This document shows, one piece after another, positions 1 to 64,000 of a stretch of DNA of 64,000 bases (position 1 is its first letter; each line of letters begins with the position of its first letter). Source of the DNA: Hyphomicrobium sp. Its GTDB lineage: Bacteria > Pseudomonadota > Alphaproteobacteria > Rhizobiales > Hyphomicrobiaceae. The stretch covers positions 1-64,000 of the forward strand of contig RXJH01000006.1 in the NCBI GenBank assembly GCA_003987725.1, read 5' to 3'. The notes beneath the pieces were generated by a model. That model did not search any database, was not told the DNA's origin, and saw only the letters and a list, made by a program, of their open reading frames with translations. Made by a program: the position numbers and the translations under genes.

Positions 1-1173
<1,173 letters not shown>

Positions 1174-1341
1174 TCAAAGCAATTCTATGTTCGAAGGTTC
1201 CCAACCTCCTTCAATCGCGTGCAAGGCCTGCGCCAAACATCGGCGTGCGAGACAAATTCGTCGGCAGGCGCTCCACACCGAGATCCAAAGAGGCATCTCT
1301 TCGCTCAACCGAGGACGCAATCGTTAGGATCCGTCCACGCG

Positions 1342-1357
1342 TGCAACAGCTGTTGCA
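1342..1357. promoter_or_regulatory. Perfect 16-bp palindrome, candidate activator site upstream of the porin
   Basis: The sequence TGCAACAGCTGTTGCA is a perfect palindrome. It lies about 340 bp upstream of the sigma-54 promoter at 1696, within the usual range of enhancer sites for bacterial enhancer-binding proteins. A second inverted repeat of related half-sites lies at 1424-1439. Assignment to AcoR is inference; no convincing copy of this palindrome was found between acoA and the PQQ dehydrogenase. Confidence 0.4.
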
Positions 1358-1423
1358 TCCAACAAGTGTCGCAGATTTTTCCTCCCCTTCCCCAGGAAGG
1401 GATTGAGAGGTGCGCCTTGGTCG

Positions 1424-1439
1424 TTGCACGACGCTGCAA
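1424..1439. promoter_or_regulatory. Inverted repeat TTGCA-N6-TGCAA upstream of the porin
   Basis: Arms TTGCA and TGCAA, extended by one or two more pairs on each side (CGTTGCA / TGCAACG), are separated by six bases. It lies between the perfect palindrome at 1342 and the sigma-54 promoter at 1696. It could be a second activator site. It resembles the TTGCA-N5-TGCAA sites around the 19 kb and 24 kb promoters, but the spacer is one base longer, so I do not count it as one of them. The rest of 1105-1894 holds no convincing gene. Confidence 0.35.
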
Positions 1440-1695
1440 CGAGTGCGGCGACCGAAAGACGGATGTCTTTATCGGCCTCTCGTGGTCCGCTTATCCTTAC
1501 ACCGCGGATTTTGTGTCCAGCCGATCACAGTCTTGTTTCGAAGCTCTCGATTTAGGCGCGGTGGCCAAGAAGCTCCCAACACTCTCATCGCGCGCCAACA
1601 TCTTGATTTTAATACGCATCATCGCCCCGCGACGAGCTTTCGCCAGCACCTGTCTGCACGCAACGATTTCCGATCGACCTAACCGCCATCGAACT

Positions 1696-1711
1696 TGGCA
1701 TGCCCCTTGCT
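1696..1711 (+). promoter_or_regulatory. Sigma-54 (-24/-12) promoter for the porin and perhaps lpdA-lipA-thiSG
   Basis: TGGCATGCCCCTTGCT fits the RpoN consensus TGGCAYG-N4-TTGCW exactly, with the required ten bases between GG and GC. Transcription would start near 1722, leaving a leader of about 170 bases before the porin ATG at 1895. No clear terminator follows the porin, so the same transcript may run on into lpdA, lipA, thiS and thiG. A sigma-54 activator gene, acoR, is encoded at 7204. Confidence 0.75.
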
Positions 1712-1894
1712 GACCACCCTGAGCATTAGTGGCGATCGGCTTTCTGCAACGAGTTGAAAGCGCCGTTCGACGTCGTTCGAGCTCATTCGGGCACGCACAA
1801 CAAATCGCAAGCAAGAAGGCAAGTGTTGCGTGGACAAGAAGATGAGGAGCTAACGCGGCTCAATCGATTTTGAGACGCAGATGGGGGATGTGAA

Positions 1895-3262
1895 ATGACC
1901 GGAAATACAAAGATAAAAATAAGGGGCCTGTCATCTCTGCGCGCAGCTGCCCTGGTCGCCTGCGCGAGCGTGTTTTCATATAGCGCGCAAGCAGCGGATC
2001 TCGGGGGCAATTGTTGCGCCGATCTCGAAGAGCGGATTGCCGAGCTCGAGGCGACGGCGGCGCACAAGGGCAATCGCAAAGTCTCTCTTACAATCTCCGG
2101 CTGGGTGACGGAACAGGTGATGGGGTGGAGCGATGGCGTAAGCACAAACGCCTTCGTCGGCACAAGTCTGAACGATCTGGGAAACCGGCTGCACTTCGAC
2201 GGTAGCGCAAAAATCAATAGCGAATGGTCTGCTGGCTACAGCTTGCGACTCGATGTTGTTGGAGCCAACGGGTTTATTCAGGATGCGCACCACCCCGACG
2301 GCGGTGAAGGCCCACCAGACACTCTGAATTCGTATTGGTGGATCAAGAGCGAGCGGTGGGGTCGTGTTTCGGTAGGTCGGCAGAGCCAAGCCACCGACGA
2401 CGTGTGGGTCGATGTTTCCGGTGCCGGCAGTATCTTCGCCGCCAACCTCGTTGACTTCGACGGCCAGAATTTCCAGCTCGTGCCCGAAGGGACCAAAACA
2501 CGAGCTAAAGCACGATGGGGCGATCTCGCCACCTGCTATACGACTGGTGTCGGAATTTTCGCTGACTGCGGAGGCGATCGCACGAACAATATCCGCTACG
2601 ACACGCCGACGCTCGGCGGCTTCATGTTTTCCACGTCCTATGGCGAAGCTTATTATTACGACTTCGCTCTGAGACACAATTACGATGGTCCCACCTGGAC
2701 AACCGCATTCGGCGTTGGATTCCAACGCAACCATGCCGCTCGAATCAATGTCATTACGCCCGATTACTTTGGCCAGGTCAGCTTTGCAGCGTTGCATAAA
2801 CCCACGGGGCTTTTCGGCAGTGTCTATTACGGCCACGAAAGTCCCGAGGGTGGCTACAAAGACACCGATGAGCTCTACCTGAAGGCCGGCATAAGAGCCA
2901 AACTCAATCCACTTGGCGCAACGGTCTTTTATGGCGAGTACGGCAGAGACAACGATCTTTTCTCCGGTCTGCTCGGCGGCGCCGTTTTCTCCGGCGTCAC
3001 CGATGTCTGCGATGGTTTTGCCGGAACTGGCGGCAAGATCGATAACGCATGCTCAACGTCCACTTCTGTCAAAGCTACGGGATCAACTTTCGATCGCTTC
3101 GGCTTTGGCGTTGTTCAAGAACTCGATGCGGCCTCGGCGGCATTTTGGCTGAAATACAAGAACTACGGAGCTGACGTCGACTTCGTTGCAGACGGCGTTC
3201 GCGGAAACGAAGACATGAGACACCTCCACATCTTCGCCCTCGGCGGAGCGGTGTTCTTCTGA
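1895..3262 (+). CDS. Outer-membrane porin (Porin_2 family), first of two paralogues
   Basis: This is a 455-residue outer-membrane channel of the alphaproteobacterial Porin_2 type. A signal peptide ends near ...SYSAQA. It is followed by a short segment with two adjacent cysteines (GGNCCADLEERIAELEA), which looks like a small coiled coil, then KGNRKVSLTISGWV, the usual first strand of the barrel, and a C-terminal aromatic residue (GGAVFF) as expected for an outer-membrane barrel. A strong GGGGGAT ribosome site precedes the ATG. The second porin at 26824 shares the whole N-terminal block. Placement behind a sigma-54 promoter and before lpdA suggests it admits the substrate of the neighbouring alcohol/acetoin pathway; the substrate itself is inferred. 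Confidence 0.9.
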   Translation: MTGNTKIKIRGLSSLRAAALVACASVFSYSAQAADLGGNCCADLEERIAELEATAAHKGNRKVSLTISGWVTEQVMGWSDGVSTNAFVGTSLNDLGNRLHFDGSAKINSEWSAGYSLRLDVVGANGFIQDAHHPDGGEGPPDTLNSYWWIKSERWGRVSVGRQSQATDDVWVDVSGAGSIFAANLVDFDGQNFQLVPEGTKTRAKARWGDLATCYTTGVGIFADCGGDRTNNIRYDTPTLGGFMFSTSYGEAYYYDFALRHNYDGPTWTTAFGVGFQRNHAARINVITPDYFGQVSFAALHKPTGLFGSVYYGHESPEGGYKDTDELYLKAGIRAKLNPLGATVFYGEYGRDNDLFSGLLGGAVFSGVTDVCDGFAGTGGKIDNACSTSTSVKATGSTFDRFGFGVVQELDAASAAFWLKYKNYGADVDFVADGVRGNEDMRHLHIFALGGAVFF

Positions 3263-3616
3263 GTCAGATCCAGCTGTTGTTGAAGATCAATTTTGCCGCG
3301 CGGATGTGATGGAAGTGAAGAATGTAGACGCAGTCCTTCCCAAGCGTTGCTTCTTCCTTCCTCACAGCTCCGCCAGGGGGGCCGGCGCGCGGTCGCGCCA
3401 GCTCCAAAGCTTCTTGGATCGGACACCGTACGGCCACGCGACCTCGTGCGACCTTACTGGGGGGTGCTCGGGGTAAACTCGAGGCGACGCGCTGCTGAAA
3501 CTCCCGTATTAGCGGCGCGTCGTCCCTTTTCCCCACAGACTCAGCCGTTGCTGGCGTGATCGCTCACACCGCATCGGACTTCACCTTCAATTGTGCGTTG
3601 GGAGCAGACACCCGAT
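3263..3616. other. Intergenic region between porin and lpdA
   Basis: No gene is supported here. A short GC-rich hairpin (arms GGCGCG/CGCGCC, about 3384-3399) is present without a following T-run, so it may be only a weak attenuator. I searched for a -24/-12 promoter in front of lpdA and found none, so lpdA may depend on read-through from the porin. Confidence 0.5.
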
Positions 3617-5074
3617 ATGGATTTCGATGTATTGATAATCGGCTCTGGTCCAGGGGGATATGTTGCGGCCATTAGGGCTACGCAGCTTGGTTTCAAAACA
3701 GCGATTGTCGAACGAGAATATTTGGGTGGTGTCTGCCTCAACTGGGGCTGCATTCCCTCGAAGGCGCTCTTGCGCTCGGCCGAGATCCTAAAACACAATC
3801 GCATGGCGCAAGAGTTCGGACTGCAGGCTGCTCCGGCGAACCCCGAATTGGCGCGAATTGTCGGGCGTTCGCGAGACGTGTCGAAGCGGCTCAATGCCGG
3901 CGTCGATTATCTCATGACGAAAAATAACATCCGCATTATTTGGGGCGAAGCTTCGATTGAACGGGCGCCTTCCGATACCCCCGGAGAAGTCATCGTCCGC
4001 AAACCAGACATCCCTCCACGCCAGCCTCAGATCCAGCCACCCAAGGGAACTCTCGGAGACGGCCGCTATACGGCCAAGCACATCATCATCGCGACGGGCG
4101 CACGCCCGAGGGTCATACCAGGCGTTGCACCAGACGGCGATCGTGTCTGGACCTATTTCGAAGCGATGGTTCCACGCGCGCTTCCGCGCTCGATCATCGT
4201 GATCGGATCCGGCGCGATCGGCGTCGAATTTGCGAGCTTTTACCGCGCGCTTGGCGTCGAAGTCACACTCGTCGAGGCACTCCCTCGAATATTGCCGATG
4301 GAGGATGCCGAGATCGCGCAGATCGCGCGGCGAAGCTTTCAAAAGGACGGAATCCGAATTCTCACCGGAACGAAAGTGCTCGAGGCCGCGCCGACGTCAC
4401 AAGACGGAATATCGCTCACCATCGAGTCCGCAGCGGGAGACCGCTCCGCCTTGCAGGCGGAACGCCTGATTTTGGCGGTCGGCGTTACTCCGAATACGGA
4501 AGGATTAAATCTCGAACGCCTCGGCGTAGAGCTGGAGCGCGGTTCCAAGCATATCAAAGTAGATGGCGCGGGACGCACCAGTGTTCCCGGCATTTATGCG
4601 ATAGGAGATGTTGCCGGCGCCCCAATGCTCGCACATAAGGCAGAACATCAGGGTGTCGCATGCGTCGAAGCGATAAAGGAAATGCCTGCCAGAAGCCTGG
4701 ATATCGCGAAAATTCCTTCTTGCATCTTCTGCAGTCCCCAGATCGCAAGCGTCGGACTGACTGAGGAAAAAGCAAAAGCCGCTGGCCACGACGTGCTTGT
4801 GGGGCGCTTTCCCTTCCGCGCCAACGGAAAAGCGATTGCCGTGGGAGAAACGGAGGGCCTCGTTAAAACAGTCTTTGACCGCTCTACGCAGAGCCTGCTG
4901 GGCGCGCAGCTTATCGGCAACGAGGTAACGGAACTAATAGGAACATTCGCGCTGGCGCTGGAGACGGGCGCTACACTCGACAGCTTTCGCCATACTGTAT
5001 TCCCGCACCCCACTTTGTCGGAGGCCATCTTCGAAAGCGCACTGTCCGCAGATATGGCTGCCCTCCACATATGA
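3617..5074 (+). CDS. lpdA: Dihydrolipoyl dehydrogenase (E3) of the acetoin dehydrogenase system
   Basis: This FAD enzyme re-oxidises the dihydrolipoyl arm of 2-oxoacid-type complexes with NAD+. The FAD-binding [10 protein letters not shown] is at the N-terminus, the redox pair is in [15 protein letters not shown], the NAD site is around [16 protein letters not shown], and the C-terminal catalytic dyad region reads [12 protein letters not shown]. About 25 extra residues around 130-155, rich in proline, make it slightly longer than usual. I chose the ATG at 3617 (protein beginning MDFDVLIIG) over an in-frame GTG at 3593, because it gives the normal family start and has GGAG upstream. It overlaps lipA by ATGA. 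Position next to lipA, thiSG and the aco genes marks it as the AcoL-type E3 rather than the E3 of pyruvate dehydrogenase. Confidence 0.93.
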
Positions 5075-6051
5075 CCGCGCACAATATCGAAAAGTCGACC
5101 GCCCATGACGTCCATGCATATGAGACACCAGACGGCGCTACGCGTGCGGCATCCGCAAATCGAAAATCAAGCTCGCTGGAGAAGCCGCGGTGGATACGTG
5201 TAAAGCGGGCCGAAACCGACGGGTATCTCAAAACATTAGCGATCGTGCGCGATAACGGGCTTCATACGGTCTGCGAAGAAGCCGCTTGTCCGAACATTGG
5301 CGAATGCTGGGAAAAACAGCACGCGACTATGATGATTATGGGCGCGATCTGCACGCGCGCATGTGCTTTTTGCAACGTCGCAACCGGACTTCCCAAGCAT
5401 CTCGATCCCGATGAACCGGAACGCGTCGCTGACGCGGTCGCCACGCTCGGGCTTGAGCACGTCGTGATCACTTCGGTTGATCGGGACGACTTATCCGATG
5501 GCGGGGCGGGTCACTTCGCACGCACAATCTCCGCGTTGAGGAATCGAAGCCCCGCGACGACGATCGAATTGCTCACGCCAGATTTCCGCAACAAGCCGGG
5601 GGCGATTGAAACGGTGATTGCGGCAAAGCCAGACGTGTACAATCACAATATCGAGACAGTACCCGGACTTTATCTCTCGATCCGCCCGGGCGCCCGCTAT
5701 TTCCATTCGTTGCGCCTGCTGCAAAAGGCAAAGGAGCTGGATCGCGATCTCTTCACGAAATCTGGATTGATGGTGGGCCTAGGGGAGTCACGCCAACAAA
5801 TCCTGCAGGTGATGGATGACCTGAGATGTGCAGACGTCGACTTCCTCACGATTGGCCAGTATCTCCAGCCAACGCCAAACCACGCTCCAGTCGCGCGCTT
5901 TGTTCCCCCCGAGGAGTTCGAGGGTTATGCAGCAGCAGCGCGCGCCAAAGGATTCGCGATGGTGTCAGCGACGCCGCTTACCCGATCAAGCTACCACGCC
6001 GGCGATGAGTTCAAGCGGCTTGTCGAAATTCGGTCCCGAGATCGAGGATAG
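5071..6051 (+). CDS. lipA: Lipoyl synthase (AcoS-like copy)
   Basis: LipA is a radical-SAM enzyme that inserts two sulfurs into protein-bound octanoyl chains to make lipoyl groups. Both cluster motifs are present: the auxiliary-cluster cysteines in [13 protein letters not shown] and the SAM-cluster motif CTRACAFC. The C-terminal [10 protein letters not shown] carries the serine typical of LipA. At 326 residues it is full length. It starts inside the lpdA stop (ATGA), so the two are translationally coupled. A lipoate-synthase gene (acoS) is also part of the acetoin locus of Pelobacter carbinolicus. Here it would lipoylate AcoC. I cannot tell whether the genome has a second, housekeeping lipA. 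Confidence 0.95.
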
Positions 6052-6061
6052 GAGCATCATA

Positions 6062-6259
6062 ATGATGGTCACGATTAATGGATCGCAAGCCCGTACCGAT
6101 GCGACCACGCTATTCGAGCTCATTGAGGAGCGCGGCTACGCCGCCATGTTCGTCGCCACAGCGCTGAACGGCAAATTCATCACGATCGGCGAACGTGAAA
6201 ATGAGCGGCTGAGAGCGGGCGATGCCGTTGAGATCCTTACACCAAGACAAGGCGGCTAA
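6062..6259 (+). CDS. thiS: Sulfur carrier protein ThiS
   Basis: This is a 65-residue ubiquitin-like protein that carries sulfur as a C-terminal thiocarboxylate for thiazole formation. It has the typical ALNGKFI strand and ends in the diagnostic ...TPRQGG. The ATG at 6062 (or the adjacent ATG at 6065) sits seven to ten bases after GGAG; the open frame extends much further upstream, but that part overlaps lipA and is not ThiS-like. It lies 10 bases after lipA and 3 bases before thiG, so it belongs to the same operon. Confidence 0.9.
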   Translation: MMVTINGSQARTDATTLFELIEERGYAAMFVATALNGKFITIGERENERLRAGDAVEILTPRQGG

Positions 6260-6262
6260 CTC

Positions 6263-7036
6263 ATGCTGCTCTACGACGTGGTGTTACAGTCGAGACTGAT
6301 GATCGGTTCGGCCCTCTATCCCTCCCCGGCGATCATGGCCCAGGCGATAGCCGCGTCGAATGCGTCGGTGGTCACGGTTTCATTGCGTCGAGAGATGGCG
6401 GGCGCGACCAAGGAAAAGCCTCGCTTCTGGTCGATACTGGAAAATCTGCATCAACCGCTCTTGCCGAACACCGCTGGTTGCCATTCCGCCAAAGAGGCAG
6501 TGACCACTGCGCATATGGCGCGCGAAGTCTTCAAGACGGATTGGATTAAGCTGGAGGTCATTGGGGAAGACGATACCTTACAGCCCAACGTCTTCGAGTT
6601 GGTCGAAGCGGCGCGCATTCTCAACAACGATGGTTTCAAGGTCTTTCCGTACACGACCGAAGACCTGGTCGCCGCGGATAGGTTGCTGTCGGTTGGATGT
6701 CGCGTCCTCATGCCCTGGGGCTCGCCGATCGGGAGCGCACGCGGCCTCAACAATGTCTACGGATTAACGACCTTACGCGCCCATTATCCCGATGTACCCA
6801 TCATCATCGACGCGGGCTTAGGAGTTCCTTCCCACGCTGCGCAGGCGATGGAGTTAGGATGCGATGGCGTTCTCCTCAATACGGCGATCGCCAAAGCCAT
6901 CGATCCAATCATGATGGCGGAGGCATTTTCCAAGTCCGTCGAAGCTGGCCGGCTGGCCTTTCTGGCCGGAGCATTGCAGCCTCGGAACATGGCCACGCCC
7001 TCAACACCGATGGCCGGCAAACCCATCCTAGATTAG
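6263..7036 (+). CDS. thiG: Thiazole synthase ThiG
   Basis: ThiG condenses deoxyxylulose phosphate, dehydroglycine and ThiS-thiocarboxylate to thiazole phosphate, the second half of thiamine. The 257-residue TIM-barrel protein shows the family motifs [26 protein letters not shown], the phosphate-binding [15 protein letters not shown] and [18 protein letters not shown]. It follows thiS by three bases. As the last gene of lpdA-lipA-thiS-thiG it would support TPP supply for the E1 enzyme AcoAB. No thiO/thiH or thiE is in the window, so the pathway must be completed elsewhere. No obvious terminator follows. Confidence 0.95.
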
Positions 7037-7203
7037 ATCGAGTCGCCCAATTGCTCATCGCCTTGGTCTTAATCATTTTAAGTCAGCGGACGTTGGCTCG
7101 GCCCTGAGTTATTAGGTTGACTGAGCCTACGTGCGCTGAATAGTCTCAATTTGTGCGGGGGGTGCATCTGGGGTCCCAGCCAAGTACTGGATCAGCTATA
7201 ATT

Positions 7204-9144
7204 ATGAACCGAACTAATCATTCGTCTCACATCGTCGACGTGCTCAAGGTCGCGGAAGGCGAAAGCGTCCAGTACGAATCGATTATTACAGAATCGTGGC
7301 GGCGCTGTATTCAGGAGCACCAACTCGACCCGACATCGGCGCCCGAGGTCTACGTCCATACCGAAATCCAGCTCTCCGAGCACCGGCAACGGATGGAAGA
7401 CTTCATGCGCACCGCTCGTTTTGGGCTTGAATCTCTTTATCGCCAGATCGCCGGCTTAGGCTATGTCGTCCTGCTCACTGATGCCAAGGGCGTAACGATC
7501 GATTTCATAGGCGATCCTACTTTCAATAATCAACTCCGGCGGGCCGGCCTCTACTTGGGCGCGGAATGGAGCGAAGGCCTCGCGGGAACGAACGGCGTTG
7601 GTACCTCTATCGCGACGGGCACCGGATTGACCGTTCATCAGCAAGAACATTTTAGTTCGAACCATATCGACTTGACCTGCACCGCCGTTCCGATTTTCGA
7701 CCCTCAGGGTCAGATGGCTGCGGTCCTCGACATTTCGGCTTTAAGTTCTCCTCGCGAGAAGGACAGCCAGCACCTCGCGTCAGCACTCGTGACGAGCTGC
7801 GCGCATCGCATCGAAAACGCGACGCTCTTCAATAATTTCAATCGCAATTGGTTGCTGAAGTTCTCAAGTTCACCGGAATTCCTCTGCGTCGATCCCGAGT
7901 ACATGATTGCCCTTGACGATCAGGGCATGATCACGGGCTTCAACAACCGCACCGCGCTTCTCCTTCGCCACGAATTTGGCAGCTACGCAGTCGCGACCAA
8001 ACATCTGCGAGGTCGTGCATTCGAGGACGTATTTGATTGCACGCTCGAGAAACTCGGTAGTTTTGTACGTTCGCCGCAATCAACCGCGCCCGCCGTTCGA
8101 TTGAAGCACAGCGGCAGCACGCTTTTCATGCAGGCCATTCCTCCGAGCAGTGTCATCGAACCCCGTGCACGAGCAGCGAGCCCGAAGTTGCCGGCGCCGC
8201 TCGCGGAGTTCTCCGGAGGAGATCCAGCCTGCTTTGCTATGTTGGAACGGGCTGCCAAACTGGCCGACGCACCCGTCAGCTTGCTCGTGCAGGGCGAAAC
8301 CGGTACCGGCAAAGAGTATTTTGCGAGGGCCGTGCATCAAGCGAGTGCGCGAAACAAAAAGGAATTCGTGGCGGTCAATTGTGCCGCGTTTCCTGAAACC
8401 CTCATTGAAAGCGAACTTTTTGGTTACGAGGCTGGGGCGTTTACCGGTGCAAAGTCAAAGGGTAAACAGGGCTTGGTCGCACGAGCAAATGGCGGCACGC
8501 TGTTTCTGGACGAAATCGGCGATATGCCACTCCTCTTGCAGACCCGTTTATTGCGCGTTCTCGCCGAGCGAGAGATTGTGCCCGTCGGCAGCACTCAGGC
8601 AATAAAGCTCGATATCCGCGTCATTGCAGCCACGCATCGCAACCTCAAAGCAATGATCAGCGCGGGAAAATTCCGCGAAGACTTGTACTACCGCTTGAAT
8701 GGATATGAGCTGCTTCTTCCGCCACTGCGCCAACGAGCGGACCTGAGCTGGCTCATAGATCGCTTGATCAAGGCGCGCCCCTCGGACTCGCCAGCCCCGA
8801 TTCTATCGCATGAGGCAGCGATTGCGCTTCAACGATACGCGTGGCCCGGCAATATTCGCGAACTTTCAAACGTCATCGATTTGGCTCTCGCTGTTTGCAG
8901 CGAAGGCGTGATCAGACTTGATGACCTGCCTGCGTCAGTTGTGGGTGATCTCAATCCTGCCGCCAGAAGCGCCATGCCCGACGAGGAATTCGCCGAGTCG
9001 GAAGCGATTGCCTTGCGCGCCCATCTGGTTCGCCGACAGTGGAACGTTACCCAGGTTGCGCGTGATCTCAATGTCGATCGCACGACAATTCACCGGCGCA
9101 TGAAGCGGTTCAATTTAATCCCGCCGAACCAATACGCAGAATAA
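7204..9144 (+). CDS. acoR: Sigma-54-dependent activator of acetoin catabolism, AcoR
   Basis: This is an enhancer-binding protein that activates RpoN promoters. In order it has a GAF sensor region (about residues 50-210), a short PAS-like stretch (MIALDDQGMITGFNN), an AAA+ domain with Walker A GETGTGKE near 365 and the sigma-54 contact loop GAFTGA near 411, and a C-terminal Fis-type helix-turn-helix (VTQVARDLNVDRTTIHRRMK). The layout matches AcoR. I prefer the ATG at 7204 to the GTG at 7153 because the earlier 17 codons look unlike the family. It faces the convergent acoABC operon, and three -24/-12 promoters lie within about 6 kb, so it very likely controls them. The small effector is probably acetoin or a related compound, by analogy. 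Confidence 0.9.
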   Translation: MNRTNHSSHIVDVLKVAEGESVQYESIITESWRRCIQEHQLDPTSAPEVYVHTEIQLSEHRQRMEDFMRTARFGLESLYRQIAGLGYVVLLTDAKGVTIDFIGDPTFNNQLRRAGLYLGAEWSEGLAGTNGVGTSIATGTGLTVHQQEHFSSNHIDLTCTAVPIFDPQGQMAAVLDISALSSPREKDSQHLASALVTSCAHRIENATLFNNFNRNWLLKFSSSPEFLCVDPEYMIALDDQGMITGFNNRTALLLRHEFGSYAVATKHLRGRAFEDVFDCTLEKLGSFVRSPQSTAPAVRLKHSGSTLFMQAIPPSSVIEPRARAASPKLPAPLAEFSGGDPACFAMLERAAKLADAPVSLLVQGETGTGKEYFARAVHQASARNKKEFVAVNCAAFPETLIESELFGYEAGAFTGAKSKGKQGLVARANGGTLFLDEIGDMPLLLQTRLLRVLAEREIVPVGSTQAIKLDIRVIAATHRNLKAMISAGKFREDLYYRLNGYELLLPPLRQRADLSWLIDRLIKARPSDSPAPILSHEAAIALQRYAWPGNIRELSNVIDLALAVCSEGVIRLDDLPASVVGDLNPAARSAMPDEEFAESEAIALRAHLVRRQWNVTQVARDLNVDRTTIHRRMKRFNLIPPNQYAE

Positions 9145-9166
9145 ATCGGTTGAGCCGATTCAATCG

Positions 9167-9204
9167 GCGACCGCGACGGAAGAAACCCGATCCGTCGCGG
9201 TCGC
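9167..9204. terminator. Bidirectional hairpin between acoR and acoC
   Basis: A perfect 13-bp stem, GCGACCGCGACGG with its complement, encloses a 12-base loop between two convergent genes. A smaller hairpin (AATCGG/CCGATT) lies just before it. There is no strong T-run, so it may act as a mutual terminator or mRNA end protector. Confidence 0.6.
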
Positions 9205-9223
9205 TTGCCCACTGCCGAACACG

Positions 9224-10351
9224 CTACCGAATATTTGCTTCGACGTTTTTGAACTGTTCGATCAGTCGATCGTTGAATGTGTTCGCAGCTTCGAGATGGG
9301 GCATGTGTCCCACCCCGGGCAATCGGATTATCGATATTTTACCCGATAACCCCTCGGCCTGCGCCGCATCGATGATCGCATCCTTTTCCCCCCAAACAAT
9401 GAGGATAGGCTTGTTCGTCTTTTCGAGAAGGTCGCGGAAGGACGAGGTTTGACGGCCGCCCGGCAAAGTCTTTGCGGCGATGGTCTGAATCGCCTTTGCG
9501 ACGCCCTCCAGCCTTTTGTATCGTTGAATACCTTCGATCATCGCGGCCGATACTTGCTCCGGATCAGCGACAAGCATTTGCAACGACGATTTCACGTCCT
9601 TACGCTTCTCAGCCGCGATAAACCCGCTGACGTAGGCATCATTCACGCTGGGGCCAACGCCTGCGGGCGCTACGCCAACTATCGAAGCTACCCGGTCGGG
9701 ATGCTGCTCGAGCATTTTGAAGACCACTGCGGCACCCAGTGAGTGACCAACAAAATGCGCCTTCGAAATGCCCGCATCGTTGACCACCGCTGCAACGGCG
9801 TCAGCCAACTCGCCAAGATCTCCCGACGCAATGTCCTTCGTCGACTTTCCATGACCGGGAAGATCGATCGCGTAAACTGGACGGTCGGCGGAGAGCGCGT
9901 CGATGTTGAACAGCCAGTTATCCGCGTCTCCACCAAAACCATGGATGAGAACGACGGGAATGCCATCTTGAGAGCCGCCGGCCAATTTATAGAAAAGCTT
10001 CTTGCCGGCGAAATTCGCCTCTCGCTCAACAGCTCCTGAAGCGCCCTCGTCCTTAACCTCAACGACAAAGCTGCCCACGAACGCATCGATCTCGTCGTTG
10101 GTCACTGTCGTGGGCGCGACGATTGCAAGCAACGCTCCAACCGGCGCGATCTCCCCTACTTTGACGATTTGACGACGGAGAACACCGGAGTTCGGGCTGG
10201 CGAAGGCGTTCGTGATTTTCGTCGTCTCGATTTCCGCAATCTCGTCGCCTTTGTTTACTTCACCACCCTCAGGGACCAGCCAGGACACGAGTGTCCCTTC
10301 GCTCATTGCCAGGCCCCACTTCGGCATCACTATAGGTAGTATATCACTCAT
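9224..10351 (-). CDS. acoC: Acetoin dehydrogenase E2 component AcoC (lipoyl domain plus alpha/beta hydrolase)
   Basis: AcoC takes the acetyl group from acetoin on its lipoyl arm and passes it to CoA. Residues 1-80 form a lipoyl domain with the modified lysine in ETTKI. After a linker, residues from about 110 form an alpha/beta-hydrolase fold (VVLIHGFGGDADNW) with nucleophile elbow GHSLG and a C-terminal GVGHMPH. This fusion, in place of a classical E2 catalytic domain, is the known architecture of AcoC. It overlaps the end of acoB by ATGA and is the last gene of the acoABC operon. Confidence 0.93.
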   Translation of the reverse strand: MSDILPIVMPKWGLAMSEGTLVSWLVPEGGEVNKGDEIAEIETTKITNAFASPNSGVLRRQIVKVGEIAPVGALLAIVAPTTVTNDEIDAFVGSFVVEVKDEGASGAVEREANFAGKKLFYKLAGGSQDGIPVVLIHGFGGDADNWLFNIDALSADRPVYAIDLPGHGKSTKDIASGDLGELADAVAAVVNDAGISKAHFVGHSLGAAVVFKMLEQHPDRVASIVGVAPAGVGPSVNDAYVSGFIAAEKRKDVKSSLQMLVADPEQVSAAMIEGIQRYKRLEGVAKAIQTIAAKTLPGGRQTSSFRDLLEKTNKPILIVWGEKDAIIDAAQAEGLSGKISIIRLPGVGHMPHLEAANTFNDRLIEQFKNVEANIR

Positions 10352-11364
10352 GCGGGCACCTTCGCAGCGAGAGCCTGCACAGCCGCCTTTATTTTCGCGA
10401 CGCTCGGAATGTAGATGTCTTCGAGTGCCGGCGAGAACGGTACGGGAGTATGGGGTGCCGTGATCGTTCGGATCGGCGCCTTGAGGTCGTGGAATGCCTC
10501 CTCGGCGACGAGCCGTGCAATATCGGCTGCCATCGAGCAGCGCGGATGTGCTTCGTCCACGACCACGAGCCGGCCGGTTTCGGAAACGCTATCCAGAATG
10601 GTTTCGGAATCTAAAGGCGAAGTCGTACGCGGATCGATCACAGTAACTGAAATGCCGTCGCGCTTCAGCTCGTCGGCCGCCGTGTTTGCGAAACCAACCA
10701 TGCGGCCGAACGCAACGATGGTGACGTCGCGACCCTCCCTGGTGACGTTCGCTTCTCCAAAGGGGATCGTGTAGGCCTCATCCGGCACATCTTCTTCAAC
10801 GTCGTAAAGAACTTTGTGTTCAAAGAAGATGACCGGGTCGTCATCTCGAATCGCCTGGATCATAAGCCCCTTCGCTTCATAAGGAGATGATGGCACGACG
10901 ACTTTCAGACCCGGTATGTGCGTGAAAAGTGGGTACAAACACTGACTGTGTTGTGATGCTGCGCGGAACCCTCCACCGTACATCGTCCGAATGACGACAG
11001 GCGTCACGGCCTTGCCTCCGAACATGTAGCGAAACTTTGCCGCTTGATTGAAGATCTGATCGAAGCACACGCCCATAAAATCGACGAACATGAGTTCGGC
11101 AACCGGCCGAAGGCCCGTCGCGGCGGCACCGACTGCTGCACCAATAAATGCGCTCTCGCTGATCGGAGTATCGAGGACTCGGTCCTCCCCGAACTCGGGC
11201 AGCAACCCTTTGGTTACTCCGAGCACCCCGCCCCACGCGTCGGGCTCGCCGGGCGCGCCTTTGCCGCCGGCATTGTCTTCACCGAGAACGATGACGCGAT
11301 GATCGCGCCTCATCTCGCTAGCAATAGCTTCGTTGATAGCCTGTCGATATGTTTTCTTGGGCAT
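10348..11364 (-). CDS. acoB: Acetoin dehydrogenase E1 beta subunit AcoB
   Basis: This is the 338-residue beta subunit of the TPP-dependent E1 that cleaves acetoin to acetaldehyde and an acetyl group. The N-terminus (AINEAIASEMRRDHRVIVLGED) and the later TPP/subunit-contact regions follow the transketolase-type E1-beta family, as does the C-terminal domain (VVVDEAHPRCSMAADIA). It starts 15 bases after acoA and overlaps acoC by ATGA. Confidence 0.93.
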   Translation of the reverse strand: MPKKTYRQAINEAIASEMRRDHRVIVLGEDNAGGKGAPGEPDAWGGVLGVTKGLLPEFGEDRVLDTPISESAFIGAAVGAAATGLRPVAELMFVDFMGVCFDQIFNQAAKFRYMFGGKAVTPVVIRTMYGGGFRAASQHSQCLYPLFTHIPGLKVVVPSSPYEAKGLMIQAIRDDDPVIFFEHKVLYDVEEDVPDEAYTIPFGEANVTREGRDVTIVAFGRMVGFANTAADELKRDGISVTVIDPRTTSPLDSETILDSVSETGRLVVVDEAHPRCSMAADIARLVAEEAFHDLKAPIRTITAPHTPVPFSPALEDIYIPSVAKIKAAVQALAAKVPA

Positions 11365-11379
11365 GATAGCCGTTTCCCC

Positions 11380-12345
11380 TCAATATCGCACGTAAACATC
11401 GGTGAGCAGATCAGCCTCGGTCGGCATCTGATCCGCTTCGGCTCCGGCCACTGCTTCATTGATATTTCGAACCACCCCGGCCTCGACGGCGTCGAGTGTG
11501 AAGTCATCCAGCAAGTGTGCTTCGGTGACCTTCCGCCGGAAGATCTTCAGCGCGTCGTGCTCGTTGCGATATCGCTGAATTTCGCCATCCGCCCGGTAGC
11601 TCATGGCATCTCCTTCGAAATGTCCGAAGAATCGGCTGAGCTTTATGTGAAGGAGCGAAGGGCCTTCACCAGCGCGCGCCCGTTCGATCGCGGTTCGCGC
11701 TGCCTCGTAGACAGCAAAGAAATCAAAGCCATCCACCAGGGTGCCGGGCATGCCAAATCCAGCGGCTCGGCCGAGTTGAGATCCAGCGACCGACCATGCG
11801 CTGGCCGTTGCTTCGGCGTAGCCATTGTCTTCGACAACAAAGACGACAGGCAATTTCCAAACGTTCGCCAAATTGTACGATTCGAGCGTTGTACCCTGGT
11901 TCGAACCGCCATCCCCAACGAACGCGACGGCAACGCCGCCGGTCTTCAGATACTTCGCCGTCAAAGCTGCGCCGCAGATGAGGGGGGGACCACCTCCCAC
12001 GATGCCGTTTGCGCCGAGCATACCTTTGGCGAGATCGGCGATGTGCATCGAGCCGCCCTTGCCACCACAAGACCCGCCCCGCTTGCCGTATATTTCCTTC
12101 ATCATCGCGTGCACGTCGCAGCCCTTGGCGATGCAGTGGCCGTGGCCTCGATGTGTAGACGCGATGGCATCACGTTCGTCGAGCTGCGAACATATGCCGA
12201 CAGCTGATGCTTCTTCACCCGCATACAGGTGGACAAACCCCGGTATTTTTCCGGTGGCGAACTCCTCGTGCACACGCTCTTCAAAAACTCGAATTGTGAC
12301 CATGCTCTGGTAGCAATCGAGTAGGAATTCTCGACTGTGCTGCAT
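11380..12345 (-). CDS. acoA: Acetoin dehydrogenase E1 alpha subunit AcoA
   Basis: This 321-residue alpha subunit binds TPP-Mg: the motif starts GDGGSNQG and ends with VVEDNGYA. It also has the HRGHGHCIAKG segment common to E1-alpha proteins. The start at 12345 has a strong upstream GGGGAGGAG site. It is the first gene of acoABC and sits about 30 bases behind a predicted sigma-54 start site. Specificity for acetoin rather than pyruvate rests on the hydrolase-type AcoC, the AcoR activator and the gene order. No acoX is in the window. Confidence 0.93.
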   Translation of the reverse strand: MQHSREFLLDCYQSMVTIRVFEERVHEEFATGKIPGFVHLYAGEEASAVGICSQLDERDAIASTHRGHGHCIAKGCDVHAMMKEIYGKRGGSCGGKGGSMHIADLAKGMLGANGIVGGGPPLICGAALTAKYLKTGGVAVAFVGDGGSNQGTTLESYNLANVWKLPVVFVVEDNGYAEATASAWSVAGSQLGRAAGFGMPGTLVDGFDFFAVYEAARTAIERARAGEGPSLLHIKLSRFFGHFEGDAMSYRADGEIQRYRNEHDALKIFRRKVTEAHLLDDFTLDAVEAGVVRNINEAVAGAEADQMPTEADLLTDVYVRY

Positions 12346-12384
12346 TGCTCCTCCCCTTTGGGCATCTTTTTGTAAGCGGTTGTG

Positions 12385-12400
12385 AGCAATTGCCGTGCCG
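12385..12400 (-). promoter_or_regulatory. Sigma-54 (-24/-12) promoter of acoABC
   Basis: On the minus strand the sequence reads CGGCACGGCAATTGCT. It matches TGGCACG-N4-TTGCT except for the first base and keeps the ten-base GG-to-GC spacing. The start site would fall near 12374, giving a leader of about 30 bases before the acoA ATG. It is divergent from the promoter at 12642. The rest of 12346-12714 holds no gene. Confidence 0.75.
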
Positions 12401-12641
12401 TTTCAGAAACCACAGAATAATCAGCACTTTGAGAACGTGCTCGGGGTCCCCCGCGCTACACCTGTGGCCGCCCCGACTGTTGCGTCACCTTGCGTAGGAT
12501 TGGCCGGCACTATTCCCAACCGGTGGCCACAAAAGGAATCGGCTCCATGAACTGGCCATCGTCGCAGCAGTTGTGGCGCGCGCCTCGTTTGATGCAGAGG
12601 CGTCCCGTTTGTTTTTTGTGGAATTACAACGGACCGCGCCA

Positions 12642-12657
12642 TGGCATGGAGCTTGCC
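12642..12657 (+). promoter_or_regulatory. Sigma-54 (-24/-12) promoter of the PQQ-dehydrogenase operon
   Basis: TGGCATGGAGCTTGCC matches TGGCAYG-N4-TTGC with correct spacing. Transcription would begin near 12668, about 47 bases before the dehydrogenase ATG, which has a GGGGAGGGAG ribosome site. With the acoA promoter it makes a divergent sigma-54 pair, so one set of AcoR sites between them could serve both. Confidence 0.7.
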
Positions 12658-12714
12658 TTTAGCTTGCGCGTCACCTAGCGCACGCAAAGATGCGATTGAA
12701 GGGGAGGGAGCCCG

Positions 12715-14391
12715 ATGTCAACGAACCGAGAGCTATTTCACGCGATAATCGTTCTTGCAGCAGCATTGTTGATGGCAATGTTTGCTGCTTTTTGTTTCCC
12801 ACTTCGGAGCCATGCCGACGAGGCACCCAATGATTGGCCGAAGTACTATCGGACTGATGACGCCTGGCGGTACAGCCCCCTCGAACAAATCAATGCATCT
12901 AATGTTGCAAAGTTGAAGGTCGCTTGGATCCATCAACCAGGCGATATCCAGATGGGATTGCAAGCCACACCGATCGTAATCGACGGCATCGTGTACTACG
13001 TGGGAGCCAACAACAACGTCTTCGCGGTTGATGGAAGCACCGGCAAAACACTTTGGCACTATCAACCCGATCTCGATCCTATCGTCACCAAGGTGTTTTA
13101 CGTGGCGGCCTCTCGCGGCGTCACCGTCGGCCATGGCATGGTCTACTTGGGATCGCTTGACGGCCGTTACATCGCGCTGGACCAGAAGACCGGAAAGGTT
13201 AAGTGGGAGCGCCAAATTACAGATCTCAAAACCTGTTACGGCTGCTTGTTCTCTTCGCCTCCCCAGCTCGCTGGCGACATTCTGTATGGCGGAACCACTG
13301 GTGGCGACCAGCCGCAGGCTGGAAAGATTTTCGCCGTCAATGCCATCACAGGCGAGCCTGCATGGACATTTGATACCATCAAAGACGACAGGAAGAGTTG
13401 GCCTGGAGACACCGGCAAAGTCGGCGGCGGCGGAGCGTGGATGCCCGGAGTATACGATGCCAAGACGGATACCATTCTAATCGGAACGAGTAACGCCGCG
13501 CCCGACTTCTTTCCTGCCGGCCGCGAGGGAGATAACCTCTATACGGCAACACTCCTCGCCATCGAAGGCAAGACGGGCCAGCTTAAATGGCATTACCAGG
13601 AGGTTCCGCACGATACATGGGACTACGATGCCGCTTACGAAATCATGACAATTCAGCACGAGGGCAAAGACCTTCTCGTGCATCTGAATAAGGGCGGCTA
13701 CGTCTTCGTCCTCGATAAGGCAACGGGCAAACCTTACAATATCTGGCCGCTCGCAAAGCACATCAATTGGACTTCAGGGATTGACCCTAAGACGGGAGAG
13801 ATCAAAGATCGCTACGAGCCGAAAGCCGGTGAAGCGCGCACGATATGTCCGTACCTGCTGGGCGTTCGCAGCTGGAATGCTGCGTCGTACAATCCGAAGA
13901 CCAAACTTTGGTACACGAACGCCATGGAAGTTTGCAACGTAGTCAATTCTTCCCCGCAGGAAGTCGACAAAATCGGACTTGCGGGGCTCTACCTCGGCGT
14001 TTCCAAACTTGAAGCGGTGCCGCCGCCCGGCGACAAGGCAAGCGCTCGGCTCGACGCTCGCGACCCGATTACTGGCAAAGTCAAATGGTCGATCGACTAC
14101 GAGCTGCCTGGACTGGGCAGCGTGTTGTCGACAGCTGGCAACTTGGTCTTCAACGGTGACGTAAGAGGCGTGTTTCACGCTTACGATGCGGAAACTGGAA
14201 AGGAGTTGTGGAACTTCAACACCGGTTCCGGCATCCGTTCAGGTTCCGTGAGCTACGCCGCGGGAGGAAAGCAGTATATTCTCGTCCCAAGCGGTCTTGG
14301 TTCGCATGCACCTGGCTTCATGGCTAGCGCTTTTCCGAAGGTGAAAGGGCTTCCCGGCGGTAGCGCATTGATTGCCTTCACGCTCGAGTGA
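12715..14391 (+). CDS. Periplasmic PQQ-dependent alcohol dehydrogenase with the lanthanide-type Asp pair
   Basis: This 558-residue quinoprotein has an N-terminal signal peptide (cleavage near RSHA/DEAP) and repeated W-motif propeller blades. The catalytic region reads VPHDTWDYDAAYE (Asp303, Asp305). In methanol dehydrogenases a second Asp two residues on marks lanthanide enzymes (XoxF, ExaF), whereas calcium MxaF has Ala. Aligned by eye, metal ligand Asn260 is kept, the usual Glu is replaced by Asp198, and the vicinal Cys-Cys is replaced by Ala131-Ala132; C174-Y-G-C177 occurs elsewhere. So it is a divergent member rather than a standard methanol dehydrogenase. It is followed by a cytochrome c and a XoxJ-like protein, and divergent from acoABC, so the substrate may be 2,3-butanediol or another alcohol; this is inference. 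Confidence 0.88.
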   Translation: MSTNRELFHAIIVLAAALLMAMFAAFCFPLRSHADEAPNDWPKYYRTDDAWRYSPLEQINASNVAKLKVAWIHQPGDIQMGLQATPIVIDGIVYYVGANNNVFAVDGSTGKTLWHYQPDLDPIVTKVFYVAASRGVTVGHGMVYLGSLDGRYIALDQKTGKVKWERQITDLKTCYGCLFSSPPQLAGDILYGGTTGGDQPQAGKIFAVNAITGEPAWTFDTIKDDRKSWPGDTGKVGGGGAWMPGVYDAKTDTILIGTSNAAPDFFPAGREGDNLYTATLLAIEGKTGQLKWHYQEVPHDTWDYDAAYEIMTIQHEGKDLLVHLNKGGYVFVLDKATGKPYNIWPLAKHINWTSGIDPKTGEIKDRYEPKAGEARTICPYLLGVRSWNAASYNPKTKLWYTNAMEVCNVVNSSPQEVDKIGLAGLYLGVSKLEAVPPPGDKASARLDARDPITGKVKWSIDYELPGLGSVLSTAGNLVFNGDVRGVFHAYDAETGKELWNFNTGSGIRSGSVSYAAGGKQYILVPSGLGSHAPGFMASAFPKVKGLPGGSALIAFTLE

Positions 14392-14403
14392 GGCACCAAA
14401 TTG

Positions 14404-14435
14404 GCAGGCGCCTCAGCGTAAAACTGAGCGCCTGC
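14404..14435 (+). other. Hairpin between the dehydrogenase and cytochrome c genes
   Basis: An imperfect stem (GCAGGCGCCTCAG paired with CTGAGCGCCTGC) with a short A-rich loop lies between stop and start of two genes of one operon. Such hairpins can attenuate or protect the upstream message so that the dehydrogenase is made in excess over the cytochrome. Confidence 0.5.
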
Positions 14436-14458
14436 TGATTCTATAAGGGGGACTCTAG

Positions 14459-14863
14459 GTGCGGAAATACTTCGTAATAGAGAATGTCGCGCATATCATT
14501 TCGGTATGTGCGACTGCAGCTGTCTTTACGCTTTGTGCTGCGACGATTGTCGCGATCGGAGCAAGAGCGGGCGGTGATAGCGCCAATCTTGATGACCCCG
14601 TCGCAATTAGTGGTGGGGAAACGACGTTCTATCAAAATTGCGTTTACTGCCACGGCAGCAAAGGGAGCGGAGGCAGTGCCAAAGCGCTGCAATGCCGCGA
14701 TATGAAACCCGACTATATCTTCGAAACCATTACCAACGGCCGCATCGCTGGAGCGAACGTCATGCCGCCGTGGAAGGACACTTTCGATGAAAAGACTCGC
14801 TGGCAGCTTGTCGCGTACATTCGAAGCCTTCGAAAGCTACCTGAGTGCGACGCCGGAAATTAA
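14459..14863 (+). CDS. Class I cytochrome c, electron acceptor of the PQQ dehydrogenase (XoxG-like)
   Basis: This is a 134-residue exported cytochrome with an N-terminal membrane/signal segment, one haem-binding CVYCH (C61, C64, H65) and the axial methionine in NVMPPW (M102). It most likely takes electrons from PQQ and passes them to the oxidase. The start is a GTG shortly after GGGGGA. It lies between the dehydrogenase and the XoxJ-like gene, the usual F-G-J set of methanol/alcohol dehydrogenase operons, though overall it is shorter than typical XoxG. Confidence 0.85.
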   Translation: MRKYFVIENVAHIISVCATAAVFTLCAATIVAIGARAGGDSANLDDPVAISGGETTFYQNCVYCHGSKGSGGSAKALQCRDMKPDYIFETITNGRIAGANVMPPWKDTFDEKTRWQLVAYIRSLRKLPECDAGN

Positions 14864-14879
14864 GCGAAAGAGAGCGGCG

Positions 14880-15701
14880 TTGAGTTTATGGAGGCGATTG
14901 GGCGCGTTGCTGTTGCTGGCCGCGCTTTTCAGCAGCAATGCAAATGCCGTGAGCCTTGAGCAACTCAAGAAGCGCGGCGTTCTCACCGTTTGCGCCAATC
15001 CCGACTCCATGCCATTCGCGGATGGCTTCAGCGCTAGCCCCACAGGCCTCCAAATCGATTTGGCACGTGCCCTAGGGCGCGAGCTCGCAATCGACATAAA
15101 TTTCTCGTGGGTCGAGATGCGCTATCAAGCGGCATACACCGGTTGCGACGCATTTATGGGCGTCGGCATTTTCCCAGATGACGATAGCCCCCTCAAAAAA
15201 AGTGAACCCGTTCTTTGGGTCGAGTGGCTGGCGGTCAGCAAGACGGATCGATCAATAGAGAAACTTGAAGATCTCGATCATCTGCGCGTCGCCCTCCAAA
15301 GCGGCTCGATGCCCCATGTCGCGCTCCTTCATCGCCCCGTCGAACTTTCCGTTTCGCGGACACGAGACAGCGCGGTGTTGGATGCAATTAGCTCCGGAGC
15401 GGTTGACGTCGGCTTCGTCACGAACATCGGACTGGGTTGGTATGTCAAGCAGCACCCCGGAACGCAATTTGCGAGACGGTCCGCGTCGTTCATCGAAAAC
15501 GAGAACGGCTACAATATGGGAATCGGATTTCGGCAATCCGATGCCGCCATGGTGATAGAAGCAAACCGGATACTCGAGAAGCTACGCAAATCGGGAGAAC
15601 TTGCTGAGATTTTCGCGAAATACGGACAGTCACCGGTGCAGGGCGCTGATGGAAAAAGTGAAAGCGAGCGATCTGCTCGCGAACGTGCCCAAAATCCATA
15701 A
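14880..15701 (+). CDS. Periplasmic XoxJ/MoxJ-like binding protein associated with quinoprotein dehydrogenases
   Basis: This protein belongs to the extracellular solute-binding (family 3) fold that accompanies PQQ dehydrogenases and is thought to help activate them. After a signal peptide (ending ...SSNANA) it shows VLTVCANPDSMPFA and TGCDAFMGVG, the two cysteine-bearing segments typical of MoxJ/XoxJ. The open frame begins at an ATG at 14787 inside the cytochrome gene; I prefer the TTG at 14880, 16 bases after the cytochrome stop, because it places the signal peptide at the N-terminus. The start is uncertain by about 30 codons. The C-terminal tail is charged and unstructured. Confidence 0.82.
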   Translation: MSLWRRLGALLLLAALFSSNANAVSLEQLKKRGVLTVCANPDSMPFADGFSASPTGLQIDLARALGRELAIDINFSWVEMRYQAAYTGCDAFMGVGIFPDDDSPLKKSEPVLWVEWLAVSKTDRSIEKLEDLDHLRVALQSGSMPHVALLHRPVELSVSRTRDSAVLDAISSGAVDVGFVTNIGLGWYVKQHPGTQFARRSASFIENENGYNMGIGFRQSDAAMVIEANRILEKLRKSGELAEIFAKYGQSPVQGADGKSESERSARERAQNP

Positions 15702-16007
15702 GGTCGACGTTCTCGCCTGCAAGCTTCCTCGCTAGCTGCGACGCTCATCTTTCAGCCGTTGCCGACTGGTGCGTGCACAGAACATCAAAGAGTTCGGAAT
15801 TGGCGCGTCGCGCGTTGCATAACGATCACCAGCCAAAGACGGCGCAATAAAATCAATAACTTAGAAGTTCTGGGCGATCTTCCCAACAGGCTGGCAACGT
15901 TCGCATTTGCCAAGCTCAGAAACCATTCCGACAACGGATCATTTATAAAAACACCGGCACTGTGGCACTCATCGTGCGGGGCCACGCTCGCCGGGGAAAT
16001 TCGATCT

Positions 16008-16790
16008 ATGTCACATTATTTGTCGTCACTCCCTCTATGGATCGCGACCCTGATCATAGTCGTGATACCCACTGCGCTTGCCATGGTCGGACCTGTGATC
16101 ATCCGGCGCAGGTTCGGCCTGGATCGTCTGAAGACAAACAACGAAATTGCGGGGTTCAAGTTCGCCACAGTTGGCGTGATCTACGCAGTCCTCCTCGCAT
16201 TTGCTGTCATCGTCGTTTGGGAACGCTTCAGCGATGCCGACACCGCTGTGCTCCAAGAAGCTGGAGCTTCGGCGACGATTTATCGTCTGACCAATGGCTC
16301 GGGCCCCGAGGCGGCTGCAGTACAAAATGCGCTGACCAGCTACCTGGAACTCGTGATTGAAAAAGATTGGCCCCGGATGGCCGGCGAGGCTCCAACCGAC
16401 GATGTGCGAAAGGCCCTGGACCAACTTTACCTGACGGGAACTCGCATGAGCGGCAGTAGTGGCGTGCAATCCGCAGCACTAGCCGAGATTTACAGACAGC
16501 TCGATGTTCTTACCCAATCGCGACGAACGAGGCTCCAGCTCGCGGAGGGTATCGTGCCCGGCGTATTGTGGCTCGTTCTGGTATCGGGAGCGATACTGAC
16601 CGTAGGATTTACGTTCTTCTTTGGAACCGAGAATCTTCACGCTCAAATCATGATGACCGGCGTCCTGTCCGCGATCGTCTTTATGGGCCTACTCGTGATC
16701 GTCTCGATCAATCACCCATTCACCGGCCCTGTTCACATTGATAGCGAACCCATTGAACGCGTTCTCGCTGATTTCGGGCATCGCACTTAA
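16008..16790 (+). CDS. DUF4239 (bestrophin-like) membrane protein
   Basis: This 260-residue membrane protein has two N-terminal transmembrane helices (LWIATLIIVVIPTALAMV and a second around GVIYAVLLAFAVIVVW), a soluble helical middle and two C-terminal helices, the layout of DUF4239 proteins. The ATG at 16008 follows a GGGGA site; the open frame extends back to 15759 but that part has no protein-like character. Function is unknown. The 306 bases before it (15702-16007) contain nothing I can support. Confidence 0.75.
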   Translation: MSHYLSSLPLWIATLIIVVIPTALAMVGPVIIRRRFGLDRLKTNNEIAGFKFATVGVIYAVLLAFAVIVVWERFSDADTAVLQEAGASATIYRLTNGSGPEAAAVQNALTSYLELVIEKDWPRMAGEAPTDDVRKALDQLYLTGTRMSGSSGVQSAALAEIYRQLDVLTQSRRTRLQLAEGIVPGVLWLVLVSGAILTVGFTFFFGTENLHAQIMMTGVLSAIVFMGLLVIVSINHPFTGPVHIDSEPIERVLADFGHRT

Positions 16791-16849
16791 CCGAAGCCGA
16801 ACAGCATTTCTCGAACTCTTCGGTGCGCATTCCTCCGTAGTGCGCCGCC

Positions 16850-17074
16850 TCACTTTTGCGGCGTACTCTGATTGTCTCGATTGGTGAAACAAGCCGGCTG
16901 GTCAACATCTTGATGGGCGCGGCTGATTGCGTGGCGGCGCTCTTTCGCGCTTTGAATTTGCCGTGGTCCAAGCGCCTTTTCCCATGCCCGCGCCAGCGCC
17001 CAGAGCAGGACGACGCAGAAGGCAAAGACGCTCACCATGAAGAAAATGATTGGAAACGCAGGGTCATCGAACAT
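16850..17074 (-). CDS. Small single-span membrane protein, unknown
   Basis: This is a 74-residue frame starting MFDDPAFPIIFFMVSVFAF, with one hydrophobic helix followed by a basic, soluble tail. GAGG stands seven bases before the ATG at 17074. It lies about 110 bases downstream of the APC permease on the same strand and could be a small accessory subunit or an unrelated gene. I do not recognise a family. Confidence 0.5.
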   Translation of the reverse strand: MFDDPAFPIIFFMVSVFAFCVVLLWALARAWEKALGPRQIQSAKERRHAISRAHQDVDQPACFTNRDNQSTPQK

Positions 17075-17182
17075 TCGACGGCCTCGAATTTGGGATCGCC
17101 CCAACCCCCAGAGGGGATTGGGGCGCAGCCTAAGCGCGGAGGCTGGGGGTCCAGCGTGCTCGAACGCTAAACCCGCAGTCGT

Positions 17183-18937
17183 CTAGGCAGGAGGAAGCTG
17201 GAAGTAATAGTTGGACGCAAGCACCACGGCCGCCGCGAGAAGCAAGGTCAGATACGGCAAAAATCCCGCCCGCCGTTCCCCGAGATCCTGACCTTTGAGA
17301 TCCAGATCTTCGAGCATGTGGTTCGGAAAGCGGCCCTTGTCCTGGATGTAGTGCCTGTACAGAAAGACCGGAATGATAAGGGCAGCGAATGCCAATCCGT
17401 ACCACAGCGCATTGGCATTGCCCCAAGTCTTGGCGCCCGCGCCCATGAGGACCAGATTCACAAAACCCAGCAGAGCGTTGACAGCAACAAGCCAGTTCGG
17501 AGCCCGGTACGGCCTGGGAATATTCGGGCTATCGATGCGATGAATCCAAGTCGACTGCAGGTTCAAGAAAATGAAGATCATGTAGCCGACGTTCGAGATC
17601 GCGAGGATCAGGTAGTAGGCGGTTGCATCCGAAGCCGCGAAGGTTAGCAGGAACAAGTTGAAGATCAGATCGGTCCACATCGCACGCGTCGGCGCGCCGT
17701 GCTCGTTGACGTGACCGAGATATTTGGGAAGCCAACCATCGACGCCGCCCTGATAGAGCGTGCGCGAGGATCCGGCCATCGCCATCATGATCGCTAGGAT
17801 CAGGGCGAGGATCATCATCATCTCGAGGAGATGAACGATAATGGGGCTGTTTCCGCCAACCATGTCGCCCATGGCCGCCGCAACGCCTGTACCGTCGACG
17901 ATGCCGGGCTGCGCCATTCCTTCAAGGCCGAGATGGCCCTGAAAAGTTGCCGCGACGAGCGAATAGAGGATAACGCAAACCACGCCGGCCCACAGAATTG
18001 CCTTGAACGTATCCTTGGCCGGATTCTTGAATTCGCGCGTGTAACAGACGGCCGTCTCGAACGCGTAGGTCGACCAGCCCGCGATGAACAGCGCGCCTAG
18101 AAAGTACGTCCATCCCCCATTATTCCAGGCGCCGTTGGGCGGCACGAGCGGCGTGTAATTCGCGTAATTTATGCTGCCATTGAAAAACGGTACGATGCCG
18201 ACGATCGCCATCGGGACCAGCACCAACAGACCGATCCACATCTGGATGCGGGCAGTTCCCAAAACGCCGCGGTGCTGAATGGCAAAGCACATCAACATCA
18301 GAGCCGCGCCGATGAAGAAGGTCGCTCCGACCTCGATGTTGGCAAGGCCAAGAAATGAAAAGCTCACCAGCTTGAAGGATCGCAACTCGGGCGTTGCCGA
18401 ATCCGTGAGCGCCGTAATCGCGATCTTCGCTGCCTCTTCCGCAGATTTGCCGGCGATCGCGGCAGCGTTGTGCGCATCCTGCAGCCAGCCGACGACTTCA
18501 GGCGACGTTGGAGAGAAGACGGGGAGCGGAGCGACGGCGTTCAAGATATATCCCGCCGCAACCGCGCATCCGAGCGAAAGAACCGGCGTCCATGCAAACC
18601 AATTGCACCAGACCGATAGCGGCGCGATGAGCTTGCTATATCGCAACCATGCAGCCGCGCCATAAACAGCGGCGCCGCCTGACTTGTTCGCGAAAAGCCC
18701 GGCGATCTCGGCATAACTGAAGGACTGGAGGAAACCCATCAAGACCGAGATCGCCCATACGAGGAAGGCCAGCTTTCCCGCGGCCGCTCCCATGCCGCCG
18801 ATCGAAATCAGCACAAGTGCGGGGACACCGCTCGCGATCCAGAATGCGCCTTTCCAATCGATCGTGCGATGGAGCCCCCCGGGCTCGCTCGCAGCATGCG
18901 CAATAGACGCGCCCCTCGTCCCGTCCACTATATTCAT
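17183..18937 (-). CDS. APC-superfamily amino acid/amine permease
   Basis: This 584-residue inner-membrane transporter has about twelve predicted helices. The first (ASGVPALVLISIGGMGAAAG) carries the glycine-rich substrate loop of the APC fold. An unusual loop of roughly 60 residues (about 145-205) lies between helices. It is divergent from the XRE-cupin regulator and shares a promoter region with tandem TTGCA-N5-TGCAA sites. With the neighbouring glutamylation and amine-oxidase genes it probably imports an amine or amino acid, as PuuP does for putrescine; the substrate is inferred. Confidence 0.88.
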   Translation of the reverse strand: MNIVDGTRGASIAHAASEPGGLHRTIDWKGAFWIASGVPALVLISIGGMGAAAGKLAFLVWAISVLMGFLQSFSYAEIAGLFANKSGGAAVYGAAAWLRYSKLIAPLSVWCNWFAWTPVLSLGCAVAAGYILNAVAPLPVFSPTSPEVVGWLQDAHNAAAIAGKSAEEAAKIAITALTDSATPELRSFKLVSFSFLGLANIEVGATFFIGAALMLMCFAIQHRGVLGTARIQMWIGLLVLVPMAIVGIVPFFNGSINYANYTPLVPPNGAWNNGGWTYFLGALFIAGWSTYAFETAVCYTREFKNPAKDTFKAILWAGVVCVILYSLVAATFQGHLGLEGMAQPGIVDGTGVAAAMGDMVGGNSPIIVHLLEMMMILALILAIMMAMAGSSRTLYQGGVDGWLPKYLGHVNEHGAPTRAMWTDLIFNLFLLTFAASDATAYYLILAISNVGYMIFIFLNLQSTWIHRIDSPNIPRPYRAPNWLVAVNALLGFVNLVLMGAGAKTWGNANALWYGLAFAALIIPVFLYRHYIQDKGRFPNHMLEDLDLKGQDLGERRAGFLPYLTLLLAAAVVLASNYYFQLPPA

Positions 18938-18988
18938 GCCATTCCTCCTGGCGATTTGAATTTATGTGTGCGGCATTCAGTCATAAAA

Positions 18989-19047
18989 TTGCATACACAG
19001 CAAGTAATTTGCATTGCGTGCATTAAAAACAGTTGCATTTGCTGCAA
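18989..19047. promoter_or_regulatory. Three tandem TTGCA-N5-TGCAA operators in the permease/regulator promoter
   Basis: Three 15-bp inverted repeats lie in a row: 18989-19003 (TTGCATACACAGCAA, one arm mismatch), 19009-19023 (TTGCATTGCGTGCAT, one mismatch) and 19033-19047 (TTGCATTTGCTGCAA, perfect arms). Centres are 20 and 24 bases apart. A perfect copy of the same motif is at 24306 in the other divergent promoter of this cluster. The likely ligand is the XRE-cupin protein encoded just downstream, which would make it autoregulated. Confidence 0.65.
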
Positions 19048-19146
19048 TGCGAAGCACCGTGCCGTCGTATGAAGCTGGTTTGCGGGCACCGTTGCTCAAA
19101 AATTGCGCCGCCCGAAATTCCCGTTTACTCTCATGGCCAAATCAAC

Positions 19147-19839
19147 ATGAAGCAAAGCAGCATGGGCAGAGAAAAGCCGAAGGCCAAAGTTCCGCGCGCT
19201 CCCTCGACAAAGCCGAAGGGCCAAGCGGAGGAAGAAGAAGAACAACTGTACGACAAGGACTTCGCCAACCTCTCCCTCGAGCAGCGCATCGGCGTCGTGC
19301 TGAAGCGCCGCCGCCTGGAAGCCAATCTGACGCTCGCGGACTTGAGCGCGGGGGCTGATCTATCGAGCGCCATGCTGAGCCGCATCGAAAACGGCATGGC
19401 AACGGCCAGCCTTGATGCGTTGGAAAGATTAGCGGCAGCGGTGGGCATTGGCCTCGGCGATCTCTTCAAGGAAACCGAAGCCAAGCAGGCGAGCGCACAG
19501 CTCGTAAAGCGCGACGAACAAATGGAAGTCGTGCGCGTCGGCACCAAGTATGGGCACACCTATCGCCTGCTGGCCTATGATCGCGGCCCGACCAAGCTCT
19601 TTGAGCCGTTCTTCATTCAGATGGATAAGAAGAGCGAAACCTACCCGCGCTTCAGCCATCCGGGCACGGAATTCATTTATATGCTGCAAGGCCGGATGGA
19701 ATACAGGTTCGGCGACAAGACCTACCTTGTCGAGCCGGGCGATGCTTTCACCTTCTCCGGAGACGTCGTGCACGGACCCGAAAAGCTGTTGGATGAAAAA
19801 ATCCGGTTCCTAGCAATTATCTTCTATCATCCTGAGTAA
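19147..19839 (+). CDS. XRE-family regulator with C-terminal cupin (PuuR-like architecture)
   Basis: After a charged, low-complexity N-terminus (a run of glutamates) comes a helix-turn-helix (RIGVVLKRRRLEANLTLADL ... SSAMLSRIENG, about residues 40-95), then a cupin domain (HPGTEFIYMLQGRMEYRFGD, ending in a VEPGDAFTF and HGPE pair). Such proteins sense small metabolites with the cupin and often repress amine or amino-acid genes. I place the start at the ATG at 19147, after the operators; the ATG at 19162 is possible and no strong ribosome site distinguishes them. The frame continues upstream to 19033, but that would put the operator inside the gene. Confidence 0.85.
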   Translation: MKQSSMGREKPKAKVPRAPSTKPKGQAEEEEEQLYDKDFANLSLEQRIGVVLKRRRLEANLTLADLSAGADLSSAMLSRIENGMATASLDALERLAAAVGIGLGDLFKETEAKQASAQLVKRDEQMEVVRVGTKYGHTYRLLAYDRGPTKLFEPFFIQMDKKSETYPRFSHPGTEFIYMLQGRMEYRFGDKTYLVEPGDAFTFSGDVVHGPEKLLDEKIRFLAIIFYHPE

Positions 19840-19841
19840 AA

Positions 19842-19878
19842 GGGGCGCGCCGGCGGTGAGCGTCCCGCCTGCGCGCCC
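19842..19878. terminator. GC-rich hairpin between convergent regulator and glxD
   Basis: GGGCGCGCCGGCGG pairs with CCGCCTGCGCGCCC with a single mismatch, across a seven-base loop. It fills the 45-base gap between two convergent genes and probably serves both. Confidence 0.6.
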
Positions 19879-19884
19879 AATGTC

Positions 19885-21219
19885 TCAGATCCCCGAACCC
19901 GGAATCCAAGACGTTCCCGCAAGCGGAACTTTTGCCATCGCGGCTGCCTCGAGGGTCAGGGCGACCAGATCCTCGGGCTCCAGATTGTGCAGGTGGTTTT
20001 TACCGCACGCACGGGCGAGCGTTTGCGCCTCGAGTGTCAGAACTTTGAGATAGTTTGCGAGCCGGCGTCCCGCGGAGACGGGATCGAGGCGGCTCATCAA
20101 CGCCGGCGTTTGGGTCGTGATGCCCGACGGGTCTTTCCCCTCGTGCCAATCGTCGTAACACCCGGCCCGCGTACCGAGCGCAGCGTATTCTTTTTCCCAT
20201 TTCGGATCGTTGTCGCCGAGCGCAACGAGCGCTGCGGTTCCAATCGCGACCGCATCCGCACCGAGCGCGAGGGCTTTCGCAACGTCGGCTCCGTTTCGAA
20301 TTCCGCCCGAAACGATAAGCTGAACCTTCCGATGCATGCCGAGATCCTGAAGCGCCTGCACCGCAGGCCGGATCGCCGACAGCAAGGGAATGCCGACATG
20401 CTCGATGAAGACCTCTTGCGTCGCGGCCGTTCCGCCCTGCATGCCGTCCAGAACAACGACGTCCGCTCCCGACTTGACGGCAAGTGCAACGTCGAAATAG
20501 GGCCTGCTCGCGCCGACCTTGAGATAGATCGGTTTTTCCCAGTCGGTAATTTCGCGAAGCTCCTGGATCTTGAGTTCCAGATCGTCTGCACCCGTCCAAT
20601 CCGGATGCCGGCAAGCCGACCTCTGATCGATGCCTTTCGGCAATTGGCGCATTGCGGCGACCCGGTCGGATATCTTTTGCCCGAGCAACATGCCGCCGCC
20701 GCCAGGCTTCGCCCCCTGGCCGATAACGATCTCGATCGCATCGGCCTTCCTGAGATCGTCCGGATTCATTCCGTAACGCGACGGCAGATACTGATAGACG
20801 AGGTATTTCGACTGACCGCGCTCTTCCGGCGTCATGCCGCCGTCACCCGTCGTCGTCGACGTACCGGCGAGCGATGCGCCGCGACCCAACGCCTCCTTCG
20901 CATTCGCCGACAGCGAACCGAAGCTCATACCTGCGATGGTGATCGGTATGGAAAGCTTGATCGGCTTCTTGGCAAATCGCGTTCCGAGCACGACGTCGGT
21001 GCCGCAGCGTTCCCGGTATCCCTCGAGCGGATAGCGCGACATCGATGCTCCGAGCAGAAGCAGGTCATCGAAATTCGGCACGCGCCGCTTCGCACCGGCA
21101 CCGCGAATATCATATATGCCGGTCGACGCCGCGCGGCGTATTTCGGAAAGCGTGTAATCATCGAAGGTCGCTGACGGGCGCGGAACAGTCGTCGGCCAAG
21201 TTCTTGCGTGCTCGGTCAT
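19885..21219 (-). CDS. glxD: FMN-binding glutamate-synthase-like subunit (GlxD/MgsC type)
   Basis: This 444-residue protein corresponds to the central/FMN domain of glutamate synthase (PITIAGMSFGSLSANAKEAL, GQGAKPGGGG, VDVV-type barrel strand DVVVLDGMQGGTAATQEVF, IVSGGIRNGADVAKALALGA). With a separate amidotransferase and GXGXG protein it forms a split glutamate-synthase-like enzyme, as GlxBCD of rhizobia or as the N-methylglutamate synthase MgsABC of methylotrophs. The two families are close homologues and I cannot separate them by eye. Last gene of the glnT-glxBCD operon; its start overlaps the glxC stop. Confidence 0.85.
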   Translation of the reverse strand: MTEHARTWPTTVPRPSATFDDYTLSEIRRAASTGIYDIRGAGAKRRVPNFDDLLLLGASMSRYPLEGYRERCGTDVVLGTRFAKKPIKLSIPITIAGMSFGSLSANAKEALGRGASLAGTSTTTGDGGMTPEERGQSKYLVYQYLPSRYGMNPDDLRKADAIEIVIGQGAKPGGGGMLLGQKISDRVAAMRQLPKGIDQRSACRHPDWTGADDLELKIQELREITDWEKPIYLKVGASRPYFDVALAVKSGADVVVLDGMQGGTAATQEVFIEHVGIPLLSAIRPAVQALQDLGMHRKVQLIVSGGIRNGADVAKALALGADAVAIGTAALVALGDNDPKWEKEYAALGTRAGCYDDWHEGKDPSGITTQTPALMSRLDPVSAGRRLANYLKVLTLEAQTLARACGKNHLHNLEPEDLVALTLEAAAMAKVPLAGTSWIPGSGI

Positions 21220-21908
21220 CAGTATGCTCCCGCGTTATCGATATTGAAATTGTAAAGCTTGCGTGCCGAGCCGTACCGCTTGAACTCTGACACGTCGATT
21301 TTGAAGGCTTCTCCGCACGACTTGAGAAGCTCGATCAGCTCCGCTTTGTGCTCCTCGCGCATTTCCTTCTCGACACAATCGGCGCCGAGACTCGCAACCG
21401 GCCCTCGAACGTAAAGACGCGCTTCGTAGAGTGAATCGCCGAGCGCTTCACCGGCCTCACCGAAAACCACGAGCCTGCCGTTCTGGCCCATGAATGCTGA
21501 GAGATGGCCGATATCGCCCTTCACGACGATGTCGATTCCCTTCATAGAGATGCCGCAGCGCGCCGAAGCGTTACCTTCAACGATGAGGCGGCCGCCGCGT
21601 CCGGTCGCGCCGGCGCTTTGGCTTGCATCACCCTTCACATGGATGAGGCCCGACATCATATTTTCGCCGACGCCCTGCCCGGCGCTGCCCTCGACAACGA
21701 TGGTGGCGTTCTTGTTCATGCCGCCACAGAAGTAGCCGGCGTTCCCCTCGATATTGATGGTGACATCCGCATCCACGCCCACGGCGATGGAGTGTTCGCC
21801 ACCTGGATTCGTCACGGTCCAGAACGTTTCATTGGTCGTCGGGGTTAAGCGATGAAGTGCCGCGTTGAGTTCGCGGACAGACGTTTTTGCAAGATCGATG
21901 TTGGGCAT
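21219..21908 (-). CDS. glxC: GXGXG-domain glutamate-synthase-like subunit (GlxC/MgsB type)
   Basis: This 229-residue protein consists almost wholly of the right-handed beta-helix with repeated G-x-G-x-G turns seen at the C-terminus of large glutamate synthase subunits (for example VEGSAGQGVGENMMSGLIHV and GRLVVFGEAGEALGDSLYE). Its start and stop each overlap the neighbours by about one base (TAATG type), so the three subunits are translationally coupled and probably made in equal amounts. Confidence 0.88.
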   Translation of the reverse strand: MPNIDLAKTSVRELNAALHRLTPTTNETFWTVTNPGGEHSIAVGVDADVTINIEGNAGYFCGGMNKNATIVVEGSAGQGVGENMMSGLIHVKGDASQSAGATGRGGRLIVEGNASARCGISMKGIDIVVKGDIGHLSAFMGQNGRLVVFGEAGEALGDSLYEARLYVRGPVASLGADCVEKEMREEHKAELIELLKSCGEAFKIDVSEFKRYGSARKLYNFNIDNAGAY

Positions 21909-22807
21909 TAGTCGCGCTCCCAGAAGTAGGGCGTTGCAGGCTTCGGTTCCCAGACCTTTGCAGAGGCGATGCCCGGAAGGCCGGTGAGACTTTTGTATTC
22001 GGATGCGAAGGCGACGTAGTCGCCGGTTTCGGCCATCACCGCGGGCTTGCAGGCAATCGGATCGCGGATTACGCCGAAGCCTGACTCGGTCCCGACCACG
22101 AACGTGAAGAAGCCGTCGAGATCGTTGAGCCCCGATTTCAATGCTTCTCCGAGGCTCTGCCCGTCGCGCATTTGCCTCGTGAGATAACCGGCTGCGACTT
22201 CGCTATCGTTTTCGGTCTTGATCTTGATGCCGTCGCGCCGGAGCGTACGGCGCAGGCTGGCATGGTTCGACAGTGAACCGTTATGCACGAGGCATTGATC
22301 GGTGCCCGTCGAGAACGGATGTGCGCCATCGGTCGTCACGGCCGATTCGGTCGCCATCCGCGTGTGAGTGATCCCGTGCGTTCCTGACATTTCGGCGATG
22401 CCGAAATTCTTGGCGACGTCGTCCGGGTATCCCACCTCCTTGAAAATCTCGAGCCGCCGCCCCGCGCTCACGATATTCACCTCGGGGAGGTTGGCCCCGA
22501 GCCAGGCTTCGACTTTCGGCAAATCCGCGTCGTCGAGCGTTATGACAGCGTGCGAATAGCGAACGGATACCGTAGCTTTCGGCGCGACATCGCGCTTCAA
22601 CCGCTCGGCCGCCGCTCCGATGTCATAGGAAGCCGACGGCCCCGCAATCGTCAGCTTGGTTTTGCTTCGCTCGCCCGCGCCATAGATTGCGAAGCCAGCC
22701 GAGTCCGGTCCGCGCCCGCAAAGTGTGGAAGTCATTTTGGTCAGCAGCTCGCCGAGCTGCGGTTCAAGTGAGCGTTGCTTGATGAATAGTCCGGCTATGC
22801 CGCACAT
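21908..22807 (-). CDS. glxB: Class II glutamine amidotransferase subunit (GlxB/MgsA type)
   Basis: This subunit releases ammonia from glutamine (or amine from a gamma-glutamyl amide) for the FMN subunit. The mature protein begins Cys-Gly-Ile-Ala-Gly-Leu-Phe, and the N-terminal cysteine is the nucleophile of class II amidotransferases; this fixes the start at the ATG at 22807 and not the GTG one codon before. GRGPDSAGFA and THTRMATESAV are family motifs. It lies 28 bases after glnT on the same strand. Confidence 0.88.
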   Translation of the reverse strand: MCGIAGLFIKQRSLEPQLGELLTKMTSTLCGRGPDSAGFAIYGAGERSKTKLTIAGPSASYDIGAAAERLKRDVAPKATVSVRYSHAVITLDDADLPKVEAWLGANLPEVNIVSAGRRLEIFKEVGYPDDVAKNFGIAEMSGTHGITHTRMATESAVTTDGAHPFSTGTDQCLVHNGSLSNHASLRRTLRRDGIKIKTENDSEVAAGYLTRQMRDGQSLGEALKSGLNDLDGFFTFVVGTESGFGVIRDPIACKPAVMAETGDYVAFASEYKSLTGLPGIASAKVWEPKPATPYFWERD

Positions 22808-22835
22808 CACAATTCTCCAGTTGCACAGGGATTTT

Positions 22836-24236
22836 TTAGAAGAAGCTGAGATAGCGCTGCGTCTCCCAGTCGGAGACGTGGCGGTGGTAATCGATCCATT
22901 CGCTCCGCTTCAGCGCGACGAACTCATCGATGAAGTCCCGGCCAAGCGCCTCGCGAAACAGCGTGCTCTTATCGAGAGCCTCGATCGCTTCGCATAGGGA
23001 CTGCGGGAGAATTTCGATCTTCTTGGCGGCGATTTCGGCCGGTGACAGTGCATAGAAATTGATATTTTGCGGCGGTCCGGGATTTAACTCGCGTTCGACG
23101 CCGTCGAGCCCGGCAGCGATAAGTGCGGCCTGCGCGAGATAAGGGTTCATCCCCGAGTCGCCGACGCGGAGCTCGATGCGCCCATAGGGAATGCGCACCA
23201 TGGCCGTACGATTGTTGTCTCCATACGCAACGAACACCGGCGCCCAGGTCGTCCCCGATGCGGTGCGCCCGACAACGAGCCGCTTGTAGGAATTGACTGA
23301 CGGAGCAAGCAGTGCGGTGAGCGACCGGGCGTGCGCCAGAATGCCCGCAATGAAATGGTAGGCCAGCTTCGACAGGCCCATGCCGGAATTGTCCGACGGA
23401 TCGTGAAAGAGATTTTTGCCGTTGGCATCCGCGATCGAAGCGTGGATGTGCATGCCATTGCCGGTCATGGAGCTTTTCGGCTTCGGCATGAAAGAACAGA
23501 TGGCCCCGAGCTCGTGCGCGATTTCGGCCGCAGCCATCTTGAAGAGAATGATTTGATCGGCGGACGTCAGCGCGTCGGCATACTTGAAATTGATCTCGTA
23601 CTGGCCGTTCGCGTCCTCATGGTCGATCTGATAGACGTCGATGCCGAGCGATTGCAGGCATTCCGTAACCCGCTCCAGGAATGTTCGCGCCCGCGACAGT
23701 CCGCGAAAATCGTATGCCGGCTTCTGCAGACAGTCGGTCGAATCGAATGGCATGACAGCGCCATCGCTGCGCCGCTCGAGAAGCGAGAATTCCGGCTCTA
23801 TTCCAGTGAGCAGTGTCCACCCGCGTTTTGCCAACCGCTCGATCTGACTCTTGAGAATGTTTCGCGTGTCGACGGCGTGCGGCTTTCCGTTGACAGTCCC
23901 CGTGCCCATCATCCTCGCATAGCCGGGCGCCCAGGGAATAAGAGTGAGCGTCGATAGATCGCCCACGACCATATATTCAGGCTCATGGGGCTCCAAACGG
24001 AGGCCGAAGACGCCGCCTCCCGCGAACCCGACGCCATCCGTCAAAATATCTTCGAGATGATCGACGGGAACCGCTTTGCTTTTTGCAACGCCGTAAATGT
24101 CGACGAACTGAGCGAGGACGTAGCGCACGTGGTTCTGCGCGAGAAATTGCTTCGCACCTGCGAGGTCGATGTTGCTCGGCGTTGCGTATTGGCCCGGCGC
24201 ACGCCGCCAAGCCCAATGGTCTGCCACGTCCTTCAT
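22836..24236 (-). CDS. glnT: Type III glutamine synthetase / gamma-glutamylamide synthetase
   Basis: This 466-residue enzyme has the glutamine-synthetase catalytic fold: GIEPEFSLL carries metal-ligand glutamates, [10 protein letters not shown] the glutamate-binding loop, and [15 protein letters not shown] the substrate arginines. It fits the GlnT type of rhizobia (type III). The same family contains gamma-glutamylmethylamide synthetase (GmaS) of the N-methylglutamate pathway and PuuA-like enzymes, so the acceptor may be ammonia, methylamine or another amine. Context (amine oxidase, RidA, permease, split glutamate-synthase) favours an amine. First gene of the operon with glxBCD. An operator-like palindrome lies 70 bases upstream. 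Confidence 0.85.
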
Positions 24237-24291
24237 TTAGCGTGTCTCCCCTGACCCAATATTTTTTTGCGTCTAAAACCTATGGCGGACG

Positions 24292-24334
24292 ACGCTACAA
24301 TCGACTTGCACCATATGCAATATTTTTGTAGCGT
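24292..24334. promoter_or_regulatory. Nested palindromes in the glnT / amine-oxidase divergent promoter
   Basis: A perfect TTGCA-CCATA-TGCAA inverted repeat lies at 24306-24320, the same motif as the triple site at 18989-19047. It is nested inside a second inverted repeat of 9-bp arms, ACGCTACAA at 24292-24300 and TTGTAGCGT at 24326-24334. Both lie between two divergent genes whose starts are about 136 bases apart, so one bound regulator could control both operons. Confidence 0.6.
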
Positions 24335-24372
24335 ATGAAATACGATTTTGAACGAGGACTTCGGAGAGGCGG

Positions 24373-25737
24373 ATGCCAACAACCGACGAGCCACCGTCTA
24401 CGCAGCTGACTGCTGGTCAGTTGGCGACCGGCAATGTGCACGGCGCGAGATCTCCGGCCTTCCGGCCGTACTGGTGGGAAGCGCTTTCAGACGCGGAAAA
24501 CGAATGTGAAGAATCCGTGCCCCGCAGATGCGACGTCGCCATTGTCGGATCGGGATTTACTGGGCTCTCCGCGGCGTTGACACTTCTCAGAAACGGACGG
24601 CAGGCGGTTGTTTTCGAGCGTGGCCCCGCCGGTTTCGGCGCAAGCACGCGGAATGGCGGCCAAGTCGGAAGCGGCAATCAAAAATTTCGCGTCAAGAAGC
24701 TGATCGCATTGCGCGGACGCAAGAAGGCCGAAGCGATGCTGCGCGAAGGGACGAGAATGCTCGACCACATCGCGGCGCTGATTACCGAAGAGAATATCGA
24801 CTGTCACTTCCGCCGCTGCGGACGTTTCCGCGCCGCTGTTCGCCCCGAGCACTATGAGGCGATGGCGCAAGACATGCGCGATTTGAAAGACATCGCCGGT
24901 GTCGAAAGCAGTATGGTGCCCCGCGCCGACCAACACTCAGAAATCGGAACCGATCGCTTTTTCGGCGGCTCGCTTCTCCCGAACGATGCCTCGTTGCATC
25001 CGGCGCTCTACCACGCAGGTCTTATGCAGCGGATCAAGGCATCGGGCGGCAAGGTGCTGGATCATACGCCCGTGCAAAATATCATCCCGGTCGGATCGGA
25101 GTTCCGAGTGGTGACCAATCGCGGCGTGACCATCGCGAAAGACGTTATTATCGCGACGAACGGCTATACAGATGGACTTGTCCCCGAGCTCGGCCGCCGC
25201 ATCGTCCCGGTGGGCTCGGCTCTGATCGCAACGGCCGAATTGCCGGAAGCCCTCTTTAAGAGGTTGCTCCCCCGCGATCGCGTTTACGGCAACACGAACC
25301 GGGTATTCTATTATTTTCGTGGAGCGCCGGATGCGCGGCGGATTATTTGGGGCGGCCGCATAGGCAGGCTGGCACCCCAAAAGTCGGCTGCCGCCTTTCG
25401 TCATCTCGCGCGCGACATGCTGCATGTCTTCCCGGATCTCGGAAACGTCGCGATCACCCACGCCTGGGATGGCCAGATCGGCTACACGTACGATGAAGTT
25501 CCGCATATCGGCTGCACCAAGTCCGGCATCCATTATGCCCTTGGCTACTGCGGAACGGGAGTTTCGCGCGCGACGTACTTCGGCACCAAGATTGCTCTGA
25601 AGGTGCTCGACAATCCCGACGGTCGCACCTCTTTCGATGATTTGGCATTTCCGGCTTTCCCCGCGCAGCCGGTTGCGAAGCTCGCCGTCCCATTTTTCGA
25701 AACGTGGTATCGGATTCGCGATGCCGCAAACTTCTAG
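24373..25737 (+). CDS. FAD-dependent amine/amino-acid oxidoreductase (PuuB/DadA family)
   Basis: This 454-residue soluble flavoprotein has the N-terminal dinucleotide fold CDVAIVGSGFTGLSAALTLL, followed by GASTRNGGQVGSGNQ, the family's second FAD contact, and a C-terminal YALGYCGTGVSRATYFG. PuuB oxidises gamma-glutamylputrescine; related enzymes oxidise secondary amines such as N-alkyl amino acids. Here it would oxidise the product of the GlnT/Glx enzymes or the imported amine. It stands alone where methylotrophs have the four-subunit N-methylglutamate dehydrogenase. It is followed 17 bases later by ridA, in line with an imine-releasing reaction. Confidence 0.85.
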   Translation: MPTTDEPPSTQLTAGQLATGNVHGARSPAFRPYWWEALSDAENECEESVPRRCDVAIVGSGFTGLSAALTLLRNGRQAVVFERGPAGFGASTRNGGQVGSGNQKFRVKKLIALRGRKKAEAMLREGTRMLDHIAALITEENIDCHFRRCGRFRAAVRPEHYEAMAQDMRDLKDIAGVESSMVPRADQHSEIGTDRFFGGSLLPNDASLHPALYHAGLMQRIKASGGKVLDHTPVQNIIPVGSEFRVVTNRGVTIAKDVIIATNGYTDGLVPELGRRIVPVGSALIATAELPEALFKRLLPRDRVYGNTNRVFYYFRGAPDARRIIWGGRIGRLAPQKSAAAFRHLARDMLHVFPDLGNVAITHAWDGQIGYTYDEVPHIGCTKSGIHYALGYCGTGVSRATYFGTKIALKVLDNPDGRTSFDDLAFPAFPAQPVAKLAVPFFETWYRIRDAANF

Positions 25738-25753
25738 CCATATGGAGAAGAAC

Positions 25754-26155
25754 ATGTCAGATCGCGGCGGCAGCAAACGCGTGAACATCTCATCGGGAGG
25801 AGCCTACGAGTCCGTTTTTGGATACTCCCGCGCCGTCCGGTGCGGAGACGATGTTCATGTTTCGGGAACCTGCGCTCCGCCTGCCCATGAAAAGAGCGAC
25901 GCCTACGCGCAAGCTTGCGCCGCCTTGTCGATCGTCGACAAAGCGCTGAAGGACGCCGGGGCTTCGGCCGCGGATGTCGTTCGCACGGTGGTCTACTTGC
26001 GCGATATCAATGACGCGGAAGCGGTCGCAAAGGCGCATCTCGAAATGTTCGATGCCGTTCGCCCGGCCAGCACATTGGTTCAAGTCACATCGATGCTGCG
26101 GCCCTGGCAGAAGGTTGAGATTGAAGCCTATGCCAAGCTCGGCACTCCTCGCTAA
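25754..26155 (+). CDS. RidA-family enamine/imine deaminase
   Basis: This 133-residue RidA (YjgF/UK114) protein hydrolyses reactive imine or enamine products. It shows VSGTCAPP, then AALSIVDKALKDAGASAADV and VVYLRDI, and the C-terminal RPASTLVQV with the conserved arginine that binds the substrate carboxylate. I use the ATG at 25754, which follows GGAGAAG; the frame extends back into the oxidase gene. Pairing with a flavin amine oxidase in one operon suggests it clears the imine that enzyme makes. Confidence 0.88.
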   Translation: MSDRGGSKRVNISSGGAYESVFGYSRAVRCGDDVHVSGTCAPPAHEKSDAYAQACAALSIVDKALKDAGASAADVVRTVVYLRDINDAEAVAKAHLEMFDAVRPASTLVQVTSMLRPWQKVEIEAYAKLGTPR

Positions 26156-26175
26156 TCTCTACGCTCGTCCAAAAC

Positions 26176-26218
26176 TGGCGCGCCAACAGTTCCGCTAAAG
26201 CGGAGCCGGGGCGCGCCA
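26176..26218 (+). terminator. Double hairpin after ridA
   Basis: TGGCGCGCC (26176-26184) pairs with GGCGCGCCA (26210-26218), and inside it CCGCT pairs with AGCGG around a two-base loop. There is no T-run, so it is a likely but unproven end of the amine-oxidase transcript. Confidence 0.5.
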
Positions 26219-26823
26219 TCGCCGCCTGAGAGTAAGAAAGAGCAAGCGCCCGAGACACACGCGTCGCTTGGCGACCACAACGCTTCTGCACCGCTCGTGC
26301 TTTTCACCTGCATGAAGGCCTTCTAGTGGGCGACGAAACAGACTTGACGCTCTCTTGAGACAGGAATTGTTGTGGCTATGCCGCAACAACGCTCTTCTAA
26401 ACGCGGCGCAGCGCGCTCGGCGTTTCGTGAGCCGAATGAAGGCATCGCGACTAAAAGCGATTTACAAAGCACGATATCGAGACCGGCTTTCCAACATATC
26501 GTCTTTAGCAGACATCAAGACGGAAAATATCCGGCTTCCCAATTCGCTTTACGCGTTTCTGCGATAAGCAAATCTCCAAATTCCAGATTACGCCTGCATT
26601 CCACTTTCCGTTCAATCGAAAGAACCAACGCATTCCTATGCGTCGGAATTAATCTCATTTCATATCCAAACCTCCCTCAGATTTATTCGGCCTCCATCGG
26701 GCCTATCCGGCGCTGACCGGCACTCAGGGGATGTGCCGTTCAACCCGGCTGACATCGCCTCGAAGTGCGAGGTGAACGTCACGTGGCGCCGACGAGATTG
26801 TTTTTTACCTTGGAGGTATCGGA
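26219..26823. other. Long intergenic region before the second porin, with one inverted repeat
   Basis: About 600 bases without a supportable gene; frames here have no convincing starts or protein-like composition. At 26367-26389 there is an inverted repeat, TTGTTGTGGC-TAT-GCCGCAACAA, with one mismatch in 10-bp arms. It may be an operator for the porin. No -24/-12 promoter was seen here, unlike at the first porin. Confidence 0.5.
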
Positions 26824-28182
26824 ATGTTCGGGGGGACTTACAGACCAGCAAGCTTCGCTGCTGGCATAGCTGCGGCGGGATTGGCGCTTGCAGGCACCGC
26901 GCCTGCGTCAGCAGCGGATCTCGGAGGGAATTGCTGCGCCGACCTCGAAGAACGCGTCGCCGAACTCGAGGCGACGACGGCTCGCAAGGGCAACCGAAAA
27001 GTGTCGCTCACGGTCTCGGGCTTCGTCAACGAAGCTATATTGGGCTGGGATGACGGACGCGAGCGCAATGCATACATCGTAACCAATGAAACCGCGCAGG
27101 ATCGCGTTCGCTTCGTCGGTCAGGCAGAAATCACCAAAGGCTGGACTGCGGGCTACCTGCTAGAGCTCGGCATCCGTGGCAACCGCGAAGATCGTTCGAA
27201 CCAGAACAGCGCGTCGAGCGATAATGGGGTCAGCATCCGCCACAGCGCCTGGTACCTTGCTGGCAAGGACTACGGCAAGGTCTGGGTCGGCCAGACTTCG
27301 GACGCAGCTGACGGCATCACCGAAATCAACCTCGCCAACACCAACCACTTTGCCTTCACAAACAGCTGGGGCAATACGTTTGGCGATCAAGGCAACGGCT
27401 TCTTCGTCCGTCGTAAGGACGGCGTGTTGAGCAGCGTGCGTTACGGCCAGTTCGTTGCGCCGGGCGCTCAGCAGTCGGCCCCAGGTGAAGGACACCGCTT
27501 CAACGTCGTCAAATACGACTCACCGACAATTGCTGGCTTCACCGCATCTGCCGCATGGGGCGAGGATGACATCTGGAACATTGCTCTTCGATACGCCGGA
27601 GAACACGCGGGCTTCAAACTGGCCGGTGGCATCGCATACACGGAATCGAACGATTTCGGTTCGCCCGATCACACCTCTGCGGTTTCGCGCGGTGTAGGTG
27701 ACACGAGTGAGATTGGCCTTAGCGGCTCGATCCTGCATGTTGAAACCGGTCTTTACGCATCGGGCGCATGGGGTCGGCTGCATGATGCGGGTCTCGATAA
27801 CCTCTACGGCCGCGACGTCGACGATAATACCAGCTTCTGGACCCTTCAGGCCGGTATCGAACGCAAGTTCCTTCCGATCGGAAAAACCACCATCTTCGGG
27901 GAGTACTTCAATCTCGATCGCGGCGCCGGTTACACGACCAGCGCTACCGGCTCGGGCATTATCAACGCATCGACGCTCGGAACTGGCTTCAACCAGGTTG
28001 CCAACTCGCAACTTCGCGGTTGGAGCATCGGCATCAATCAGAACCTGAGCGAAGTGGTCGATCTCTATATCGATTACAAGCACGTTCAGCTCGATGTGAC
28101 GACGACGAACGGCGTGGCTACCCGGGACGCAAATCTCGACTCCATTCAGTTCATCACGGCCGGTGCACAGATCAAGTTTTGA
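26824..28182 (+). CDS. Outer-membrane porin (Porin_2 family), second paralogue
   Basis: This 452-residue porin has a signal peptide ending ...APASA, the same two-cysteine coiled-coil-like segment as the first porin (GGNCCADLEERVAELEA), KGNRKVSLTVSGFV, and a C-terminal strand ending in Phe (TAGAQIKF). TTGGAGG precedes the ATG. The similarity to the protein at 1895 is highest over the first 60 mature residues and looser beyond, so they are paralogues with different channels. A strong terminator follows. Its neighbours (an amine pathway on one side, a sulfur cluster on the other) do not settle its substrate. Confidence 0.9.
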   Translation: MFGGTYRPASFAAGIAAAGLALAGTAPASAADLGGNCCADLEERVAELEATTARKGNRKVSLTVSGFVNEAILGWDDGRERNAYIVTNETAQDRVRFVGQAEITKGWTAGYLLELGIRGNREDRSNQNSASSDNGVSIRHSAWYLAGKDYGKVWVGQTSDAADGITEINLANTNHFAFTNSWGNTFGDQGNGFFVRRKDGVLSSVRYGQFVAPGAQQSAPGEGHRFNVVKYDSPTIAGFTASAAWGEDDIWNIALRYAGEHAGFKLAGGIAYTESNDFGSPDHTSAVSRGVGDTSEIGLSGSILHVETGLYASGAWGRLHDAGLDNLYGRDVDDNTSFWTLQAGIERKFLPIGKTTIFGEYFNLDRGAGYTTSATGSGIINASTLGTGFNQVANSQLRGWSIGINQNLSEVVDLYIDYKHVQLDVTTTNGVATRDANLDSIQFITAGAQIKF

Positions 28183-28241
28183 TCGCCGTAGGGAAATGCC
28201 TCTTCACCCCGTCTAGGTAATTATCCCGAAGCGACCTAAAG

Positions 28242-28271
28242 CGAGGGCCGCGTCTGCAGACGCGGCCCTCG
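28242..28271. terminator. Perfect 30-bp palindromic terminator after the second porin
   Basis: CGAGGGCCGCGTCTG followed directly by its complement forms a 15-bp stem, and AATCTTTT follows on the plus strand. It separates the porin from a convergent secreted-protein gene and is likely to stop transcription of the porin. Confidence 0.8.
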
Positions 28272-28300
28272 AATCTTTTGAGATGACGGGCGGCTGAAAC

Positions 28301-28591
28301 TCAGCCGCCATTCTCACGCATCGTATCCCAGAAATCGACCGTCGCTTCCCTGAGCGTGCCTTCGCAATCCCGTCCGCAATCGATCGCAGTGCCACGATGA
28401 AGAACGAGCTTCTTGCCGTCGCGTCCTGCCAGCAGCCCGGCCGTGTAGCAGGTTCCGTGCCCATACCGGCTGCAAGCCATTACTGATCCCTCGGGGCTGT
28501 ATGCATGCGCTCTTTGCCCGGCAGCAGCCGGCAGTGCACCGAGCGATAAGACCGCAAGTGACACCGCAAAAGGAAGAAAGTTCTGTTTCAT
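28301..28591 (-). CDS. Small secreted cysteine-containing protein, unknown
   Basis: This is a 96-residue protein with a clear signal peptide (MKQNFLPFAVSLAVLSLGAL, cleaved near PAAA/GQRA). The mature part has four cysteines in two pairs (MACSRYGHGTC and DCGRDC), which suggests disulfides in the periplasm. AGGAGG stands just before the ATG. I recognise no family. The bases between it and the LysR gene (28592-28929) are rather AT-rich and hold no gene. Confidence 0.7.
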   Translation of the reverse strand: MKQNFLPFAVSLAVLSLGALPAAAGQRAHAYSPEGSVMACSRYGHGTCYTAGLLAGRDGKKLVLHRGTAIDCGRDCEGTLREATVDFWDTMRENGG

Positions 28592-28929
28592 GAGACGCCT
28601 CCTTCGTTATTACATTTGCAACAATACATATTACAAAAGATGCGATCAGAAAATTCCTTCCAGCGCAAATGCGCCGCAAAATTCGATATTCCAAAATAGC
28701 GCCAGAAAATCTGATTTAACGCCTTAGCTGATCGAGGCGCTAATCGCCAACGTTAGCAGATTGCACCGCTGCAAAATTTCGTCGGCGGGAATATCAAAAG
28801 AAGAAGAAGTTCATTGGTTTGGTCGACGAAGATCATAACCTGTGACGTAGACCAATTGAACTAATGGACAGCATTCGTAGTCGCCGGCGGCGCCTGGCTA
28901 CGTGCGCCAGACGATTATTGAGAGGGGCG

Positions 28930-29934
28930 ATGAACTTCCAGCAGTTGCGAATTCTCCGTGAAACAATTCGGTATAAGTTCAATATAACGGATGTCGCGAA
29001 TGCTATATTCGCTTCGCAGTCGGGCGTCAGCAAGCAGATCAGGGAACTCGAGGACGAACTGGGCTCTCCGCTCTTCGTTCGACGCGGCAAGCGGCTTCTC
29101 GGCCTGACGGATCTCGGGGCCGACGTTGCGAGAATTGCCGAGCGTGTCCTATTCGAAGCCGACAATATCAAACAGGCCGCGGCGCAGTTTGCGATCCAGG
29201 ATCAGGGAATCCTGCAGATTGCAACGACGCATACCCAAGCACGTTACGCGCTCCCCGATATCGTCGTGAAATTCAAGCAGAGCTTTCCGGCAGTCCGGCT
29301 CGACTTGCGTCAGGTAAATCCCAAGGATATCGCATCGTTTCTCCTCGCCGGCGAGGCCGACATAGGCATCGGCACCGATGTCTTTGCCGATGTCGAAGAG
29401 ATTCTTGCACTTCCATTCTACGTATGGAGCCACATTGTCGTGGCGCCGGTCGGCCACCCTCTCGAGAACCGCAAAGCCGTTACACTCGATGAGCTCGCGC
29501 AGTATCCTGTCATCACCTACGATACTGGCATCACCGGCCGCCCGCGCATCGACGAAGCCTTCGATAACGCCAACGTCGTGCCGCAAATTTCGATGACCGC
29601 CCTCGATGCCGATGTCATCAAAGCTTACGTCGCTTCTGGATTGGGCATAGGGATCATCGCGCCCATGGCCTATGACGCGGCACGTGATGCCGGACTGATC
29701 GTACTCGATTGCGCCGAGCAGATCGCGCCCAGCACCACCAGCATCGCCATCCGCCGCGGGCGTCTGCAGAGAGGCTTTGTCTATAGGTTCATCGAACTCT
29801 GCGCTCCGCATCTGACGGAGAATGATATTCGCGATGCCGAGTTGCTGACCGGAGACGAACACCTGAAGCGAGGGCACCCGTTCTCACACACCGGCCTGAT
29901 CAACTGGAATCGCAATTCGGCACTCTTGGTCTGA
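28930..29934 (+). CDS. LysR-type regulator of the CysB/Cbl group
   Basis: This 334-residue regulator begins MNFQQLRILRETI and continues ASQSGVSKQIRELEDELG, the helix-turn-helix pattern of CysB and Cbl, which activate sulfur-starvation genes with N-acetylserine or APS as signals. The C-terminal effector domain is of the same type. The ATG at 28930 is preceded by AGAGGGG; the frame upstream to 28864 is not homologous. It is convergent with the minus-strand ABC transporter/flavoprotein operon, so it may control it; AsfR of the Pseudomonas aryl-desulfonation locus is also a LysR protein beside similar genes. Confidence 0.85.
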   Translation: MNFQQLRILRETIRYKFNITDVANAIFASQSGVSKQIRELEDELGSPLFVRRGKRLLGLTDLGADVARIAERVLFEADNIKQAAAQFAIQDQGILQIATTHTQARYALPDIVVKFKQSFPAVRLDLRQVNPKDIASFLLAGEADIGIGTDVFADVEEILALPFYVWSHIVVAPVGHPLENRKAVTLDELAQYPVITYDTGITGRPRIDEAFDNANVVPQISMTALDADVIKAYVASGLGIGIIAPMAYDAARDAGLIVLDCAEQIAPSTTSIAIRRGRLQRGFVYRFIELCAPHLTENDIRDAELLTGDEHLKRGHPFSHTGLINWNRNSALLV

Positions 29935-29957
29935 CGCGCGTGGGAGAAGGGCGCTAA

Positions 29958-30911
29958 TCACCCGAGCTGGCTGAGCGCCCAACGCACGTTTTTCCGAACA
30001 TCAGCATCGATGTCGTCGGCAGCCCTTTCAAGATGCGCGAGAGCCTCGCTGGCCTTCAACTCACCGAGAGCAGCGGCAGCTTCCTTGCGCATGTTGGGCT
30101 CCGGGTGCGTAAGGCCGTGCGCGATCGCTATTGCGGCGGCTCGGACTTTTAGCGCCGCCAAACTCCGAATGGCCTTGAGCCGCACTTGCCAGAACTCATC
30201 GTCGAGACGCGCGATGAGCGCGTCTTTGGCTGAGACCCCGCTGCGGCTTCGGCCAAGCGCCTCAGCTGCGCTCTCGCGCACCGGCCATTCCGCGTCGTCA
30301 AGCGCGCGTGCGATGGCCTCGGAGGAAGATGGCGCCTGCGAGAACGCGAGTGCATTGATCGCCGCTCTTCGAACGGTCGCGTCGCTATCGCTTGCGGCCG
30401 AGCGAAGCGCAGGCACGGATTCTTCCAGCTTCAAGAATCCGATCACGCCTACGGCTTGAATGCGAACTGCCGCATTCGGATCGCGCATTGCGTCCAGAGC
30501 TGGCTTCAATGCCTCCGGACGCCTCAGCTCTTTGAGCGCGCGCAAGGCCGCTTCTTTGACGAAAGCCGACGGATGCGCGACGAAGGGTAAGATCACATCC
30601 GCATTCCGCGGATCCTTGAGTTCCGCCAGGCTTTCGGCCGCGGCCCGCGTGACGGCCGGATCGGCATCCGTCAACGCCTTGGTGAGAGCATCCGCAGCCT
30701 CCGCGCCATCGAAAGATCCAAGCGCTATCGCCGCCTGCAGGCGAATACCGGAATCGGGATCTCTCGCCGCCGACGCGAGCAAGGGAACGGCATCCGGCAG
30801 TCCGGAATCGGCAAGCGCAAGGATGGCGACACGGCGTTCGCCCGCGTCCGCGGAACGAAGCGCCTCGGCCAGCTCATCCAGATCGGCGGTATCCTCGAAT
30901 ATGCCTGCCAT
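29958..30911 (-). CDS. HEAT-repeat protein
   Basis: The 317-residue protein is built of about ten HEAT-type repeats of roughly 31 residues (for example DPDSGIRLQAAIALGSFDGA and NMRKEAAAALGELKASEALA), forming an all-helical scaffold with no catalytic motif and no signal peptide. It is the last gene of the operon, 21 bases after the ferredoxin gene. It probably binds one of the partner proteins, perhaps as an assembly factor for the flavoprotein/ferredoxin enzyme; this is inference. Confidence 0.85.
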   Translation of the reverse strand: MAGIFEDTADLDELAEALRSADAGERRVAILALADSGLPDAVPLLASAARDPDSGIRLQAAIALGSFDGAEAADALTKALTDADPAVTRAAAESLAELKDPRNADVILPFVAHPSAFVKEAALRALKELRRPEALKPALDAMRDPNAAVRIQAVGVIGFLKLEESVPALRSAASDSDATVRRAAINALAFSQAPSSSEAIARALDDAEWPVRESAAEALGRSRSGVSAKDALIARLDDEFWQVRLKAIRSLAALKVRAAAIAIAHGLTHPEPNMRKEAAAALGELKASEALAHLERAADDIDADVRKNVRWALSQLG

Positions 30912-30932
30912 CGTTTCCCGGCACGCTCCTGG

Positions 30933-31166
30933 TTATTTGAGAAGAAAAGGAATGTTCACAGTCAGCGCTGCCGTCGGGCAATCGCACTGGCACGGCAGGC
31001 AGTACCAGCATTCGTCGTAGGCCATGTACGCCTTGTTCGTCAGATCGCTGATCCGCAGCACGTCAAGCGGACAGACATCGACACAAACGGTGCAACCCTT
31101 GTCCGCAATGCACTTCTCGTTGTCCACGACGACGGGAACGCTCGTCGGCGTATTTGCCAGCGGCAT
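30933..31166 (-). CDS. Two-cluster ferredoxin resembling the APS reductase beta subunit
   Basis: This 77-residue protein has eight cysteines in two 4Fe-4S motifs. The first is spread over EKCIADKGCTVCVDVCP and the second over DECWYCLPCQCDCP; the WYC-x2-C pattern resembles AprB of adenylylsulfate reductase. It lies directly after the flavoprotein gene and is likely its electron-transfer subunit. A ferredoxin gene (asfB) is also next to a reductase (asfA) in the sulfonate locus of Pseudomonas putida, which I offer only as a parallel. Confidence 0.88.
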   Translation of the reverse strand: MPLANTPTSVPVVVDNEKCIADKGCTVCVDVCPLDVLRISDLTNKAYMAYDECWYCLPCQCDCPTAALTVNIPFLLK

Positions 31167-31198
31167 GATGGAACTCCCCTGAAACTCTGCTGAATGGG

Positions 31199-32941
31199 CT
31201 AAGCCCGCGCTTCGATGCGCTGGCGGTAATAAATGTCCTTTTCGTCGTCATCGATCGGCACGACGTAAGGATCGACGGCTCGCTTTTCACATATCATCCG
31301 GCCATCGGTTTTGCCGAGAAGCGTATGACAGAACCAGTTCTCGTCGTCGCGGCCGGGATAATCCGTACGCAAATGGTAGAGCCCCCAACGGCTCTCGGTT
31401 CGAAACAGCGAAGAGCAGGCCGCCATATCCGCGCAATCCAAGATCGAGGACGCTTCCAGTGCCCGGAGAAGCTCATGCGCGTTGCGCGCAATCATGCCCG
31501 TTTCCATGTCCTCGCGAACTTCCGCAAAGCGGGACTGCGCCAGCCGATACTTTTGAGGCACCTTCGGAGGTTGCAGATAGTCGTTCACGAAACGGCGCGT
31601 CTTGTATTCGATCTGGTTGGGCGGAATACCGTCCTCGCGCCGCGTCGGAGCCAGAACGCGCTCGCGCTCACGCGCGATATCCTCCGGATCGTAGGCGGCA
31701 AAGTCGACGTCCTTGGCAAAGTCACTCGCGTGCTGGCCTGCAATCGACCCGTTGGTGAAGGCGCCGAGCATGTAGCTGTGCGGAACGCTCGCCATGTCGC
31801 CCGCAGCATAAAGACCCGGCACGGTCGTCCGCGCGAATTCGTCCACAAAAACGCCGGAGGCACTATGCCCCGAGCAGAATCCAATCTCGGACACATGCAT
31901 CTCGATCTTGTTGCCGCGGTAATCGGTTCCTCGATTGGCGTGAAACTGTCCGCGAGACGGCCGCTCGACCTTGTGCAGGATGGATTCGATTTCCGAGATC
32001 GTGTTCTCGTGCAAATGATTGAGCTTCAGGTAGACAGGCCCCTTCCCGGACTGAAGCTCGTTGTAGAACTCCAGCATCATCTGTCCCGACCAATAATCGC
32101 ATTCGATGAAGCGCGCGTCCTCGTTATTCACCGTGTACGCGCCGAATGGTCCGGCGACATACGCACAAGCCGGCCCGTTGTAATCCTTTATCAGCGGATT
32201 GATCTGGAAACACTCGAGGTTCGCGAGCTTCGCGCCGGCGTGATAGGCCATCGCATAGCCGTCACCCGAATTGGCGGCATTCTCGTAGGTGCCGAAAAGG
32301 TATCCCGAAGCCGGAAGGCCGAGGCGCCCCGCAGCCCCCATGCAAAGAATGACGGCCTTCGCCTTGACGATGAGGAACTCCGCCGTTCGCGTATTGACGG
32401 CGATCGCGCCTGCCACCCGGCCATCCTTGCCCTGAAGCAGTCTCGTCGCAATGTAACGGTTCGAGATGAGAAGCTGCACGCGGCGAAGCTGGCGATAAAG
32501 GGCCTTCTTCACCGTATCGCCATTGGGCATCGGCAGTACGTAGGTGCCGAGATGATGCACTTTCTTGACGTCGAAGTCGCCGTTCTCGTTCTTCTGAAAA
32601 CGAATGCCGTATTTATCCAGCTCTTGGATAATGGAGTAACATTGCTCTGCGTATTTCAGAACGGCCTTCTGGTTGACGATGCCGTCATTCGCGATGGTGA
32701 TCTCTCTTGTATATTGCTCGGGCGTCGCATGACCTGGAATGACGGCGTTGTTCAAACCGTCCATGCCCATGCTGATGGCGCCGGAACGCTTGACGTTCGC
32801 TTTTTCGAGCAAAATCACCTTGGCGTTGGGATTCTTCATCTTGGCCTTCAGCGCCGCCATTGGCCCCGCCGTTCCGCCACCGATTACAAGGACGTCGCAG
32901 TCAACCTCGGTGAGGCCATCGACGATCTTGTCCAAACTCAT
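31199..32941 (-). CDS. Fumarate-reductase/APS-reductase-type flavoprotein subunit
   Basis: This 580-residue flavoprotein opens with the FAD-binding CDVLVIGGGTAGPMAALKA and has the GMDGLNNAVIPG and GLYAAGDMASVPHSYMLGAF segments of the fumarate reductase / succinate dehydrogenase / AprA superfamily. I start at the ATG at 32941 (protein MSLDKIVDGL), preceded by GGGGAT; the 37 codons before it are not family-like. Paired with the AprB-like ferredoxin and placed behind an aliphatic-sulfonate-type ABC transporter, it is probably a reductive enzyme of organosulfur use. It lacks a membrane anchor subunit, so it is not a respiratory complex II. Confidence 0.85.
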   Translation of the reverse strand: MSLDKIVDGLTEVDCDVLVIGGGTAGPMAALKAKMKNPNAKVILLEKANVKRSGAISMGMDGLNNAVIPGHATPEQYTREITIANDGIVNQKAVLKYAEQCYSIIQELDKYGIRFQKNENGDFDVKKVHHLGTYVLPMPNGDTVKKALYRQLRRVQLLISNRYIATRLLQGKDGRVAGAIAVNTRTAEFLIVKAKAVILCMGAAGRLGLPASGYLFGTYENAANSGDGYAMAYHAGAKLANLECFQINPLIKDYNGPACAYVAGPFGAYTVNNEDARFIECDYWSGQMMLEFYNELQSGKGPVYLKLNHLHENTISEIESILHKVERPSRGQFHANRGTDYRGNKIEMHVSEIGFCSGHSASGVFVDEFARTTVPGLYAAGDMASVPHSYMLGAFTNGSIAGQHASDFAKDVDFAAYDPEDIARERERVLAPTRREDGIPPNQIEYKTRRFVNDYLQPPKVPQKYRLAQSRFAEVREDMETGMIARNAHELLRALEASSILDCADMAACSSLFRTESRWGLYHLRTDYPGRDDENWFCHTLLGKTDGRMICEKRAVDPYVVPIDDDEKDIYYRQRIEARA

Positions 32942-33096
32942 GAGATCCCCGTCGTTTGTGAATTTCGCCGCGATCGTCGTCAGACGCGCTGCTGAAGCAT
33001 GCAGATTGAATTCCAAAACTTCTAAGCGCGGCTTGGCGCGATGCCGTACCAAGAAAAACTGCAGTCGATATCCGATTACTTCATAAGGCGCCGCGG

Positions 33097-33945
33097 TCAG
33101 TTGCGCGCGTCTGCGGTAATCCCAAGCGGACTGAGCCGTTGCAGGGCATTGCCATCCAGCGTCGATCGCAACAGCGAGAGACAGTGCGCCTTCAATTTCC
33201 CGAATTCCTGCGACGCCATGATTTCCGTCGGACGAGGACGCGCGAACGGCACTTCGATTACTTCGAGAATCCGGCCGGGACGCGAACTCATCACGATGAT
33301 CCGGTCCGCTAGAAACAACGCTTCGTCGATATCATGCGTCACAAAGACGATGGTTGTCGGCACACGTTGCCAAATTGCGAGTAACAGCTCCTGCATCATC
33401 AATCGCGTCAACGCATCGAGAGCGCCGAACGGCTCGTCCATCAGCAGAAGCCGCGGCCGGTTGACAAGGACGCGCGCAATTTCGACACGCTGCTGCATAC
33501 CGCCCGAAAGCTGCTTCGGATAGCGATGGGCGAAGTCGCTCAAGCCGACGAGCTCGAGCATTTCACTCGCCAGTCGCCGCCGTTCCGCCTTGCGGATGCC
33601 GCGCATCTTCGGCCCGAACGCGACGTTGTCCCGCGCCGATTTCCACGGAAAGAGCGTATGATGCTGGAAGACAATGCCGCGATCGGGATGCGGCCCCCCA
33701 ACGTTTTCGGAATCGACATGAAGACTGCCCTTCGCAATCTTGATGTGCCCGGCAAGCGCGCCAAGCAGCGTGGACTTCCCGCACCCCGAAGGGCCGAGGA
33801 TGCACACGAATTCGCCCGGCTCGATGGTGAAGCTGACGTCCTGCACCGCCTCGAAGGCATCCGCACCGCTCCCAAGCCTGATCGAGACGTGCTCGGCATC
33901 GATGCGGCCGCCCTTGTGCCGCGCGCTGAGTTCACGACGGCTCAT
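33097..33945 (-). CDS. ABC transporter ATPase (SsuB/TauB/NrtD type)
   Basis: This 282-residue ATPase has Walker A GPSGCGKST, Q-loop FQHHTLFPW, signature LSGGMQQR, Walker B LLLMDEPFGALD and the switch histidine THDIDEA. This pattern is typical of importers for nitrate, sulfonates, taurine or related anions. Its start overlaps the permease stop by ATGA. Confidence 0.92.
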   Translation of the reverse strand: MSRRELSARHKGGRIDAEHVSIRLGSGADAFEAVQDVSFTIEPGEFVCILGPSGCGKSTLLGALAGHIKIAKGSLHVDSENVGGPHPDRGIVFQHHTLFPWKSARDNVAFGPKMRGIRKAERRRLASEMLELVGLSDFAHRYPKQLSGGMQQRVEIARVLVNRPRLLLMDEPFGALDALTRLMMQELLLAIWQRVPTTIVFVTHDIDEALFLADRIIVMSSRPGRILEVIEVPFARPRPTEIMASQEFGKLKAHCLSLLRSTLDGNALQRLSPLGITADARN

Positions 33946-34784
33946 CGGCGCAATTCCTCAGGCGTATGCCACGGCGTCAGCGCCGCTCCAATTCGACGCA
34001 AAAGATAGCTGCTTCCCATGCCGAGCATTCCGATCAGCACCATTCCAAGAACGATATCGGCATAGTTCTGCAGCGTGTACGATTCCCAGGTGAAATAGCC
34101 GATGCCGAATTGCCCGGAGATCATCTCCGCCGTGATGAGGCAGAACCACGATGTGCCCATACCGACCGCCAGCCCCGTGACGATGCTCGGCGCCGCACCG
34201 GGCAAAATCACTTCCCACAGGATGGCCTGTCGCGTTCCACCGAGGCTGCGCGCGGAAGCGATGAGGCGCGGATCGACGTTTTCAACGCCGTGAACCGTAT
34301 TGAGAAGTATCGGAAACACCGCGCCTATGAACGTGATGAAGATCATCGAAAGCTCGGACGACGGAAACATCAGGACGGCGAGCGGTATCCAGGCAACCGC
34401 CGGTATCGGCCGCAGCAATTCGAGCGGTGGCGACAGAAGATCGGCCGCCCGCCTCGATTTTCCGATCGCAAGGCCCAACCCGATGCCGACGACGACAGCA
34501 ATCGCGTAACCGGCAAACACGCGTGTCAAACTCGTTGCAATGTGCGCGAAGACCTTCGGCGATTTTGCGAACGCGATAGCCGCAAAAAGGACGTCGGTAG
34601 GCCCGGGAACATTGGCGAACGTGATGATCCCGAGATCGACGCGAAAGCGGGAAGCCGCCTGCCACGCGAGGAGGCAGACGGCGACCGATATTGCCCTTAC
34701 GATCCAACGGCCGTAGGCGGATTCAAATGACTGGGCCAAACTGTCGGCCTCAGTTGCTTGCGAGCACAGCGGCGCGCGCACCAT
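33942..34784 (-). CDS. ABC transporter permease (SsuC/TauC type)
   Basis: This inner-membrane protein has about six helices and the EAA-loop region LIASARSLGGTRQAILWEVI, which couples to the ATPase. The open frame begins at 34826; I prefer the ATG at 34784. Either start overlaps the 3' end of the binding-protein gene (34750), by 77 or 35 bases, so the start is uncertain and a downstream TTG is also possible. It forms an importer with the flanking ATPase and binding protein. Confidence 0.88.
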   Translation of the reverse strand: MVRAPLCSQATEADSLAQSFESAYGRWIVRAISVAVCLLAWQAASRFRVDLGIITFANVPGPTDVLFAAIAFAKSPKVFAHIATSLTRVFAGYAIAVVVGIGLGLAIGKSRRAADLLSPPLELLRPIPAVAWIPLAVLMFPSSELSMIFITFIGAVFPILLNTVHGVENVDPRLIASARSLGGTRQAILWEVILPGAAPSIVTGLAVGMGTSWFCLITAEMISGQFGIGYFTWESYTLQNYADIVLGMVLIGMLGMGSSYLLRRIGAALTPWHTPEELRR

Positions 34785-36162
34785 TGTAGTCGAGCACCTT
34801 GCCGCCGTGGTTTTTGGCCCATCCATCGGCGCTTTCTTTGAGCAGGAAGGCGCTCACTTCCCCACTATCCGTGCGGACGAACCAAGACTTGGCGCCAAGC
34901 AGCTTGATGCCGCTCTCACGATCTTGCGCGTAGAAAACCCGGATCGACTTCCCCTCGGCTTCGAACGCCTTGGCCGCTTTGAATGCGTTTTCCGCAGATG
35001 CATAGTGATGGACGAGAGGCTCATCCTTGATCCAGATCTGCGCCACCCGCTTCGGATCCTTGATCTCTTCGCCGGTGAGCGCGTCCTTGGCCTTCAGCGG
35101 CAGCTGCTCGTAGTTCTTGAGGTGCGCCTCGTAATCGAGACCCGCCTCCTTGAACGCTTCTTTGATGTACCGGTCGGAGATGAACGTGTTGATGTCGAGC
35201 CCCTGATCCGTCTTCTTCAGAAGCTTCAGCGTCTCGATCGCCGCCGCGACATCTTGACGGAACTCGGGCTTCCAGGTCAGGTCGCGCGTCTGCAATCCGA
35301 GCGGGCCGTGAAAGAGATAGTCGACTTCCGCCTCAACGCCCGTCACCTTGGCGATCAACTCGCTGTATTTCTCGGGCTCTGCCGCAATCCGGCGATCTGC
35401 TTCGATTGCTGCGCGCAGGTACGCGACAACGATCTCCGGATATTTTTCGGCATAAGCCGCATCGACAAGCGCTCCATGAAGGGTTGGGCTTGTCACCTGC
35501 GAACCGTCAAGGATTTTGCGGGCGAAGCCGCGCCACGGGAAGAGTTCGGCATAGGGAACAAAATCGGCATGAGCGTCGATCTTATTGGCCTGTAATGCCG
35601 GGCCCGCAACTTCCGGCGCCTGAGTGATGATCGTGACGTCCTTCTCGGGATCCCAGCCCTGCGCCGCGACAGCCCTGAGCAGTAGCGCGTGAGCGGTCGA
35701 AGCGAATGGCACCGAAATGGTCTTGCCCTTCAGTTCGGAAAAGGACTGGATAGGCGAACCCGCCGGAACGACAACGCCGTTGCCGCTGCCCTTCACGCTA
35801 CCCTGAAGTACGGTGATGAAAATGCTCTTGCGGCCGGCCTTTTCGTGAGCGACGCCGTTGAGCACGCCCGGAAAGTCCGCCATGACGCCGAAATCCAGTT
35901 TGCCGGCGATCTGCTCATTGGTGATCGGCGCACCACTCGTAAAATTCTTCCACTGAATATCGTAAGTCACATCTTTGTACTTGCCGTCGTGCGGCAGGTA
36001 TTTCTCGAGGAGCTTTTCCTCGCGGATGATCAGCCCGCCGGTTGCGGTATTGATCGTCGCGTCCTGCGTGCCGATAGCGACACGGATCGTCTCGGCCTGA
36101 GCGGCCGATACGGCGAAACTTGCCGTTATCATAAAGGTAGCGAGAAGCGGCTGAATACGCAT
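34750..36162 (-). CDS. Periplasmic substrate-binding protein with an extra C-terminal domain
   Basis: The mature protein follows a signal peptide (MRIQPLLATFMITASFAVSA...AQA). Residues 25-340 are an SsuA/NrtA-like binding domain (FGVMADFPGVLNG, PAGSPIQSFSELKGKTISVP). About 120 residues follow that such proteins normally lack (from about DALTGEEIKDPKRVAQ to the end); the pattern SGEVSAFLLKESADGWA with GGKVLDYNGA looks reminiscent of NosL-type domains. The start at 36162 has GGGGGA upstream; the ATG six codons earlier is less likely. It heads the transporter-reductase-ferredoxin-HEAT operon. Substrate unknown; sulfonate or related anion suspected. Confidence 0.85.
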   Translation of the reverse strand: MRIQPLLATFMITASFAVSAAQAETIRVAIGTQDATINTATGGLIIREEKLLEKYLPHDGKYKDVTYDIQWKNFTSGAPITNEQIAGKLDFGVMADFPGVLNGVAHEKAGRKSIFITVLQGSVKGSGNGVVVPAGSPIQSFSELKGKTISVPFASTAHALLLRAVAAQGWDPEKDVTIITQAPEVAGPALQANKIDAHADFVPYAELFPWRGFARKILDGSQVTSPTLHGALVDAAYAEKYPEIVVAYLRAAIEADRRIAAEPEKYSELIAKVTGVEAEVDYLFHGPLGLQTRDLTWKPEFRQDVAAAIETLKLLKKTDQGLDINTFISDRYIKEAFKEAGLDYEAHLKNYEQLPLKAKDALTGEEIKDPKRVAQIWIKDEPLVHHYASAENAFKAAKAFEAEGKSIRVFYAQDRESGIKLLGAKSWFVRTDSGEVSAFLLKESADGWAKNHGGKVLDYNGARAAVLASN

Positions 36163-36421
36163 CGTAGTCCCCCAATTCAAAAGCCGTCGCGATCGTCCGC
36201 CGATGCTTCGGCGGCTCAGCGCGATTTGGAGGAAACTTGCAGACGCGTATGTGGGCAGTAAAGGGTTGATCGAGGCTTCCGTTAGACTGATTTCTGCTAA
36301 GAAATCCCAGCCTTCTAAGGAGCAAATCGATGCTCCTCAAACGGCGCCCATCGCCCTCCGCTGTAGCGGATTTCCAATCGCGATTGCGCGCAGCAAATGT
36401 CTATGGCGGTCGCAACCAGCT

Positions 36422-38920
36422 TCAAACGGCCACTTGCTCTAACGCGCTTTCCTGCACCGTCAGCAGCGACCGAATCTCTTTCGCCGGCAGTGGCTTGCTG
36501 AAGAGATAGCCTTGAACCTCGGTGCAACCTTCATGACGAAGCTGCGCAAGTTCCGCTTCCGTCTCGACGCCTTCGGCCGTGGTTGCCATTCCAAGCGCAT
36601 TTCCGATGTTTGCAACCGCGCGCACGATCGCGATCGAGTCCGGGTTGGCGGCAAGATCTTGTATGAATGATCGATCGATCTTGATCTTGTCGAAGGGAAA
36701 TTTGCGCAGATAGCCGAGACTTGAGTATCCCGTGCCGAAATCGTCCATCGAAATGCGGACGCCGAGCGCGCGCAAATCATTGAGCATCGCGACCGTCGAT
36801 TCCGTATCGTGCAGCATGACTGTTTCGGTAATTTCGAGTTCGAGCCTCGTGCCCGGCAACCCGGACTTGCCCAACGCGCCAATAACCTGAAGCACGAGAG
36901 CATTGTTCTTGAACTGCAACGGCGAGAGATTAACCGCGACCTTGATGTGCGCCGGCCACGTCATCGCGTCGGCGCAGGCACGGTTCAACACCCAATTGCC
37001 GATGACCCCGATGAGACCGATCTCCTCGGCGAGCGGAATGAAGTCGGCGGGCGGTACGATTCCGCGAGTAGGGTGCTGCCAGCGGATAAGGGCTTCGCAG
37101 CCGCTGATCTCGTCGGTCTCGAGACAAATCAGAGGCTGATAGTAGAGCTCGAGTTCGTCGTTTTCGATTGCCTTGCGAAGATCGAGTTCGAGCGCACGCC
37201 GCTCCTGCATCTTGGCGTCCATGCCCTGCTCGAAGAAATGATAGGTTCCACGGCCGGCCTCCTTGGCCTGATACATGGCCATGTCGGCATTTTTGATGAG
37301 CTGGTCCGCGGTATCGCCGTCTCCCGGCGCCATTGCGATGCCGACGCTGACGCCAATGGCGACCTGGTGGCCCTGAACTTCAAATGGAGCACTCAACGCC
37401 GCGATGATGCGTTCGGCCAGCATCGTGGCACCGAGAGGCTGTTCCGAGTCGGCCTGCACGATGGCGAATTCGTCGCCGCCGAGCCGCGCGACGAGATCGT
37501 GCTTCCTGACGCATCCGCGCAGCCTGCCGGCCACCGCTTGCAGCAAGGCGTCGCCGACGGGGTGGCCGAGCGTATCGTTGACAGTTTTGAAGTGATCGAG
37601 ATCGAGGCAGAGGATTGAAACGATCCGGCCACGCTGAGTTCCCTTCAGCGCCGCCTCCATCACCTCGCGGAAGCGCGATCGATTGGGGAGATCAGTCAGA
37701 GCATCATGATGGGCCATGTGAGCGATCTTGGCATCGACCTCCCGCCGCTCCGTGATGTCCTCGTGAACAGCAACCGATCCCCCATCGAGCATGGGTTGAT
37801 GCGAGATGGCGATGAACTGCCCGCCCGTAAGCTCATCGACCGTATAAATGGGCTTGCGTTCCCGAGCCGAAGCAATTCGGTCCTCGATGGAATAGCTTTC
37901 GGCTTGCGGAAAGCGGCCATTGGCGCGGCGCGCCTGCAGGATCGTTCGAAGCGGAGTTCCCGCAACGATATGTTCGGGCTTCAATTCATAGAGTTCGGCA
38001 TATCGGCGATTGCACACGATCAGATTTTGATCGGCGTCGAACATGCAGAGACCTTGCGGCAGGTTGTTGATCGCGGCATCGACGCGCGCGTATTGAACGG
38101 CCAGGTTTTCCTGCGCCGTCGCGAGCTTCGCGATCATCGATCGGAAAGCGCGAGCAAGCGTGCCAATCTCATCGGTACGAGAGAGCGTTCTGTCTCCCTG
38201 CGAATAGGTCAGCTCGCCGCCCTCGCGAATTCGCAAGGCGTTGGCGCTGAGCTGCCGCAACGGACGAGCGACGGAATAGTGAGCGAGCGCGAGCGCAAGC
38301 AGGACGATGAGTAACGTACCCACAGCCAGCGCCATGATGATGATGTTCAATTCGGAAGCTTGCTCATTCTGCGCCTGAGCCAGTGTATCGCGAGCTTCAC
38401 CACCGAGAATATTCGTCAGCCGGTTCAATTGCGAAAGCGTGTCGTCGAGCGCCGCCTCGAAGCGGAGATCGAGCATCCCGTCCACACGGCGCTGTTTGTC
38501 ACCGGACAATATTGCGTCGCGGATCTCATGCCCAGTTGCCTCTACGTACTGGAGTTTAACGCGGATGAAATCGCAATCCTGGGCACGCGTCGGGAAATTG
38601 ATTGCAACTGCGTGCAGCCATTGGCGCACAGCCGCGATTTGATTGGCAACCTCGTTGATGGCTGCGCGCGCCGCTTCTGGTTCGGACGCGGCCATGCCCT
38701 TGTAGGTCGCCAAGCCGATATTGTTCAAAGCGGTCTTGGCCTCAGCCAATGCCAGGCGAGCCGGAGCGACCCGCTCAACCATCGTCCGATTGACATGATC
38801 GAGGTTCTGCGCGCCCTGCAAAACATACCAATTGGCCAGCGCCGATAGCGCTCCCAAGGTGAGTATGAGGACAGCGGCTTTCGCGGCAATGCCGGTCGGA
38901 ATCATGGCGCTCAATTTCAT
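36422..38920 (-). CDS. Membrane-bound diguanylate cyclase/phosphodiesterase (HAMP-PAS-GGDEF-EAL)
   Basis: In order the protein has an N-terminal helix, a periplasmic helical sensor (about residues 40-190), a second helix (IIIMALAVGTLLIVLLALAL), a HAMP linker, a PAS domain (INNLPQGLCMFDADQNLIV), a GGDEF domain with intact RLGGDEFAIV and an RKHD inhibitory site five residues before it, and an EAL domain with CEALIRWQHP and ETVMLHDTEST. Both catalytic motifs look intact, so it may make and break c-di-GMP. The frame starts at 39004; I prefer the ATG at 38920 (MKLSAMIPTG). It stands alone, about 260 bases from the ABC operon on the same strand. Confidence 0.9.
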   Translation of the reverse strand: MKLSAMIPTGIAAKAAVLILTLGALSALANWYVLQGAQNLDHVNRTMVERVAPARLALAEAKTALNNIGLATYKGMAASEPEAARAAINEVANQIAAVRQWLHAVAINFPTRAQDCDFIRVKLQYVEATGHEIRDAILSGDKQRRVDGMLDLRFEAALDDTLSQLNRLTNILGGEARDTLAQAQNEQASELNIIIMALAVGTLLIVLLALALAHYSVARPLRQLSANALRIREGGELTYSQGDRTLSRTDEIGTLARAFRSMIAKLATAQENLAVQYARVDAAINNLPQGLCMFDADQNLIVCNRRYAELYELKPEHIVAGTPLRTILQARRANGRFPQAESYSIEDRIASARERKPIYTVDELTGGQFIAISHQPMLDGGSVAVHEDITERREVDAKIAHMAHHDALTDLPNRSRFREVMEAALKGTQRGRIVSILCLDLDHFKTVNDTLGHPVGDALLQAVAGRLRGCVRKHDLVARLGGDEFAIVQADSEQPLGATMLAERIIAALSAPFEVQGHQVAIGVSVGIAMAPGDGDTADQLIKNADMAMYQAKEAGRGTYHFFEQGMDAKMQERRALELDLRKAIENDELELYYQPLICLETDEISGCEALIRWQHPTRGIVPPADFIPLAEEIGLIGVIGNWVLNRACADAMTWPAHIKVAVNLSPLQFKNNALVLQVIGALGKSGLPGTRLELEITETVMLHDTESTVAMLNDLRALGVRISMDDFGTGYSSLGYLRKFPFDKIKIDRSFIQDLAANPDSIAIVRAVANIGNALGMATTAEGVETEAELAQLRHEGCTEVQGYLFSKPLPAKEIRSLLTVQESALEQVAV

Positions 38921-39119
38921 GGGGACGAATGTACCGTTGGGTTCGGCAACGGAATTATGCGAAAAGGGTTTGCGAATCTCTAACGCATTGAAACAGCGAC
39001 GCATTTTAGCGCTTTAATGACAGTTTGATGACACCGCTGCGGCGTCGAAATCTCGACACTGGCCGCGGCTCCCAGGTCTCGGCGGCGGCTTTATCGCCCA
39101 CGCGTCGCCGGCTGCAAAT

Positions 39120-39533
39120 TTATCGCGGCGACATGTGATAGGCGACGACGAGAAGGCTCGTCAGGACCGAGGAAAACAAGCCGGCGAAACCGCCGATCCA
39201 GGCCGGTGAAGGTTCGTGAACCAGCGTCGCTACGACAAAGCCGGCGAGGCTTCCGGCAAAAGATGAAACCACCGCGAAAATGAAAACGGATGTCGGCAAC
39301 GCCTCCTCGTATTCGCCGACTCCAATACCTTGCTCGACGAGCGTATTCCGCGCCACGGCTCCCGCGATCGTGCCGGAGAGGCCCGAGAGAACCGCGAGAA
39401 GAGCATTGGGCTCCATCGCATTGCCGAACACCATGCCCAACAGAGCCCCGACGACCGTGCCGACAATTAGAACCACCAGCAAGCTCACCATCGTTATACC
39501 GGCCACGTTCCACCTCTTCCGAGAAATGAGCAT
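39120..39533 (-). CDS. Small integral membrane protein, unknown
   Basis: This is a 137-residue protein with about four hydrophobic helices rich in Gly, Ala and Val (VSLLVVLIVGTVVGALLGMV, FIFAVVSSFAGSLAGFVVA and others). No signature of a known family is visible. The ATG at 39533 or that at 39491 may be the start. It is a single gene between the GGDEF-EAL protein and the deaminase, all on the minus strand with gaps of over 100 bases. Confidence 0.6.
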   Translation of the reverse strand: MLISRKRWNVAGITMVSLLVVLIVGTVVGALLGMVFGNAMEPNALLAVLSGLSGTIAGAVARNTLVEQGIGVGEYEEALPTSVFIFAVVSSFAGSLAGFVVATLVHEPSPAWIGGFAGLFSSVLTSLLVVAYHMSPR

Positions 39534-39678
39534 GTCAGCATGGCTTGCGTTCCGCTGACGCCGCGAAACGTAGCATTACCGAGAGAAGCCGACGCGGCGA
39601 TCACGAAAGAGGTCTGAGACGAGCGAAACAAACTCTAAAGACGCCTCGGCAAATTTGAAAAGCTTTGGCGTCGAACCG

Positions 39679-40200
39679 CTACTTGAACAATCGCAAGGCG
39701 TCTTCCGAGAGCACGGGACCAGAAATCTCAATAGGCACGAAGGACGCCTTTGACGCCACGTCTTCCGCCGACAGCATGATCTGGCCGACCTTCGTCGAAA
39801 GTTGTTGCAGCGGCGCGGCGTAGACGAGCCGTCCGATACCGCACCACAAAATCGCTCCCATGCACATGCAGCAAGGCTCGCCCGAAGTGTAGAGCGTCGT
39901 ACCCTCGAACATGTCCGGGCCATGGGCTGAGAGAAAGGCCCGGATCGCAACCATCTCGCCGTGAGCGGTGGGATCGCGATCGGCTCGCGTGCGATTATGG
40001 CCGCGCGCAAGCACCTCCCCGTTTTTGACAATGACTGCGCCGAACGGAAACTCGGCTTTGGCCGCTTCCTCGATCGCAAGCTTCATGAAGCGCGCGTCGT
40101 CCGGCATCACCGGCGCCTGACGCGCATGAGAATCGTTCGAGCCCGCAATCGCCGTTGCGACGAGCGTTAATCCGCCTTGCAGTACGGTGCGCCGATGCAT
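39679..40200 (-). CDS. Nucleoside/guanine-deaminase-like protein with Tat signal
   Basis: The 173-residue protein has the cytidine/deoxycytidylate deaminase zinc site: H80-G-E82 with the proton-shuttle glutamate, and P-C110-C-M-C113. Similar cytosolic enzymes deaminate guanine or tRNA adenosine. Here, however, the N-terminus reads HRRTVLQGGLTLVATAIAGS, a twin-arginine export signal, so the folded zinc enzyme would be placed in the periplasm. GGGGGGGACAGG precedes the ATG at 40200, which supports this start. It may deaminate extracellular nucleobases or another amine; the substrate is unknown. Confidence 0.85.
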   Translation of the reverse strand: MHRRTVLQGGLTLVATAIAGSNDSHARQAPVMPDDARFMKLAIEEAAKAEFPFGAVIVKNGEVLARGHNRTRADRDPTAHGEMVAIRAFLSAHGPDMFEGTTLYTSGEPCCMCMGAILWCGIGRLVYAAPLQQLSTKVGQIMLSAEDVASKASFVPIEISGPVLSEDALRLFK

Positions 40201-40335
40201 TCCTGTCCCCCCCGTTTGTCGATGCTGGTCCTTAAGGTCCTGTATTCCCCGGCCACGCCGCGAAAAGCGAACCGCAAGTAGATTCACTTTACCAAAAATT
40301 AAAGCTCTAGGATGCGGCAAGCCGTTAGAAGCAAC

Positions 40336-40366
40336 GGGGCCCGGCTTGGGGGGTAAGCCGGGCCCC
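40336..40366. terminator. Strong hairpin in the deaminase / histidine-kinase intergenic region
   Basis: GGGGCCCGGCTT (40336-40347) pairs perfectly with AAGCCGGGCCCC (40355-40366) around a G-rich loop. No T-run follows on either strand. It lies in the 486 bases between two divergent genes, so it is oddly placed for a terminator and may instead affect the leader of the kinase gene. The rest of 40201-40686 shows nothing I can support. Confidence 0.45.
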
Positions 40367-40686
40367 TGCTATCGCAAGCAGCGCGTTGGGTGGGTGAGGG
40401 ACGGCGCTCGCTAACGACAAAGCGGATCCGCCTAACGTGAGAGACCAATGCCGATAGGGCCATGGATCCGCTTGGCAAAAGATGTTTGCGCCGGTTGAAT
40501 TATTGGCACCACTCAGCCCGGCGGTCTAAGGTCAATGACCATTCGCTAGGCCGGATGGCCTATTGCGGAGACGGCCCCCAACGAGGGTTGCGCTCTTGCG
40601 CCTCCGGCAGAGCGTCGGAAACCCGCTTGATCTTCGTTCGGGTTACGTTGGAGGCTACTTCGTCTAGCGCAAACAATCGAGATCCG

Positions 40687-43035
40687 ATGCGTCGTATTTC
40701 ATTGAAGGTTTTGATTGCAGCAGCGATCTCCGTCGTATCGCTTTTGCTGACGATTGCCATATCCTATGTCATCGGACGTGACGCCGTCAGCCGGCTCGAG
40801 CTGGAGATCGGACAGTCCCTCGCGCTGTTGGCTGACGAAATGCAAGACAAGCTCGATCGCGCCATGTTCGAGCGGCTTCAATCTCTCGACAATATGGCAG
40901 CGATAGGCAAGATTCTTCAGAAGACGGACACGCCCGAGGCATTGCGCGCGTCACTTGAAAGATTTCAGAGTGCGTACTCGGATTATTCCTGGATCGGATA
41001 TGCCGATCACAATGGAAAAATTCTGAGCGCCACGCACGGCGAATACGAAGGACGCAACGTCAGCAATCAGCTTTGGTTCAAGAAGGGCGTACAGGAGCCC
41101 TATGTGGGGGACGTCAATCTCCCGGCTGGCCCACCGTCAGAGGGACATTCAACGTCGGACTTTATCGATCTCGCGGTCCCAATCTCAGATGCAGATTCGA
41201 ATGTCGGTGTCCTTGGCGCCACCATGAGCGCGGACTGGGCAGAAGAAGTTCGCGACACGTTACTCGGCAGCATGAAGGATGCGATCCCCGCCGACGTCAT
41301 TGTCCTCAATGAGGCACGACAGGTTCTCTTCGGTCCGGACGACATCACGGGAAAGACATTGGATTTGCCGAGCATACGCGCTGCGCGTCCGGGCAATGCG
41401 AGCTTTGCCGTAGAACAGTGGCCGGACAACACGTCCTACGTCACGGGATTTTCCAAAAGCGACGGTTACCGGTCGTATCCTGGCCTCCGCTGGATTGTTC
41501 TGGTGCGCGAGGATCAGAGACTCGCGTTCGCGCCGGTCAGAAGTTTGCAGACGAATATCCTGATTTGCGGCGGCATCGTCGCGGCGCTTGCGGCTCTCTT
41601 GGCTTGGATACTCGCGGGCAAACTCTCCCGGCCGCTCTTGCAGCTCGCCGACACCGCCGAGGGCCTGCGGCGTGGCCAGAAGATCGAATTTCCGCAGGTC
41701 GGCGGTTACGAGGAAGCGCGCATCCTATCCAAGTCTCTGCGCTCGCTCGTGAAGGAACTCGACGCACAACGGACCTCCCTGGCAACCGCAAACCAATCTC
41801 TCGAAAGTCAGGTGCGCGAACGAACGCAACGGCTCGCCGAGCAAAATATCGGCCTTGAGCGCGCCAAGGCCGACGCCGAACTCGCGACCGAAGCCAAGTC
41901 CCGCTTTCTCGCGGCGGCAAGCCATGACCTGCGCCAGCCTTTGCATGCGTTGACATTATTTGCCCGCGCGCTTGCCCGCCGTGTCAGCGGCGGCGAGGCA
42001 ACGACGCTCGTCGCTCAGATGGAAGAAGGACTACGCGGATTGAAAGGCATGTTCGATGCGCTTCTCAACGTCTCGCGACTGGATGCAAAGCTGATCGAAC
42101 CCGTAAAAACACCCGCTTCTGTTGCCGAAATCATGGAGCGAATTTCCGTTGGCTCGAAGATCGAGGCCGAGCAGAACGGATTGAAATTCGTAAGCCGCTC
42201 GCGCGACTGGATTATTGAAACCGATGCCGCATTGCTCGAAACGATAATTCGAAATCTTGTTTCGAATGCCTTGAAATTTACTAAATATGGGGGCGTCATT
42301 CTTGCGGCCCGCGAACGCCACGGCCTACGCGTAATTGATGTCTTCGACACCGGCCCCGGACTTCCGATTGAACATCGCGAAAGAATATTCGAAGAATTTT
42401 CGCGGGCCGATCAACGCGCCTACGGCATTAACGACGGTCTGGGCCTGGGTCTTTCAATTGCGCGCCGCTATGCAGAACTTCTCGATATGAAAATCCTTGT
42501 TGCATCCCGCGCCGGGCGCGGCTCCCGCTTCACGATCGTGCTGCCTCAAAGCATGATGGTCGACTCGGTGCGCCGTCCTGCGCCGGCGTCCAAACCCGAA
42601 ACTCATATTTACGGTGTCCGAATCCTCGTCCTCGATGATGACCCGCTCATTGTCGCAGCGCTTAAGCGCGACCTCGAAGACCGTGGCAATCTCGCGTTCG
42701 GCTTCCAATCGGCTGCCGAAGCAGAAACGGCCCTCGACAAAGGCTTGGTGATAGACGGCGCGATTCTTGACTTCGATCTCCGAGGGCCGGAGTCAGGTCT
42801 CGAATTCATCAAACGCATGGCAGCTAGGCTGAATACGGATATTCCGGCCGTTCTTCTTTCCGGCGGCACCGATTCTGCTACCCTGGCTGTACTGGCAAGG
42901 TCAGGCCGGCCGTGGCTGACGAAACCGGCCGACCCCGAACTTATCGCTGCGACGCTCAGCGCGCTTCTCAACGCACGTAAGGCTTCGCTAAAGGGCTTCA
43001 CCGCTGAGTACGGAGCAAACGCAGGTGCCAGCTAA
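40687..43035 (+). CDS. Hybrid sensor histidine kinase with periplasmic Cache domain and C-terminal receiver
   Basis: The protein of 782 residues (from the ATG at 40687) has a first helix (SLKVLIAAAISVVSLLLTIA), a double-Cache-like sensor (about 35-275), a second helix, a HAMP-like linker with coiled coil (QVRERTQRLAEQN), a HisKA H-box AASHDLRQPLHA with His413, and an ATPase domain (NLVSNALKFT, DTGPGLP, GLGLGLSIARRYAE). It ends in a receiver domain with DDD and Asp695 in ILDFDLRG. The frame begins at 40462 but the first 75 codons do not look like protein. It overlaps the response-regulator gene by 11 bases. The signal is unknown. Confidence 0.88.
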   Translation: MRRISLKVLIAAAISVVSLLLTIAISYVIGRDAVSRLELEIGQSLALLADEMQDKLDRAMFERLQSLDNMAAIGKILQKTDTPEALRASLERFQSAYSDYSWIGYADHNGKILSATHGEYEGRNVSNQLWFKKGVQEPYVGDVNLPAGPPSEGHSTSDFIDLAVPISDADSNVGVLGATMSADWAEEVRDTLLGSMKDAIPADVIVLNEARQVLFGPDDITGKTLDLPSIRAARPGNASFAVEQWPDNTSYVTGFSKSDGYRSYPGLRWIVLVREDQRLAFAPVRSLQTNILICGGIVAALAALLAWILAGKLSRPLLQLADTAEGLRRGQKIEFPQVGGYEEARILSKSLRSLVKELDAQRTSLATANQSLESQVRERTQRLAEQNIGLERAKADAELATEAKSRFLAAASHDLRQPLHALTLFARALARRVSGGEATTLVAQMEEGLRGLKGMFDALLNVSRLDAKLIEPVKTPASVAEIMERISVGSKIEAEQNGLKFVSRSRDWIIETDAALLETIIRNLVSNALKFTKYGGVILAARERHGLRVIDVFDTGPGLPIEHRERIFEEFSRADQRAYGINDGLGLGLSIARRYAELLDMKILVASRAGRGSRFTIVLPQSMMVDSVRRPAPASKPETHIYGVRILVLDDDPLIVAALKRDLEDRGNLAFGFQSAAEAETALDKGLVIDGAILDFDLRGPESGLEFIKRMAARLNTDIPAVLLSGGTDSATLAVLARSGRPWLTKPADPELIAATLSALLNARKASLKGFTAEYGANAGAS

Positions 43036-43729
43036 TTTGGAAAAGACGAATTTAGAGAAGATGATGCCCATTCCCCAGCGTGACGCGGTCTTGGTCGCCG
43101 ACGATCACGGGCTATACCGGTCGGGCTTTGGATTTTTGCTGCGCGATCGAATGGGCTTTCGATCCGTCATCGAAGCGTCGTCCTTCGATTCGGCCCTCGA
43201 TCGTCTCGCCGAGACCCCGAATGTCGAACTCGCGCTTTTCGATCTCGCGATGCCGGGCATATCGGGCCCAGAGGGCTTGCGCGTCGTGAAGGAAACCTAT
43301 CCCTCCATTCGCGTCGCCATCGTTTCGGGATCGGAAGAACGCAACGACGTCGTGAAAGCCGTCGCCATGGGACTGAACGGGTATGTTCCGAAGTCGCTAG
43401 CGGATGACGAAATCGTCGGCGCACTTAAGGACATTCTCGACGGCCGCGTATTCGTGCCGCGGTTCATGACGTCCGGCAACGCGGCGGCGCATCCGGCACG
43501 AGCGGCCACCGAAACCCCTTCTGCAAAGGGGGACCCCGGCGGTGGAGCCACCAACAAAGCCATTTCACCGCGTCAACGCGATGTCCTGGACTGTGTCCGC
43601 CGGGGCCTTTCGAACAAAGAGATCGCGCGTGAGCTAGACATCGCCGAAGGCACGGTGAAAATCCATCTCGCAGCTCTCTTTTCTCATTTCGGCGCTCGCA
43701 ATCGCACCGAACTTGCAACGCGGAGCTAA
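43025..43729 (+). CDS. NarL/LuxR-family response regulator
   Basis: This 234-residue regulator has an N-terminal receiver (LVADDHGLYRSGF, phospho-acceptor in LALFDLAMPGISGPEG, KSLAD) and a C-terminal LuxR helix-turn-helix (ISPRQRDVLDCVRRGLSNKE, then GTVKIHLAALF). Start: GTG at 43025, inside the kinase gene and with GGAG ten bases before; the ATG at 43061 is an alternative. It is the cognate partner of the hybrid kinase. Confidence 0.9.
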   Translation: MPANLEKTNLEKMMPIPQRDAVLVADDHGLYRSGFGFLLRDRMGFRSVIEASSFDSALDRLAETPNVELALFDLAMPGISGPEGLRVVKETYPSIRVAIVSGSEERNDVVKAVAMGLNGYVPKSLADDEIVGALKDILDGRVFVPRFMTSGNAAAHPARAATETPSAKGDPGGGATNKAISPRQRDVLDCVRRGLSNKEIARELDIAEGTVKIHLAALFSHFGARNRTELATRS

Positions 43730-43757
43730 GCTCCCGACACGACGTATCGGACCGCGT

Positions 43758-44225
43758 CTACGGCAAGGCCGGTCCGAGATTGTAAATAAGCCATCGATGC
43801 AGAATGTCCGGATCGAATGGTTTTCCGACAACCGGAAACGGCGAAGACGCCCAGGCAACGTCGGCATGGCCTGTGGTGATGATTGTCGGAACCGCATGGC
43901 CGATGGATGCGACAAGAGCTTGCGCATCGCGAATGCCCCGCATCTCGCCGTCGATTTCGATATCCGTAATTATTGCAGAAACGTGGTTCAGCCGATTTCC
44001 GAGCGTCTGAACGGCTTCCTGGCACGACCGGCCTGCGATACAGGAGTAGCCCCAGTCATCGATCAACATGGTCAGCGCCATGGACGAGCGATAGTCGTCT
44101 TCGATGACCACAATCAACGGACGCGTGGGGACCGCGGACGACGCCAGCGAGGCAGACCCGGTTGCCTTCGCTGGGGTAGTGCTAGGCATCAAGGGAGCCT
44201 CCTGTTCTTGCCGGACTTTCGGCAT
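43758..44225 (-). CDS. Stand-alone receiver-domain protein
   Basis: This is a 155-residue protein with an unstructured Ala/Ser/Thr-rich N-terminus and one receiver domain (IVVIEDDYRSSMALTMLIDD, phospho-acceptor Asp in IITDIEIDG, TTGHAD, GKPFDP). It has no output domain. It is convergent with the two-component pair at 40687-43729 and may serve as a phosphate sink or shuttle for the hybrid kinase. The start may be the ATG at 44189 instead of 44225. Confidence 0.85.
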   Translation of the reverse strand: MPKVRQEQEAPLMPSTTPAKATGSASLASSAVPTRPLIVVIEDDYRSSMALTMLIDDWGYSCIAGRSCQEAVQTLGNRLNHVSAIITDIEIDGEMRGIRDAQALVASIGHAVPTIITTGHADVAWASSPFPVVGKPFDPDILHRWLIYNLGPALP

Positions 44226-44437
44226 GATGAGAGGCGCTTTTCGTTCTTGGGCCTAGTCAGCGGGAGGCTCTAGGCTTGTCGGTCTAGGCGGTCCAAATCG
44301 TTCGTCCCGCCGCTTTTCCAACCAAGTTCCACAAGAACTTGAGGACGTTGAGCCGCTCGGACAAGACCTATGATATTTGTACACGTGATAGCCTAACCCG
44401 CTCCGCGGCGTCAATTTCAGGACGTTTGATTCCCAAC

Positions 44438-45157
44438 ATGACCGATGCAATCACCACCGCTCGTAAGCGAGCCAAATGGTATAACCCCCGATCTATCGGC
44501 CGCTCGCTGGTGCTACGGCCCAGAGTCTTGATCGCAGCGGTCGTCGGCACGCTCGCTCTCATCGCGCTGCCGTCCTCGCTGCATCCGTCCGTTCGCGAGG
44601 CGATCGCTTGGTGTCTGAGTGGTTTTGCCTACCTCGCAATGACGTTCAGAGTGATGAACCAATGTCACTCGGATAGGATCCGCACACGCGCCGCCCGCCA
44701 GGACGATAGCGGCATCGTCATTCTGGTGCTCGTGCTTCTCGCAATTGCTTCGAGCTTCGCGGCAATATTGGGTTTGATTGCCGCCGCCAAGGGCGCCACC
44801 AATGAGGTCAAGCTTTTCTTCGTAGGTCTTGCGGCCATGACGATCGTCATCTCATGGCTCGTGACACAAGTGGCATTCACGCTCCATTACGCCCATGCGT
44901 ACTACGCTCCGCGACAGTTTTCCCAAATGAGCGAAAAGATCGTCAATCCGCTGACGTTTCCCAATGAGCCATCGCCGGATTACTGGGATTTCTTCTATTT
45001 TGCATCGTCCTTTGGCGCGGCATCCCAAACCTCCGATGTCTTGATCAACAGCAAAGAAATCCGGCGCTTGTCGATTCTCCACGCCATCGTGTCTTTCTTC
45101 TTCAATACGATGGTGCTTGCACTCACGATAAATCTCGCCGCCAGCCTCGCCTCTTGA
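44438..45157 (+). CDS. DUF1345 family membrane protein
   Basis: This 239-residue protein has about five transmembrane helices. The segments TLHYAHAYYAPRQ, PDYWDFFYFASSFGAASQTS and SFFFNTMVLALTINLAA are characteristic of DUF1345, a family of inner-membrane proteins of unknown function. The ATG at 44438 gives the usual N-terminus; the frame extends upstream to 44339 without similarity. Confidence 0.8.
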   Translation: MTDAITTARKRAKWYNPRSIGRSLVLRPRVLIAAVVGTLALIALPSSLHPSVREAIAWCLSGFAYLAMTFRVMNQCHSDRIRTRAARQDDSGIVILVLVLLAIASSFAAILGLIAAAKGATNEVKLFFVGLAAMTIVISWLVTQVAFTLHYAHAYYAPRQFSQMSEKIVNPLTFPNEPSPDYWDFFYFASSFGAASQTSDVLINSKEIRRLSILHAIVSFFFNTMVLALTINLAASLAS

Positions 45158-45192
45158 ACGGTAGCGGCGTGCCACGGCAGATTCTCAGCGCT

Positions 45193-46308
45193 CTAGCGCT
45201 TCTCGACGAACACGGTGCCCGCCGAATAGCCCGCGCCGAACGAGCAGATGAGGCCCGTGTCACCGCGAGCGAGATCGGCGCTCGCCGTGTGAAAGGCGAT
45301 GATCGACCCCGCCGAGCTCGTATTCGCGAAGGTATCGAGAATGATGACGTTCTCCCCGGGCGCAGGTTCGCGTTCCAGGACCTTTCGCCCGATCATCTCA
45401 TTCATGTTGATGTTCGCTTGATGCAGCCACATCCGCTTGAGCGCCCTATGATCGACACCGATGTCGCGCGCATGCTCGATAATCATCTCGATGACCATCG
45501 GCACGACCTCGCGATAAACCTTGCGGCCTTCCTGCACGAACAGCTTGTCCGGCGCGCCAATCCCTTCCGGCGCACACCGATTGAGGAATCCGAAATTGTT
45601 CCGGATATTGTTGGAAAATTGCGTCTTGAGACGCGTGCCGAGAATGTTCCACCCCCCGGTCGCCAGTTCCGCATCGGTGAGAATGATCGCGGTCGCGACG
45701 TCGCCGAAAATGAAGTGACTGTCGCGATCCCTGAAATTGAGATGACCCGAGCAGATTTCGGGATTGACCACGAGAACCGCCTTCACCGAACCGCCCGCGA
45801 TGAAGTCGCTCGCGGTCTTGATGCCGAACGTCGCAGAGGAACAGGCGACATTCATGTCGAAAGCAAAACCTCCGATCCCGAGCGCATTCTGAACTTCGAT
45901 CGCCATCGCCGGATACGGCCGCTGCATGTTCGACGCCGCACAAATGACGGCGCCGATGTCGCGAACGTCGCCACCCCAATTCGCGAGCGCATCGCGAGCC
46001 GCAAGAACGGCGATTTCACCGAGAACCGAAATTTTCTCGTTCGGCCGTTCGGGAATAACAGGGCGCATCACCGCCGGATCGAGGACGCCGGCTTTGTTGA
46101 CGACGTGCCGCGAACGGATGCCCGACGCCTTCTCGATGAACTCTGCCGACGACGGCAGCAGCGGGGCGATAGTCCCCGTTTCAATTGCAGCCGCGTGGGC
46201 CGCGTTGAACTCTCGGACGTAGGTATTGAACGTCGAAACAAGCTCGTCGTTCGAAATGCTCTCAGGCGGGACGTAGATCCCAGTCGCGGCGATGACGGGC
46301 TGATGCAC
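45193..46308 (-). CDS. Beta-ketoacyl-ACP synthase III family protein (PA3286-like)
   Basis: The 371-residue thiolase-fold enzyme has catalytic Cys in MNVACSSATFGIK, His in LHQANINMNE and Asn in DTFANTSSAGS, so the Cys-His-Asn triad of FabH is intact. The long N-terminal region (FNTYVREFNAAHAAAI, then EFIEKASGIRSR) and NIRNNFGFLNR are features of the FabH-like group that includes Pseudomonas PA3286, which can divert beta-oxidation intermediates into fatty acid synthesis. It is divergent from an alpha/beta hydrolase. The gap of 358 bases upstream (46309-46666) holds their promoters and no gene that I can support. Confidence 0.88.
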   Translation of the reverse strand: MHQPVIAATGIYVPPESISNDELVSTFNTYVREFNAAHAAAIETGTIAPLLPSSAEFIEKASGIRSRHVVNKAGVLDPAVMRPVIPERPNEKISVLGEIAVLAARDALANWGGDVRDIGAVICAASNMQRPYPAMAIEVQNALGIGGFAFDMNVACSSATFGIKTASDFIAGGSVKAVLVVNPEICSGHLNFRDRDSHFIFGDVATAIILTDAELATGGWNILGTRLKTQFSNNIRNNFGFLNRCAPEGIGAPDKLFVQEGRKVYREVVPMVIEMIIEHARDIGVDHRALKRMWLHQANINMNEMIGRKVLEREPAPGENVIILDTFANTSSAGSIIAFHTASADLARGDTGLICSFGAGYSAGTVFVEKR

Positions 46309-46666
46309 GAGCGTTCCCAGTTTCCCTTCGGGCCTGCTGTCGCGTGCCCGTTCATTTTTATTGTCCTGTCGAACTTAGCATCGGGCCTCCGCGGGAGGAC
46401 ACACGATGCGAGCCCTTTAACCAAATAGCCGTCGTCAACGGTGGAACAGAGGAGTGAGCGCAGACGCCCCTCTGCGTACGCTCCCCTCTGCCACCGGAAA
46501 GGGCATTTGTCGATGCCGGCACAGGGCCATGCCCCGCGAGCGTGTTCCCAGGGTAACTCGGCGCACAGAGTTTCCCTCATCAAACCATCGGCTTGTCGCC
46601 TGCGGAACAGCCCTGCCTCCCTCCCGAACCTAAAGCTCGTCTCCAGGAACACAGGGAGACGACGTC

Positions 46667-47578
46667 ATGTCCGCAGAGATCACCAAGTTAGTGCCCGCCA
46701 CGGCCACCCAGGTAGCTTCGGCCGAGGCCTCCGCCAAGGAGACGACGTATCGCATCCCGGGCGGCAAGGTTGGCGTGTTGCTGATCCACGGTCTCTGCGG
46801 CACCCCCGCCGAAATGCGGTTCGTCGCAATGGGTCTCGCCCGGGCCGGTTACACGGTCCATTGCCCGACGCTCGCTGGACACGGCGGCTCGCGCCAGGAC
46901 ATCGTCAAGACCACATGGCAGGATTGGTATCGCAGCGCCGAAGCGGCACTCGATGAAATCCGCCAGGAGTGCGATACGGTGATCGTCGGCGGCCTCTGCC
47001 TCGGCAGCCTCATCGGCCTCCACCTCGCAGCCAACAATCATGACAAGGTTCAGGGCGTCGCGCTCTTCTCACCGACCCTCTGGATCAATGGCTGGGCGAT
47101 GCCCTGGTATACCAAGCTCTTTTCGCTCGTTCGTTCGCGCTGGATTGCAAACCTGATGCAGTTTCCCGATGCGGCGTCGCTCGGCATCAAATGCCCGCGC
47201 GTCCGGGATTTTGTCCGCGCCGCGCTCGCGGCCTCCGACGGCTCGGATCTCGGCACCGCCGGAACCCCCGGCACCATGGTTCTCGAGCATCGCCGCCTCG
47301 CTTCGGCAGCGAAAAAAATCCTCGGCAAGATCGCTCAGCCCACGCTCATCATCCATTCGCGCGAGGATGATTACGCCAACCTGAACAACGCCGTTTACGT
47401 GCAGGCCAACCTCGCTGCGCCCGCCGATCTCGTTGTGCTGGACGACAGCTATCACATGGTCACGCTGGACAAGCAGCGTCATGTGGTTGTCGAAAAGACG
47501 CGCTCTTTCGTCGAGCGCATCGCAGCGAACGTCAGCACCGCATTGGCGGGCGACTCGGAAGCAATGCAGGCTGCCTGA
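46667..47578 (+). CDS. Alpha/beta hydrolase (carboxylesterase-like) with a Cys nucleophile
   Basis: This 303-residue protein has the hydrolase start VGVLLIHGLCGTPAEM and the acid and base positions HSREDD and DDSYHMVTLD of Est30-type carboxylesterases. The nucleophile elbow, normally G-x-S-x-G, reads G-L-C111-L-G; codon 111 is TGC. A Cys-His-Asp triad occurs in dienelactone hydrolases, and Cys can weaken esterase activity and favour acyl transfer. AGGGAGA precedes the ATG. It is divergent from the FabH-like synthase, so the two may act on related acyl thioesters; this is inference. Confidence 0.88.
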   Translation: MSAEITKLVPATATQVASAEASAKETTYRIPGGKVGVLLIHGLCGTPAEMRFVAMGLARAGYTVHCPTLAGHGGSRQDIVKTTWQDWYRSAEAALDEIRQECDTVIVGGLCLGSLIGLHLAANNHDKVQGVALFSPTLWINGWAMPWYTKLFSLVRSRWIANLMQFPDAASLGIKCPRVRDFVRAALAASDGSDLGTAGTPGTMVLEHRRLASAAKKILGKIAQPTLIIHSREDDYANLNNAVYVQANLAAPADLVVLDDSYHMVTLDKQRHVVVEKTRSFVERIAANVSTALAGDSEAMQAA

Positions 47579-47832
47579 TCGAGAAGAAGACGCGACAAAA
47601 GCAAAATGCGTTCGCACGCTGCGCTTATCGCCACGTCACAAATGCAGCGCGGCTACGCGCTGGTCCATCGAGCCCGAAAGAGCCCGTTTAAACCTGCGAA
47701 GCGCAGCCGCGTCGGGAACCCCAGATACGCGAAACCTCATTCCGGAGCCCGTATACACTTAGCGCAAAATTGGTTGCCATAATGCAAACGTCTCAAATTA
47801 TTGCGGGCCGCGCAGCCGAAATTAATGCGGCC

Positions 47833-48717
47833 TTAATTTTCCGGTCGCCGCAAGAGCCAATAGACGAGCGGCACGGTCAGCGTATGCGGCAGGAGTTTGA
47901 GCGCCAGATAGAAGAAGATATTGGAAATTCCGGGCACGATGACCCGATTGCCGAACATGAAGCCGCGATAGGCACTGCGCGCCACCCTCTCGGCCGACAT
48001 CGAGGGCAATATCAGGCGATAAAGCGATCGCGCGGCGCCCATCTCTTCGTGAAAGTCCGTATCGACGGGCCCCGGCAGAAGTGCCGAGATCCTGACGCCG
48101 CAGCCGGAATATTCGCTCGCGATAGCTTCCGTCAGCGATACGACGTAGGCTTTGCTGGCATAGTAGGCCGCCTGGTTCGGCCCCGGCACGTAAGCCCCGA
48201 GTGACGCGACGTTCAGCACACCGCCCCGTTGGCGCGCCAGCATATCGGGCAGCGCCGCATGCATAAGCCGTGTCACGGTCTCGACATTTATCCCAATCAG
48301 GCGCGAAAGATCGGCTTCCGCGTGACTGAGGAAGGGCCCGGCCAATCCCGTTCCCGCATTATTGACGAGCACGTCGAGATATAGCCCGGCGTCGGTGAGG
48401 CCCCGATTGATCGTGTCCACGGCATCGGGTTGGCTGACGTCACACGCGATCGCCGTGACGATCGGGCCCTTCGATGACTTGAGCTCTCGCACCGCCGCGT
48501 CGAGCTTTGCCGCGTTCCGACCCACGATAACCGTATCACGGCCAGCTTCGAGAAAGCGTCGCGCGAGGGCCAATCCGATGCCGCTCGCCCCGCCCGTAAC
48601 GACAACTGCCGGCCTCAAGTGCGCGACCGCCGTACGAGCTGCCCGGACGTCCTGAGGATCGGCGGGCGACCACCACGGCCAAAAGAGCGACCGCCATGAC
48701 GCCGAACTGTTCTGCAT
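47833..48717 (-). CDS. Short-chain dehydrogenase/reductase
   Basis: This is a classical SDR with the cofactor motif VVVTGGASGIGLALARRF, the stabilising NNAG, Ser in NVASLGAYVPG and the catalytic YYASK. About 50 residues stand before the Rossmann fold, and a hydrophobic C-terminus (FYLALKLLPHTLTVPLVYWLL) suggests membrane association. The ATG at 48717 is preferred to that at 48798. It stands alone; substrate unknown. Confidence 0.85.
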   Translation of the reverse strand: MQNSSASWRSLFWPWWSPADPQDVRAARTAVAHLRPAVVVTGGASGIGLALARRFLEAGRDTVIVGRNAAKLDAAVRELKSSKGPIVTAIACDVSQPDAVDTINRGLTDAGLYLDVLVNNAGTGLAGPFLSHAEADLSRLIGINVETVTRLMHAALPDMLARQRGGVLNVASLGAYVPGPNQAAYYASKAYVVSLTEAIASEYSGCGVRISALLPGPVDTDFHEEMGAARSLYRLILPSMSAERVARSAYRGFMFGNRVIVPGISNIFFYLALKLLPHTLTVPLVYWLLRRPEN

Positions 48718-49010
48718 GTCTAAAGTGACACCTGTACACTTTCCAATATCAAAGCCGAGCGTAAGGATCCCGCCTCCGGCCCGCAAGGCAGTTAACATCG
48801 ATCACGGGCGCGGACCCTCACCGCATTCACCGATCCGACACAAAGAACCAATCGACGATTGCGGCGGCCGACCTTGAATGCGCCCCACACAAACCAAAAT
48901 TCTCCCCCTCTTTCATGCAAACCCTTATAAGCGCTCTGGGTTGACGAACGCGGTCAGGGCGCGGCGACAGGGGAATTCGAGAGGCAATTGCCAGATCCTC
49001 GAAAGAGCGG

Positions 49011-51314
49011 GTGGGAAACGTGCAACCGGTATTGTCTGGAGTTTTCGCGAAGGCGCGTCGTCTGAAGCCAATCACATCTGCAGTTGCAGCATTCGGCGCC
49101 GCTCTCGCCGCAGCCGGAACTCTGGCGCCGGCGATCGCACATGCAGCGGAAGATGCGGAAGCGGCCCAGCGTCCGCCCCTCATCATGCAGATCTTCGTCA
49201 CGACGAAAAGCGACGACTGCTACGACAGCGGACAATTGACGGCAATCAAGCGCCTTACGACACTTGCCCAACACCGCATCAATCGCGATGGCGGCATCGC
49301 CGGCCGTAGAATTCTCGTAAACATTCTCGACGACCAACGCACACAGCAGAAAACGACTGAGAACTTGGCAGCCGCAATCGCCGATCCGCAGACGATTGCG
49401 ATGATCGGCCTCACGAATGCAACGCGCGCCAAGGCGGCCTTCGATGCGAACGGCAAAGAGCTGAAAGCGAGCGGCATCCCGTTCGTGTCAGACATCTCCG
49501 TGAATGACATCATAAAAGACTACCCCAACGTCTTCACGACGCGCGCCTCCGAGGACGAGGAACGATTGCCCGTAATCGCCGAGTTCGTGAAACAATCGCA
49601 CTTCGAGCGGCCGGCTTTCATCGGCATCCAATCCGCACTCGCCAGCACCAACCTCGGCGATGACCTGAACAAATACCTCGCCGGAGGCCTGACCGGCGAC
49701 CATCGCTTGCAACTCGTGGCCGACAAGCTCGATCCAGCCGAAGTCGCCGCCGCCATCGCCGATTTGAAATCCAAGAACGTTGGTATCGTCTTCCTCGCCG
49801 TCGGCGGCGACCGCTTGAAAGACGTCGTGAAACAGTTTCAGGATGCTGGCTTCACGCCACCGCTGTTCGTGTCAGGCCGCATCGATGCGCTGGCAAGCAA
49901 GGGGCGAGATGCCTATCCAAACGACGCCTATCAGCTCGCCTGGGACGGGTTGCCGGACGTCTACAGCGAGAGATTGCGCGAACTCACCTGGAGCACGGCG
50001 TCTCCCGAACAGTGGATCTTCGAGGGCAGGAAGAATGCGAGTGCTCCCGGCTGGAAGGACGGAACCTGCAAACCGCGGGACGAGGATATTCCGCTCAACG
50101 TCCTCGATAACGACAATATGCGTGCCCTGTCGGCCGGCACACAATACGCCGATATCGTGAGCCTGATTGCTGAGGCGGCGCGCTCAGCCGAGGTGACGGC
50201 CGCAATCCCCGACGTTCGCAAGCTGATCGTCGAACAGCTTGGCACTGCTTATGCGCCCGGACGTGGCATCTTCAAGGGACAGTTCGACAACTGGTCGTTC
50301 CAGCCCGCATCCCGCGCCGCAGCCCGCACGCCGATGATTCTCATGCTGCCGCGTGGCCGCGGTCAGACTCAACTCGCTCCGTTTCAATTCCTGCATTTGC
50401 GCGATCAGAGCCTGCAGCGGATCGATACGCTTTACGCCGACATCGACCTCATTCGCGCGGAACGCATCGACGACACCGACAAAACATTCTTCGCGGACTT
50501 CTATCTCTCGATGAACGACCGCGGTGGCGCATCGATCGAGCAGATCGAGTTCGCAAACGCCTATTTGGAGCCCGGCTCGAACGATCGTCAGATAACCGTG
50601 CGCGCGCTGCACGACGGCGGTCAAAGCGCCGCCTACCCGGATCACATGAAGATCTATCAGGTTACGGGCAAGTTCGTGTATTCGCCGGATCTCAGAAACT
50701 ATCCGTTCGATACGCAGCGCTTTTCGATCGATCTCCGTCCGAAGAGCGGCAACACCCCGTTCATCGTGCAACCGCCGCCGCTAAAAGTGCGCGACCATGT
50801 GGTGACCGTCGATGGCTGGGACCCGAAGGACCAATACGTCGGATACGACCAGGACTTCGTGCGCACGGTTGACGCGCAAACGCTGGAGCCAAGCGTCTTT
50901 CCTTTTTATAAGGCAAGCTTCGTCTGGCTGATGAAACGCGAAACGACGGATTACTTTCTTCGCGTCGTCGTGCCGTTGGGCTTCATCTTGATCATCGCGT
51001 ATCTGTCGATTTTCATCTCGACCCATCACTTCGAGGCGATCGTGACCATACAGGTGACGGCATTGCTGTCCGCCGTCGCGTTGTATCTCGCGCTTCCAAA
51101 GCTCGACGCCAACACCGAGACGCTTTCGGACCGGATGTTCCTATTCACCTATCTGATGCTGAGCGTGATCATCGCCATCACGATAGCGCGCGAGAACAAG
51201 AGGATCGAACCGGTTCGGTGGCTGAGAAGAGGACTCGTATTTCTTCACATCGTCGCCGTCCCGGGAGCGGTCGCGGCGATGGCCTATTACGTCTATCTGG
51301 CAAGCATCGCTTAG
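49011..51314 (+). CDS. Fusion of a type I periplasmic binding protein with a pentameric ligand-gated ion channel
   Basis: The 767-residue protein has a signal peptide (ending ...PAIAHA), then a leucine/amide-type periplasmic binding domain (about 55-450: TTLAQHRINRDGGIAGR, AMIGLTNATRAKAAFDANGK, ALASTNLGDDLNKYL). From about 465 it matches prokaryotic pro-loop receptors such as GLIC: beta-sandwich start RIDTLYADIDLIRAERIDD, TFFADFYLSMNDRG, the pro-loop SPDLRNYPFDTQRF (Pro565), then four helices from about 647: M1 LRVVVPLGFILIIAYLSIF, M2 HFEAIVTIQVTALLSAVALY, M3 DRMFLFTYLMLSVIIAITIA, and M4 near the end. It should form a pentameric inner-membrane channel facing the periplasm, gated by ligand at the channel or the extra domain. 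The start is GTG at 49011. It stands alone. Confidence 0.88.
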   Translation: MGNVQPVLSGVFAKARRLKPITSAVAAFGAALAAAGTLAPAIAHAAEDAEAAQRPPLIMQIFVTTKSDDCYDSGQLTAIKRLTTLAQHRINRDGGIAGRRILVNILDDQRTQQKTTENLAAAIADPQTIAMIGLTNATRAKAAFDANGKELKASGIPFVSDISVNDIIKDYPNVFTTRASEDEERLPVIAEFVKQSHFERPAFIGIQSALASTNLGDDLNKYLAGGLTGDHRLQLVADKLDPAEVAAAIADLKSKNVGIVFLAVGGDRLKDVVKQFQDAGFTPPLFVSGRIDALASKGRDAYPNDAYQLAWDGLPDVYSERLRELTWSTASPEQWIFEGRKNASAPGWKDGTCKPRDEDIPLNVLDNDNMRALSAGTQYADIVSLIAEAARSAEVTAAIPDVRKLIVEQLGTAYAPGRGIFKGQFDNWSFQPASRAAARTPMILMLPRGRGQTQLAPFQFLHLRDQSLQRIDTLYADIDLIRAERIDDTDKTFFADFYLSMNDRGGASIEQIEFANAYLEPGSNDRQITVRALHDGGQSAAYPDHMKIYQVTGKFVYSPDLRNYPFDTQRFSIDLRPKSGNTPFIVQPPPLKVRDHVVTVDGWDPKDQYVGYDQDFVRTVDAQTLEPSVFPFYKASFVWLMKRETTDYFLRVVVPLGFILIIAYLSIFISTHHFEAIVTIQVTALLSAVALYLALPKLDANTETLSDRMFLFTYLMLSVIIAITIARENKRIEPVRWLRRGLVFLHIVAVPGAVAAMAYYVYLASIA

Positions 51315-51334
51315 AACCGCGGCTGCATATCCGC

Positions 51335-52258
51335 TCAGAACAAGGCGCTTTCGGCGCGAACCCTTTTTAGAACTTCGGTGAAGGCCGCCACCGCTGGATT
51401 GCGCGATTGCGCTGCACCCGCGCGCCCGCCGAAAATTGCGACCAGATCCCACCGGATCACGGGCTTCCTGAGCGCCGTGAATCCGATCTTCGGCGCAGTC
51501 GAGTGTGCAGCCCGCGCCGTAACGAACGTGTGAGGCACGAGAGCGATGCCGAAGCCGCGCGCAACGAGATCCAGAAGCACCTGGACATCGCCGACCTCGA
51601 GCGCCGTCTTCCGCGAGACGTTGATCGATGCGAACGCGCGGTCGACGATGCGCCGCGTTCCCTGGTCGAGCTGAAAATCGACGAAGGTTTCGCCGGCGAG
51701 ACTGTGCAGGGAAACGCATTCGCGGCCCGCAAGCGGATGATCGAGAGGATGGACCACGATCAGCCGGTCCGACGCGATCGGCATCGACACGATCTCGCGG
51801 CTCTTTTCATACAGGGGCAGGAAGGCCAGATCGATGTTGCCGTCCTTCACCTTTCCCATGAGGTTGGCCGCCGTGCTGTGACAAAGTCGGATTTCGACGT
51901 CCGGATGCAGCGCCCGAAATTCCCCGAGCAACAGCGGGAGATCGAAAAAGGCATTGAGGCTCGCGCACGTTCCAATGCTCAATGACCCGCGCTCCAGTCC
52001 ATTGATGGCCGCGACGGCGCGACGCGCCTCTTGCGCCCCCGCGATAATCTGAAGCGCTTTCTCGTAAAGCACCCGACCTGCGACAGTCAGCTCGACGCGG
52101 CGCGTCGTGCGCACGAAGAGCGCGGCGCCCATCTCCTGCTCGAGAGCTCGAATAGAGGCCGAAAGTCCCGACTGAACAATATTCATCCGCCTTGCCGCGC
52201 GGGTGAAATGCTGCTCTTCCGCCGCAGCAACGAAATGCTCGAGTTGCTTGAGGTCCAT
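51335..52258 (-). CDS. LysR-type regulator of the RND pump
   Basis: This 307-residue regulator has the N-terminal helix-turn-helix MDLKQLEHFVAAAEEQHFTR, continuing MNIVQSGLSASIRALEQEMG, and a periplasmic-binding-like effector domain. The ATG at 52258 is the family start; the longer frame adds 16 residues of no similarity. It is divergent from the RND transporter across about 280 bases, the usual place for its regulator. No inverted repeat of the LysR T-N11-A kind could be chosen with confidence. Confidence 0.87.
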   Translation of the reverse strand: MDLKQLEHFVAAAEEQHFTRAARRMNIVQSGLSASIRALEQEMGAALFVRTTRRVELTVAGRVLYEKALQIIAGAQEARRAVAAINGLERGSLSIGTCASLNAFFDLPLLLGEFRALHPDVEIRLCHSTAANLMGKVKDGNIDLAFLPLYEKSREIVSMPIASDRLIVVHPLDHPLAGRECVSLHSLAGETFVDFQLDQGTRRIVDRAFASINVSRKTALEVGDVQVLLDLVARGFGIALVPHTFVTARAAHSTAPKIGFTALRKPVIRWDLVAIFGGRAGAAQSRNPAVAAFTEVLKRVRAESALF

Positions 52259-52535
52259 GATTAGTCGCCGATTAATCCATAAAATAGAATAATAGCATCC
52301 CAACATACTATTGGACAGATCAGCCGTAGAACCCCATTTGTGGCAGTTCGAACTACTTCCTCAATGTCTTCGCTGAAGAGATTCGAAACTGATCGCGCGC
52401 GATAATCGAGACCGTGCGCTTTCGTCGCTTATAGATGACGCATTTCTACAAACGGAACCCAAGATCTCGTCAGTTTCGGAATGGGGCGGGAGCCGGTTTC
52501 TAATTTTTAGCCGGCGGTGTGGAGATTTCTGAAGC

Positions 52536-55500
52536 ATGGCTGCACTGGTGCGCATAGCGCTGCGATCGCCATACACGTTTGTCGTGTTGGCGTTGCTCAT
52601 TCTGCTCACCGGCAGTTTGGCCGCCGTTCGCACGCCGGTCGACATCTTCCCCGATATTCGCATTCCCGTCATCGCCACCGTTTGGGGGTACACTGGGCTT
52701 CCGCCCGACGAGATGGCCGGTCGAATGGTTACGCCGTTCGAGCGCGTTCTGACGACGACCGTCAACGACATTCAGCATATCGAGGCGAACTCGTATAACG
52801 GCATCGGCGTCGTCAAAATCTTCTTCCAGCCTGGGGCCGATATTCGCACCGCCAACGCGCAGGTGACGGCAGTATCTCAGACACTGCTGAAACAGTTGCC
52901 GCCCGGCTCAACGCCGCCACTCATCCTGAATTACAGCGCCTCGACCGTTCCGATCGTGCAGTTGGCACTCGGCGGCGACGGCTTGACGGAACAGAATTTA
53001 TCCGACCTCGGGCTGAACAACATTCGCACGCGGCTCGTGACGGTGCCGGGCGCCGCCGTCCCCTATCCGTTCGGCGGCAAGACGCGACAGATCCAGATCG
53101 ATCTCGACGATACAGCCCTCCACGCCAAGGGCCTTTCCGCTCAAGACGTTTCAAATGCCTTCGCCGCACAGAACCTGATCAATCCGGTCGGCACCCAGAA
53201 AATCGGCAGCACCGAATACACGATGCAGCTGAACAACGCCCCATCGGACATCAATGCGTTGGGCGACCTACCGATCAAGGCCGTCAACGGCGCGATGGTC
53301 TACATCCGCGACGTGGCGCATGTCCGCGACGGAAATCCTCCGCAGCAGAATATCGTGCATGTCAACGGCAACCGCTCGGTGTTGTTGTCGGTGCTGAAGA
53401 ACGGTGCGGTATCCACGCTTGCGATCATTCAGGGCGTCAAAGACAAAATCCAGGAAATCAAACCCGGCCTGCCTGACGCGCTGACGATCTCGATGCTCGG
53501 CGATCAATCCGTCTTCGTCCGCGCCGCTGTCCAAAACGTCATTCACGAAGGCGTCCTTGCCGCGGCCTTGACCAGCGTGATGATCCTTCTTTTCTTGGGC
53601 AGCATGCGGTCGACGGTCATTATCGCGACCTCTATTCCACTCGCTGTATTGGCCTCCGTCGCGATGCTTTCGGCGCTCGGGGAAACCTTGAACGTCATGA
53701 CGCTCGGCGGCCTGGCGCTCGCCGTCGGCATCCTCGTGGACGAAGCGACGGTGACGATCGAAAACATCAACTACCATCTCGAGCAGGGGAAGGACGTCGA
53801 AACCGCTATTCTCGACGGCGCCGATCAGATCGCGACACCCGCGTTCGTATCGATGCTGTGCATTTGTATCGTCTTCGTCCCGATGTTCTTCCTGGAAGGC
53901 GTGGCGCGCTTTCTGTTTGTCCCGATGGCGGAAGCCGTCGTGTTTGCCATGGTCGCGTCATTCATCCTGTCGCGCACGCTCGTCCCGACCATGGCCAAAT
54001 ACCTGCTGAAGCCGCACGATCACCACGCGTCGACGAGACCGACTCGCAATCCGTTCGTTCTGCTCCAGCGCGGATTCGAATATCACTTCGAGAAAATGCG
54101 CGTCGGCTATCACAACCTGCTCGAAAGCGCGTTAGCACACCGAACGATCGTCCTGATATTCGCGTTCGGATTCATCGCGGCGTCGTTCTTTCTGACGCCC
54201 TACCTCGGCCGCAACTTCTTTCCAGCCGTCGATTCAGGCCAGATTTTGATGCACGTGCGGCTCGACGTCGGCACGCGCGTCGAAGAGAGCGCCCGTCAAT
54301 TCGCGCAAATTCAAGATGTCATTCGCGAAGTCATAGCGCCGGAAGATCTGGGCGCTATGGTCGACAACATCGGTATACCGGTGAGCGGCATCAACCTGAC
54401 GTATAACAATACGGGCGTGATTGGCCCGCAGGATGGTGACATTCAAGTGGCGCTCAACCCTGGGCATCGCCCGACACCGGAATACGTCAAAGCCCTTCGC
54501 GATGAGCTTCCGAAGCGCTTTCCTGGAGCGACCTTCTCGTTCCTCCCCGCCGATATCGTCAGCCAGATTTTGAATTTTGGCGCGCCGACGCCGATCGATC
54601 TTCAGATTAGATCACCGAAGCTCGGTCCGGCCTTCGATTATGCCGAAAAGATTTTGCGGCAGATCAAGCTCATTCCGGGCGTGGCCGACGCGCGCATCCA
54701 GCAATCGCGGGCGAACCCGGGTTTCAAGGTCAACGTCGATCGTTCGCGCGCACAATACGTCGGCGTTACGGAGAAAGACGTCACCGCAAGCTTGAGCACG
54801 AGTCTCGCCGGCACGAGCCAAGTCAATCCGACCTACTGGCTCAATCCGAGCAACGGCGTCTCCTATCCGATCGTCATTCAGACGCCGCAATACAAGCTCG
54901 ATAGTTTGCGCTCGCTGCAGAACCTGCCGATCACCTCCGGCCAAACGTCGGCGCCGCAAATTCTCGGCGCGGTTGCCGACATCGATCGCACGATGACGAA
55001 CGCCGTCGTCTCGCAGTACGATATTCAATCCATGGTTCAGATCCTGACGACGACGGAAGGGCGCGACCTCGGCGCCGTCGCGGCCGACATTCAGAAGGTC
55101 GTCGATGAGACCAAATCCGACCTTCCCAAAGGCGCGACCGCCGTTCTCCTCGGGCAGGTCCAAACGATGAATAGCGCCTATGCCGGAATGTTGTTCGGAC
55201 TGCTCGGCGCCATCGTGCTTATATACCTGCTGATTGTCGTGAACTTCCAATCCTGGGGCGATCCGCTGGTGATCATCATGTCGCTTCCGGCGGCGCTCGT
55301 CGGTATTGTCTGGATGTTGTTCGTCACGGGAACGACGCTGTCGGTGCCCGCCCTGACCGGAGCCATCATGTGCATGGGCGTCGCGACCGCTAACGCGGTT
55401 CTGGTCGTCAGCTTCGCGCGCGAACGCCTTGCCGAGCATGGCGATCCAATCCTGGCCGCACTCGAGTCGGGCTTCGTCCGTATCCGTCCCGTTCTGATGA

Positions 55501-55724
55501 CTGCGCTCGCTATGGTTATCGGCATGGCGCCGATGGCATTGGGCCTCGGCGAAGGCGGTGAGCAGAACGCTCCGTTAGGTCGCGCGGTAATCGGCGGTCT
55601 CATATTCGCGACAGCAGCGACATTATTCATCGTACCGATCATTTTCAGCCTGATGCACCGGCGGAAGTCTGCTAGTTCATCGTCGCCGCAAGGTGCAGTT
55701 CCGGGAGAATTCCATGCTGCCTGA
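52536..55724 (+). CDS. RND-family efflux transporter
   Basis: This 1062-residue inner-membrane pump has the RND duplication: helices at the N-terminus, two large periplasmic loops, and central and C-terminal helix bundles (LTSVMILLFLGSMRSTVIIA, VGILVDEATVTIENI, and LIYLLIVVNFQSWGDPLVII). In the proton-relay helix, VDEA stands where HAE-1 pumps have Asp-Asp. Helix 10 reads MCMGVATANAVLVVSFA. The gene precedes its membrane-fusion partner, the reverse of the common order. No outer-membrane factor gene is in the window, so a TolC-type partner is encoded elsewhere. Confidence 0.92.
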   Translation: MAALVRIALRSPYTFVVLALLILLTGSLAAVRTPVDIFPDIRIPVIATVWGYTGLPPDEMAGRMVTPFERVLTTTVNDIQHIEANSYNGIGVVKIFFQPGADIRTANAQVTAVSQTLLKQLPPGSTPPLILNYSASTVPIVQLALGGDGLTEQNLSDLGLNNIRTRLVTVPGAAVPYPFGGKTRQIQIDLDDTALHAKGLSAQDVSNAFAAQNLINPVGTQKIGSTEYTMQLNNAPSDINALGDLPIKAVNGAMVYIRDVAHVRDGNPPQQNIVHVNGNRSVLLSVLKNGAVSTLAIIQGVKDKIQEIKPGLPDALTISMLGDQSVFVRAAVQNVIHEGVLAAALTSVMILLFLGSMRSTVIIATSIPLAVLASVAMLSALGETLNVMTLGGLALAVGILVDEATVTIENINYHLEQGKDVETAILDGADQIATPAFVSMLCICIVFVPMFFLEGVARFLFVPMAEAVVFAMVASFILSRTLVPTMAKYLLKPHDHHASTRPTRNPFVLLQRGFEYHFEKMRVGYHNLLESALAHRTIVLIFAFGFIAASFFLTPYLGRNFFPAVDSGQILMHVRLDVGTRVEESARQFAQIQDVIREVIAPEDLGAMVDNIGIPVSGINLTYNNTGVIGPQDGDIQVALNPGHRPTPEYVKALRDELPKRFPGATFSFLPADIVSQILNFGAPTPIDLQIRSPKLGPAFDYAEKILRQIKLIPGVADARIQQSRANPGFKVNVDRSRAQYVGVTEKDVTASLSTSLAGTSQVNPTYWLNPSNGVSYPIVIQTPQYKLDSLRSLQNLPITSGQTSAPQILGAVADIDRTMTNAVVSQYDIQSMVQILTTTEGRDLGAVAADIQKVVDETKSDLPKGATAVLLGQVQTMNSAYAGMLFGLLGAIVLIYLLIVVNFQSWGDPLVIIMSLPAALVGIVWMLFVTGTTLSVPALTGAIMCMGVATANAVLVVSFARERLAEHGDPILAALESGFVRIRPVLMTALAMVIGMAPMALGLGEGGEQNAPLGRAVIGGLIFATAATLFIVPIIFSLMHRRKSASSSSPQGAVPGEFHAA

Positions 55725-56928
55725 AAAGACCGCCGAAAAGCCGCGGCGATCGCGTTGGAAGATCCCGGCCGTGGCCGTCCTGTTCGTTGGCGGCGCGACT
55801 TTTCTCGCTTTCACTGGCATTACGAGCCGCGAGCAGACCGTCGCCCAATTGAAGAACAAATCAGCTGCGCGGGCCATCCCGACGGTTATCGTTTCAGCCC
55901 CGGCCGTCCAGCCGAGTATCGGCCAGCTCGATTTGCCCGGCCGTTTGGATGCCTATTATCAGGCAGCGCTCTTCGCGCGCGTTAGCGGCTACGTATCGAG
56001 CCGGAACGCGGACATCGGCACGCGCGTCAAAACTGGCGACGTGCTGGCAACCATCGACGCGCCGGATCTCGATCAGCAGCTGTCCCAGGCAGAGTCGGAT
56101 CTGAACAACGCCAAGGCAAATGCGGCGCTCGCGGATGTCACCAACCAACGCTATCAGGCGCTGCTGCCCAACAGCTACGTCACCCACCAGGCCGCCGATG
56201 AAAAGAAGGCCGACCTCGAAGCGAAGAACGCATTGGTGAAGTCCGGGCAAGCCAACGTCGACCGGCTGAAGGCGCTCACCGCCTACAAAAGCATCGTCGC
56301 ACCCTTCGACGGCATCGTGACCGTGCGCAACACCGACGTCGGAAACCTCATCAACACCGGCAGCTCGACGGGCTCGGAGATGTTTGTCGTCGCCGACGTC
56401 CACAAGCTTCGGCTTTACGTCAACGTTCCCCAAACCTACGTGCCGATGATCCCGAACGGCACCGTCGGCGTGCTGACCGTTCCCGAGCGCCCCGGCAAAA
56501 AGTATGAAGCCAAGGTCGAAGCATCTTCTGGCGCCGTCGATGTCGCGTCCGGCACCACACGCATGCAGCTTGTCGTCGACAACACTGCCGGTGAGCTCAT
56601 GCCGGGCGCCTACGCCAGCGTTCATCTGACGGTCGGCACCAAGCACGATGTTCTCGTCATCCCGTCCAGCGCGATGCTGTTTGATAAAGCAGGTTTGCGC
56701 GTTGCAACGGTCGGCCCGGATGATCGGGTGACTTTGAAGCAGATCACGATTGGCCGCGACCTCGGCGCGACGTTGGAGATCGCCTCCGGCCTCAGCCCCG
56801 AAGACAGGGTCATCGAAAGCATCCCCGACGGCATCGTCGACGGCGACCGCGTGAACGTCAAGGAACACCCGAGTCCCTCAACGGCGCCCTCGTCGTCGAA
56901 TGGACCCACTCCGCCGAACAAGGGCTGA
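55714..56928 (+). CDS. RND membrane-fusion (adaptor) protein
   Basis: The 404-residue protein has an N-terminal anchor (IPAVAVLFVGGATFLAFTGI), a lipoyl-like half (GYVSSRNADIGTRVKTGDVL), a coiled-coil hairpin (SQAESDLNNAKANAALADV) and the second lipoyl half (KSIVAPFDGIVTVRNTDVG), followed by beta-barrel and membrane-proximal domains. GGGAG precedes the ATG at 55714, which overlaps the pump gene by 11 bases. The C-terminus is rich in Ser and Pro. It links the RND pump to an outer-membrane channel. Confidence 0.92.
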   Translation: MLPEKTAEKPRRSRWKIPAVAVLFVGGATFLAFTGITSREQTVAQLKNKSAARAIPTVIVSAPAVQPSIGQLDLPGRLDAYYQAALFARVSGYVSSRNADIGTRVKTGDVLATIDAPDLDQQLSQAESDLNNAKANAALADVTNQRYQALLPNSYVTHQAADEKKADLEAKNALVKSGQANVDRLKALTAYKSIVAPFDGIVTVRNTDVGNLINTGSSTGSEMFVVADVHKLRLYVNVPQTYVPMIPNGTVGVLTVPERPGKKYEAKVEASSGAVDVASGTTRMQLVVDNTAGELMPGAYASVHLTVGTKHDVLVIPSSAMLFDKAGLRVATVGPDDRVTLKQITIGRDLGATLEIASGLSPEDRVIESIPDGIVDGDRVNVKEHPSPSTAPSSSNGPTPPNKG

Positions 56929-57015
56929 TGCTTAATAGGAGATGCCGGTAACGGGGAACACGGAAGTTGCGCCATGCGTTTACCGCGCATGGAACAACGG
57001 AAGGATCATGTCCCA

Positions 57016-57339
57016 ATGAGGGTAAGAATTCTTGCCGGTGCCGCGCTGGCGGCTGCAATCCTCGTCAATTCACCTGTAGTCGCTGAGCCCTCGGCGAACG
57101 ACATTCCAGCGAACGCGCCGGGCGGCGGCAAAGGCATAGAACCGGGCAAGGTCGGCCCGGGAAGTGAAAAGAATGCGGAGATTTCTCCGACATCGCCGGC
57201 AGTTCCCGTCGACAAGCAACCGCCTCCGGAAATCAGCTTGCCGGCCGATTCTGGTTCAGGAAGCAGTTCCGGCGAACAGGGCAATGGCCCCGAGGGCACG
57301 GCTCCGCCGCATGATCCTTCAGGGGCAGGACTGCAGTAA
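57016..57339 (+). CDS. Secreted low-complexity protein, unknown
   Basis: This 107-residue protein has a signal peptide (MRVRILAGAALAAAILVNS, cleaved near VVA/EPS). The mature part is almost entirely Gly, Pro, Ser, Asn and Glu and is probably disordered. AAGGA precedes the ATG at 57016. No family is recognised. It follows the adaptor gene by 87 bases and may be cotranscribed with it. Confidence 0.6.
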   Translation: MRVRILAGAALAAAILVNSPVVAEPSANDIPANAPGGGKGIEPGKVGPGSEKNAEISPTSPAVPVDKQPPPEISLPADSGSGSSSGEQGNGPEGTAPPHDPSGAGLQ

Positions 57340-57490
57340 GCAGAGTGCCTGGGCAACGCCTCACGATTTAATCAAATGAAGACCGTTGTTATTCGGCGGA
57401 ATTTGCCAAATTCGGCGGTCTTCATTGCGCGCGTGTCGAAAACCGGTGACAGAATGGTGTCTCAGCCAAGAAGCCAGTGAGGCCCAGCGC

Positions 57491-57766
57491 ATGTTGAAAG
57501 TCTTGAGCGTCGCAAGCTTCGTTCTGGGCTTCGCGGTCCTCGTGCCGTCAGCCGACGCCCATCACTGGCGACACCATAACAATTATGGCTTCAAGCTCGG
57601 CTACCACAGGTACGGACCGCCATATGGTCCGCGCTTCGGCTTCTACACTTATGCCGGCGACCCATTTGCGCGCGACGACTATTACGATGGCCGCCGCTGC
57701 TACTACCTCCACCGTCGAGATTTCTGCCGCGGACCCCGGCCCCTCGACTGGCTGCGCTTCCGCTAA
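57491..57766 (+). CDS. Small secreted His/Tyr-rich protein, unknown
   Basis: This 91-residue protein has a signal peptide (MLKVLSVASFVLGFAVLVPS, cleaved near ADA) and a mature part rich in His, Tyr, Arg and Gly (HHWRHHNNYGFKLGYHRYG) with two cysteines. Such proteins are common in Hyphomicrobiales, with no known role; the His cluster might bind metal. I use the ATG at 57491, since the longer frame would bury the signal peptide. Confidence 0.65.
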   Translation: MLKVLSVASFVLGFAVLVPSADAHHWRHHNNYGFKLGYHRYGPPYGPRFGFYTYAGDPFARDDYYDGRRCYYLHRRDFCRGPRPLDWLRFR

Positions 57767-57847
57767 ATCTCCGCGATTGGGAAAACGGCAATGCGAGCCG
57801 GCGCGGCCGATGTGAAGGCATCGGCCGGCCCCAGACCATGCCTGAGA

Positions 57848-58171
57848 TCACCAGGCCGGAACACAAACCCGGCGCGGCCGAAAATCGAAACCGTTGTCGT
57901 AGTAGCAGTAGCGGACAGGATACGCGCGAACCGGAACAGGAACCGGAACCGGTACGGCATAAACCGGATAACGCGGAAGCGCGTAGTAGCTGCCAGCCGG
58001 ATAGAACCCATAGGCCGGATAGAAGCCCCATCCCTCCCGGCGGCAATCGCGGCTCGGCGCATGATAGCCGTAAGGGTCGTAGACGCAGCCACGATGGCGC
58101 GCTTCAGCCGAAGTTGCGACCGCAAAACTCGAAGCCGCCGCGAGGACGGCTGCGTACTTCACAAAGGACAT
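57848..58171 (-). CDS. Small secreted Tyr/Pro-rich protein, unknown
   Basis: This 107-residue protein has a signal peptide (MSFVKYAAVLAAASSFAVAT, cleaved near AEA) and a mature part with four cysteines and a Val-Pro repeat (YAVPVPVPVPVRAYP). The composition is like the neighbour at 57491, to which it is convergent, but the sequences are not clearly homologous. A GGAGACTCCTAATG context supports the start at 58171. Confidence 0.6.
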   Translation of the reverse strand: MSFVKYAAVLAAASSFAVATSAEARHRGCVYDPYGYHAPSRDCRREGWGFYPAYGFYPAGSYYALPRYPVYAVPVPVPVPVRAYPVRYCYYDNGFDFRPRRVCVPAW

Positions 58172-58311
58172 TAGGAGTCTCCCAGATGCACTCACGACCT
58201 GCACATTGGGAAAGAAGATAGAACAAGCCGTTATTCGGCGACGGCCCAAGCGAAACTAGGGTGAATGAAGACTTGCGTTTACTGGCCGGAATTCGGGGCG
58301 CCCCCGCCGCA

Positions 58312-58812
58312 TTAATTGCCCGTTAGCCCTATTTGGTTGGCCAGAGCCTGGATCTCGTGAAGCGATTTCCGATCGGCCTCTATGAGCTTAGGAAGGCGCT
58401 TCGTCATCTTCTCTTTCAAATCAGCCGGACAGCCTGCCGGCAGCTTCATTAACGACTTGTCGACCTCTTCCTGGGCCTTCTTCTCGACATCCGCGCGATC
58501 GATCGCGGTATCGACGCATCCATATAAGTTGACGACGAACGGGGTCGTCGCTTTGTAAAAGCGGTCGAGCTTGTCCGCTTCCGCGTTGAAACCGCAGCGC
58601 CGCGCCAGCTGGATCTGCTCGAACTGATCGGCGACTTGCGACCGCATGACGAGCGACGTGCAAGCATATCCTGTGGCGATGCCGACCTGTTGCCTGCAGA
58701 TGCCAAGCCGCATGTCCGCCTTCTGAATTTCATTGAGCGTGCAGGCCCCCGCACCGCTGCAAAATGCCGGAAAAAGGCCAAGCGCAAGCACGGCGGTCAA
58801 TCTCGAATTCAT
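58312..58812 (-). CDS. Secreted cysteine-containing helical protein, unknown
   Basis: The 166-residue protein has a signal peptide ending ...CSGAGA. The mature part is mostly helical with six cysteines (for example GICRQQVGIATGYACTS and LAGC-type spacing near PAGCPADLKEK), which suggests disulfides. GGGGGAGTGATAGCCC stands before the ATG. Unknown function. The 372 bases between it and the next gene (58813-59184) show no feature that I can support. Confidence 0.65.
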   Translation of the reverse strand: MNSRLTAVLALGLFPAFCSGAGACTLNEIQKADMRLGICRQQVGIATGYACTSLVMRSQVADQFEQIQLARRCGFNAEADKLDRFYKATTPFVVNLYGCVDTAIDRADVEKKAQEEVDKSLMKLPAGCPADLKEKMTKRLPKLIEADRKSLHEIQALANQIGLTGN

Positions 58813-59184
58813 GGGCTATCACTCCCCCGATGCAAAGAAACGCCGCTGTGGCCGCGGCAACAAACCGTAACAGAGAGAATGTGGCGCGCTGAGTGCGCCG
58901 CCTCCTATGTGACTTTATGCGCGTTCCGTTGGCTGAGACTGCGGCCAAGCGCCGGGTTTCATACGCTTTTTGTGCGAAGTGTTACGACCCGGTCACGTTT
59001 TGTCTCCCTGCCAAATGCTAGCCTCAATCCAGGTTTGTCGTTGGACGGTAACGCGAGGAAAAAGCGCGCAAATAGGGGTCCAAACGCCGTCAGGCGATAA
59101 GCATGTCTCGCGATTTCGAACTGCAGGACCTGCGCGCAGACCGGGAGCAGCGCCTTGGGGCTTTTCTAACGGGGAGAAGCCAAC

Positions 59185-59370
59185 ATGCGAAAATTCAAAG
59201 TCATTGTCTGGTGTGAGAACTGCCAGAACGACGTCGAAGGATGCTTCGGCGGCGGCTCGGAAACGATCGGCAGCGCGTTCGAGAGCTGGGACGACGCTCA
59301 TAGAGCGGCCGCCGAATACTGCGGGAACATGCCCTACAACTATCGCGTCGAGGAAGACGACGAGTACTAG
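59185..59370 (+). CDS. Small acidic cytoplasmic protein, unknown
   Basis: This 61-residue protein has a CENCQNDVEGC segment, two more short motifs rich in acidic residues, and ends VEEDDEY. GGGGAGAAG lies eight bases before the ATG, so it is likely a real gene. The cysteines could bind zinc. No family is recognised. A terminator follows at 59525. Confidence 0.6.
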   Translation: MRKFKVIVWCENCQNDVEGCFGGGSETIGSAFESWDDAHRAAAEYCGNMPYNYRVEEDDEY

Positions 59371-59524
59371 ACGGTGCGTAGAAGCCATCGCGCGATCTGA
59401 ACGCCGGATCGGTGGTCCGCTTGCGGGCCAAGCCATGCGACGCGGTCCAAGCCGGATCGCGATCGTCCGAAAATTTGCGAGCCGCAAAGCGAGGCTTGCA
59501 CGCGCTTAACCGTGCTCAAAAAAC

Positions 59525-59558
59525 AAAAAGGCGGCCATCCGAAGATGTCCGCCTTTTT
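59525..59558. terminator. Bidirectional intrinsic terminator
   Basis: AAAAAGGCGG pairs with CCGCCTTTTT, with an inner ATC/GAT extension (CC opposite GT unpaired) around CGAA, giving A-run, GC stem and T-run on both strands. It is the clearest intrinsic terminator in the window and lies 155 bases after the small gene at 59185. The rest of 59371-59778 holds no gene. Confidence 0.85.
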
Positions 59559-59778
59559 CTGAGACGCAAAACTATTTAGCGACAATGACTTGAAAATCTT
59601 GACAAATCATGAGTGCCGCCCAGACCCGGCTCTGAGGAAAATCTGTTAAAAAAGCGTGCGTTCCTTGTGGGAGAATCCAAAAGAGTACAGCGCCAGGAAT
59701 CGGATTCTGATTCCGTCGCATTGGGCGGGCATGATTCGGATCGGCGGTTGATCCGGGTCATCGCGGTGAGGGAATTCA

Positions 59779-60024
59779 ATGCGCATGTACGGCTACACAT
59801 CGGAAGAGCTTCAGTCGTTTTATGGTGTACTCGATCGCTTGGTGACTGAAGTTGCCGATCGTGAATTGCAGATAACAGTCTACGACATGATCCACCGGCT
59901 CTTCGAAGCCGCCGACAAGGGCGTCCGCGAACCAGAACGGTTGCGCCAAGCCGTGCTGCGAGGCTGGGTTGCGCCCGAGGCGCTCTTGGAAAGCGTGGAG
60001 CTGCACCACTGGCGCGCCGCGTGA
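59779..60024 (+). CDS. Small helical cytoplasmic protein, unknown
   Basis: This 81-residue protein begins MRMYGYTSEELQSFYGVLDR and is predicted to be mainly helical, with the charged motif MIHRLFEAADKGVREPERL. GAGGGAA stands a few bases before the ATG. No family is recognised. It is convergent with the NfeD/SPFH operon. Confidence 0.55.
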   Translation: MRMYGYTSEELQSFYGVLDRLVTEVADRELQITVYDMIHRLFEAADKGVREPERLRQAVLRGWVAPEALLESVELHHWRAA

Positions 60025-60159
60025 GGCGCTTGCTGGACGTTGCCGGATGCACGGGAGTCCAGGAAGCGATCGGCTTCGCAATCATTCCTGGACGGCGGAT
60101 GAACTTGGTCGTCTGCCGCCTTGAAAAGAAATGCGATCAACGGATCGCATTTTCGAGCG

Positions 60160-60432
60160 TCAATAGTCGTTTACGTCCTCGCGCGCAATTTTCACGTCGC
60201 CTTTCGATCGAAAAGTCAAACGCAGCCCGATAAAGGCCGCCATCGCGACGACTGCAAAAATCAAGATGTCCCGTTCCAAGTAGAAATTGTCAGATAAAAA
60301 TTCGGTCAGCGCCACGCTGAACAAGCCAATCGCGAGGCTGAGGCAGATAAAGACGCCCGTTATCATCTCCAACGCCAGGATCACGACGCCTAGGATGAGA
60401 GCCACCTCGTAAGGCTGGAGATTCATCATCAT
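60160..60432 (-). CDS. Short NfeD-like membrane protein
   Basis: This 90-residue protein has two or three helices (PYEVALILGVVILALEMITG, ILIFAVVAMAAFIGLRL) and lacks a serine-protease domain; it is the short partner form of NfeD. Three ATG codons in a row (60432, 60429, 60426) overlap the stop of the SPFH gene, so the two are translationally coupled. Such pairs act together in membrane microdomains. Confidence 0.8.
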   Translation of the reverse strand: MMMNLQPYEVALILGVVILALEMITGVFICLSLAIGLFSVALTEFLSDNFYLERDILIFAVVAMAAFIGLRLTFRSKGDVKIAREDVNDY

Positions 60433-61301
60433 TTGGAAACCAATCGGCTTGCGACAGACGATACGGACGATAGCGTTTCGAGCAAATCTGCTGGAAGAAG
60501 AATAATCTTCGCGGCAGGTTGCGTCCCTAACGTTTTGACTGCCTCGGCTTGGATTTTCTTGATATCGAAGTTTATCGCCGCTTCCCCGCCATTGTTGATG
60601 GCTTCGGCGATGGTTTTGACCGAATAGGCTTGAGCATCTGCAAGAACGCGTTGAGCCTGCGCCTGCTGCTGCGCCGTGTACAGCTCGGCGTCGGCGGCGA
60701 GATTGGCGGCTTGCTTCTTGCCTTCTGCTTCGCGAACCAGCGCGCGACGCGTGCGTTCGGAATTTAATTGCAGCTGCATTGCCGCTCTTGTTTCGGCATC
60801 GACTTCCACGTCGACGATTTCGACCCGCGTAAGAACGATACCCCATTCCTCAGTGACGTGTTGTATCTCAGCCTCGATCGTGTCTGAAAGCACACGACGG
60901 TTCGACTGAACATCGTCGAGGTCGGAATTACCAATCGTGCTTCGCACAATGCCGGTGATGATCGTTTCGATTGCCTGATCAATATTTTTGATCCGGTACC
61001 AAGCTCTCGAGGCATCCGTCACGCGATAGAGAATTGCGAGCTTAACTTCGATTTGAACGTTATCTTTCGTGATGCTCGGCACAGACTTTACCGGCAACTG
61101 ACGTTCGAGAATGTTTTCCTTGTGCGCGATGCGATCGAAAAACGGCGTTACGATGTGAACGCCGGCACTCAAGGTTCGGCTATACCGTCCCATGCGTTCG
61201 ACAAGCCAATTTTCCGTTTGGGGAACGATCTTCAAACTAAGAAAGATGACACAAAGGCAAATAGCGAGAATCGCAAGAACCGTCGTCATCACTTCCCCCA
61301 A
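60429..61301 (-). CDS. SPFH/stomatin-like membrane protein
   Basis: The 290-residue protein has one N-terminal helix (VLAILAICLCVIFLSLKIVP), the stomatin core (TENWLVERMGRYSRTLSAGV, then VEIVDVEVDAETRAAMQLQ) and a long coiled coil (ALVREAEGKKQAANLAADAE). This is the QmcA/stomatin type, which forms oligomers at the inner membrane and is often paired with NfeD, as here. A GGGGGAAG site stands before the ATG. Confidence 0.9.
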   Translation of the reverse strand: MGEVMTTVLAILAICLCVIFLSLKIVPQTENWLVERMGRYSRTLSAGVHIVTPFFDRIAHKENILERQLPVKSVPSITKDNVQIEVKLAILYRVTDASRAWYRIKNIDQAIETIITGIVRSTIGNSDLDDVQSNRRVLSDTIEAEIQHVTEEWGIVLTRVEIVDVEVDAETRAAMQLQLNSERTRRALVREAEGKKQAANLAADAELYTAQQQAQAQRVLADAQAYSVKTIAEAINNGGEAAINFDIKKIQAEAVKTLGTQPAAKIILLPADLLETLSSVSSVASRLVSK

Positions 61302-61402
61302 TCGAAAACTGTCAGAACCATTTAATCTGATAGCTATGACGTGACAATATAGGGGACCCCACGCGCCCGAGTGTTCGGAGCGGGTCAGTTTCGAATCCGA
61401 CT

Positions 61403-61423
61403 TTGCTGATCGTCGTGCGCGAA
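61403..61423 (+). repeat. 21-bp direct repeat, left copy
   Basis: The sequence TTGCTGATCGTCGTGCGCGA plus one A recurs at 63570-63590 with a single difference (T to C at the fifth base), in the same orientation. The two copies enclose about 2.1 kb with the two-gene operon and the tRNA-Thr. No transposase lies between them. Confidence 0.6.
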
Positions 61424-61473
61424 CGTCACTGCCGGCATCCGGAGTTGACCAACGTACACCGTTGGTGTCGCGC

Positions 61474-61944
61474 CTACAGGCTGGGCTTACTGATCATCAG
61501 CCAGACGATGACCAGCACGGACGCGAAGGCCGGGAAGCCGAACGCAAACCAGAGACGCCACAGACGGAAGTAGCTGGGCGGTAGACTCACGGCTCTCTCG
61601 GCCGCGTCACGGGCGATGTCGCGCATTCGCACCTGCATCCACACGACCGGCAGCCAGAACAGGCCCACGATGATGTAAAGCGCTAGACTCAGCGCAATCC
61701 AGCCGTCGAACAGCGGATAGCCAGCGATCAGCGCCAGCCAGCCACCGGTGATGGGTTGCAGCACGACGGCCGTCGCGGTGAACAGGGAGTCGGCAATGAC
61801 AACCACACCTGCCGTGTGGGCGATCAGGCGTGAATCTCCCGTCCGGTGGGCCATCAGCATGAAGAAGGCGATGCCCGCGCCTGTGCCGAGGAGAATGGTC
61901 GCGCCGATGATGTGCAGCGTCTTGAGGAGCAGGTAAAGCGTCAT
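61474..61944 (-). CDS. DUF2269-like integral membrane protein
   Basis: This 156-residue protein has four predicted helices. The start MTLYLLLKTLHIIGATILLG, with a conserved His in the first helix, and the segment WIALSLALYIIVGLFWLPVV are typical of DUF2269. The ATG at 61944 overlaps the stop of the epimerase-DoxX gene by ATGA. Function unknown; the pairing with a DoxX-type domain suggests a joint membrane role. Confidence 0.75.
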   Translation of the reverse strand: MTLYLLLKTLHIIGATILLGTGAGIAFFMLMAHRTGDSRLIAHTAGVVVIADSLFTATAVVLQPITGGWLALIAGYPLFDGWIALSLALYIIVGLFWLPVVWMQVRMRDIARDAAERAVSLPPSYFRLWRLWFAFGFPAFASVLVIVWLMISKPSL

Positions 61945-63227
61945 CTCTCGTCCATCACCGCCAGGGAAACCAGCGCGAGCACTGCCGCCGGCACGCTTTT
62001 CACAAGCGGCCCCATGGGATCGGCCCAAAGGTCCGGAACCCACACGCTGGCCGCCGAAAGATATCCAGCCGTCACCACGATCATCGCGCGCAACGCCAGG
62101 GGCGCGGTAGCGCGTATGGAGACGAGGAAAGCCAGGCTAAGGTCGAGGATACTTCCGCCAACCACGAAAGCGTCGGCCAGACCTGCGGGGATTCCGGCGC
62201 CGGTGAGCAGCCCGGCTGCGCGGTCATGGCTCGCGAAGCCGACGACGCCCGAGACCGCCCAGAACGCCGCCAACGTGGCGAGCATCGTGGGTTTGAGGAA
62301 ATACAAGTGCGCGAACCATCGCTCTTGCACACCGCTAGGCCAGCTCGAAAGCGTTTCGACCAGACCGCGCGGCGAGAGGCTGAGGCGCGAGTTCGCCGCG
62401 TCGCTGTCCCCGGTCACGCCGCCGGCAAGCTGGCGCATTGCGGCCGTGCGCATCGGGCTTCGCCACCCTAGCCACGCGAGTCCATCGGCAACCATCGCCA
62501 CCGCCGCCGCTACCCATGTGGGCGCGGCGATCACGCGCGCGTCCGGCAAGCCGAGCCATGATCGGAAAGCACGCAGGATGTCGCCGAGACTGGTCCTTTC
62601 TGCAGAAACCAGATCGCACGTGAATCTGGCCGTCGGCACCACGAGCGCGCGAACCACGGCCAGGGCGACATCGTCCACCGAAATGACTTGGACGATAGCG
62701 TCCGGCCTTATGGCCGGGATGGCGAAAGGAAACGCCGAAAGGCCCCGCAACAGGGCGCTTCCGCCGTAGGCTGCCGGCGCCAACACCAGGCCGGGCCGGA
62801 GAATGATCCAGTCGAGGTTCGTGGCCCGGAGCGCTGCTTCGGCCTCGTGCTTCGTGTACTGGAAACGTCCTTCGCCGCGTTCGACGCCGACCGCCGAGAT
62901 GTGCACGAACCGGCGGACGCCGTGCTGCTCGCAAGCGCGGGCCAATTCGGTCACGGCCCGGACGTGAACCCCTCGAAGGTCGTCGCGCGGGCTGTCCTGG
63001 AGTGCGCCCGCGCAGTTGACCACTGCGTCGATGCTGCCCAGGAGCGCCGCCCATCGGTCGGCGTTCATGTCACGCAGGTCGGCGTCCACCCAGCGAGCCT
63101 TTGGAAACCGGCGCCGCGCGACGCTGGTCTCACGGCCAAGGCCGACGACCTCGTGGCCTTCACCGAGGAGGCGAGCGGTTACGTAGCCGCCCACCAGTCC
63201 GTAGGCCCCAATCACCAAGATGCGCAT
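61941..63227 (-). CDS. NAD(P)-binding epimerase-like domain fused to a DoxX-like membrane domain
   Basis: The 428-residue protein starts with an atypical SDR (MRILVIGAYGLVGGYVTARL; FVHISAVGVERG; YTKHEAEAAL with Tyr and Lys) to about residue 285. It then has four helices (MLATLAAFWAVSGVVGF, GGSILDLSLAFLVSI and others), as in DoxX-like proteins. This domain order is known for complex-I NDUFA9-like SDR proteins of bacteria. Its codons are especially GC-rich. ATGA overlap with the DUF2269-like gene makes a two-gene operon. Confidence 0.85.
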   Translation of the reverse strand: MRILVIGAYGLVGGYVTARLLGEGHEVVGLGRETSVARRRFPKARWVDADLRDMNADRWAALLGSIDAVVNCAGALQDSPRDDLRGVHVRAVTELARACEQHGVRRFVHISAVGVERGEGRFQYTKHEAEAALRATNLDWIILRPGLVLAPAAYGGSALLRGLSAFPFAIPAIRPDAIVQVISVDDVALAVVRALVVPTARFTCDLVSAERTSLGDILRAFRSWLGLPDARVIAAPTWVAAAVAMVADGLAWLGWRSPMRTAAMRQLAGGVTGDSDAANSRLSLSPRGLVETLSSWPSGVQERWFAHLYFLKPTMLATLAAFWAVSGVVGFASHDRAAGLLTGAGIPAGLADAFVVGGSILDLSLAFLVSIRATAPLALRAMIVVTAGYLSAASVWVPDLWADPMGPLVKSVPAAVLALVSLAVMDER

Positions 63228-63230
63228 GGA

Positions 63231-63338
63231 CTACTGCATAGCCTCAGCGGCTTTGATCTGAAAACAAATCCGCTTCAACATTGCGAAGTATCCGCAGTCG
63301 CATGCCGTGAAGGTCGACCCCGCCTCTCGTTTTGACAT
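63231..63338 (-). CDS. Possible 35-residue leader peptide before the epimerase-DoxX gene
   Basis: A short frame beginning MSKREAGSTFTACDCGYFAM and ending ...KAAEAMQ starts at an ATG preceded by TAAGG and stops three bases before the next gene. It is also possible that this is the chance remnant of an older gene end. No similarity is known to me. Confidence is low, and I list it because tight spacing suggests coupling. Confidence 0.3.
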   Translation of the reverse strand: MSKREAGSTFTACDCGYFAMLKRICFQIKAAEAMQ

Positions 63339-63468
63339 CGGCCTTATCAATTGCGCTACGAGACTGCTGGCCGGCGCAGCCGGCGCCTGTCATCCATGGC
63401 ATCGAATAGAAGAGGCCACGCGCCGTAAGCTGCGATCCGTCGATTTGGGGGCAAGTGTTTGAAAGCAA

Positions 63469-63544
63469 TGGTGCCGCTTGCGTGACTCGAACACGCGACC
63501 CCGTCATTACGAATGACGTGCTCTACCGGCTGAGCTAAAGCGGC
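63469..63544 (-). tRNA. tRNA-Thr (anticodon CGT)
   Basis: Read on the minus strand, 76 bases fold into a full cloverleaf: acceptor stem GCCGCTT/AAGCGGC, D-arm with AGCTCAGCCGGTAGAGC, anticodon stem CGTCA/TGACG with loop TTCGTAA (anticodon CGT, reading ACG), and T-arm around GTTCGAGTC. CCA is encoded. It reads threonine codon ACG. Confidence 0.93.
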
Positions 63545-63569
63545 CCAAATCGACAAAGCCGGTTGCTGC

Positions 63570-63590
63570 TTGCCGATCGTCGTGCGCGAA
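63570..63590 (+). repeat. 21-bp direct repeat, right copy
   Basis: This is the partner of 61403-61423, with 20 of 21 bases identical. It lies 26 bases upstream of the tRNA-Thr 5' end (the tRNA is on the minus strand), so part of it could belong to the tRNA promoter. Confidence 0.6.
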
Positions 63591-64000
63591 AATATTTCAG
63601 GCACGCTCCAAGCACAGAATGCGCCGTGGTCCTGGTTCGCTGGTCCCGCTGGACCGGAAAACCTCGGAAGGCGGCGCATCGCGCTTCGAGTCCGAGCGTC
63701 CTAGCGCACCCATCCCGACATCGCAAGATGCAAACCGTATCGCCGGGGTCCGGAGCGCCTCAGCCAGCTAATCTGCTGTTCTGAAAGCCTGTTGTTGCGT
63801 CGTTCGAGGCAAAAAAGCCGCACGGAGAACCGCCAGGGCTATTGGCCCGGCTGCGCGAGCGGCCCCGGGTCCATGCGCTGTCCAAGCGTCGCTACGGAGT
63901 TGACGACGGCGATGGCGCCCTGTGCCTCAGCCGGTCATCGAACATCTCGGCATGCTAAGTGCTCGGCGCGATTGTTGCCGTTTGCACGCGCCTCGCCCGC
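63591..64000. other. Right-end region without a supported gene
   Basis: GC-rich sequence with only short frames of poor composition and no ribosome site that I trust. A gene may start or end beyond the window edge. Confidence 0.4.

Follow-up and report, generated by a model that had tools for sequence, protein, structure and literature searches.

Does the open reading frame at 49011..51314 (+) of the window, a stretch of 64,000 nucleotides from Hyphomicrobium sp., truly join a periplasmic binding protein (PBP) to a pentameric ligand-gated ion channel (pLGIC) in a single chain, and what might such a protein do? The frame is intact, starts with GTG and has 767 codons, encoding in order a signal peptide, a PBP (about residues 55-452), a beta-sandwich (455-645) and four membrane helices (646-766); its aligned relatives carry the domains in identical order. 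The AlphaFold2 model of the full chain had a mean pLDDT of 81.4 and a pTM of 0.76, with low confidence for residues 1-44. The putative signal peptide (residues 1-45; 49011..49145, +) was read from the sequence with the cut set after AHA by eye, and it is predicted to place the PBP in the periplasm. A preliminary description of the locus had claimed a PBP and a pLGIC in one chain. This fusion is confirmed as a real observation, both halves being recognised by profile, sequence or fold in an unbroken frame.

The first half is a type I periplasmic binding protein domain (residues 55-452; 49173..50366, +), nearly within the limits of 55-450 first proposed. The Pfam model Peripla_BP_6 matched residues 86-288 with an E value of 2.1e-14 (54.4 bits against a cut-off of 31.7) and all 23 aligned members at E values up to 0.01, and the two-lobed clamp fold of type I PBPs is present. 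Because the Pfam match is limited to residues 86-288 and profile matches to solved PBPs stop by about position 289 of the profile, the second lobe appears divergent and the ligand pocket is putative. Within the PBP, Cys70 (49218..49220, +) and Cys353 (50067..50069, +) are predicted to form a disulfide. Cys70 is found in 22 of the 23 sequences and Cys353 in the same column in 20, with the cysteine a few columns off in L016 and L017; the one sequence without Cys70, L018, also lacks the loop of the second cysteine. The VIA-align list of model neighbours was filled by PBP folds and is therefore silent on the channel half.

For the channel half, the profile search proposed in the preliminary description gave a split answer: Peripla_BP_6 recognised the PBP, whereas Neur_chan_LBD and Neur_chan_memb did not match the window protein at E values up to 10. 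As NCBIfam LIC (TIGR00860) also stayed far below its cut-off (E 0.004, 15.9 bits against 280.2), the check fails as worded for the second half, and the Pfam silence counts against our best explanation; it has to be read with the fact that the HMMER filters drop most matches above about 0.1. A search of the whole genome with the Pfam profile PF02931 matched nothing and shows nothing, since its controls were equally silent. A Pfam match to AOX on residues 701-761 (E 0.012, below cut-off) was rejected as a chance match on membrane helices. Homology to proven pLGICs was found with phmmer against PDB sequences, the best match being the ELIC-GLIC chimera 4yeu over residues 540-727 (E 1.1e-6), with ELIC and GLIC chains from about 1e-5 among the matches listed. 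Foldseek with the AlphaFold2 model placed GLIC on top (5mzr, E 1.5e-15, TM by target 0.68), in keeping with a beta-sandwich followed by four membrane helices. The assignment of residues 465-767 to a Pro-loop receptor was therefore borne out by sequence (ELIC and GLIC) and by fold (GLIC), with the sandwich starting at about 455 instead. A model of the channel alone, built on 8 close rows, was poor (pLDDT 51.8) and was set aside; it too counts against the best explanation.

The extracellular beta-sandwich (residues 455-645; 50373..50945, +) was delimited with phmmer, the model and Foldseek, and contains the Pro-loop SPDLRNYPFDTQ (residues 558-569; 50682..50717, +), in which P565, F566 and D567 are kept in 23 of 23 sequences. 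The proline of this loop is described as invariant in Pro-loop receptors (PMC4795631). Pre-M1 R643 and W603 are likewise invariant in all 23 sequences. The AlphaFold2 model gave the limits of M1 (residues 646-668; 50946..51014, +; P655 in 23/23), M3 (705-728; 51123..51194, +) and M4 (736-766; 51216..51308, +), and together with the GLIC alignment those of the M2 pore helix (671-694; 51021..51092, +). We take P565 and D567 of the Pro-loop, R643 before M1 and P655 in M1 to be gating-interface residues. In M2, E675, T683, L686 and A690 are invariant (23/23) and presumably correspond to positions -2', 6', 9' and 13'; in the phmmer alignment E675 faces the glutamate of GLIC's SYEANVTL. A cation pore is therefore predicted from the -2' glutamate in all 23 sequences and from position 0', which is I (19) or V (4). 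With GLIC (Gloeobacter) and ELIC the window protein shares the beta-sandwich, the Pro-loop, the pre-M1 arginine and a GLIC-like M2 with Glu at -2'. Neither of these two channels has a PBP, and their matched PDB chains were about 306-327 residues long among the matches listed.

The preliminary description also implied that this pairing of domains was new, which does not hold. Amino-terminal PBP-I fusions to ART-LGICs were described by Tasneem et al. in 2004 in two alphaproteobacteria, Bradyrhizobium japonicum and Magnetospirillum magnetotacticum (PMC549065), so the architecture is not novel. As described there, the single chain of those proteins runs from PBP-I through the sandwich to four membrane helices, in the order seen in the window protein, which also comes from an alphaproteobacterium, of another genus; the likeness is by description and does not imply orthology. 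The same authors proposed homopentamers and a chemotactic role, and expected both cation and anion selectivity (PMC549065). According to a 2022 review, many N-terminal domains of prokaryotic pLGICs are PBP-like, and the PBP-I fusion is repeated there (PMC9221113). Searches by title and the start of the abstract, with most subscription journals outside their coverage, found no work on the function or structure of a PBP-fused pLGIC, so that these fusions apparently have no bench characterisation. No solved chain with both halves appeared among the best 60 of 135 and all 28 of 28 PDB matches, nor among the best 60 of 213 for L049, a distant member described below. Ionotropic glutamate receptors have a pore unrelated to that of the window protein, a second PBP-type ligand domain and four subunits.

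Could the fusion instead be two genes joined by an assembly error or a frame artefact? The survey of other genomes suggested at the outset showed the fusion to be common in the genus: 21 of the 22 genomes matched, including 18 of 18 with a completeness of 90% or more and a contamination of 5% or less, and in 19 of the 21 the match ran along nearly the whole chain without internal stops (G213 has a fragment at a contig end and in G210 the gene is split between contigs). Separately deposited named records carry the same chain, the nearest being a Proteobacteria MAG (95%) and then Hyphomicrobium facile DSM 1565 (82%) among 8 named loci. The genus-wide matches, the named records and the alignment of relatives rule out an assembly error, and we give joined genes essentially no credit. 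The relatives of the window gene belong to Hyphomicrobium. In the order, 18 of 199 genomes matched at E <= 1e-5, 11 of them strongly (E <= 1e-97), and in the phylum 27 of 398 matched, 3 strongly, the window's own genome being among the strong matches in each survey. Across the class, the narrow channel profile A4 matched 1 genome of 385, the window's own; this profile was built from 8 close rows and would therefore miss distant members. Ratios of dN/dS (Nei-Gojobori script) against L001, L002, L029 and L033 were 0.04-0.10 for the PBP, the sandwich and the membrane part, and the sequence comparison indicates that all three are under purifying selection. Averaged over 253 pairs, pairwise identity rose from 43.6% in the PBP to 56.8% in the sandwich and 59.9% in the membrane part, with M2 at 81.9%.

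The neighbouring genes encode an SDR, a LysR regulator, an RND pump and an HlyD-type adaptor, the last being an addition to the SDR and LysR/RND set first noted. All four are in place at 7 of the 8 named loci, and none was found at the eighth, L006, which lies on a short contig. At L004, L005 and L008 about 4 kb of extra DNA, absent from the window, separates the SDR and channel genes. These families and the kept loci agree with the earlier view that the gene is isolated from functionally related neighbours, and a stand-alone sensor is plausible. Binding proteins of the Leu/Ile/Val type that serve ABC importers have the same PBP type I fold and belong to Peripla_BP_6, whereas the PBP of the window is fused to a channel, and there were no importer genes among the six neighbours tested. 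Since none of these six matched an ABC permease, a role as a receptor is more likely than one in an importer.

We read the window protein as a predicted ligand-gated channel that would sit in the inner membrane, select for cations and consist of five identical subunits, each bearing a PBP clamp, and give this reading a probability of roughly 0.6. Its grounds are the domains and their order, the conserved gating-interface residues and the GLIC-like M2. A small solute, of the amino-acid, amide or carboxylate class, would close the PBP clamp; closure would shift the five beta-sandwiches, whose movement would act through the Pro-loop and the M1-M2 region to open the pore, and a periplasmic solute could thereby alter the membrane potential or the ion content. 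It is also conceivable, if unlikely, that the PBP merely concentrates or pre-senses the ligand and that the true agonist site lies in the sandwich between subunits, as in other pLGICs. In one alignment, weak evidence against this, PKSG of the window protein stands opposite PFSY of ELIC, so that an aromatic which we take to be part of the ELIC agonist site is missing. The sandwich can nevertheless work alone, since plain pLGICs without a PBP occur in the same order (L020, L021, L023, L024 and L025) and the same genus (L046 and L047, each a second channel, in genomes G206 and G205), and an agonist site in the sandwich is the published proposal of Tasneem et al. (PMC549065).

Still less probable, in our estimate, is that the PBP no longer binds a ligand and forms a rigid or allosteric cap over a gate that answers pH, ions or tension, for which DeCLIC, which responds to calcium, offers the precedent of a modulatory N-terminal domain (PMC9897478). 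The preliminary description had named DeCLIC as a parallel. This stands as far as both are pLGICs with an extra N-terminal region, but the domain type differs, the DeCLIC domains being described as two jelly-roll lobes (PMC9897478) where the window protein has a PBP, which leaves DeCLIC a loose parallel. The divergent second lobe would suit a cap; dN/dS of 0.08-0.10 in the PBP alone and the conservation of R139 (23/23) and S163 (21/23) speak against one. Relaxed constraint could also account for the greater variability of the PBP, a point against our best explanation.

To place the fusion in a wider set, we searched the frames at 50 further loci (L019 on) with PBP and channel profiles of our own, L026, L048, L050 and L056 having been dropped for want of a tblastn match. 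Both halves were found at E <= 1e-3 in 29 loci, of which 18 belong to the close family (some are duplicates) and 11 are far (L022, L049, L051, L052, L058, L060, L061, L063, L064, L066 and L068); 10 loci had the channel only and 7 the PBP only, with cut fragments among both, and in 4 the PBP came with only a weak match, to the beginning of the sandwich. For L049, one of the far members, the Pfam PBP match extends over 62-405, and the channels among the best 60 of its 213 PDB matches were GABA-A and glycine receptor chains, their GLIC chimeras and one GLIC-type chain. Leaving L022 aside, the M2 segment of the far members carries A, P or S at -2', followed by Ser at -1' and Arg at 0', with no Glu (10/10); L022 reads P-P-R at these positions. 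The far-clade proteins may thus be anion channels. We rejected Arg at 0' as an indicator of selectivity for anions, because the alignment also contains plain pLGICs that combine it with Glu at -2', so that only the missing -2' Glu suggests such selectivity. At another locus (L070:820-2997, -) a DctP-type binding protein is followed by a Peripla_BP_6 binding protein in one chain.

The four loci with a weak sandwich match led to two complete frames, L073 (1037 aa) and L074 (1021 aa), to one truncated where its contig ends (L075) and to a pair of split frames (L076). In L073 and L074, Pfam found Peripla_BP_6 at one end and MS_channel_2nd of MscS at the other (E about 5e-18). Such PBP-sandwich-MscS single chains, of 934-1143 aa and from other Pseudomonadota, were found at L073:3074-6184 (+), L074:1748-4810 (-), L107, L109-L123 and L128:574-3411 (-). 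Alignment A3 holds 18 of 23 frames (L076, L108, L124, L125 and L126, split or cut, were left out; L123 was kept though cut at its end), and all 18 match the Pfam models of PBP and MscS, two of them (L122 and L123) with a cNMP-binding domain too. L076 shows a split version, with a PBP-sandwich gene (L076:1866-4013, -) immediately preceding the gene for an MscS protein that also carries a cyclic-nucleotide-binding domain (L076:423-1850, -). At L128 one frame of 946 aa encodes both the PBP and the MscS domains, in a genome of one contig, which disfavours chimaeras of binning or assembly. No PDB chain matched both ends among the best 60 of 121, and our literature searches by title and abstract start found no paper on this fusion.

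The region between the PBP and MscS ends was named by no Pfam model. With HHalign it matched the far-clade pLGIC sandwich with a probability of 99.6 (176 columns; 98.3 over 124 columns once the intermediate L022 was removed), plain, PBP-free pLGICs with 97.5 (108 columns) and the Hyphomicrobium-clade sandwich with 96.7 (107 columns). Among the mismatched controls, the MscS pore paired with pLGIC membrane parts gave 0.2 and 0.4, and the remaining ones lay between 0.1 and 3.5. An HMM of the MscS-type sandwich also found the plain pLGICs L020 (1e-10), L023 (2.7e-8) and L046 (4.8e-8), the best reversed decoy standing at 7.8. Against this, the window-clade sandwich HMM gave only weak matches to MscS-type sandwiches, at 5.7e-6 for the best and above E 0.01 for 15 of 23, an earlier 3-sequence test against the whole channel of the window clade gave a probability of 44, and without L022 about 110-130 columns align, covering the first part of the sandwich only. 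The MscS-type sandwich lacks the Pro-loop YPFD (NYGT in L073, for example). Its profile A5 matched 42 of 398 phylum genomes, pLGICs being among the matches; it gave no match in the window's own genome and is therefore blind to the window protein.

In a sandwich tree of 48 rows, which included L128 beside 15 of the 18 MscS types and from which L069 was dropped, the 16 MscS-type rows formed one branch (99/97) adjoining the PBP-pLGICs L022 and L129 (93/91, not starred). Rooted on plain pLGICs, the MscS types fall inside the PBP-pLGICs and one pore change is enough, so that a single pore swap would be the simplest reading of this tree. The PBP tree (42 rows) disagrees, with three changes for the MscS types and L128 paired with L022 (95/95); long branches were flagged in the trees. 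The single swap is thus a reading for the sandwich; more than one exchange may have affected the PBP part, or its tree may be poorly settled.

In all, we judge it distinctly likely that a PBP and a pLGIC-type sandwich form a portable two-part sensor mounted on two unrelated pores, the pentameric receptor and MscS, in which case ligand gating of an MscS-type channel would be expected of the PBP-sandwich-MscS proteins. Although PBP-fused pLGICs were predicted as early as 2004, neither a solved chain among the PDB matches listed nor, in our literature searches, a functional study was found. The window finding has good experimental value, and the presence of the window gene in all 18 good genomes of the genus makes it tractable for learning what these channels respond to and how a pentameric pore is opened by a clamp. 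The MscS-mounted version, which rests on sequence profiles and trees, is the part that would surprise a specialist: if true, a pLGIC-type ligand domain acts on a pore expected to have seven subunits and, if confirmed, gating by one sensor would be directly comparable across two pore types.
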